Origin: Bdellovibrionales bacterium
GTDB taxonomy: Bacteria > Bdellovibrionota > Bdellovibrionia > Bdellovibrionales > UBA1609
Assembly (NCBI GenBank): GCA_019637855.1
Contig: JAHBUX010000023.1
Coordinates: 1-32,415, forward strand
DNA: 32,415 nucleotides
Direction of reading: 5' to 3'
Shown: positions 1 through 32,415 of the stretch, piece after piece
Layout: each line of letters begins with the position of its first letter
Position numbering within the stretch: the first letter of the stretch is position 1
Translations under genes and position numbers: made by a program
The notes under the pieces: model-generated
The model's input: only the letters and a program-made list of their open reading frames with translations
Told to the model about the DNA's origin: nothing
Databases searched by the model: none

Positions 1-32
1 CATATCTGCAAAGGGAGGGGCCAGCTTTTAAA

Positions 33-1667
33 CTACTCGCGGCGAGGCAGCAGTCCATAAGGATCGCTGTCTTTAAGCAGCGAGTAGACGTGATTGGATA
101 GCAATCCCACAATCCTGCGATACTCACCCAGCACATCCAAGTGAATGCTCGACGTGCGAATAGACTCCGGCGTGCCTTTCACCAAACGAGTCATATGCGA
201 CTCGCGCATCTTCTGCTCGAGCCTGCGGATATTGCGCTTATGAAAAATTACCTTAGCCGCCAAGTCTTTGTCCTGCGTTTGGAAGCAAGCAATGGCCATA
301 TGAGCGATTTGGCCAACGGCGCTCGAAAGCTCGTTCAACTCGCGCCACCCGTCCTCTGAAAAATCCACCTTGAAGTGATGCTTCTTCTGCGCCAGCTCCA
401 ACAACTGATTGTCCACCACATCGGCGGCGGCTTCGAGATCCGTCACAAAGTACATCAGCTTCAGCATCTGTTCGCGAATGCCGTCGGGCGCTTGGTCGAT
501 TTGCTGAGCCAAGTACAAGTTGAGCTCACGCGCCAAGAGATCAGCCCGATCATCACGGCGACGCATGTTCTCAACCAACTCCGGATCGTCGGTACGGAAC
601 ATCTTGAGCGAGTCTTCAATCATGCTGGTGACGATATCGGCCATGCGCAGAGCTTCGCGTTCCGCATGAGCCAACACCACCGAAGGTGACTCCCAATCTT
701 TTTTGTTGAGATACTTTACCGAAAACTGCATCTCGTGCGGCGAGGGCGGGAAAAGGCGTTCGATCAAACGCGCGCCATAACCGAGGAAAGGATAAAAAAT
801 CAGCGCCGCCGCCAGATTGAAGGCCGTATTGATGTTGGCCACGTCGCGAGTCGGCTGACCCGAAGAGAAAAACTCCGCAATGTAAGGTGAAAAAGGAATA
901 AACAGCGCGACCGATGCCACCTTGTAAAAAGTGTGCGCCCACGCCACCTGGCGACCGACATAGTTGCCGCCAGCCGAGGCGATCAACGCCGTCGCCGTAG
1001 TGCCGATGTTGGCGCCAAAGATCCAGTACATGGCGTCTTCCAAAGTGATGATACCATGCAAAGTCAGTAACATTCCGATGGAGATCGTCACCGCACTGGA
1101 GGCTACCAGCGCCGTAAAGAAAGCCGTCAACAAGACAGTGTAAAGCGGAGTCGCACTCAGCGCTTTGATGAAGGTCTGAAAGATTTCAACGTTTCTTAGT
1201 TCTTCCGTACCTAAGCGAATGACTTCGAGGCCATAGAACAAAAGTCCAAAGCCCATAGCCGCCGCCGCACAGGTCTTCACTATCCGGCGCTTACTGAACC
1301 AGAAGACGAAAAAGCTAATGGCAAAGAACGGCAAACCGAAGCGCAGGATATCAAAGCTGAGCACCTGCACGACCAAACTTGAACCGATAGCCGAGCCGAG
1401 GATGACGCTCATCACTTGCTGGGTACCGATCACCCCCGCCGAGCCCAGACCCACGAGCAACGAAGTGACCGCACCTGAGCTTTGCAGAATCATCGTCAGG
1501 CCTACGCCAAGGCCCAGACCCCAAAATGGTTTTTTTGCCAAGGTAGTGACAATGTCGCGGATACGATCGGCGGCGATCTTTTGCAAGTTCTCGCTGGCCA
1601 TGCTCATTCCGAGAATGAACAAAGCCACGCCGCCTAAAGTTGTGACTAATGAAGAGTGGTCGCCCAT
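33..1667 (-). CDS. Na+/phosphate cotransporter family protein with PhoU-like C-terminal domain
   Basis: A 544-residue inner-membrane protein of the Na/Pi cotransporter (NptA/YjbB) family, expected to move inorganic phosphate with sodium. The N-terminal half is a series of hydrophobic segments with the family's repeated motifs: QSSGAVTS at residues 62-69, then a second, diverged copy around 188-200 (ASSAVTISI) followed by GANIGTTATA at 218-227. From about residue 340 to the end the protein is soluble, helical and charged, like the PhoU domains fused to many bacterial members. The stop is a TAG at 33-35 and the start an ATG at 1665-1667; the ribosome site in front of it is weak and A-rich. It lies 41 bases after ftsY and is probably co-transcribed with it. 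Direction of transport cannot be read from the sequence; bacterial homologues include both importers and exporters. Confidence 0.9.
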   Translation of the reverse strand: MGDHSSLVTTLGGVALFILGMSMASENLQKIAADRIRDIVTTLAKKPFWGLGLGVGLTMILQSSGAVTSLLVGLGSAGVIGTQQVMSVILGSAIGSSLVVQVLSFDILRFGLPFFAISFFVFWFSKRRIVKTCAAAAMGFGLLFYGLEVIRLGTEELRNVEIFQTFIKALSATPLYTVLLTAFFTALVASSAVTISIGMLLTLHGIITLEDAMYWIFGANIGTTATALIASAGGNYVGRQVAWAHTFYKVASVALFIPFSPYIAEFFSSGQPTRDVANINTAFNLAAALIFYPFLGYGARLIERLFPPSPHEMQFSVKYLNKKDWESPSVVLAHAEREALRMADIVTSMIEDSLKMFRTDDPELVENMRRRDDRADLLARELNLYLAQQIDQAPDGIREQMLKLMYFVTDLEAAADVVDNQLLELAQKKHHFKVDFSEDGWRELNELSSAVGQIAHMAIACFQTQDKDLAAKVIFHKRNIRRLEQKMRESHMTRLVKGTPESIRTSSIHLDVLGEYRRIVGLLSNHVYSLLKDSDPYGLLPRRE

Positions 1668-1708
1668 CTCTTTTTATTTCACAGGTTTTTTACAGCCACG
1701 GCAAGCGT

Positions 1709-2839
1709 TCAGTGAGCGTCGAACAAAGCTTCGGCGTATTCACCCGGATTAAATCCGGTGAGCGCTTCCATCGACTCACCAATGCCAAGGAAGACGGTGG
1801 GGATCTGCAGCTGCGAGGCCAAACCCAGAACGACGCCCCCCTTTGCCGTGCCATCCATTTTTGTGAACACCGCACCGGTGAGCGCGAGCGTCTCGTTGAA
1901 CTTTTGTGCCTGCACAAGTGCGTTTTGCCCCGAGTTGGCGTCGAGCACAATCAAGGTTTCATGAGGTGACTGTGGGTCCAATTTCTGAATCACGCGCTTC
2001 ACTTTTTTTAGCTCGTCCATCAGATTGGCTTGCGTGTGCAAACGGCCAGCAGTGTCGATCAAAACCAAGTCATAACCACGCGCTTTGGCCATTTGAACCG
2101 CATCAAAAGCCACCGCCCCCGGATCGGTCACACCTTCCGGAGAAAAGATCTCAACCTGAGCGCGCTCGGACCACACCTTCAACTGCGACTGGGCCGCCGC
2201 ACGAAATGTATCGCCGGCCGCGACCAACACGCGCGCGCCTTTTTGCGCCGCCAAGTGAGCCAGCTTACCAATCGTTGTGGTTTTGCCCGCCCCGTTTACA
2301 CCCACGATCATCCAAATCTGCGGCTTCGGTCGCTGCGCGAAATCCTCCAGCGGGCTATGCCCCATCTTGGGCACGGCAGCCAGAATACTTTGCACTTCGG
2401 ATTTCAAGGAATCCTTAAGCGTGTCCAGCGAACGCTTCTCTTTGCGCGACAGCTGCGACTCTACCGAGCCCAGTAAACGCGTGACTGTGGATGGCCCAAG
2501 ATCGCTGGTGTAGAGGATCTCTTCGATCGTTTCGAGCTCGACGCCGTCAATTGAGCCCGAACCTAAAACGCTGCGCTGGATTTTTCCCCAAAAGCTATCC
2601 CGAGTCGAGCGCAGGGCCGTGTTGAGCGATGGAGGTTCAGGTTCTTTGACAACTTTGAGCTCCGCTCTCGGCGGCGGAACAGTTTCTTCGGGAAGCGCCG
2701 GTTCCGGTACCGGCGCCGGAGGAGGCATCACCTTCAAACGCGCTTGGCGGGCATAGTAATAAGCCACGGAGCCCAAAGCACCGCCACCAAAGATCAGGCT
2801 GCCAATCAAAATCAGGAGATCTGTCTGTTCCATCAACAT
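1709..2839 (-). CDS. ftsY: Signal recognition particle receptor FtsY
   Basis: The SRP receptor GTPase, which docks ribosome-nascent chain complexes carrying Ffh at the membrane. In 376 residues it shows all the SRP-GTPase motifs: G1 GVNGAGKTTT (180-189), DTFRAAA (210-216), DTAGR (262-266), TKMDG (326-330) and GIGE near 352. The helical N domain occupies about residues 75-165. The N-terminus is one hydrophobic segment (about 8-30) followed by a Pro/Glu-rich linker, so it is anchored by a real transmembrane helix rather than by the long acidic A domain of E. coli FtsY. Two in-frame ATGs (2839 and 2833) are possible starts and neither has a good Shine-Dalgarno. It is transcribed away from the nucleosidase gene at 2901 and leads into the phosphate transporter. 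Confidence 0.96.
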   Translation of the reverse strand: MLMEQTDLLILIGSLIFGGGALGSVAYYYARQARLKVMPPPAPVPEPALPEETVPPPRAELKVVKEPEPPSLNTALRSTRDSFWGKIQRSVLGSGSIDGVELETIEEILYTSDLGPSTVTRLLGSVESQLSRKEKRSLDTLKDSLKSEVQSILAAVPKMGHSPLEDFAQRPKPQIWMIVGVNGAGKTTTIGKLAHLAAQKGARVLVAAGDTFRAAAQSQLKVWSERAQVEIFSPEGVTDPGAVAFDAVQMAKARGYDLVLIDTAGRLHTQANLMDELKKVKRVIQKLDPQSPHETLIVLDANSGQNALVQAQKFNETLALTGAVFTKMDGTAKGGVVLGLASQLQIPTVFLGIGESMEALTGFNPGEYAEALFDAH

Positions 2840-2853
2840 GGCGTTTGATGTAA

Positions 2854-2871
2854 CGAGTCGAACGTGACTCG
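2854..2871. promoter_or_regulatory. Inverted repeat between divergent ftsY and nucleosidase genes
   Basis: A perfect 6-bp inverted repeat (CGAGTC and GACTCG, 6-base spacer) lies in the 61-bp gap between the divergent starts of ftsY and the nucleosidase gene. It could be an operator or an RNA hairpin in a short leader. No clear -10 or -35 box could be fixed beside it. Confidence 0.3.
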
Positions 2872-2900
2872 GTCAAGGAAAGCCGTGCTAAAGGGAGTTT

Positions 2901-3512
2901 ATGATTTTGATATTAACTCCGCTCAAGATGGAACACGATGCGCTGGCTACCGCTTTGGGAGCGGATTCCACAGGAAGAGGGCCTGGCTTTGCACTGGCCG
3001 TCGGTGGACACGGCAAAGTTCAGTTTGCACTGACCACTCAGCACTTGGTGCGCGAATTAAAGCCGCGACTCGTCCTCTGTGTGGGTGCAAGCGGGGCTTT
3101 AAATCCAAAAGTGGCGCCATTGGACGTGGTGGTGGGTGAAGAGACCATCGAGCACGACTTCCGCATGCGCTTTGTTCAAAAGCCCTCACCGCTTTTTGCC
3201 GGCTGCGCGCAGAGCCTGCAGAAACTGAAAACACAATCGTTTGCGTTCAACGTCCACTTTGGCCGCATCGCTAGTGGCGATGAGGATGTGATCGAAGAGT
3301 CTCGAGCCGCTGAGCTCGCCGGGCAAACGCAGGCCCTTAGTGTCGCTTGGGAGGGGGCCGGTGGCGCCCGTGCCTGTCGCTTTCTGAATGTGCCCTTCTT
3401 AGAGGTGCGCGTGGTCACCGATGGCGCCAATGCCCAAGCCCCTCGCGACTTCAGCGCCAATGTAAAACAGGGCATGCGTCACGCCGCCCAGGTGATTCAA
3501 ACTTTGCTTTAA
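2901..3512 (+). CDS. Nucleoside phosphorylase/hydrolase family protein (MTA/SAH nucleosidase- or futalosine hydrolase-like)
   Basis: A 203-residue member of the PNP/UDP phosphorylase-1 superfamily, closest in layout to bacterial MTA/SAH nucleosidase (MtnN) and futalosine hydrolase (MqnB). The fold markers are visible: an N-terminal strand with TPLKMEHDAL, where E11 matches the catalytic-site acid of MtnN, GASGALNP (62-69), and a C-terminal AWEGAG (149-154) followed by the conserved region VPFLEVRVVTDGAN with D174. In MtnN the comparable motif reads DMEGAA; here Trp replaces the Met that contacts the ribose, so substrate choice is uncertain. The start is an ATG with GGGAG six bases upstream. 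It is convergent with the small secreted gene at 3516, with a 3-bp gap and no terminator. The family call is firm; the exact substrate is not. Confidence 0.8.
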   Translation: MILILTPLKMEHDALATALGADSTGRGPGFALAVGGHGKVQFALTTQHLVRELKPRLVLCVGASGALNPKVAPLDVVVGEETIEHDFRMRFVQKPSPLFAGCAQSLQKLKTQSFAFNVHFGRIASGDEDVIEESRAAELAGQTQALSVAWEGAGGARACRFLNVPFLEVRVVTDGANAQAPRDFSANVKQGMRHAAQVIQTLL

Positions 3513-3515
3513 AAT

Positions 3516-3893
3516 TTAGCGATAGTAGGGCCAGGGTGCGAAGCCCCCGGAATTCCAAACAGACGTGGTCCAAGCATTCACGCAGCGAATATCGCGCACA
3601 TACACATCAGATGTCTTGGGGCCATCCCAATTGCCATGCTCATCCAAAAGCATGACTTCGTAACTTCCCCACCATGAACGTTTCATGTTGTAGTCCAAGG
3701 CGAGATCGAAGCCGAACACTTCACACAGACGATCGGGCTTCTCGACGCGGATACCGTAGTCAACACCGTCCACTCTCAGGCGAACATGATGGTAGGTGTA
3801 GGAACCATCGTGATGGGCGGTGGTGGTTTTATAAACCACATCGGCCATAGCCCATCCCGAAAACAGAGCCAGCATGGTCAGAAATGTGCGCAT
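3516..3893 (-). CDS. Small secreted protein of unknown function
   Basis: A 125-residue protein starting with a clear signal peptide (MRTFLTMLALFSGWAMA, probable cleavage after Ala17). The mature part is about 108 residues, rich in Tyr, Trp and Asp, with two cysteines that could form a disulfide in the periplasm. I do not recognise the family. The chosen start, ATG at 3891-3893, has GGGAG six bases upstream and gives the signal peptide. A longer in-frame reading to 4022 would run into the end of smc and is rejected. The gene follows smc by 67 bases on the same strand, with a hairpin in the leader covering part of the ribosome site. Probably periplasmic or outer-surface. Confidence 0.7.
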   Translation of the reverse strand: MRTFLTMLALFSGWAMADVVYKTTTAHHDGSYTYHHVRLRVDGVDYGIRVEKPDRLCEVFGFDLALDYNMKRSWWGSYEVMLLDEHGNWDGPKTSDVYVRDIRCVNAWTTSVWNSGGFAPWPYYR

Positions 3894-3900
3894 AGGTTCT

Positions 3901-3930
3901 CCCGAAAGGCTCTTCGAATAGCCGATCGGG
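3901..3930 (-). promoter_or_regulatory. Leader hairpin touching the ribosome binding site of the small secreted protein
   Basis: Read on the minus strand, CCCGA and UCGGG form the outer stem and GGCU/AGCC the inner stem, with a two-base internal mismatch on each side. The 3' arm ends in the GGG of the GGGAG ribosome site of the gene at 3893. There is no U-run after it, so it is not a normal terminator for smc. Confidence 0.4.
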
Positions 3931-3960
3931 AGGCCACCTAAAAGGGCATTGTTTACAAGA

Positions 3961-6900
3961 TTAAGCGGTAACGACCTTTTCGGCCTGCTCAAGACTGACG
4001 GACACCATTTTAGACACTCCACGCTCTTCCATGGTTACGCCGTAAAGCGTATTGTTGACCTTCATGGTGTGCTTATTGTGGGTCACAATGATCAATTGTG
4101 AACGTTTCGCCATCTCTTTGACCAAGTCATTAAAACGGAACACGTTGGCGTCGTCGAGCGGAGCATCCACCTCATCCAGCAAACAGAAGGGCGAAGGCTT
4201 GACCAAGAAGATCGAGAAGATCAAGGACACGGCGGTCAAGGCCTTCTCTCCCCCGCTGAGCAAGCTGACGTTTTGTAGCTTTTTGCCGGGAGGACGAGAG
4301 ACGATATCGATCCCCATTTCGCCGTTCTCGGGATCTTCAACCAGGATCAAGCGGGCTTCCCCACCCCCGAACAGAACCGGGAACACTTTGGTGAAACGCT
4401 CGTTCACCTGTTCAAACGTGTCTTTGAAACGACGTGAACAGATGCGATTGATACGGTCGATCACCTTCTTCAACTGCTCTTTGGCTTCGATAAGATCTTT
4501 GTACTGCTGATCCAAGAAGCCATGGCGCTGATGCAGATCCTCATACTCTTCGATAGAGCTTAAGTTCACATCGCCGATCTTGTTCAACTTGCTCTTGAGC
4601 TCGTTGACTTCGGTTTCCATGGCGGCCAGGTCAATCTCGGTATGCGCGTGATTGATGGCGACCTCGCTCAACTGCAGCATATAGCGCTCGTTGATCTGAT
4701 CGATCAGGTACTGCTCTTTCATGCGCACTTGCTCTAAGCGCAAGGTGGCTTCGTTCATGCGCGACTGCAGCTGGTGATAGCCGTGATGAGTCTCGTTCAA
4801 ACCGGTCTCTTGCGTGCGTAGCTCGGCCAACGAGCGTTCATGCACATCGCGGGCCGAAGCCAAGCGCTGCTGCAGATCGGTCGTCTGCACGATAGCGTTC
4901 TCCAACTCGAGCTTCTTTTGCTCGACCAAAACTTGATTCACCGTCAAAGTCTCGTGGCTGCGATCGGACTCGCTGGCCATTTGAGCCACCTGCTGCTGAA
5001 TCTCACTTAGCGTGCGGCTGAGCATGTCGAAACGTTGCGTGAAGGACTCCACGTCTTTGCGGGTCGAGGCGGCCTCCACCTGCAGATTGGTCACCAGTTT
5101 CTGCAGATCATCGATGCCAACCCGTGACTGCTGGTATTCTTGATCCATCTGCTGAACAGAGGCTTCAAGCTCGATGCGACGGGTGCGCATTTCGGTCAAA
5201 CGCTCATTCACATCCTGAGCTTCGCTGCTCAAACGCTGCAAAGTGGCGTCGTCGCGATTGATCTCGCCCTGCTGCCGCTGTAACGCGACGTTGGCGTTGT
5301 TCAATTCGTTTTCGGCGCGCTCCAAGTCTTTGCGCAGTTCCGCAATATGAATTTCTTTTTCGCTGTGACGCTTGCGCGAGCTCTCCAGCTCTTCGCCGAC
5401 CTGCTTTTGTTTGCCTTCGAGCTTTTCCAAATACATTTTCGCGAGTGCGAGCTTGCCCGCCCATTCCTCACGCTGTTGCGAAAGTTCTTTGATTTCGCGC
5501 CGACGCTTGAGCAGTCCAGAATCCGCACTTTCGGCCGTACCACCGGTCAAAACACCGTCCGAGCTCAAGCAATCGCCATCCGCGGTCACAAACGTGCGGC
5601 CAGGGAATTCCGGGCGCAGCTTCAAGGCCGTGCGGATCGAGTCCACCACCACGACGCTTTGGAAAAAAGGCATAATGGCTTTGGACTGCTCGGCAGGAAT
5701 GCTGACCACGTCACTTAACACAGTCTCGACACCAGCCTGAGCGCGCAAAGCGCTAAGACTACCGCCATCACCGTCCACCACCCAATCATTGGCGACAAAA
5801 CTTGAGCGGCCCTTGGTGTTGGTTTTCAAGTAGTCCAAAGCACCAAGAGCGGTGGCACCGGAATCCGACACCAAGAGCTGCAAACGCGAGCCCAGAGCGG
5901 CTTCCATAGCCAGTTCGTATTTTTCCGGAACTTCAACGATCTCGGCCACCGGCTTAAGGCTTGCCGGCGTCACCGAGGTCGAACCATCGGCATGCATCTC
6001 GGAGCGTTGACGCTGCCACAGCATGACCTGCTTTACGCCCTCTTCGAAACCTTCGAAGTTGGCCTGTAGGTTTTCCAAACCGTAAAGACGGCTGGCGACT
6101 TCGTTCAACGAATCTTTAAACTCGGTCACTTCCTGCTGTTTTTCGCCCACCTGACGTTGCAGGATTTCGAAATTGGCCTGGAAGTTCTCAACGTCCTTCA
6201 TGATATCGAGCTGCAGTTGGCGCTCGCCCTCAAGCTTGCTGAAGGTTTGGTTGCGGCGTTTTTCAAAATCGCCCTTTTGTTCCTGCAATTCGCTTTCGAT
6301 CTGGCGCAAGTGCTCTAAACGCTCACCTTGCTCGCGCACTTTGTCGCTGAGCGATTGAAACTTGGCATCCAAATGCGTTTCGGATTGCGAAACCGTCAGC
6401 ATCTCGCGGCGCTGAACGGTCAACTGCTGATCTAAAGTTTGAATGCGCGCCTGAATGGTCGAGAGCTCAGCCGCCTTGGTCTGATATTCGGCGCCCACTT
6501 CATCCGCTTTCACACGGATCACGGCCAGATTTTCTTCGACCTGCTTGAGCTCGGTTTCAAGCGCGATCTTGCGCGCCTGCGACTGCTCCAGCATGGAGCC
6601 GGTCATCTCTTTGTTGCGACGGGCTTGCTCGATTTCAAAATTCAACTCGCGAATGGTGAATTCCAGGTTCTGAGCCTGGCCCTGCGACTGCTGATGCTGC
6701 ACCAGCAAGTCTTCCACCTGCTTCTCTTCTTCCACAGCTTTCAAACGAAGAGTGGCAAGGTCGGCTTCCATGGCAGCGACTTTTCCGCCCCAACCAGCCT
6801 CTTGTTCACGCGCACCTTCAACCTCGGCCCGCAACTGCTCGGCTTCAAAGTGCAAAGCCAAATAGCTTTTCGAAGAAACCAAGATCTCTTTGTCTTGTAA

Positions 6901-7572
6901 ATCACGTTTGAGATTGCGATAGCGCTCGGCACGCTGAGCTTGGCGCTCCAAAGAATCGAGCTGGCGCTTTTGTTCACCCAAAATATCCTGCAGACGCACC
7001 AGATTTTGTTCGGTCGAAATCAGCTTGCGCTGAGACTCGCGCTTACGAACTTTAAACTTGGTGATACCAGCCGCCTCCTCGATCAGGGTGCGACGATCTT
7101 CAGGCTTAGCGGTGATAATCTTACCGATCGCCCCTTGTTCGATAATCGAGAAACCCTTGGAGCCAGCGCCCGTATCCATAAAGATCTCATGAATATCGCG
7201 CAAACGGGCCGGCTCTTTATTGACCAAATATTCGGATTCGCCGTCGCGATGCAAACGGCGCGTGATCATAATCTCGGAGAATTTCAAATATTTGACAGGA
7301 AAGGGGCCGCCGTCATTCTCAAGAGTGAGCGAAACCTCAGCCATTCCAAGGGGAGCATAACCTTCAGAGCCACCAAAGATAACATCGGACATGCTGGCAC
7401 CACGCAAGTGCTTCGCCGACATCTCCCCCATAACCCAAACCAGCGCGTCCACAATATTGGACTTACCGCACCCGTTGGGCCCCACAATCCCGGTAATCCC
7501 CTTATCAAAGTGAATGACCGTGCGATCCTTAAAGGACTTAAACCCAACAAGCTCAAGCTTCTTAATTCTCAA
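3961..7572 (-). CDS. smc: Chromosome segregation protein SMC
   Basis: A full-length 1203-residue SMC ATPase, the core of the bacterial condensin that compacts and separates chromosomes. The N-terminal head carries Walker A (GPNGCGKS, 31-38). Long coiled coils run to about 510 and from about 685 to 1040, around a globular hinge that includes LKPVAEIVEVPEKYE and the glycine-rich region with SDGVLTGG. The C-terminal head has the ABC signature LLSGGEKA (about 1105) and Walker B LLDEVDAPLDD (about 1134). The start is a TTG at 7572 with GAGGG seven bases upstream; no ATG lies nearby. It begins 16 bases after ppdK ends, so glyQS, ppdK and smc are probably one transcription unit. No scpA or scpB is in the window. 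Confidence 0.98.
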   Translation of the reverse strand: MRIKKLELVGFKSFKDRTVIHFDKGITGIVGPNGCGKSNIVDALVWVMGEMSAKHLRGASMSDVIFGGSEGYAPLGMAEVSLTLENDGGPFPVKYLKFSEIMITRRLHRDGESEYLVNKEPARLRDIHEIFMDTGAGSKGFSIIEQGAIGKIITAKPEDRRTLIEEAAGITKFKVRKRESQRKLISTEQNLVRLQDILGEQKRQLDSLERQAQRAERYRNLKRDLQDKEILVSSKSYLALHFEAEQLRAEVEGAREQEAGWGGKVAAMEADLATLRLKAVEEEKQVEDLLVQHQQSQGQAQNLEFTIRELNFEIEQARRNKEMTGSMLEQSQARKIALETELKQVEENLAVIRVKADEVGAEYQTKAAELSTIQARIQTLDQQLTVQRREMLTVSQSETHLDAKFQSLSDKVREQGERLEHLRQIESELQEQKGDFEKRRNQTFSKLEGERQLQLDIMKDVENFQANFEILQRQVGEKQQEVTEFKDSLNEVASRLYGLENLQANFEGFEEGVKQVMLWQRQRSEMHADGSTSVTPASLKPVAEIVEVPEKYELAMEAALGSRLQLLVSDSGATALGALDYLKTNTKGRSSFVANDWVVDGDGGSLSALRAQAGVETVLSDVVSIPAEQSKAIMPFFQSVVVVDSIRTALKLRPEFPGRTFVTADGDCLSSDGVLTGGTAESADSGLLKRRREIKELSQQREEWAGKLALAKMYLEKLEGKQKQVGEELESSRKRHSEKEIHIAELRKDLERAENELNNANVALQRQQGEINRDDATLQRLSSEAQDVNERLTEMRTRRIELEASVQQMDQEYQQSRVGIDDLQKLVTNLQVEAASTRKDVESFTQRFDMLSRTLSEIQQQVAQMASESDRSHETLTVNQVLVEQKKLELENAIVQTTDLQQRLASARDVHERSLAELRTQETGLNETHHGYHQLQSRMNEATLRLEQVRMKEQYLIDQINERYMLQLSEVAINHAHTEIDLAAMETEVNELKSKLNKIGDVNLSSIEEYEDLHQRHGFLDQQYKDLIEAKEQLKKVIDRINRICSRRFKDTFEQVNERFTKVFPVLFGGGEARLILVEDPENGEMGIDIVSRPPGKKLQNVSLLSGGEKALTAVSLIFSIFLVKPSPFCLLDEVDAPLDDANVFRFNDLVKEMAKRSQLIIVTHNKHTMKVNNTLYGVTMEERGVSKMVSVSLEQAEKVVTA

Positions 7573-7588
7573 TGCTTAACCCTCACTC

Positions 7589-10303
7589 CTAGTGCTCAGT
7601 TCCTCGCTGCTGTATCGCCGCTTGCGCCGCCGCCAACCGAGCAATAGGAACCCTATAAGGAGAGCAACTCACGTAATTCAGCCCCACTTTATGGAAGAAC
7701 TGAATACTGGAAGGATCCCCTCCATGCTCCCCACAAACGCCCAATTTGATGTCTGGACGAGTCTTTAGTCCTAATTGAACCGCCATTTCGACCAATTTGC
7801 CAACACCTTTTTGGTCGATAGAAGCAAAGGGATCGGCATCAAACAGGCCCTCGCTAACGTAAGTCGCCATAAAGCGACCGGCATCGTCGCGCGAAATTCC
7901 CAGAGTGGTTTGAGTTAAATCGTTGGTGCCGAAGCTGAAAAATTCAGCATGCTCAGCAATTTTGTCGGCCATTAGCGCCGCCCGCGGCAGCTCAATCATT
8001 GTTCCCACTTTGAAGTCGAACTTGGTTTTGCGCGAGCCCTGCACCTTCATCACTTCAACTTCGATCAGTTCGCGCAACCGCTTCAGCTCAGCCTCAGTAC
8101 CCACCAAAGGCACCATGATCTCTGGCACAACATCGTTGCCTTTCGCGATCACCTCAGAGGCCGCCTCCGCGATGGCGCGGGCCTGCATCTGATAGATTTC
8201 CGGATAAGTGATGGCCAGACGGCAACCGCGATGGCCCAACATCGGATTGAGTTCGCTCAAGTTTCGCACTTTCGAACGCAGCTTCTCAGCGCTAGTGGAA
8301 AGACGCTTGGCCAACTCTTGAATCTCTTCTTCAGTGTGCGGCAAGAACTCGTGCAACGGCGGATCCAGCAAACGAATGGTCACCGGATAGCCTTTCATAT
8401 GCTCAAACAGGCCGGCAAAATCCGAGCGCTGCATCGGCAGTAAACGATCCAAAGCCTCAATGCGTTCTTCACGCGTTTCAGCCATAATCATCTCACGCAT
8501 CACATCGATGCGATCGGAGCCGAAGAACATGTGTTCGGTCCGGCACAAGCCAATTCCTTCAGCGCCAAAACGGCGCGCCACTTCTGCATCCTTCGGCGTA
8601 TCCGCATTGGCACGCACACCGAGTTTGCGCTTTTGATCGGCCATGGTCATCAGCCGCGCAAAGTACTCATCGAGCTTAGGTTCGATGGTCTTCACTTCAC
8701 CCAAGTACACTTCGCCAGTGGAACCATCGAGGGTGATCTTGTCGCCCTGCTTAAGCACATAACCTTTAATGCGCATTTCGCCCTTGCGATAGTCCACATC
8801 GATATCGCCGCAGCCTGCGACACAGCACTTGCCCATTCCGCGCGCCACCACAGCCGCGTGCGAGGTCATGCCCCCGCGCGTAGTGAGCACGCCCTGAGCT
8901 TTAACCATACCCTCAATATCCTCCGGGCTGGTTTCGATACGAACCAAGATCACTTTATGGCCTTTATCAGCCCATTCGACGGCCTCTTCGCTCGAAAACA
9001 CGATCTGCCCCGTAGAGCCACCGGGTGAGGCCGGCAAGCCTTTGCACAACAGCGTCTTTTCGGCTTTGCTGTCGAGAGTCGGGTGCAGCAACTGATCTAA
9101 ACTTTGTGCGTTTATACGAAGCAAGGCTTCGTCCGGCGTGATCATCTTCTCATCGATCATCTCGCAGGCAATCCGTAGAGCGGCCTTAGCGGTGCGCTTG
9201 CCGTTGCGCGTTTGCAACATCCACAGCTTGTTTCTCTCGATGGTAAACTCGATGTCTTGCATATCGCGATAGTGCTTTTCGAGTTTCTTGTAAACGTCGA
9301 CTAGCTCGGCGTAGGCCGCAGGCATCAGCTCCTCAAGGGATTTAGTGCCTTTCTCCTTAGCCTCTTCTTTGGTGAGCGCGTTGGGCGTACGAATCCCCGC
9401 CACCACATCTTCACCTTGGGCATTCACAAGGAATTCGCCGAAGAACACCTTCTCGCCAGTCGAAGGATTGCGGGTGAAAGCCACACCGGTGGCGCAGTCT
9501 TCACCCATATTGCCAAACACCATGGATTGCACGTTCACAGCCGTGCCCCAATGCGAAGGGTAGCCATGCAGTGAGCGATAGGTGATGGCGCGCGGAGAGT
9601 TCCAGCTGCGGAACACCGCCGAAATCGCGCCCCACAGCTGTTCAAACGGATCGCTGGGGAAGGTTTTCCCGGTCGTTTCTAAAATCTGTTTTTTGTACTT
9701 CGTGGTCAGCGCCTTAAGATCTTCAGCGGTAAGATCGGTGTCATTCTTGTAATGCTTGGACTCTTTCAAGTCCTCCATCACCACTTCAAGCAAAGAGGTG
9801 TTCATGCCCATCACCACATTGGAGTACATGGTGACGAAGCGGCGATAGGAATCCCAAGCAAACCGCGGGTTATTGGAGTTCTTGGCCAAGCCCTCAACCG
9901 TTTGATCGTTCAGGCCCAAGTTCAAAATCGTATCCATCATTCCCGGCATCGAAGCGCGCGCACCCGAGCGCACACTGACCAGTAGAGGGTCGTTGGTATC
10001 GCCGAACTTTTTACCGATCAGCTTTTCGACCTTACCCATCGCTTCAAGCACTTTGGTTTTGAGCTGCTCAGGCAGCTTTTCGCCGTTGTCGTAAAAGGAT
10101 TGGCAGACTTCCGTGGCGATGGTGAAGCCCGGGGGCACCGGCAACCCCAAAGAGGTCATCTCCGCCAGATTGGCGCCCTTGCCGCCGAGCACGTTCTTCA
10201 TGCCGGCATTGCCCTCGCTATTCCCGGCCGCGAAAAAGTAAACGGATTTTTCAGGCAGCTTGACCGTTGAGGCCTTCTTCACATCTTCCATTTCTTTCAT
10301 CAC
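7589..10303 (-). CDS. ppdK: Pyruvate, phosphate dikinase
   Basis: A 904-residue PPDK, which interconverts pyruvate, ATP and Pi with phosphoenolpyruvate, AMP and PPi in the cytoplasm, serving glycolysis or gluconeogenesis. The N-terminal nucleotide-grasp domain has LGGKGANLAEM near residue 40 and the VRSGARASMPGMMDT region (111-125). The swivelling central domain carries the phospho-histidine in GGMTSHAAV (His482). The C-terminal TIM barrel shows GLCRTEHMFF, GTNDLTQTTLG and the CGEHGGD catalytic-cysteine motif. Length matches the family. A GTG at 10303 and an ATG at 10300 are adjacent candidate starts; both sit behind GGAG, five and eight bases away. The gap to glyQS is 29 bases. Confidence 0.98.
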   Translation of the reverse strand: MMKEMEDVKKASTVKLPEKSVYFFAAGNSEGNAGMKNVLGGKGANLAEMTSLGLPVPPGFTIATEVCQSFYDNGEKLPEQLKTKVLEAMGKVEKLIGKKFGDTNDPLLVSVRSGARASMPGMMDTILNLGLNDQTVEGLAKNSNNPRFAWDSYRRFVTMYSNVVMGMNTSLLEVVMEDLKESKHYKNDTDLTAEDLKALTTKYKKQILETTGKTFPSDPFEQLWGAISAVFRSWNSPRAITYRSLHGYPSHWGTAVNVQSMVFGNMGEDCATGVAFTRNPSTGEKVFFGEFLVNAQGEDVVAGIRTPNALTKEEAKEKGTKSLEELMPAAYAELVDVYKKLEKHYRDMQDIEFTIERNKLWMLQTRNGKRTAKAALRIACEMIDEKMITPDEALLRINAQSLDQLLHPTLDSKAEKTLLCKGLPASPGGSTGQIVFSSEEAVEWADKGHKVILVRIETSPEDIEGMVKAQGVLTTRGGMTSHAAVVARGMGKCCVAGCGDIDVDYRKGEMRIKGYVLKQGDKITLDGSTGEVYLGEVKTIEPKLDEYFARLMTMADQKRKLGVRANADTPKDAEVARRFGAEGIGLCRTEHMFFGSDRIDVMREMIMAETREERIEALDRLLPMQRSDFAGLFEHMKGYPVTIRLLDPPLHEFLPHTEEEIQELAKRLSTSAEKLRSKVRNLSELNPMLGHRGCRLAITYPEIYQMQARAIAEAASEVIAKGNDVVPEIMVPLVGTEAELKRLRELIEVEVMKVQGSRKTKFDFKVGTMIELPRAALMADKIAEHAEFFSFGTNDLTQTTLGISRDDAGRFMATYVSEGLFDADPFASIDQKGVGKLVEMAVQLGLKTRPDIKLGVCGEHGGDPSSIQFFHKVGLNYVSCSPYRVPIARLAAAQAAIQQRGTEH

Positions 10304-10332
10304 CTTTGCTCCATGGTCCGCTTAAGCGGTCT

Positions 10333-11670
10333 TTAGAAGTTCTTGAGCTTGTCTTGGATATACGATTTCAGTTGGTCGATATAAACGCGATCTTGAGTCA
10401 TCTTGTCGCGATGACGAACGGTGACCTTGCGATCTTCCAGCGATTCGAAATCCACCGTCACACACAAAGGCGTACCGATCTCATCCTGCCGACGATAGCG
10501 CTTGCCGATGCTGGCGGTCTCGTCGTAATCGACGTCATGGTCCTTGGCCAGCTCGTCGCGAATTTTCATGCCGAGCTCTTGCAGCGGCGGCTTTTTGGAC
10601 AGCGGCAGAACCGCAATCTCAATTGGTGCCAGTTCCGGCGGAAAGCCCATCACGATGCGCGTGTCGCCATCACCTTCGCCATCCGCGCCGCCCACTTTTT
10701 CTTCGCGATAGACGTCACACAAAATAGCCAAGGCCAAACGATCACAACCGACCGCGGTTTCAATCACGTAGGGAATGTATTTTTCTTTGTTGGCCTCATC
10801 AAAATACTCAAGCTTTTTGCCCGAGAACTTTTGGTGCTGGGAAAGATCGAAATCGCTGCGGTTATGGATGCCTTCGAGCTCACTCCAGCCAAAAGGGAAT
10901 TCGTATTCCACATCAAACGCCGCGCGGGCGTAATGCGCCAGTTTCTCATGCTTGTGCCAACGCAGTTTGTTCTCGCGAATGCCGCAGGCCTTGTAGAAGT
11001 CCCAACGCGTTTGTCTCCAGGTCTCGAACCAGTCGGCATCGGTGCCGGGCTTAACGAAGTACTGCATCTCCATTTGCTCGAATTCACGCGTGCGGAACGT
11101 GAAATTGCCCGGCGTGATTTCGTTACGGAAGGATTTGCCAATTTGCGCGATACCGAACGGAATTTTCTTACGCATGCTGGTGGCGACATTCTCGAAGTTC
11201 ACAAAAATGCCTTGCGCAGTTTCAGGGCGCAGGTACACCACCGCCGCTTCATCCTTCACCGGCCCCATGTAGGTCTCAAACATCAGGTTGAAATTGCGCG
11301 GCTCGGTCACTTCGGTGGATTCGCATTTAGGGCAAGTGACTTTGCCATTCACTACGGCCGTGTCTTGGCGAAAACGGTTTTTACACTTTTTGCAATCGAC
11401 CAATGGATCGGAGAATCCATCCACGTGACCCGAGGCCTTCCACACCATCGGATGCATCAAAATGGCAGCGTCCAAACCGACGATGTCGTTTCGCCGGGTC
11501 ATGGCTTTCCACCACAGCATTTTGACTTTGAATTTAAACGGGGCGCCCAGCGGACCGTAGTCCCAACAGGAATTCAAACCGCCGTAGATTTCGCTGCTTT
11601 GAAAGACAAAACCGCGGCGTTTGGCAAGAGATACAAGTGTCGATAAATCCTCGAGATATTTGACCTGCAT
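10333..11670 (-). CDS. glyQS: Glycyl-tRNA synthetase, one-chain class II type
   Basis: A 445-residue class IIa glycyl-tRNA synthetase of the single-chain dimeric type found in Gram-positives, Deinococcus, archaea and some proteobacteria-like lineages, rather than the two-subunit GlyQ/GlyS of E. coli. It shows the N-terminal region [20 protein letters not shown], a zinc-binding cysteine set (C93, C96, C113, C116), the [12 protein letters not shown] region (148-160), motif 2 around FRNEITPG and [11 protein letters not shown] (181-203), and motif 3 around [14 protein letters not shown]. The C-terminal anticodon-binding domain follows. ATG 11668-11670 has GGAG five bases upstream and gives the usual N-terminus; a longer reading to 11706 lacks support. 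It appears to be the first gene of the glyQS-ppdK-smc group. Confidence 0.96.
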
Positions 11671-11764
11671 GGATGCTCCGTTTGAAGGTGAGATAAGGGG
11701 TATCAAGGCAGGAGCAGGTCGTCAATTTCGGGGCGGGCTAACGCAAAGAGCTGGTGCTTCTGTA

Positions 11765-12175
11765 CTAGGTTCCAGAGGCTCGGTACAACTCCCACTGCGC
11801 CTGAATGGCCTTATAGGCGGCCTCCAAGAAGGGACGCGATCCGATGTCGACCTTTTGCATGCCTTCTTTATAGGCGGCTTCGACGTTTTCCGGCGAGGAA
11901 CCGGCCGGCAGTCCGAGGACTTCGTACGCATCCCACGAGTGCCCGTTGTAGTTGAAAACCACATTCAGAGGACGCTCACCGGTAGGACGAATATGGGAGA
12001 ATTTTTCGGTGGACGGTCGGCCACTTAGAGACTCAGCCGCGTTTCCGTAGGAGGCGCCTTCGGCCTGAGCTGCTTTGCGGAAGGAACTACGCAAACGCAA
12101 AAGCATGCCCCGCCGCGGACGACGGCGCGTAAACAACAGCAGCGCGAGTACCAACGCGGCCGCGTAGTAAAGCAT
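11765..12175 (-). CDS. Membrane-anchored J-domain-like protein lacking the HPD motif
   Basis: A 136-residue protein with one N-terminal transmembrane helix (about residues 3-15), an Arg-rich stretch, a spacer, and a C-terminal region from 82 to about 128 (DAYEVLGLPAGSSPENVEAA, then AYK and, later, EAAYKAIQ) that reads like helices I-III of a DnaJ J domain. The HPD tripeptide needed to stimulate DnaK is absent; the corresponding place reads QKVD. It therefore looks like a J-like protein that cannot be assumed to be a co-chaperone. The preferred start is ATG 12175 with AAGGA close upstream; a GTG at 12214 in frame has no ribosome site. It follows the MFS gene by 99 bases on the same strand. Confidence 0.65.
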   Translation of the reverse strand: MLYYAAALVLALLLFTRRRPRRGMLLRLRSSFRKAAQAEGASYGNAAESLSGRPSTEKFSHIRPTGERPLNVVFNYNGHSWDAYEVLGLPAGSSPENVEAAYKEGMQKVDIGSRPFLEAAYKAIQAQWELYRASGT

Positions 12176-12274
12176 GAATTCCTTCGGTTGAAGCGGCAAA
12201 AGCCCTCCTCTCACAATCTTACATGACGCGAGGGCAAATCTGTAGCTTGTGGGATCTGAAGTCCCGCCCTTCGG

Positions 12275-13489
12275 TCAGTGCCGAACGGTCTTCTGGTCAA
12301 AGGCGGTGCACCAAAGGAGTGCGAGCGAAAAGAGGCCTGCCGCTAAGACGGTATAGAGTGCGACGTAGCCGAATTTATCAAACAAGAAACCGCCAGAAAC
12401 GATGCCAACTAGGCCTAAGGTCCGCGACACGGCATCGGCACCGGTGTAATAAGCACCTCGCTTTTCTTGCGGAGCTTCGGTCTGTAAGTAGACGGCCGTG
12501 CTGCGATAGTAGGCCGTTATCATAAAGTCCAGGAGGAACTTCACACCCACCGCTACGTAAAAACCCCCTGAATGCACTAGGGCGAGCAGAAAAAATCCCT
12601 GTAAGAAAACAATCCCCGCCATCCAACGATGGAAGCGAAAGCGTCGAAACGCTCTACTTAAAAAAACGCCACCCGCGATGGCGCCCGCAGCACCCACAGA
12701 GAAAAACAATCCCACCTGATCATCGCTGACACGCAACATCTCTTTGAGTAGGGGTACCATCAGCAAAACCGACGTTCCCGTGAAAAGAGTTGTGGCGGCG
12801 TCCAAAGCAAGATAGCGCCGCCAATGTGAGGATTGCCAGATCTCCTTTAAAGCGCGAACCGTGTCAAACACCGGGGCACTCGGTGACACCGAACCAGATG
12901 TTTCAGTTTTGCGAACCACGCCGCAAAAGGATGCATAAAAGAAAACTAGGGCCGTTAGTTGAAAGACTGCACAGAAAGCCAGAGCGTTAATCGCCCCTAA
13001 CCATCCGACTAGACCGGCGCCAATCAATGGACCACCAATACGTGAGATTCCGTGAACAGCTGCGACCGAACCATGGGCTTGAACCAAATCCCTTTCCTCA
13101 AATAGGTCGGCAATGGCCATTACGTTGTTCAATTTTGAGTAGTGATGAACAGCATCGATAAGAAACGCGAAGCACCAAATAGCTATTTCGCTAAGACCAA
13201 TCTCACGTCCCCAAAAAAATAGAGAGATAAAGAGAACAACCTTAAGCAAAATTGTGAACGTGTAAATGCGAAGCTTACTGACACGATCCAGGTACCCGCC
13301 CCCAAAAAGACTGACCAAAATCTCAGACAAGTAGCCAAGAGCATAAGTGATCGCCCCTACCGAAGCCTTACCTGAAATCTGATAGGCATAGATGGCGAAA
13401 GCCAAATCATAAAGACCTTCTGAAAATAAAAGGAAAGTAGAGCCAGCCAAATAGCTGGCCAATCGCGCTTTTATTGGACGGTTGATCAT
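12275..13489 (-). CDS. Major facilitator superfamily transporter
   Basis: A 404-residue polytopic inner-membrane protein with about twelve hydrophobic helices in the MFS arrangement. The loop after helix 2 has GGGYLDRVSKLRIYTFTILL, a variant of the MFS motif A region (G-x-x-x-D-R). The family resembles MFS_3 / EntS-like exporters of small molecules, but no substrate can be named. The start is ATG 13489, with AGGAAG about ten bases upstream. Its 5' two-thirds (12.9-13.5 kb) is clearly more AT-rich and uses more A/T-ending codons than the flanking genes, so recent acquisition is possible. It is divergent from the Mrp gene. Confidence 0.85.
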   Translation of the reverse strand: MINRPIKARLASYLAGSTFLLFSEGLYDLAFAIYAYQISGKASVGAITYALGYLSEILVSLFGGGYLDRVSKLRIYTFTILLKVVLFISLFFWGREIGLSEIAIWCFAFLIDAVHHYSKLNNVMAIADLFEERDLVQAHGSVAAVHGISRIGGPLIGAGLVGWLGAINALAFCAVFQLTALVFFYASFCGVVRKTETSGSVSPSAPVFDTVRALKEIWQSSHWRRYLALDAATTLFTGTSVLLMVPLLKEMLRVSDDQVGLFFSVGAAGAIAGGVFLSRAFRRFRFHRWMAGIVFLQGFFLLALVHSGGFYVAVGVKFLLDFMITAYYRSTAVYLQTEAPQEKRGAYYTGADAVSRTLGLVGIVSGGFLFDKFGYVALYTVLAAGLFSLALLWCTAFDQKTVRH

Positions 13490-13522
13490 CTGCGTTTATC
13501 TTCCTGGCGAAGTTAAGTGGTG

Positions 13523-13575
13523 GCAACTGAAGTTGCGGGGTCAGGCCAGATAAGACTTGTCCCGGGGTCGGGACA
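13523..13575. promoter_or_regulatory. Two inverted repeats in the divergent MFS / Mrp region
   Basis: Two perfect inverted repeats lie in the 115-bp gap between the divergent MFS and Mrp genes. At 13523-13536 GCAACT and AGTTGC surround GA; as RNA this is a GCAAC stem with a UGAA loop. At 13558-13575 TGTCCC and GGGACA surround six bases. They may be operators or leader hairpins of the Mrp transcript. No convincing -10/-35 pair was fixed. Confidence 0.35.
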
Positions 13576-13604
13576 GGGATTACACCTACCCGCGAGGTGT
13601 CCAA

Positions 13605-14387
13605 ATGAATCCGTTTCTGCAACAAGCTCCCATTGAAGGGGTGAAAAAGATTATCGCTGTCGGCTCTGGCAAAGGCGGAGTGGGCAAATCCACCGTCGCT
13701 GTGAATCTGGCGATGGCCCTGCAAAAGCGCGGTATGAAAGTCGGCCTGCTCGACGCAGATATCTACGGGCCCAGCATCCCGCGCATGCTCGGCGCACTCA
13801 CCGCCAAGCCCGAAGTGAACGACGACAAGAAGATCATTCCCGTCACCCGTTACGGCGTGAAGACCATGAGCCTTGGCTACCTGGTGGAAGAAAGCCAAGC
13901 GGCCGTGTGGCGTGGTCCGATGCTGTTCAAAGCCATGGATCAGTTTTTCCGCGATGTCTTATGGGGTGAGTTGGACTACCTGATCATCGATCTGCCACCG
14001 GGCACGGGAGATGTGGGTTTGACCATGGCGCAGAAGGTGCCAGTCACCGGCGCTATCGTGGTGGTCACTCCGCAAAATATAGCTTTGGCCGATGCTAAAA
14101 AAGCCATCGATATGTTCGATCGCACCAACGTGCGCTTGCTCGGTATCGTGGAAAACATGTCTTACTACACCAGCCAAACGGGCGAGAAAGTGCAGCTCTT
14201 CCCGCAGGGAGAGTTGGATGCCTACCTAGACACCAAGAAGATCAAAAAGCTCGCGCAACTGCCCTTCTATCCGGATATCGGTATGAGCGCGGAGGCCGGT
14301 GTTCCGGTGCTCGAAAGCCATTCGGGCGACGAAGAGGCGGAAATGTTCCTTCGTTTAGCCGACCAAGTTCGAGACGTTTCAAACTGA
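13605..14387 (+). CDS. Mrp/ApbC-family P-loop ATPase lacking the CPxC cysteine pair
   Basis: A 260-residue P-loop ATPase of the Mrp/NBP35/ApbC family, normally an iron-sulfur cluster carrier. It has the deviant Walker A GKGGVGKS (22-29), a DADIYGPSIPRML segment (50-62), DLPPGTGD (129-136) and VTPQNIALADAKKAIDMF (154-171). It has no N-terminal DUF59 domain. The place where Mrp proteins carry CPxC, just after ENMS, reads ENMSYYTSQTGEK (183-195) with no cysteine. ATP-dependent folding is therefore supported, but cluster bridging by the usual residues is not. The start ATG 13605 has a GAGG site; an upstream in-frame ATG at 13557 adds 16 residues that are not conserved in the family. The c-di-GMP RNA follows directly downstream. 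Confidence 0.85.
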   Translation: MNPFLQQAPIEGVKKIIAVGSGKGGVGKSTVAVNLAMALQKRGMKVGLLDADIYGPSIPRMLGALTAKPEVNDDKKIIPVTRYGVKTMSLGYLVEESQAAVWRGPMLFKAMDQFFRDVLWGELDYLIIDLPPGTGDVGLTMAQKVPVTGAIVVVTPQNIALADAKKAIDMFDRTNVRLLGIVENMSYYTSQTGEKVQLFPQGELDAYLDTKKIKKLAQLPFYPDIGMSAEAGVPVLESHSGDEEAEMFLRLADQVRDVSN

Positions 14388-14639
14388 GAATTCAAGAGTT
14401 CATAGATCCTTGTTGAGATGCTCGGCGCATTTGTGTGGACCGGCACGACACGTAGCGTTATCTTTAAGGTACGGCATGCTATGAACGGCGGCCGGGCGTA
14501 GGGAGGGATCCATGCACTTGACGCCTAGGGATTGGTGTCTCGATCCGCCGCCGAAGTGACGGGGCGACCGAGAGAACCACTTAAAGGAAGTCTCTCAATG
14601 AGGAGAGGCGATCAGTAACACTAAGTTGTTACTTCCTTT

Positions 14640-14740
14640 GCTAAGGGCAAACCGTTCGAAAGGGCGGGACGCAAAACCGACGGGGCTAATGTTTTTAAGG
14701 AGGCTATGCCGGCCGGGTTGCCAGAGGAAATGGGCCTAGC
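14640..14740 (+). promoter_or_regulatory. Cyclic-di-GMP-I (GEMM-I) riboswitch aptamer
   Basis: The aptamer core matches the GEMM-I consensus: AGGGCAAACC at 14644-14653, a P2 hairpin CCGUUC-GAAA-GGGCGG with its GAAA tetraloop at 14658-14661, GGGACGCAAA at 14666-14675, a tetraloop-receptor-like pair GGCUAA / UAUGCC, and the 3' strand GCCGGGUUGCC ending at 14722. A closing helix GCUAAGG/CCUAGC (14640-14646/14735-14740) is possible. By alignment with the V. cholerae Vc2 aptamer, the ligand-contacting G20 and A47 correspond to G14646 and A14673. A guanine at position 20 predicts c-di-GMP rather than 3',3'-cGAMP, which is bound by natural variants with A at this place. Confidence 0.9.
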
Positions 14741-14764
14741 ATAAATGGGAAGTTAATGACTGGG

Positions 14765-14793
14765 CCCGCGTAAGGGACGACGCGGGTTTTTTT
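14765..14793 (+). terminator. Intrinsic terminator of the c-di-GMP RNA
   Basis: A perfect 7-bp GC-rich stem (CCCGCGT and ACGCGGG, 8-base loop) is followed directly by seven T residues (14787-14793). It is a textbook rho-independent terminator on the plus strand, 25 bases after the aptamer's closing helix. Confidence 0.95.
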
Positions 14794-14823
14794 ATTTCTA
14801 AAAGTTCGACAGTTTTTTCCCAA

Positions 14824-14853
14824 CTCAAGACGAAGGCCCGGGTCTACCGATAC
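14824..14853 (+). promoter_or_regulatory. Possible sigma-28 (FliA)-like promoter for the exported H1-like protein
   Basis: CTCAAG (14824-14829), a 16-base spacer and ACCGATAC (14846-14853) resemble the sigma-28 pattern CTAAAG / GCCGATAA, with one -35 mismatch and two -10 mismatches. It would start transcription near 14860, just upstream of the GAGGAG ribosome site. The match is suggestive only. Confidence 0.35.
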
Positions 14854-14877
14854 ATCCTACGTAGAGGAGATCCCATC

Positions 14878-15465
14878 ATGTGGCGTAAGTTCATCCTGTT
14901 TACCATTGCTCTCAGCTTTTTGAATGCACCTTTGCTTCAGGCCGACGATCTCGAAGACGAAGGCGGCGCTTCCGCCATTGAAGATCACGCCACCGATCCA
15001 GACTACCCGCCCCCGGCCGCACCGGAAACGAGCGGTATCGAACCCGCTCCCGTCGGCTCTGAGGAGTACAACTCCAACGCCGATATGGGCGAAGCCGTCG
15101 ATGACGCTTTGACTGCGGATGGCCAATATCCCAATGCCACGCCAGAACCCGATGTTCCGACCGAAAGCACGCCGATCCCTGGCTATGACGATGAACCCGC
15201 AGCACCCAAGAAGGCGGCAAAAAAATCTGTAGCTAAAAAAGCTCCGCCCAAGAAGAGCTCAAAGACCGCGGCCAAGAACAGTAAGAAAAAACCGGCAGCG
15301 AAGACAGCCAAGAAAACCACCGCGGCCAAAAAGACGGCAGCTAAAAAAGGCAGCAAAGCGGCCGCAACCAAGAACAAAAAAGGTCGCGACACCGCCAGTG
15401 TGAAGAAAGGTGCAAAGGCACCCGCTAAGAAGCCGGCCAAAAAGTCGGCTAAGAAATCCTCTTAA
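14878..15465 (+). CDS. Exported protein with acidic middle and histone-H1-like Lys/Ala tail
   Basis: A 195-residue protein in three parts: a signal peptide (residues 1-22, MWRKFILFTIALSFLNAPLLQA), an acidic Pro-rich low-complexity region (23 to about 108), and a strongly basic tail (about 110-195) made of irregular repeats of AAKK, AKKT, PAKK and KKS. The tail looks like eukaryotic histone H1 and bacterial H1-like proteins, which bind nucleic acid, but here it follows a secretion signal. The start ATG has GAGGAG eight bases upstream. It lies 84 bases after the terminator of the c-di-GMP RNA. It could bind peptidoglycan, LPS, polyphosphate or DNA outside the cytoplasm. The tail alone does not prove DNA binding, and no known domain is seen. 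Confidence 0.8.
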   Translation: MWRKFILFTIALSFLNAPLLQADDLEDEGGASAIEDHATDPDYPPPAAPETSGIEPAPVGSEEYNSNADMGEAVDDALTADGQYPNATPEPDVPTESTPIPGYDDEPAAPKKAAKKSVAKKAPPKKSSKTAAKNSKKKPAAKTAKKTTAAKKTAAKKGSKAAATKNKKGRDTASVKKGAKAPAKKPAKKSAKKSS

Positions 15466-15476
15466 AGCGCATACGC

Positions 15477-15773
15477 ATGATCGCTCGTGCACGCGCGTTT
15501 CTCAAGAAGCTAAGCTGGCGCTCCCTTTTGAGTGCCGGCTTTGCGATCCTCGCTCTTCTCAATCTCGCGCTACTGTCAGCTTTTAGCCATACGCTCACGC
15601 AGCTGCAGCTGACCTTTCAGCTCGACACCGCGACTCTCCGCCTGATCGCGGGCAATATCTATGTGTATTTGGGTTGTTCGTTAACGATCTCTGTCGGCTT
15701 CGCCGTGTTCAGCGCTGCCTTGGAATTCAATTCGGGATCGTCAGCTTCTCGCCCGCCATCACGCGGTAATTGA
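15477..15773 (+). CDS. Small predicted membrane protein
   Basis: A 98-residue ORF with a basic N-terminus (MIARARAFLKKLSWR), two hydrophobic segments (about 18-37 and 58-80) and a short polar tail. Third-position GC is high, like neighbouring genes, which favours real coding. Against it, the ATG has no clear ribosome site, 11 bases after the H1-like stop, and the last 47 bases overlap the 3' end of mltD on the other strand. I do not recognise the family. If real, it would be an inner-membrane protein co-transcribed with the exported H1-like gene. Confidence 0.5.
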   Translation: MIARARAFLKKLSWRSLLSAGFAILALLNLALLSAFSHTLTQLQLTFQLDTATLRLIAGNIYVYLGCSLTISVGFAVFSAALEFNSGSSASRPPSRGN

Positions 15774-17397
15774 TCTTCACGTTGTTCGCTTTGGCCAAGT
15801 CGCCCATGGTGACGCCATAGCGCTTGGACACATCCCACAGCGTTTCGCCGCGGCGGACGACGTGGCGGCGCGACTTCGCTGCATTCGACAGAGCGGCCAC
15901 ATTGCGGGAGTTCGGCGCCGAAACTTCTTTTTGTACGTTCTTCGCGCGACCGAATTGAGCCAACACGGCCGGCTTCTTCTTCACGCGACCCGCACTGTTG
16001 TCCGAACCTTCACGCACGCGCAGCTTCTGGCCTTTGCGCAAGATGCTACGGTTCGTAAGGCTGTTCATGCGCAAAAGATCCGAAACCTGAACGCCGTAAC
16101 GAGTGGCGATCACCGAAAGATTCTCGCCATTGCGTACTGTGTGAAATTCCACATCGCGCGTTTGCACGGCCGGTACCGCTTCTTTGCCTGTGCTCGCGGT
16201 CTCTTCCGTCACGTACTGAATGCCCTCACCGCCGTTATCCGGAACTTTGAGCGAACGGCCCACGCGCAACATCGAACGGTTGGACAAATCATTTAAACGA
16301 CGTAGGCGGGAAACCGTGGTGCGGTGCTTGCGAGCCACCGTCGACAATGTGTCACCGCGACGAATGCGATAGAAATAGTATTCGGCCTGCAACACTTTGG
16401 GCTGCGTGGTCACGCTCAAAGACAGAGCGGCCATGGCGTCGGTCGCGCGGCCTACCGGGATACGCACCACCGTCTCACCACCCCGACCCATAGGCACGAA
16501 GTCGGTGCGGAACTTAGGGTTGAGCAACTTCAACTCGTCGACTTCCACATTCAGGTTCGACGCCAGTTTCGAAAGACTGATCGGGCTCTGCAGAGCCACA
16601 GTGTCGTAAGACAGTGGGTCCGCGTACTCGATATCCGCAAAACCATATTTGCTGGGGTTCTTGGCGATCATGGCCGCGGCGATAAACTTGGGCACATAGT
16701 GCTTGGTCTCGGCCGGGAGAGCGCGACGCTTTTTGATCAACGCCCAGAAGTCACGCGTGTAGTGGCGAGTCACAGCGCGCTTCACGCGGCCCTCGCCCAC
16801 ATTGTAAGAGGCCATCGACAAGTGCCACGAGTTGAACATGCCGTACAGAGCTTTGAAGTATTCGGCGGCGGCGCGAGTCGACAAAACCGGGTCACGGCGT
16901 TCGTCGGTGAAGGTGTCGATCTGCAGACCGAAGCGCTTACCGGTGCTGCGGATAAACTGCCAATAACCAACCGCATTGGCTTTTGAGTGCGCACGCGGAG
17001 AAAATCCAGATTCAATCAAAGCAATGTAGACGAGATCTTCGGGCAGACCGTTTTCCCGCAGCACGTTTTTCATCATGGGAAGGTAGCGAGTCGAGCGCGC
17101 CAGGTACTGATCCATGTGCTTGCGACCGCGACCTTGGAAGTAGCGCAGCCACATGTCGACGTGTTCGTTCTGGTCGAGGGCGATCTCGCCGTAGGCGGCC
17201 TTGTAAGGCTTCTCGGCATTGACCTCAACCATTTCGGAGGAGTCTTCGTTTTCCACGATATTGGTGGGCGGTAGATCGGTCACGGCCGGCACGCCACCCT
17301 CACCCGCTGCGGCTGTCGTTGAACGTTTCTGCGTGGTCGCGCAGGCCGATAATAAAATCACGCTCGAGACCAAAAGTCCCTTCAAAGGCCAAGACAT
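15727..17397 (-). CDS. mltD: Membrane-bound lytic murein transglycosylase D-like lipoprotein with three LysM domains
   Basis: A 556-residue lipoprotein with lipobox LSAC (Cys19), so it is attached to a membrane, most likely the outer one, facing the periplasm. The transglycosylase (SLT) domain spans about 105-240, with catalytic Glu129 in ALIESGFSPRA, then NAVGYWQFIRSTGKRFGL and the MASYNVGEGRVKRAV motif. Three LysM peptidoglycan-binding domains follow at about 341-386, 415-460 and 510-555. This is the MltD arrangement with one more LysM than E. coli has. It cleaves the MurNAc-GlcNAc bond to give 1,6-anhydro ends. The ATG has AGGAG eight bases upstream. It is the last gene of the moxR-bat operon, 28 bases after slt. 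Confidence 0.93.
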   Translation of the reverse strand: MSWPLKGLLVSSVILLSACATTQKRSTTAAAGEGGVPAVTDLPPTNIVENEDSSEMVEVNAEKPYKAAYGEIALDQNEHVDMWLRYFQGRGRKHMDQYLARSTRYLPMMKNVLRENGLPEDLVYIALIESGFSPRAHSKANAVGYWQFIRSTGKRFGLQIDTFTDERRDPVLSTRAAAEYFKALYGMFNSWHLSMASYNVGEGRVKRAVTRHYTRDFWALIKKRRALPAETKHYVPKFIAAAMIAKNPSKYGFADIEYADPLSYDTVALQSPISLSKLASNLNVEVDELKLLNPKFRTDFVPMGRGGETVVRIPVGRATDAMAALSLSVTTQPKVLQAEYYFYRIRRGDTLSTVARKHRTTVSRLRRLNDLSNRSMLRVGRSLKVPDNGGEGIQYVTEETASTGKEAVPAVQTRDVEFHTVRNGENLSVIATRYGVQVSDLLRMNSLTNRSILRKGQKLRVREGSDNSAGRVKKKPAVLAQFGRAKNVQKEVSAPNSRNVAALSNAAKSRRHVVRRGETLWDVSKRYGVTMGDLAKANNVKINYRVMAGEKLTIPN

Positions 17398-17425
17398 TCA
17401 ACGTACTCCTGTTACTTCAAATAGC

Positions 17426-19702
17426 TTAACGCGCAACAGTCTTTGCGTCCACCCAGATTGGCTCAGAAAGAGACAGTTTGGACCCTTCGAGCATGCGATA
17501 AATCAGCAAATTGCGCAGAATCGATTTCACATAGTGGCTAGTCTCTTCCCATGGCAATTCGTCTATCCAGACCTCCGCCTCGGGAGTCGATGTGGGCGCG
17601 GCTTCCAGCAGGCTGAGGTCTTTGCGCGCATTTAGCCAGCGCTTTAATCTTGTCGGTCCTGCGTTGTAGGCCGCAACAGCTAACGGCATGTTTCCACCGA
17701 AATTTTTTAATAGGCGCGATAAGTAAATGCTGCCCAATTTAATGTTCGTCTCGGGCAGCAAAAGTCCATCTGTCGTATATTCTTTTAGACGGATGTCGCG
17801 GGCGATCTCGGCCGCCGTCGACGGCAAGAGTTGCATCACGCCAAGCGCGTTGGCCGGGCTTTTCACCTCGGGACGAAACGAGCTTTCTTGGCGAATCAGC
17901 GAGCGGATCAAATCTTCATTTAAACCGGTCGCCTTTGCTTCGCGCGCGATGTACGGGCTGTACTCTTTGGGAAACACGATTTTCAAAACCGACGACTGCA
18001 AGAGTTGCGGATTTTCATCGAAGGCTTTGTTCATCAACATGATGGCGTTGTCGTAACGAAGAGTGGCGGCCCAAAACTTCGCGCGCAACAATCGTTCCTC
18101 ATTCGATTGTGGCTCCGGCAGCGAATCAAGTTCGCGTTCAGCCTCTTTGAACCAACCGGCCTTAAGCAAAATGTTGAACCGCTCCCACGCCAAACGTTCG
18201 CTCTCGAGCAGGCGCAGATCGGTCTTGATCGTGATTTTGCCATCGGGCAATTCCAACGCCCCGCCACCCAATTCCGCTTTGGCGCGCAGGCCGTAATAGG
18301 ACAACGGATATTTTTCGATCAGTGGGGCGGCGAAAGCGGCGCTCTTCGCCGCATCGACCTTTTGTTGCGCCCGCCACTGCCAATACAACGCGCGGTACTC
18401 GAAGTCTTTGCCCTGATTCAAAGCCAATACACGCTCGAAGTAAGCGGCCGCTTGGGCATATCGCTTCAAGCGGAACTCAAGCAAGCCCATGCGGAATGTG
18501 CCTTCCGCCGCTTCCGCCGTGCCACCGTGCTTGAGCAGAAGTTTGTCGTAATCGGCGCGAGCATCATCGTACTCACCGGCGGCAACCGCCGCTTTGGCCG
18601 CAAGCAAGAGAACTTTGGTGCTATCGGGGTGGCCATCGTACTTAACGTAGGCTTTCTCGGCCAAGCTCAGGGCATCTTGGTAGTTGCCCTTTGCGTACGC
18701 GTTCAAAGCCCAGCGGCTCATGCGACCGGCATCGGCCTTGAGCATCTCTTTCACCGCCGAATCGCGAACGTGACGAAATTTTTCCTCACTGCGATTGGAG
18801 AGGCTCAAGTAGATCTCGAGGACCCGGTCTCCCGCTTCCGACGCGCGTTTACTGCCGGGAAATTTTTGAATCAGTTTTACCCCATCCTCTATCGCCGACA
18901 AAAAATCCTGCGAATCAAAGGCGCGGTTCATACGCGTGGCGATCTCTTTTTCTTCCTCACTGATGCCAAGATCGTCCGCACTTTTCTCGGCCGCCTTGAC
19001 TACAGCAATCTCCGCCGCATCTTTCTTTTTACCCAACAAAGAGGAGCGAATGCTTTCCACCCGCGTGCGCAATTCAGCGCTGTCTTTTTCACTGAGTGAA
19101 CGCAATAAGAAGTCTTGTGCGGCACCTAAGTTCTGTTCGATAAAAGCCAACTCTCCCGCCCAGCGGTAGGTGTTGGCGCGTTCATCCAGCGTGAGCCACG
19201 AACGCACCTGCTGCAATTTATCCAAAGTGGTCCACGCCGAACGGCGATCACTCTTCAACTGCTCTTCGGCTAACGCCAAGAGAGCCGTGGTGTAAGCCGT
19301 GCGCAGTTGCGGAACGCTGGGCCCGTAGAGCAGCCAGGTCGGCTGAGATTCCAGCTTAGCAATCGCCTTACGAAGCGCATCGACCGAAGCACGACCGGAT
19401 TTATCGCGCAATGAGGCGCACTGGAGCTGGTTCCACACCAGCCACGGTCCTAGACTCTTACCCAAAGCGTAACTTTTTTGAATGGCGCTCAGACACTTGG
19501 CCCGATCTTTAGCGATGAGGGCCTTTTTGGCCTCCACCATATTGATGATCAACGCTCCACCTTTGACTTTGGCTTTGCTGTCAAACATCCAGCGTGGCGC
19601 TTCAACCGCTTGATCGAGCGAAACACTGACGGTCGTAACACCGGCGGCCCACGACGTGGAGACCCCCAATAGCAACGCAAGGCAAGTGGATGTTCTTAGC
19701 AC
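17426..19702 (-). CDS. slt: Soluble lytic murein transglycosylase (Slt-like) with TPR-type helical region
   Basis: A 758-residue periplasmic protein of the Slt70 type. A signal peptide (residues 1-20) leads into a long alpha-helical, TPR-like superhelix to about residue 560; SLT catalysis sits at the C-terminus. The catalytic glutamate is Glu606 in IRQESSFRPEVKSPANALG, followed by GVMQLLPSTA and AVAAYNAGPTRLKRW. It degrades glycan strands, releasing anhydromuropeptides. The start is GTG 19702, one base after the batD stop, with its GGAG site inside the batD end, which implies translational coupling. The N-terminal helical part is longer than in E. coli Slt70 (about 620 mature residues). The coupling to batD suggests the bat genes and wall cleavage serve a common envelope process. 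Confidence 0.92.
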   Translation of the reverse strand: MLRTSTCLALLLGVSTSWAAGVTTVSVSLDQAVEAPRWMFDSKAKVKGGALIINMVEAKKALIAKDRAKCLSAIQKSYALGKSLGPWLVWNQLQCASLRDKSGRASVDALRKAIAKLESQPTWLLYGPSVPQLRTAYTTALLALAEEQLKSDRRSAWTTLDKLQQVRSWLTLDERANTYRWAGELAFIEQNLGAAQDFLLRSLSEKDSAELRTRVESIRSSLLGKKKDAAEIAVVKAAEKSADDLGISEEEKEIATRMNRAFDSQDFLSAIEDGVKLIQKFPGSKRASEAGDRVLEIYLSLSNRSEEKFRHVRDSAVKEMLKADAGRMSRWALNAYAKGNYQDALSLAEKAYVKYDGHPDSTKVLLLAAKAAVAAGEYDDARADYDKLLLKHGGTAEAAEGTFRMGLLEFRLKRYAQAAAYFERVLALNQGKDFEYRALYWQWRAQQKVDAAKSAAFAAPLIEKYPLSYYGLRAKAELGGGALELPDGKITIKTDLRLLESERLAWERFNILLKAGWFKEAERELDSLPEPQSNEERLLRAKFWAATLRYDNAIMLMNKAFDENPQLLQSSVLKIVFPKEYSPYIAREAKATGLNEDLIRSLIRQESSFRPEVKSPANALGVMQLLPSTAAEIARDIRLKEYTTDGLLLPETNIKLGSIYLSRLLKNFGGNMPLAVAAYNAGPTRLKRWLNARKDLSLLEAAPTSTPEAEVWIDELPWEETSHYVKSILRNLLIYRMLEGSKLSLSEPIWVDAKTVAR

Positions 19703-19703
19703 T

Positions 19704-21575
19704 TTAAATCTCCGCCAGTTCGATGGCTCGACTCATCACCTTGTCGAATTCCTGGATGAGCTTGTCCATCTTGGTCTTCTCAGTCATATCGACAATCAGG
19801 GTTTCAGGCGCGAAGCTCAACGCTTCACACTGCGCGAGCAATTTTTGAATGGGCGTAGCCAGCTCATTGCGCAGACTGGGAGGCGTGTGTTCAAGCAATC
19901 GATTCAGCTCTTGATTGGCGCCGCCCTGCTCGGACAGCTGACCCAAGATATAGTAGGCCGTGTTGGTCAGCTCCACACCCACCTTGCGCCAATCTTTAGC
20001 GGCGACCAGGGAGCGCACTGTTCCCATACGACGCTTGAGCACAAGCTTGAGGCTCAGCTTTTTCGGTTTGTGGCGCAGTTTTCGCCAACCGTAGATCCCG
20101 AGGAAACCAAAAGCAAAACAATACATCGCTGCCGTGATCGCGATCTGCGCGCCAGCCGAGGTGGGACGACTGCCGATCTCCGTCGCCAAAGACGGGAGTT
20201 GCGGTTCCGACGGTGCCACAGGCCCCTTATCGCCAGGGACGGTCTGAGCTTGCGCGGGCGCTGCGGTGGTGGCCGTCCCTGAAACGCTCAAATCGAGAGG
20301 CTGCGACGAGACTTCGGTGAATTTTTGCGCACGTGGATCGAAGGTCGCGATGGTCACCGCGGGAATTTTGAAAACCCCCGGCTCGCGCGGAATGATCAGC
20401 ACTTCGAACTCTTTAAAGCTGGTGCCGTCCTTCAAAAACTTAGCTTGCGATTTTTGATCGTAGAGCTCGAAGCTGGGCGGCAATTGCAAATTCGGCAGCT
20501 CAATCAGCTTGGCGTTGCCTTGACCATCAAAGCGCACGCGCAAAGTGATCGGTTGGTTCACAACACCGGTGGGTGGTTCGAATTGCGCCGTCACGCGAAA
20601 GCTTCCCACCGCGCCCGTATAGTTGTGCGGCCGATTGGCGGGAACATCTTGCACTTCGATATCTATCGGACGACTGGCCTTGGTGAACTGATAGGGCCGG
20701 CCAAATCCCAAGTTCGACGGAGTGAGCACCGTGCACTTGGCTTTGTAGGTATCAATGACCGCTTTGCCCGGCTTGATCGGGAACAAGGCGTAGGACACCA
20801 AAAGCGCGCGCTGGTAAGGCACGCCTTCGATCACCACGTTTTCAAAGTTCAAACGGGTGGCCATCTCCAAATCCTCTTTCCAAAAGCCTTTGAGGTCGGG
20901 ATATTTCAGAGTGTCGATGTCACGGATCTGACCGCGCGTGACGAGATAGAAGTTAGCGGTGATCTGTTCGCCCACGAAGGCCTTTTTCTTGTCGACGTCC
21001 GCTTGAATAAAAAACGCCTCATTGGGATTGACCGGAGCGCCGTCCATCGCCATGCCGCCACCTGCGCCGCCGCCCATGCGCCGTTGCAACATCTGTTGAA
21101 ACAGCTCCTCCATGTCATCCATCTGCTGGAATGGATCGGGTTGACCCTGACCGCGCCCTCCACCCCGTGCCACCGGGTTCTTGCGCGCATCGGACACAGT
21201 CACGTGAATAGGTTTGGTGCGATAAGTCTGGCCGTCCACATCAACGGCGATTTCAGGAATGGTCATGGCGCCTTTGCGTGCGGCGGCCAACATATAAGTG
21301 AACGTGCGTGATTGCGAAGTCACAAAACGGCCATTGTCATAGGAGCTGCGCGTTTCATAGCCGGTGGAAGAGTTGATCACCTCAAAGCCAGGCAAGCCGC
21401 CGATCTTCGGATCTCCCACATTCGAACTGTCTTTGCTGCTCACGCTGACAACTAAATGAACCACATCACCTAGCCCGATCTGGTTGCGATCGATGGTGGC
21501 GGTAACTTCAACACCTTCCGCCGCATACAGGGCCGCGGACCATATCAGCATCAAACTCAAAACGCTCTGTCTCAT
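19704..21575 (-). CDS. batD: BatD-family membrane protein (aerotolerance operon)
   Basis: A 623-residue BatD ('oxygen tolerance') family protein. It has a signal peptide (MRQSVLSLMLIWSAALYAA) and tandem beta-sandwich modules to about 460, starting VEVTATIDRNQIGLGDVVHL. A Gly/Met-rich stretch at about 155-180 follows the first module. One transmembrane helix (about 477-498) and a cytoplasmic helical tail complete it. The start ATG 21575 lies four bases past the stop of the TPR gene and gives the signal peptide; a reading to 21665 would add 30 basic residues and overlap the upstream gene, so it is rejected. BatD is expected to work with the von Willebrand A proteins BatA and BatB at the inner membrane. 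The biochemical role of the family is not settled. Confidence 0.9.
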   Translation of the reverse strand: MRQSVLSLMLIWSAALYAAEGVEVTATIDRNQIGLGDVVHLVVSVSSKDSSNVGDPKIGGLPGFEVINSSTGYETRSSYDNGRFVTSQSRTFTYMLAAARKGAMTIPEIAVDVDGQTYRTKPIHVTVSDARKNPVARGGGRGQGQPDPFQQMDDMEELFQQMLQRRMGGGAGGGMAMDGAPVNPNEAFFIQADVDKKKAFVGEQITANFYLVTRGQIRDIDTLKYPDLKGFWKEDLEMATRLNFENVVIEGVPYQRALLVSYALFPIKPGKAVIDTYKAKCTVLTPSNLGFGRPYQFTKASRPIDIEVQDVPANRPHNYTGAVGSFRVTAQFEPPTGVVNQPITLRVRFDGQGNAKLIELPNLQLPPSFELYDQKSQAKFLKDGTSFKEFEVLIIPREPGVFKIPAVTIATFDPRAQKFTEVSSQPLDLSVSGTATTAAPAQAQTVPGDKGPVAPSEPQLPSLATEIGSRPTSAGAQIAITAAMYCFAFGFLGIYGWRKLRHKPKKLSLKLVLKRRMGTVRSLVAAKDWRKVGVELTNTAYYILGQLSEQGGANQELNRLLEHTPPSLRNELATPIQKLLAQCEALSFAPETLIVDMTEKTKMDKLIQEFDKVMSRAIELAEI

Positions 21576-21579
21576 AACT

Positions 21580-22263
21580 CTACCAATCTTTACCTTTGCT
21601 CGCCTCTTTGCCGCCTTTTTGATACTCGTTGGCGCGGATGCTTTGCTCTTGGTTTTTGATCTCATCGAGGATTCTCTTTACGTCCTCTTTGCTTAAGTCT
21701 TCGCTATCAAAAGGTTTGGGCTGCGGCTTTTGCTTTTCTTCCTTCTGCGGATTCTTCAGCGAATCTTCGCGCTGCTGCTGGTTGTTGCCCTGCTGCTGCT
21801 CTTTTTTGTCTTTATTCTGATTGTCGCCTTTGCCGCCGCCACCGCCGCCCTGCCAGAGCAGCTCGATGTTGTTCTTCACTTCCAGCGAATCCGGTTTGAT
21901 GTCGAGAGCGGCCTGGTAAGCCTTGAGAGCCTCTTCGATCTTTTGCTCTTTAGCCAAGGCACCGCCTAGATTGAACAATGAAGAAAAGCGTTCCTCACTT
22001 CCCTCTTTGGCGATGTGGGCGGCCCCCGTGTATGCCTTAACGGCCTTGGAATATTCCTCATTGGCCTCGAAAACCAAACCCAGGTTCATTTGCACTTGCC
22101 AGCTGAGCGGGTCGTCCTCGAGCGCCTTTAAAAAGCTCTGATAGGCCGGATAGAAATTCTTTTTTTCCATCTGGCGCACGCCTTCCGCGTTGCTGGTGTA
22201 GGCCTGCCAGGTGGTGGCGTGGGCTGGCAATGCGAAAAGAAGAACAAGTGCGGTCTTAATCAA
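21580..22263 (-). CDS. TPR protein of the BAT operon (BatC/BatE-like)
   Basis: A 227-residue exported protein with a short signal peptide (residues 1-16, ending PAHA), three TPR-type repeats (about 23-130), then a low-complexity part: six glycines near 140, a Gln/Lys/Asn-rich stretch and a basic C-terminus. TPR proteins at this place in bat operons are called BatC or BatE, so the position supports the call. Translation starts at TTG 22263 with GAGG six bases upstream, overlapping the end of batB by eight bases. The protein is probably a periplasmic scaffold between BatB and BatD. Confidence 0.8.
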   Translation of the reverse strand: MIKTALVLLFALPAHATTWQAYTSNAEGVRQMEKKNFYPAYQSFLKALEDDPLSWQVQMNLGLVFEANEEYSKAVKAYTGAAHIAKEGSEERFSSLFNLGGALAKEQKIEEALKAYQAALDIKPDSLEVKNNIELLWQGGGGGGKGDNQNKDKKEQQQGNNQQQREDSLKNPQKEEKQKPQPKPFDSEDLSKEDVKRILDEIKNQEQSIRANEYQKGGKEASKGKDW

Positions 22264-23326
22264 CGGCCACCTCGAAGCGGCCTTTCCAAATACGGCCTTC
22301 GCCCTTACGCTCGCCCAAAAACAGCTCGCTCAACGCCAGAATCAAACCGATAAACAAGAACGTTTGATAGTGCTCGTTGTAGTGGCTGACTTCCATGGTG
22401 TCGAATTGCGCTTTTTGCAAGTTATCGATGCTCGCGCGCAGCTGACGAATAGCATCGCCACCGAACGTCACGTGCTGGTAAGTGCCGCGCCCGGCTTCCG
22501 CCAGCTGTTTAAGAGCCTCACCGGTCGAGCGACTGACCACCGGCTGCCCGTTTTTTTCTTTTTTGTAGCCGACCAGGTTACCCACATGGTCACGCACGGG
22601 GATCTGTCCCCCTTGCTCAGTGCCAAAACCCAGAGTGAAAATGCGAATGCCCGCATCGGCCGCTTTGCGGGCGGCATCCAATCCGCCTTTTTCAGTCTCT
22701 TCACCGTCGGAGGCAATCACGATCACTTTGGTCAATTGGCGAGTGTCGTCGTTTTCCAAACCGCCGCGCTGAAGCGCGTTCATGGCTTCACTGATGGCCT
22801 TTTTAAAATCCGTACCTTGCGTGGTCACCGCATCCGGAGTCAGCGACTCCATGTACATTTTCAGTGCCGATTTGTCTGAGGTCAGCGGCGAGAGCAGAAT
22901 GGCCGAGCCGGCAAACGCCACCAAGCCCACTTTGTCGCCACCTAAAGTGTCGAGAAAGCGCGACAGTTCCTTTTTGGCCAAATCCAAGCGCGAGGGGCGA
23001 GCGTCTTCGGCCAACATGCTGTTCGACACATCCAACACAATCATGATTTCAAGACCTTCACTCTTGGCCTTCTGTTTACCCTCGCCTGACTGCGGGCGAG
23101 CCAGCGCCACCACAAAAAACAGCAAGCTCAAACACTGCAGAACAAGCTTCAATTTGCGTTTGCGTGTCGAAACCGAACGCATCAAATAACCCGCGATGCG
23201 CGGGGCGATCTGCGCATTGATGATCTGCTTGGTACGACCGGCCGTCCACCAAATCATCAATAGAATAATCGGGATCAAACCCAAGAGTTGGAGTGCAGCC
23301 GTATCTTGAAAGCGGTAATCCAACAT
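22256..23326 (-). CDS. batB: BatB: von Willebrand A-domain membrane protein
   Basis: A 356-residue protein with two N-terminal transmembrane helices (about 12-28 and 60-77), ARPQ right after the second, a von Willebrand A domain (about 92-285) and a C-terminal transmembrane helix (about 317-337). The metal-ion-dependent adhesion site is complete: DVSNS (99-103), a conserved Thr in TTQGTDF and Asp in IASDGEE. This is the BatB layout of membrane-anchored VWA proteins. It starts three bases after batA stops and ends inside the TPR gene. BatA and BatB together may form a VWA pair used by MoxR-type chaperones. Confidence 0.92.
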   Translation of the reverse strand: MLDYRFQDTAALQLLGLIPIILLMIWWTAGRTKQIINAQIAPRIAGYLMRSVSTRKRKLKLVLQCLSLLFFVVALARPQSGEGKQKAKSEGLEIMIVLDVSNSMLAEDARPSRLDLAKKELSRFLDTLGGDKVGLVAFAGSAILLSPLTSDKSALKMYMESLTPDAVTTQGTDFKKAISEAMNALQRGGLENDDTRQLTKVIVIASDGEETEKGGLDAARKAADAGIRIFTLGFGTEQGGQIPVRDHVGNLVGYKKEKNGQPVVSRSTGEALKQLAEAGRGTYQHVTFGGDAIRQLRASIDNLQKAQFDTMEVSHYNEHYQTFLFIGLILALSELFLGERKGEGRIWKGRFEVAVD

Positions 23327-23329
23327 GCG

Positions 23330-24337
23330 TTAAGGCCCCTTCCGCAGCACAGTCGTGCCCAAGAACACCGCTAGCACATAGAGCAAAACGGCCCAGCGCA
23401 AATACGGCGGGAACATCTCCGCGTAGCGAGTGAACTGTGAGGTTTCGATCTTGGTTTTTTCTAACCGATCAATTTCCGCGAAAGCCTCGCGCAAGGCATT
23501 GCCGGTGATTGCACGCCAATACTTCCCACCCGTCGTTTCGGCCATCTTGGTCAACAAGGCATCATTGACGCTGGAGTGAATTGGGCGATAGCGCTTCACC
23601 TTGCGACCAAACACGTCTTCGACCACCACCGGGAGTTGGGCATCGCCATCGCGCCCCATTCCGATCGAGTACACCTTGATGCCATAGCCACGGGCGATTT
23701 CAATGGCCGTGTCAGGGTCGATGGTTCCCGAGTTGTTCTCACCATCGGTCATAAGGATGACAACGCGGCTCTTCGCCGTGGAGTCTTTCATGCGCGCCAC
23801 GCCGTTGGCCAATCCGACGCCAATCGCTGTTCCCATCTTGATATTGCGAGCCGGTTCAACCTCAGCCAGATTGCGCAACAACAACGGATAATCCAAAGTC
23901 AGCGGCACACGCGTGTAGCTTTCACCCGCAAACACCACCAGACCGATGCGATCTGAAACCCGCCCTTTGATAAAGTTGGCCATGGTTTGCTTAGCCGACT
24001 CCATCCGGTTTTCCGGCTCCATATCTTCGATCAACATGGAGTCCGAAATATCGAACACGATGACGATATCAATGCCTTCCACATTGCGCTTCACTTTGGT
24101 GTCGGCCTTCTGTGGCCGCGCGAGCGCCACCACCGCCAACGCCAACGCCACAACCTTTACCACCGTCGGCAGCCATGAGAGCTGCGCCCGATAACCGCGA
24201 TGAGATTTCAAGAAACCGGCGATATGGGAAAACTGCAGAGTGGCCGTGCGCCGACGACGCGCGTACCAAATCCACGCCACGGCCGCCAAGACGGGAAGCA
24301 AAAGCGCAAAAGCCCAAGGGCTCGCCCACACCGTCAT
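23330..24337 (-). CDS. batA: BatA: von Willebrand A-domain membrane protein
   Basis: A 335-residue protein with the same plan as BatB: two N-terminal transmembrane helices (about 8-26 and 57-73), ARPQ after the second, a VWA domain, and a C-terminal helix (about 312-331). The metal site is DISDS (96-100) with Thr in KMGTAIG and Asp in LMTDGEN. The ATG overlaps the stop of the upstream gene as ATGA, and GGGAGG precedes it. BatA and BatB are diverged paralogues in tandem. Confidence 0.92.
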   Translation of the reverse strand: MTVWASPWAFALLLPVLAAVAWIWYARRRRTATLQFSHIAGFLKSHRGYRAQLSWLPTVVKVVALALAVVALARPQKADTKVKRNVEGIDIVIVFDISDSMLIEDMEPENRMESAKQTMANFIKGRVSDRIGLVVFAGESYTRVPLTLDYPLLLRNLAEVEPARNIKMGTAIGVGLANGVARMKDSTAKSRVVILMTDGENNSGTIDPDTAIEIARGYGIKVYSIGMGRDGDAQLPVVVEDVFGRKVKRYRPIHSSVNDALLTKMAETTGGKYWRAITGNALREAFAEIDRLEKTKIETSQFTRYAEMFPPYLRWAVLLYVLAVFLGTTVLRKGP

Positions 24338-25209
24338 GCGCGACCTCCCTCACGGGCGTTCTCTAAGCGCTCGGCCGCATCCAAGCTCATGGAGTGCATC
24401 TGCTCGACGTCTTTCAACAGCACGTTTTCTTGCGCGCGCAGGCGTACCAGCTCACGCAACGTTTTCTTCAGTGGGTCCGCCGCGCGCTGATAGACGGAGC
24501 GATGACGTTTGCGCAAATCCTTTAGAATTTCCGAATCGCTCCAATCCAAAGTGGGAATTTGAAACGAACGCAAAACGAAAAGACGGAACTCGCGATCCAG
24601 GTCCGCGGAAATGCCCTTCAATTCTTCTGTGGCCTTGACCGCATTGAGGCGTTTACGCAAAACCCTCGCATCCCGATAGAACTGGTGCAGCGGCGAAAGC
24701 GCCGTGCGATGACGTTTCAGATCCTCAAGCATACGACGGCGCTGATTGAACCGACGAACAAAGCGCACCACTGCGTACACCACGATCGCCAAGAGTAAGA
24801 GGGCGACGCCAATCACCCACATCGGAAATGGAATAAAGAAGGGACCGAGCGGAGGGAACGGCTGCGGCTGCTCGCCCTGTTTCAAAACCGATTTGATTTC
24901 CCACTCCGGCTTAGCGACTTCAAAACCTTTCTCACCCTGAACGATACGCACGTACTCCGGCACATGTTTTCCGGCTTTGTAGCCGGTCACGATCAGCTCG
25001 GCATCTTTGGCATCGAGCTTACCGACTTTCAACACCGCGAGCGAATAGTCGCCTTCGGGCTTGGGAAAGGTCACCTTCAACGGCTCCGCACTCCACTCCA
25101 CCGGAATATCACCGCGGCACTTCATGGCGAAAGGCGTCCCCACGGTCAAATCCGTGAGTGGAGTTCCAGTGTCAGAAAAAAGACAGCTCCAAACCGGGAC
25201 TTCCTTCAT
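24334..25209 (-). CDS. Single-pass membrane protein of the BAT operon, unknown function
   Basis: A 291-residue protein with a beta-rich N-terminal domain (about 1-115), a transmembrane helix (about 130-150), then a basic, helical cytoplasmic part. Genes of this shape sit between DUF58 and batA in many bat operons and are often called DUF4381-like or BatD-related; sequence similarity cannot be proven here. The start is coupled to DUF58 by ATGA, and the end to batA by ATGA. It has no visible signal peptide although the N-terminal domain should be outside the cytoplasm, so it may be inserted N-out without cleavage. Confidence 0.75.
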   Translation of the reverse strand: MKEVPVWSCLFSDTGTPLTDLTVGTPFAMKCRGDIPVEWSAEPLKVTFPKPEGDYSLAVLKVGKLDAKDAELIVTGYKAGKHVPEYVRIVQGEKGFEVAKPEWEIKSVLKQGEQPQPFPPLGPFFIPFPMWVIGVALLLLAIVVYAVVRFVRRFNQRRRMLEDLKRHRTALSPLHQFYRDARVLRKRLNAVKATEELKGISADLDREFRLFVLRSFQIPTLDWSDSEILKDLRKRHRSVYQRAADPLKKTLRELVRLRAQENVLLKDVEQMHSMSLDAAERLENAREGGRA

Positions 25210-26081
25210 CGCCGCGACCTTCTCTGAAAGAACTGCAGGAGTGGCGTGACCAAATCTTCGTCGGTGCGAATATCGATGGTGTCGACCTGCGAGCGGCGCA
25301 GTTCCGTTTTGCGAACGCTTTTCAGGCCATCCAAGTACACCTTGTACTCTTTTTGAAAGATCGGCGACGAAGTGTCGACGGTGATCAACTCACCGGTCTC
25401 AGGATCTTCGAAGTCCACAACACCAATCTTTGGAATGTTAAGCTCAAGCTTATCCTCGAGCACCACAGCCACCGTGTCGTGCTTCTTGCTCAAACGACGC
25501 AATTGGCTTTCAAAGCCCTGATCCAAAAAGTCGCTGATCACAAAAACGTGCGCTTTCTTTTTGAGTGCGCTTTGCAAGTGCTCCAGCGCCAAGGTCATAT
25601 CGGTGCCACGCGAACCGGGCTTGTGATAGTAAAGCTCGCGCAAAATACGCATCACCTGCCCACGCCCCTTCTTGGGCGGAACAAACAGCTCGATTTGATC
25701 CGAAAACAACAATAGGCCGACGGAATCCTTGTTGCCGACCGCCGCAAAACTCAACAGTGCCGCCACGTGAGCGGCGACTTCACCTTTGAAGTACTGGCTG
25801 CTGCCAAAATCCTGCGAGCCGCTGACGTCCACCGCCAGCATCACGGTCATTTCGCGCTCTTCATCGTATTGCTTGATATAAACTTTTCCAGTACGGGCGG
25901 TCAGAGGCCACGCGATTTTGCGCACGTCATCGCCGGGCACATACTCGCGAAACTCAGAGAACGTCATGCCCTGGCCCTTGAAGGCCGAGTGGTATTCGCC
26001 CAAAAACATGTTGTTCACACGCTTGCGGGTCTGAATCTCGAGCAGTTTGATTTTCTTGACCAGCTCTGGAGGCAGACTCAA
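25206..26081 (-). CDS. DUF58 domain protein of the MoxR/BAT operon
   Basis: A 291-residue cytoplasmic DUF58 protein. The signature is clear: REYVPGDDVRKIAWPLTART (45-64), VYIKQYDEEREMTVML (67-82) and DVSGSQDFGSS (85-95), where DVSGS resembles a VWA metal site. DUF58 genes almost always follow moxR; the pair is thought to act as an AAA chaperone with its partner. It starts two bases after moxR and overlaps the next gene by four. Confidence 0.92.
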   Translation of the reverse strand: MSLPPELVKKIKLLEIQTRKRVNNMFLGEYHSAFKGQGMTFSEFREYVPGDDVRKIAWPLTARTGKVYIKQYDEEREMTVMLAVDVSGSQDFGSSQYFKGEVAAHVAALLSFAAVGNKDSVGLLLFSDQIELFVPPKKGRGQVMRILRELYYHKPGSRGTDMTLALEHLQSALKKKAHVFVISDFLDQGFESQLRRLSKKHDTVAVVLEDKLELNIPKIGVVDFEDPETGELITVDTSSPIFQKEYKVYLDGLKSVRKTELRRSQVDTIDIRTDEDLVTPLLQFFQRRSRR

Positions 26082-26083
26082 GG

Positions 26084-27073
26084 CTACGGTACCTCTACAT
26101 GGTTAAGAATTTCTTTGATTACGCCATCGGTATTCATGTTTTCGGCCTCCGCTTCGTAGGTCAGGATCAGACGGTGACGGAGCACGTGATAGGCGATCGC
26201 TTTCACATCATCGGCTGTCACGTAGCCGCGCGAGCGAATAAAGGCATGCGCCTTCGCCGCCCGAGTCAGGCTGATGGTCGCCCGGGGAGACACGCCCACT
26301 TGAATCAACGGGATCAACTGGCTCAAGCCGTGTTCTTTGGGTTCACGCGTGCTCATCACGATCTCAACGATGTAGTTCTTAATTTTTTCGTCGACATAGA
26401 TCATATCGGCGGTCTCTTTGGCGCGCATCAGGTCTTCTTTGCTGATCACGGTCTCGATGCTAGGCTGCTTGTCCGTAGCCATGCGGTTCAGAATTTCCAT
26501 CTCTTCGGCGCGCTTCGGGTATTCCACGTTGATCTTGAACATAAAGCGATCCATCTGCGCTTCCGGCAAAGGATAGGTGCCTTCTTGTTCCAACGGGTTC
26601 TGCGTCGCCAAAACGAGAAAAGGTTTTTCCAGAGCGTAAGTGGTGTCACCGATGGTGACCTGCTTCTCCGCCATGGCTTCAAGCAAAGCGCTCTGCACTT
26701 TGGCCGGCGCGCGGTTGATCTCGTCGGCCAAGACGATGTTGGTGAAGATCGGCCCTTGCTTGGCGGTGAACTCACCCGTCTTCGGATTGAAGATCATCGT
26801 ACCGATCAAATCGGTGGGCAGAAGATCCGGCGTGAACTGAACACGCTGGAAACCGAGGGAGATCGCTTTCGACACCGATGCGATGGTCAGTGTTTTGGCC
26901 AAACCCGGCACACCCTCGAGCAGCACGTGGCCACCGGTGAGAAGGCCCATGATAATGCCCTCAAGCATCTCGCGTTGGCCGACGACGACCTTCGAAACTT
27001 CCTTCAGCATGCGGTCGACGAATTGCGATTCTTTTTTGATTGATTCGTTCAAGGCCATCAGGTTGAAATCCAC
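26084..27073 (-). CDS. moxR: MoxR-family AAA+ ATPase
   Basis: A 329-residue MoxR AAA+ ATPase with Walker A GVPGLAKT (54-61), Walker B IVLADEINRAPAKVQSALLE (113-132), sensor 1 LATQNPLEQEGTYPLPEAQ and the AAA lid. MoxR proteins act as chaperones that activate or mature VWA-containing complexes. It is the first gene of the nine-gene operon ending in mltD. The start is GTG 27073 with GGAG seven bases upstream. Immediately upstream is an AT-rich region shared with the divergent M48-like gene. Confidence 0.95.
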   Translation of the reverse strand: MDFNLMALNESIKKESQFVDRMLKEVSKVVVGQREMLEGIIMGLLTGGHVLLEGVPGLAKTLTIASVSKAISLGFQRVQFTPDLLPTDLIGTMIFNPKTGEFTAKQGPIFTNIVLADEINRAPAKVQSALLEAMAEKQVTIGDTTYALEKPFLVLATQNPLEQEGTYPLPEAQMDRFMFKINVEYPKRAEEMEILNRMATDKQPSIETVISKEDLMRAKETADMIYVDEKIKNYIVEIVMSTREPKEHGLSQLIPLIQVGVSPRATISLTRAAKAHAFIRSRGYVTADDVKAIAYHVLRHRLILTYEAEAENMNTDGVIKEILNHVEVP

Positions 27074-27154
27074 TCGGGTGCTCCTTAATTGCTTGTCTTT
27101 CTGGCTCGACCATTTATTTTAAATACATTGCTAGCATAAGGCGAGGTCTGATTC
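27074..27154. promoter_or_regulatory. AT-rich divergent promoter region of moxR and the M48-like gene
   Basis: This 81-bp gap separates the divergent moxR (minus) and M48-like (plus) genes and is much more AT-rich than its surroundings. A minus-strand -10-like TAAAAT lies at 27116-27121, with no strong -35. Plus-strand TAGCAT at about 27133-27138 is a weak -10. Both operons are probably started here. Confidence 0.4.
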
Positions 27155-27988
27155 TTGAAAACGTGGCTGAATCCGAAAATTCGAGTGATCTTGTTTTTGG
27201 TCCTAGTGAATGCCGCGTGGATGGCTCTCGCTTGGTTTAGTTTCGACCGCCCGACTTGGCTCTGGCTAACCCCTGTTGCGCTCAGCATTAACTTCCTGCT
27301 TTTGACCTATGACCAGGTTCTCACCTTCACTCGTCTACACACGCAGCCAGTTCTTGGTCACGACTCGTGGGGTCTATTAAAAACGGTTCATGAATTGAGT
27401 GAGAAGTTCCAAATCAACGCTCCGCAAGTCTTCCGTATCGAACATCCCAGCGCGCAGGTGTTCTGCTATGCCAAGACTGGCCGGCGCACGCGCCTGTTTG
27501 TGACCGAAGGCGCGTTGAAACTACTGAACGCACGCGAGCTGAGAGCTGTACTGACCTTTCAAATGTGCGTGATGACATCCAACTTCAGCGTGCTCAACTA
27601 TTGGCTTGGTGCCGCCGTCGACCTGTTCTACCGGGCCGGTCGTGGACTGGAGAAAAGTTTTGCTTTCGTATTCGGCTGGACGCCCAATATTTCAGCCGGC
27701 TTCGTCAGCCCCTGGATTTGGTTGCTACATCACACATTGTTGAGCGCCAGCGATTTTCAAAAACTGGACAGCGAGACTGCGGCCAAGATCGAGCAGCCCG
27801 AAGATCTGGCTCGCGCGCTGTGGAAGATGGAAGCCTACGCTCAGACGCAACCGTGGGCCGAACCTTGGGTTTTTGCCCACATGTGCATGGTCAGTCCCTT
27901 GGGAATGCGGCATGTGCTTAAGGTATTTCGCATTCAGCCACCCTTGAAAAGCCGCATCAAGGAGCTGACGGGGCGCTACCCTCTATAA
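27155..27988 (+). CDS. HtpX/M48 peptidase-like membrane protein without zinc ligands (pseudo-protease)
   Basis: A 277-residue membrane protein with two N-terminal transmembrane helices (about 10-28 and 35-52) and an M48-like body. The region TEGALKLLNARELRAVLTF (117-135) lines up with the HtpX sequence just before HExxH, but the motif itself reads FQMCV (135-139), so both histidines and the glutamate are gone. The third ligand region reads SASDFQKLDSETAA (197-210) instead of the usual R-E-x-E-A-D. The end (RIQPPLKSRIKEL) matches the HP-P-x-x-x-R-I signature of HtpX. It should therefore be inactive as a metalloprotease, perhaps a scaffold. The start is TTG with GAGG eight bases upstream. It is divergent from moxR and upstream of DUF1844-degP. 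Confidence 0.65.
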   Translation: MKTWLNPKIRVILFLVLVNAAWMALAWFSFDRPTWLWLTPVALSINFLLLTYDQVLTFTRLHTQPVLGHDSWGLLKTVHELSEKFQINAPQVFRIEHPSAQVFCYAKTGRRTRLFVTEGALKLLNARELRAVLTFQMCVMTSNFSVLNYWLGAAVDLFYRAGRGLEKSFAFVFGWTPNISAGFVSPWIWLLHHTLLSASDFQKLDSETAAKIEQPEDLARALWKMEAYAQTQPWAEPWVFAHMCMVSPLGMRHVLKVFRIQPPLKSRIKELTGRYPL

Positions 27989-28043
27989 ACTGCTTGCCAA
28001 CCCGCCTGCGCCACTCCAAATTTGAGCTCTTTGGAGGACGCCC

Positions 28044-28313
28044 ATGTCGTCAGATGCTTTGCCCGTCAGTTTCTCTACTTTGATTTTGTCTTTGGCTTCG
28101 AGCACGGTCTTAGCACTCGGCCTCGAGAAAAATCCGCACACCGGTGCTGTTGAAAAAGATCTTGAGGTGGCTCGCTTCAACATCGACATGTTGACCATTT
28201 TAAAAAGCAAAACCAAAGGCAACCTCACTCCGGACGAGCAACATTTCCTGGACAGTGTGGTTTCCGATCTGCAAATGAAATTTGTCAGCATCAGCAAAGG
28301 GGAGCAGGCATAA
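28044..28313 (+). CDS. DUF1844 family protein
   Basis: An 89-residue protein matching DUF1844: SFSTLILSLASSTVLALG near the start, then DLEVARFNIDMLTILKSKTK and GNLTPDEQHFLDSVVSDLQ. Function is unknown; the family is common in delta-proteobacteria-like and related lineages, often near envelope or translation genes. The ATG has GGAGG six bases upstream. Its TAA overlaps the degP ATG (TAATG), so the two are translationally coupled. Confidence 0.88.
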   Translation: MSSDALPVSFSTLILSLASSTVLALGLEKNPHTGAVEKDLEVARFNIDMLTILKSKTKGNLTPDEQHFLDSVVSDLQMKFVSISKGEQA

Positions 28314-29764
28314 TGAAGTCTTGGTTGGCGTGCATTTTAGCTCTGCTCACTAGCACCGGCGTCTTTTTGAGCGCACAGTCGCCGACCGCGACCTTGCCCA
28401 AACTCAAAGCCGGCGATCCACTGCCGGCCAATCTGTTCGTGGAGCTGGCCAAAGCGGTCAATCCGGCCGTCGTCAATATTTTCACCACCTACTTGCCGCG
28501 CGGACGTCAGCCCATGCCCGGTCCGCAAGCACGCGATCCGTTCTTTGATCTGTTTGAACAGTTCATGGGACCGCAACCCTACGGCGGCGGTGGACCGCGC
28601 GCCATGCCGCAACAGTCGCTAGGTACTGGTTTTGTCATTCGCGAAGATGGTTTGATTATTACTAACAACCATGTGGTGGATAAAGCCGACGTGGTGAAGG
28701 TGCAACTCGAAGAGCGCACCAAAGAGCAGTTCGATGCCAAAGTGATCGGCACCGATCCGCGTACGGACGTGGCGTTGATCAAAATTGAAACCAAAAAGAA
28801 ACTGCCGTTCTTGCGTTTAGGTTCCAGTGCCGAAGTACAAGTGGGTGAATGGGTCGCGGCCTTCGGCAACCCTTACGGCTACGGCCACTCGATGACCAAA
28901 GGAATTATCTCGGCCATCGGGCGTGAGATCGATGAGCTGAATCTCAATCCCTTTATGCAAACCGATGCCAGTATCAACCCGGGGAATTCAGGCGGTCCGC
29001 TGGTCAATACCCAGGGGCAAGTGATCGGCGTGAACACGGCCATCGATGCGCGCGCGCAAGGGATTGGCTTTGTGATCCCGATCGACAACGTCAAAGCCAT
29101 TCTGCCCACACTTGAAAAAGAGGGCACGATCAAACGGGGCTTCTTAGGTGTTCAACTCGACGACATCGATGAGGAAGACGCCCGCTCACTCAACATCAAA
29201 CAGAGCGAAGGCACTCTGGTCACGCAAGTGATTGCCGGCACTGCGGCGGAGAAGGCTGGGCTTGAGGCCTACGATCTGATCACCGAGTTTGACGGCAAGA
29301 AGATCTCCTCCAGCGCCGAATTGCGCAAACAAGTGTCGCTCACGCCCGTGGGCAAATCGGTCTCGGTGAACGTGATCCGTAACGGCAAACCCAAAGCTTT
29401 AAAGGTCGCCATCGGCGGACCGCCTGACCCGAACGCCATGAAGCCCAGCCGCGGCCAAGGCTCAAAGGCCTTGGGCACCAAAGTCCCAGGTTTGGGTTTT
29501 GCCGTAGGTGACTACTCTTCGGCCATTGCGCAAGAGTACAACTTACCCAAGCTGCGCAGCCCGAAACCGGTGATCTTGGCTGTTGATCCCAGTGGCGAGG
29601 CGGCTCGCGCTGGCCTTGCGCCAGGGGATATTATTCTGGATCTGAATCGCACCGAAACTGTGCGGGCCAGAGATGTTTTAGCCGGTGTTCGCAAGGGTAC
29701 AATCAACATCCTCCGAGTGCTCAAACAAGACCGCGTTGTTTTGGTTTCGTTAAGAGCGCCTTAA
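28313..29764 (+). CDS. degP: DegP/HtrA-family periplasmic serine protease
   Basis: A 483-residue Do-type protease with a signal peptide (1-21), a trypsin-like domain with catalytic His120 (TNNHVV), Asp152 (DPRTDVALIKI) and Ser226 (NPGNSGGPL), and two PDZ domains (about 263-355 and 385-480). The first PDZ opens with GFLGVQLDDID, the second with GLGFAVGDYSSAIAQEY. It should refold or degrade damaged envelope proteins. Tight coupling to DUF1844, and its place across from the moxR/bat operon, suit an envelope-stress cluster. The stop codon lies inside a hairpin. Confidence 0.96.
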   Translation: MKSWLACILALLTSTGVFLSAQSPTATLPKLKAGDPLPANLFVELAKAVNPAVVNIFTTYLPRGRQPMPGPQARDPFFDLFEQFMGPQPYGGGGPRAMPQQSLGTGFVIREDGLIITNNHVVDKADVVKVQLEERTKEQFDAKVIGTDPRTDVALIKIETKKKLPFLRLGSSAEVQVGEWVAAFGNPYGYGHSMTKGIISAIGREIDELNLNPFMQTDASINPGNSGGPLVNTQGQVIGVNTAIDARAQGIGFVIPIDNVKAILPTLEKEGTIKRGFLGVQLDDIDEEDARSLNIKQSEGTLVTQVIAGTAAEKAGLEAYDLITEFDGKKISSSAELRKQVSLTPVGKSVSVNVIRNGKPKALKVAIGGPPDPNAMKPSRGQGSKALGTKVPGLGFAVGDYSSAIAQEYNLPKLRSPKPVILAVDPSGEAARAGLAPGDIILDLNRTETVRARDVLAGVRKGTINILRVLKQDRVVLVSLRAP

Positions 29765-29774
29765 GCGGGCGCTC
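29754..29774 (+). promoter_or_regulatory. Hairpin across the degP stop codon
   Basis: A perfect 7-bp stem (GAGCGCC and GGCGCTC, 7-base loop TTAAGCG) spans the degP stop (29762-29764). No U-run follows, so it is not a standard terminator. It may limit read-through into the next gene or protect the 3' end. Confidence 0.4.
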
Positions 29775-29801
29775 GTGGCACTCTTTATGCTGAGTTTTCG
29801 A

Positions 29802-30626
29802 ATGATGATCTCAATTCCGTTTAAAGCCCTCGCGCAGCTCGCGCTGGTGTGCATTTTTACCATACCGTATGCATCTCTAGCACTGCCGGAGACACTGCAC
29901 TCTAAGCGCGCTGCGGTTCGCAGTGTGGCCTGTGAGCTATTTTTAAGCTTGGATCGCAAAGCCACGCTGGCCGATATTCTCGGCCGCCCGGTGGCTTTGA
30001 GCCTTGAGGCCGAAGCTTATTACGATGTATTCGGCATCCTACATGATCTGGTGGGCGAAAAGCTCTCCGAGATGTCGACGGAGATCCTCAGCTCCCCCCG
30101 CCACCGCCAGGCTTTAGAGGCGCAAGGTGGAGCCAGCGTCGGCACTTTATTGAACACTCCGGTGTCGGATCTACGCCGCCTTGAAGACATCATCCTATTC
30201 CGCCCCGACGAGCGGATCGTCGACCTGGGTTCGGGCCATGGAGCGCCGGCGTTTTACTTTGCCACCCGTTATCCGGAGACAGAGTGGCTGGGACTTGAAC
30301 TGGTGGATGCAAAAGTGCGGGGCGCCAATCGCGTGGCCGAGTTTTTGGATCTGCGGAACGTGCGCTTTGAGCAAGCCGATTTAGGCAGCCCGCAGTTTCA
30401 CCTGCCTTCGGCCGACACCTACTATCTACTCAATTCGGTGCCGCCGGAGATCTTACACCGGTTACTGCTACAGATGCATGAGGTGGCAAAGACGCGCCGG
30501 ATTCGCATAGTGGCCCTGGGCATGAATCACTCGCTATTGGGTGCAGACACCAACTGGTTGCATGGCCAATTCTTGGTGCCACGCAATGTTCTCGAAATGG
30601 GCATATTAATTCTCGAGTCAAAGTGA
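29802..30626 (+). CDS. Class I SAM-methyltransferase-like protein with hydrophobic N-terminus
   Basis: About 274 residues. The C-terminal half carries a Rossmann-type methyltransferase motif I, ERIVDLGSGHGAPAFYFA (about 137-154), then a motif II-like WLGLELVDAK and an acidic ADL region. The N-terminus (MMISIPFKALAQLALVCIFT, then IPYASLA) reads like a signal peptide or membrane anchor, which is unusual for a SAM enzyme. Starts at GTG 29775, ATG 29787 and ATG 29802/29805 are all possible; I prefer 29802 because the first abuts the hairpin, although the ribosome site (TGAG) is weak. The family is methyltransferase-like; substrate and activity are unknown. Confidence 0.6.
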   Translation: MMISIPFKALAQLALVCIFTIPYASLALPETLHSKRAAVRSVACELFLSLDRKATLADILGRPVALSLEAEAYYDVFGILHDLVGEKLSEMSTEILSSPRHRQALEAQGGASVGTLLNTPVSDLRRLEDIILFRPDERIVDLGSGHGAPAFYFATRYPETEWLGLELVDAKVRGANRVAEFLDLRNVRFEQADLGSPQFHLPSADTYYLLNSVPPEILHRLLLQMHEVAKTRRIRIVALGMNHSLLGADTNWLHGQFLVPRNVLEMGILILESK

Positions 30627-30693
30627 GATTCGTAAGGCTCGTGCGCGGGCCTCTGCACCTATCTGAAGTGCCTTAAAATTCCGATAAGTACAT

Positions 30694-31686
30694 ATGGCAG
30701 AGAGTGCTGAAATTCTCTTTAGTGACGCCACTTTCCTGGCGGTGCCGGTGAGCTCCTTGATTCACCGTAAGACCGCGATTGCGGACATGTTTGTGCGTCT
30801 CACAACGGATCGCATGGTGCGGGTCGCCGCCAAGGGCGCCGAGATCGACTCCGAACGCATTCACCGCTACGGTGAAAAAAACGTTCGCCATCTCTATGTA
30901 TATAAAATAGATTTATCAGATATCGTCTCTGATCTGGTGCGCGGGGCCGAGGGCTTAAATCAGATCAAGAACGTGCCGAGCGATCTGCGTATCGCCAAGT
31001 TTTTCTCTATTGCCGAGTCGGTGTACCAGGAGCTGATGCAGCTACCGATCACGGATGAGTCCTTGGGGCGAGCCATTCGGCTATCGACCGAGATCTCGGA
31101 CTCGATGCGCGAAAAGCCCGACTTCACCAAACTCTTGGGCACGGTGGTGAGCCTTGGTGATGAATTCACACGTCATTCATTGGGCACGGTGGTGATGGCC
31201 AATATGATCATGGTGCAGTTGAAATGGAAAGCGCAGAAGGTGGTGCAACCGGTGACCATGGGCGCGTTTTTCCACGATATCGGTTTGAAGGAGCTGCCGC
31301 GGGAACTCTTGGAGAAGAACCCGGTGGAGATGTCCCAGGCCGAAACGCAGCTGTGGCAGACACATTCTGAAATCGGCGTGCGGCTGCTCAATCCGATACC
31401 GTTCGTCACCCCGGATGTTTTGCGAATCGTGCAAGAGCATCATGAGCTGGCGAATGGCGCCGGCTACCCGCAGCGGCTACGGGGTGAACGCATCTTCCCC
31501 CTAGCGCGCCTGGTGTCCATGGCCAACTCGATGGCGCACGATGTGTTTAAGACCGGAGCGGCGGCAAGCCAGCCCTTCTCGATGGAAATGATGGCGCAAA
31601 AGGTGGAGCACGTGTACGCCACGATGTACGGAGGCGATCTGGCGAAAGCGGCACGCCGTATCTTCAAGAAGGAAGACGACGCGTAG
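30694..31686 (+). CDS. HD-GYP domain protein, probable c-di-GMP phosphodiesterase
   Basis: A 330-residue protein with an N-terminal region (about 10-75, FVRLTTDRMVRV, then YGEKNVRHLYVYK) like that of other Bdellovibrio HD-GYP proteins, a helical linker, and an HD-GYP domain from about 155. The metal and substrate residues are present: H161, H194-D195 (FFHDIGL), H224 and H249-H250 (EHHEL), with NGAGYPQRL (254-262). The usual HDIGK lysine is Leu198, so activity should be tested. It is expected to hydrolyse c-di-GMP. The ATG has no clear Shine-Dalgarno; a leaderless or weakly translated mRNA is possible. It is followed by spoVG under its own promoter. Confidence 0.85.
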   Translation: MAESAEILFSDATFLAVPVSSLIHRKTAIADMFVRLTTDRMVRVAAKGAEIDSERIHRYGEKNVRHLYVYKIDLSDIVSDLVRGAEGLNQIKNVPSDLRIAKFFSIAESVYQELMQLPITDESLGRAIRLSTEISDSMREKPDFTKLLGTVVSLGDEFTRHSLGTVVMANMIMVQLKWKAQKVVQPVTMGAFFHDIGLKELPRELLEKNPVEMSQAETQLWQTHSEIGVRLLNPIPFVTPDVLRIVQEHHELANGAGYPQRLRGERIFPLARLVSMANSMAHDVFKTGAAASQPFSMEMMAQKVEHVYATMYGGDLAKAARRIFKKEDDA

Positions 31687-31692
31687 GTCGCC

Positions 31693-31707
31693 GTCTCATT
31701 TTGAGAC
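31693..31707 (+). terminator. Small hairpin after the HD-GYP gene (weak terminator candidate)
   Basis: GTCTC and GAGAC pair perfectly around ATTTT, 7 bases after the stop codon of the HD-GYP gene. Only a short mixed T/A stretch follows, so termination would be inefficient. It could instead stabilise the 3' end. Confidence 0.35.
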
Positions 31708-31732
31708 ACTCTTTAGATAAAACAATCTCCGA

Positions 31733-31766
31733 CTAAAGTCCCGCTCTTATCTAGCCGATAGGCTAG
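31733..31766 (+). promoter_or_regulatory. Sigma-28 (FliA)-like promoter of spoVG with inverted repeat
   Basis: CTAAAG at 31733-31738, a 15-base spacer and GCCGATAG at 31754-31761 agree closely with the sigma-28 class (TAAAG / GCCGATAA). The -10 lies inside a perfect inverted repeat, CTAGCC-GATA-GGCTAG (31751-31766). Transcription should start near 31768, leaving about 72 bases of leader before the ATG. In B. bacteriovorus a FliA-like factor drives attack-phase genes, so expression in that phase is inferred. Confidence 0.65.
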
Positions 31767-31839
31767 GTGGAAGTGTGTATTAACAACTATGTTGCAGATC
31801 AAAGGACGTCATTGAGCAACTCAGCTGGAGGTTACAGAA

Positions 31840-32148
31840 ATGAAGATCACCGAAGTGAAGGTCTTCCCAGTCAATGAGGAACGCCTAAAAGCCTACGTCA
31901 CGATCACCATCGACGGAGTGTTCGTCGTGCGGGATCTTAAGATCATCAAGGGCAACGAGGGACTTTTCGTCGCCATGCCGTCAAAGAAACGCAAAGACGG
32001 TCAGTTCAAGGACATCGCGCACCCACTCAATCAAGAGACGCGCACAGAGATCGAAAACGCGATCTTCGATGCCTACGAAAACGAAGTCCGCTCGATGGGC
32101 GAAAACCTAACCGACATCCGCCGTGAAGGCTCCTCGGACGACTACTAG
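31840..32148 (+). CDS. spoVG: SpoVG-family RNA/DNA-binding regulator
   Basis: A 102-residue SpoVG protein, near the family's usual length. It starts MKITEVKVFPVNEERLKAYV, then IDGVFVVRDLKIIKGNEGLF and VAMPSKKRKDGQFKDIAHPL, all family hallmarks; the C-terminus is acidic. SpoVG is known in Gram-positives and spirochaetes as a nucleic-acid-binding regulator, and is also found in Bdellovibrio. The ATG has GGAGG seven bases upstream. It has its own sigma-28-like promoter. Targets cannot be told from the sequence. Confidence 0.96.
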   Translation: MKITEVKVFPVNEERLKAYVTITIDGVFVVRDLKIIKGNEGLFVAMPSKKRKDGQFKDIAHPLNQETRTEIENAIFDAYENEVRSMGENLTDIRREGSSDDY

Positions 32149-32188
32149 CCTAAATAACCGTCACCAGGCCATTACCGCAACGCACAAA

Positions 32189-32214
32189 GCCGGGTTCTGA
32201 ACAGGAATCCCGGC
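32189..32214. terminator. Hairpin after spoVG, lacking a U-tract
   Basis: GCCGGG and CCCGGC form a strong stem, extended by TTC/GAA across a one-base bulge. It is followed by AAAAAT, not a U-run, on the plus strand. It may still mark the 3' end of the spoVG mRNA, but is not a textbook terminator in either direction. Confidence 0.4.
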
Positions 32215-32222
32215 AAAAATCC

Positions 32223-32249
32223 TTGCCATCAAGCACGCTTTATTAGAAT
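32223..32249 (+). promoter_or_regulatory. Possible sigma-70 promoter of tRNA-Gln
   Basis: TTGCCA (32223-32228) and TAGAAT (32244-32249) are good -35 and -10 matches, but the 15-base spacer is short. Transcription would begin near 32256, about 20 bases before the tRNA. Confidence 0.35.
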
Positions 32250-32276
32250 CCTAGTCCTTCGAAATTCTACCTGTGT

Positions 32277-32352
32277 TGGGGTGTCGGCAAGCTGGTAAGC
32301 CTTCAGATTTTGATTCTGACATTCGCAGGTTCGAGTCCTGCCACCCCATCCA
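32277..32352 (+). tRNA. tRNA-Gln (anticodon UUG)
   Basis: A complete cloverleaf: acceptor TGGGGTG (32277-32283) with CACCCCA (32342-32348), D arm GGC/GCC, anticodon stem TCAGA/TCTGA around the seven-base loop TTTTGAT, and T arm GCAGG-TTCGAGT-CCTGC. The anticodon is TTG (32310-32312), so glutamine. The U1-A72 first pair is typical of bacterial tRNA-Gln. The discriminator is U at 32349 and the CCA end is encoded (32350-32352). Confidence 0.95.
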
Positions 32353-32359
32353 ATTAACC

Positions 32360-32411
32360 CGCCCACCTAGGGTTCTTCGGTTCTTCGGTTCTTCTCACTT
32401 CATGGTGGGCG
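32360..32411. repeat. Three tandem 8-mers inside a perfect 8-bp inverted repeat
   Basis: GGTTCTTC occurs three times in tandem (32371-32394). The array lies between CGCCCACC (32360-32367) and GGTGGGCG (32404-32411), a perfect inverted repeat. The window ends four bases later, so its full context is unknown. Confidence 0.7.
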
Positions 32412-32415
32412 TGCA

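Follow-up and report, generated by a model that had tools for sequence, protein, structure and literature searches.

Organization of the locus and of the transcript

The window (the whole stretch of DNA that was analysed, 32,415 nucleotides of contig JAHBUX010000023.1 from a Bdellovibrionales bacterium) contains a small RNA locus downstream of an mrp gene. The features at and around it are as follows, with (+) and (-) giving the strand.

13557-14387 (+): mrp, coding for a NUBPL/ApbC-type P-loop NTPase; conserved upstream neighbour (Pfam PF10609, E 1.1e-93)
14455-14464 (+): promoter-like element GCGTTATCTT, core GCGyTAnnnT, probable -10 region; the core is enriched across related loci
14502-14506 (+): Shine-Dalgarno (SD) sequence GGAGG, with a spacing of 5 nt to the mini-ORF start codon, seen in the sequence
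14512-14559 (+): conserved mini-ORF MHLTPRDWCLDPPPK-stop, 15 codons, ending LDPPPK-stop (family scan, pN/pS, genome-unique motif)
14631-14636 (+): ACUUCC, 5' strand of an outer helix, pairing with 14748-14753; covaries in relatives
14636-14725 (+): GEMM-I / c-di-GMP-I aptamer (RF01051, 74.5 bits, E 4.5e-13)
14748-14753 (+): GGAAGU, 3' strand of the outer helix, pairing with 14631-14636; covaries in relatives
14762-14789 (+): intrinsic terminator, a terminator-like hairpin with a T tail seen in the sequence
14878-15465 (+): next downstream gene, an ORF for a 195-aa lysine/alanine-rich protein; no conservation at this site
15727-17397 (-): LysM/SLT lytic transglycosylase, conserved convergent downstream neighbour (Pfam LysM and SLT)

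The GEMM-I aptamer proposed in the original prediction is real. A covariance-model search (cmscan against Rfam) matches the full RF01051 model, positions 1-87, at a score far above the gathering score of 35, and this is the only copy in the 3.37 Mb genome. Model position 11, which we take to be G20 of Vc2 and to separate c-di-GMP from cGAMP aptamers, is G in the RF01051 alignment of the window sequence, and the listed relatives also have GG at this site. A cGAMP-type GEMM is excluded by this G, and the aptamer is very probably a c-di-GMP binder. The genome encodes six GGDEF domains, so c-di-GMP can probably be made there. The locus thus has the complete aptamer and the c-di-GMP-type discriminating G of the c-di-GMP-I riboswitches in RF01051, but differs from them in that its class lacks a conserved downstream gene and in that a mini-ORF lies upstream of the aptamer.

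The transcribed unit had been placed at 14486-14793. The unit itself stands, although its start is probably slightly before 14486: 31 of 74 related loci contain the promoter-like core GCGyTAnnnT, compared with 3.2 expected from shuffled sequences, and transcription probably starts near GCGTTATCTT. A strong terminator hairpin is present as described, but is 36 nt from the end of the Rfam aptamer rather than 25 nt, and this gap is partly taken up by the 3' strand of P1. Compared with shuffled sequences, 14470-14793 has a more stable fold (z -2.4). The aptamer is not fused to an ORF, the nearest of which begins at 14878, 88 nt past the hairpin.

RNAalifold predicts the outer helix in two independent groups, formed by a strand directly 5' of the aptamer and a second strand about 23-40 nt 3' of it. 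The pairs differ among lineages, with ACUUCC/GGAAGU in the window, CUUUC/GGAAAG in genome G001, UCUUCC/GGAAGA in G002 and CCUUCC/GGAAGG in the Bdellovibrionaceae. Position and covariation make the case for the helix, since the duplex energy is only weakly significant genome by genome (mean z about -1.1 in family f1).

The surrounding gene order is conserved, and mrp is upstream of the aptamer in most relatives of the order and in Bdellovibrio bacteriovorus HD100. Across the order most loci have mrp upstream and the LysM/SLT lytic transglycosylase convergent downstream, the transglycosylase cluster being close to the aptamer in 38 genomes. In the class, 38 of the 54 GEMM-I loci have an oppositely oriented gene as the next ORF of 120 aa or more, which argues for a stand-alone RNA; together with the RF01051 match and the terminator, this bears out the earlier description of a stand-alone, terminated c-di-GMP riboswitch RNA. 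The gene after the RNA differs from species to species within the genus of the window, and 14878-15465 is not thought to be part of the RNA system. Its product, for which no Pfam match was found, is lineage-specific; its N terminus resembles a signal peptide, and its KKA repeats are like those of histone H1.

An ordinary cis-acting riboswitch governing read-through into the gene at 14878 is accordingly a very improbable reading, and we reject it on the orientation and non-conservation of the downstream neighbour. The gene is co-directional with the RNA, and a GGGCC ... GGCCC pairing at 14732-14767, recognized by eye, overlaps the terminator stem and could act as an antiterminator; however, the gene is not conserved at this position even within the genus, and the pairing is not universal. 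Terminator-overlapping pairings are also seen elsewhere, as AGGCCC/GGGCCU in G001 and G003 and as AAGCCC/GGGCUU in genus g20. The pairing may be an antiterminator in part of the family; as a general antiterminator it is excluded, being present (by eye) in only part of it.

Relationship to merRNA and distribution of the class

The merRNA of HD100 has been published at 1,073,741-1,074,185 (-) (PMC3627812). The GEMM-I match of genome G072, which we take to be HD100, lies within it, at 1,073,868-1,073,951 (-), and HD100 mrp is directly upstream at 1,074,409-1,075,194 (-), its product being 64% identical to Mrp of the window. This coincidence and the shared synteny support the proposed orthology to the attack-phase RNA of B. 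bacteriovorus, and it is highly probable that the window RNA, with the anatomy described here, is the orthologue of merRNA. Both are terminated, stand-alone RNAs with a single-copy c-di-GMP-I aptamer, and they have in common the position after mrp, the outer helix around the aptamer, an SD-led mini-ORF 5' of it and a flanking TTTGC. They differ in that the window RNA comes from another family and encodes LDPPPK-stop, whereas HD100 encodes MRTHEHHDDELK-stop. The window also lacks the candidate second ORF that Bdellovibrionaceae merRNA loci carry 3' of the aptamer.

GEMM-I aptamers are present in 54 of 99 relatives and in 137 of 369 Bdellovibrionota genomes, exactly one in each, and such RNAs are therefore not confined to Bdellovibrio. 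Karunker et al. (2013, PMC3627812) described merRNA as non-coding and as not conserved beyond the Bdellovibrio lineage. At the level of sequence, the comparison shows it to be one of a class of c-di-GMP RNAs that is widely conserved and occurs in single copy. A FliA promoter for merRNA was considered and set aside, none being marked for it in Table 2 of PMC3627812.

Single GEMM-I aptamers are also found in a different, strongly conserved RNA in other classes of the phylum (loci L182-L194, families f22-f27). These aptamers carry a TACCCCG insert, and in f22-f26 the RNA has a long closing helix formed by CCCCCUUUGAAA / UUUCAAAGGGGGG and GAAGAGG / CCUCUUC. No DPPPK mini-ORF is present in the L182-L194 RNAs, which possibly represent a second stand-alone c-di-GMP RNA architecture.

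A selected mini-ORF 5' of the aptamer

The mini-ORF at 14512-14559 lies between the promoter and the aptamer, with its stop codon 76 nt upstream of the latter; it is inside the interval of the original prediction, where it was overlooked. When the upstream regions are placed side by side an SD-led short ORF is seen in nearly every member, coding for peptides of 12-16 aa that end in DPPPK or DPPPE and a stop codon in five families, and in D-x-x-P-K and a stop codon in most Bdellovibrionaceae. Examples from relatives are MAKRPKDWRLDPPPK-stop and MRLPRYWRLDPPPE-stop, the Bdellovibrionaceae have MKNRIHDHHDEPPK-stop-like peptides, and the HD100 peptide is a related form encoded within the published merRNA.

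The pattern of substitution is that of a coding sequence. Among 28 mini-ORFs, proline occupies the last-but-one sense position in all 28 and the complete D-P-P-P is present in 24, and the stop codons TGA, TAG and TAA are all used. Non-consensus bases in the last five sense codons number 17, 4 and 60 (of 140 each) at codon positions 1, 2 and 3, in a set gathered partly by means of the motif, which does not constrain third positions. For the subset of 22 ORFs found by the aptamer the numbers are 13, 4 and 46 (of 110), and over the last eight codons of these 22 pN/pS is 0.38 (0.27/0.72), a value as low as this arising in none of 300 column permutations; shifted frames give ratios above 1. The Bdellovibrionaceae mini-ORFs have a pN/pS of 0.26 (0.18/0.69), with 2 of 300 permutations as low.

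A second, partly overlapping set consists of records fetched solely by an aptamer DNA pattern. Eleven of the 13 whose titles name Bdellovibrio relatives, including Bdellovibrio sp. qaytius (CP025734) and B. bacteriovorus kdesi (NZ_CP102930), contain the mini-ORF, and so does one untitled MAG. The motif is degenerate or absent in the two exceptions, L096 and L112 (genomes G082 and G090), and it is found in none of the remaining 20 records of this set (for example from Fictibacillus, Desulfobacterales and Undibacterium). The window genome has a single occurrence of the motif. Other DPPPK-stop or DPPPE-stop matches fetched from genomes of the class were discarded, as they lie inside unrelated sequence and lack an SD and mini-ORF context. 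A chance ORF is excluded by the codon-position bias, the permutation test, the 20 unrelated GEMM loci and the uniqueness of the motif in the genome, and we have high confidence that the mini-ORF is coding. The description of the RNA as non-coding is thus contradicted by a conserved, SD-led mini-ORF that is under purifying selection here and has a related form in HD100 merRNA. Since HD100 merRNA itself is not free of such an ORF, we no longer use 'non-coding' as a criterion for merRNA.

The aptamer and the membership of the RNA among merRNA orthologues are of kinds already known; what is new, as genome comparison shows, is a selected mini-ORF in the merRNA class of the Bdellovibrionales that is able to exist without the aptamer. 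No earlier report of such an ORF was found in the literature searched, in which few subscription papers or preprints were covered. The published sRNA screen searched its transcripts against known proteins with blastX at E 1e-4, and ORFs of only 12-15 codons would very probably escape such a search.

The mini-ORF and the aptamer behave as separable modules. Six genomes, five from the family of the window (G008, G010, G011, G015 and G028) and one from another (G051), have a mini-ORF unit complete with SD and terminator-like downstream sequence in which no aptamer was found, even with permissive Rfam filters; in the first five the unit is in the mrp neighbourhood. Conversely, the 5' mini-ORF is missing beside an aptamer in genus g20 of f1, in f5 and in a few members of f8. 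As each is kept without the other, both seem to be selected.

Several variants of this organization are seen. Locus L172 (G055) has three tandem SD-led mini-ORFs before the aptamer, ending DPPPE-stop, DPPPE-stop and FPPPI-stop. At L175 (G141, family f11, of another order) a related-looking mini-ORF, MLNVFLFTRPKELSTNPPFR-stop, lies upstream of the aptamer and might be a member of the peptide family outside the Bdellovibrionales. In L059 and L079 (G050 and G057, f5) a mini-ORF MDITPIFRPPYPPPK... starts after the aptamer behind AAGGAGG and enters the terminator, with its proline codons in the terminator loop. The Bdellovibrionaceae, including HD100 (L031), have a candidate second mini-ORF, MEG...DWFHSP-stop, 3' of the aptamer at a distance of about 35-80 nt; its ATG precedes DW by 24-48 nt, a number divisible by three in every case. 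Codons 2-3 of this ORF (GGAAGG) form an outer-helix strand, and the GGAAGG and TTTCATTCCCC blocks are kept in G091 despite loss of the frame and in G082, which has no ATG at this position. Constraint at the RNA level could explain part of this conservation, and for these reasons we retain the ORF only as a candidate.

Possible roles of the RNA

Four roles other than read-through control may be weighed, and the one that we favour, as moderately probable, is that of a c-di-GMP-responsive mini-gene RNA rather than a purely structural non-coding sponge. The RNA would be a short, self-contained merRNA-type transcript, about 310-330 nt long and equipped with a promoter and a terminator of its own, carrying the c-di-GMP-I aptamer within the covarying outer helix in its 3' half and a mini-ORF, which is under purifying selection at the protein level and presumably translated, in its 5' half. 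Ribosomes would probably pause on Asp-Pro-Pro-Pro directly before the stop codon in the PPP-bearing families; pausing cannot be a universal function, as the HD100 peptide lacks polyproline. Folding of the 3' domain by c-di-GMP may then set the stability or output of the same mini-gene transcript, not of a downstream gene. Such action of the ligand on the mini-gene transcript itself is put forward tentatively, and how the ligand would control translation is not obvious with the aptamer so far downstream of the mini-ORF stop codon. Were its abundance to match that in HD100, the RNA would also titrate or buffer c-di-GMP.

A purely non-coding reservoir, in which the RNA accumulates massively and sequesters c-di-GMP and the mini-ORF is incidental, is unlikely. 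The level of merRNA in HD100 exceeds that of tmRNA and is specific to the attack phase, a reservoir role has been proposed (PMC3627812), and g20 and f5 retain the aptamer with no 5' mini-ORF; however, the encoded peptide is under purifying selection across six families, and some lineages keep the mini-ORF without the aptamer.

Somewhat less doubtful is a leader-peptide device, in which PPP pausing beside the stop codon protects the RNA or alters its folding or termination, thereby combining translation status and c-di-GMP as inputs, with the amount of the RNA itself as output. The distance from the prolines to the stop codon is fixed in f1, f2, f3, f6 and f10, and known regulatory ORFs include the proline-containing mgtL (of the mgtA leader) and the CruR uORF with its RAPP. 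These share a Pro-rich or PP-containing upstream ORF with the window, the PP motif of CruR being a few residues before its C terminus (PMC9426467). Both precede a regulated operon, whereas the window unit ends in its own terminator, and CruR itself, at about 145 aa with a metal-binding motif, is unlike the mini-ORF (PMC9426467). A conserved PP(P) near the C terminus and an SD were found, as for a polyproline leader peptide, but no downstream gene for it to control, the neighbour being convergent at most loci; PPP is also lost in HD100 and many Bdellovibrionaceae. A small RNA acting in trans by pairing with other mRNAs, and modulated by the aptamer and mini-ORF, would fit a stand-alone, terminated and potentially abundant RNA, but no unstructured conserved seed is evident in the alignments, and we consider this quite improbable.

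Returning to the c-di-GMP-responsive mini-gene RNA, a broader proposal, to which we give slightly less than even chances, is that merRNA and its relatives are c-di-GMP-sensing mRNAs of a family of micropeptide genes that has so far gone unnoticed and is conserved throughout the Bdellovibrionales. No transcript of the best-studied bacterial predator is more striking than merRNA, and what it does has been a matter of speculation since 2013; the mini-ORF makes its function open to simple tests. If the proposal is true, the most abundant attack-phase transcript of Bdellovibrio would encode a micropeptide, or engage ribosomes, under the control of c-di-GMP.
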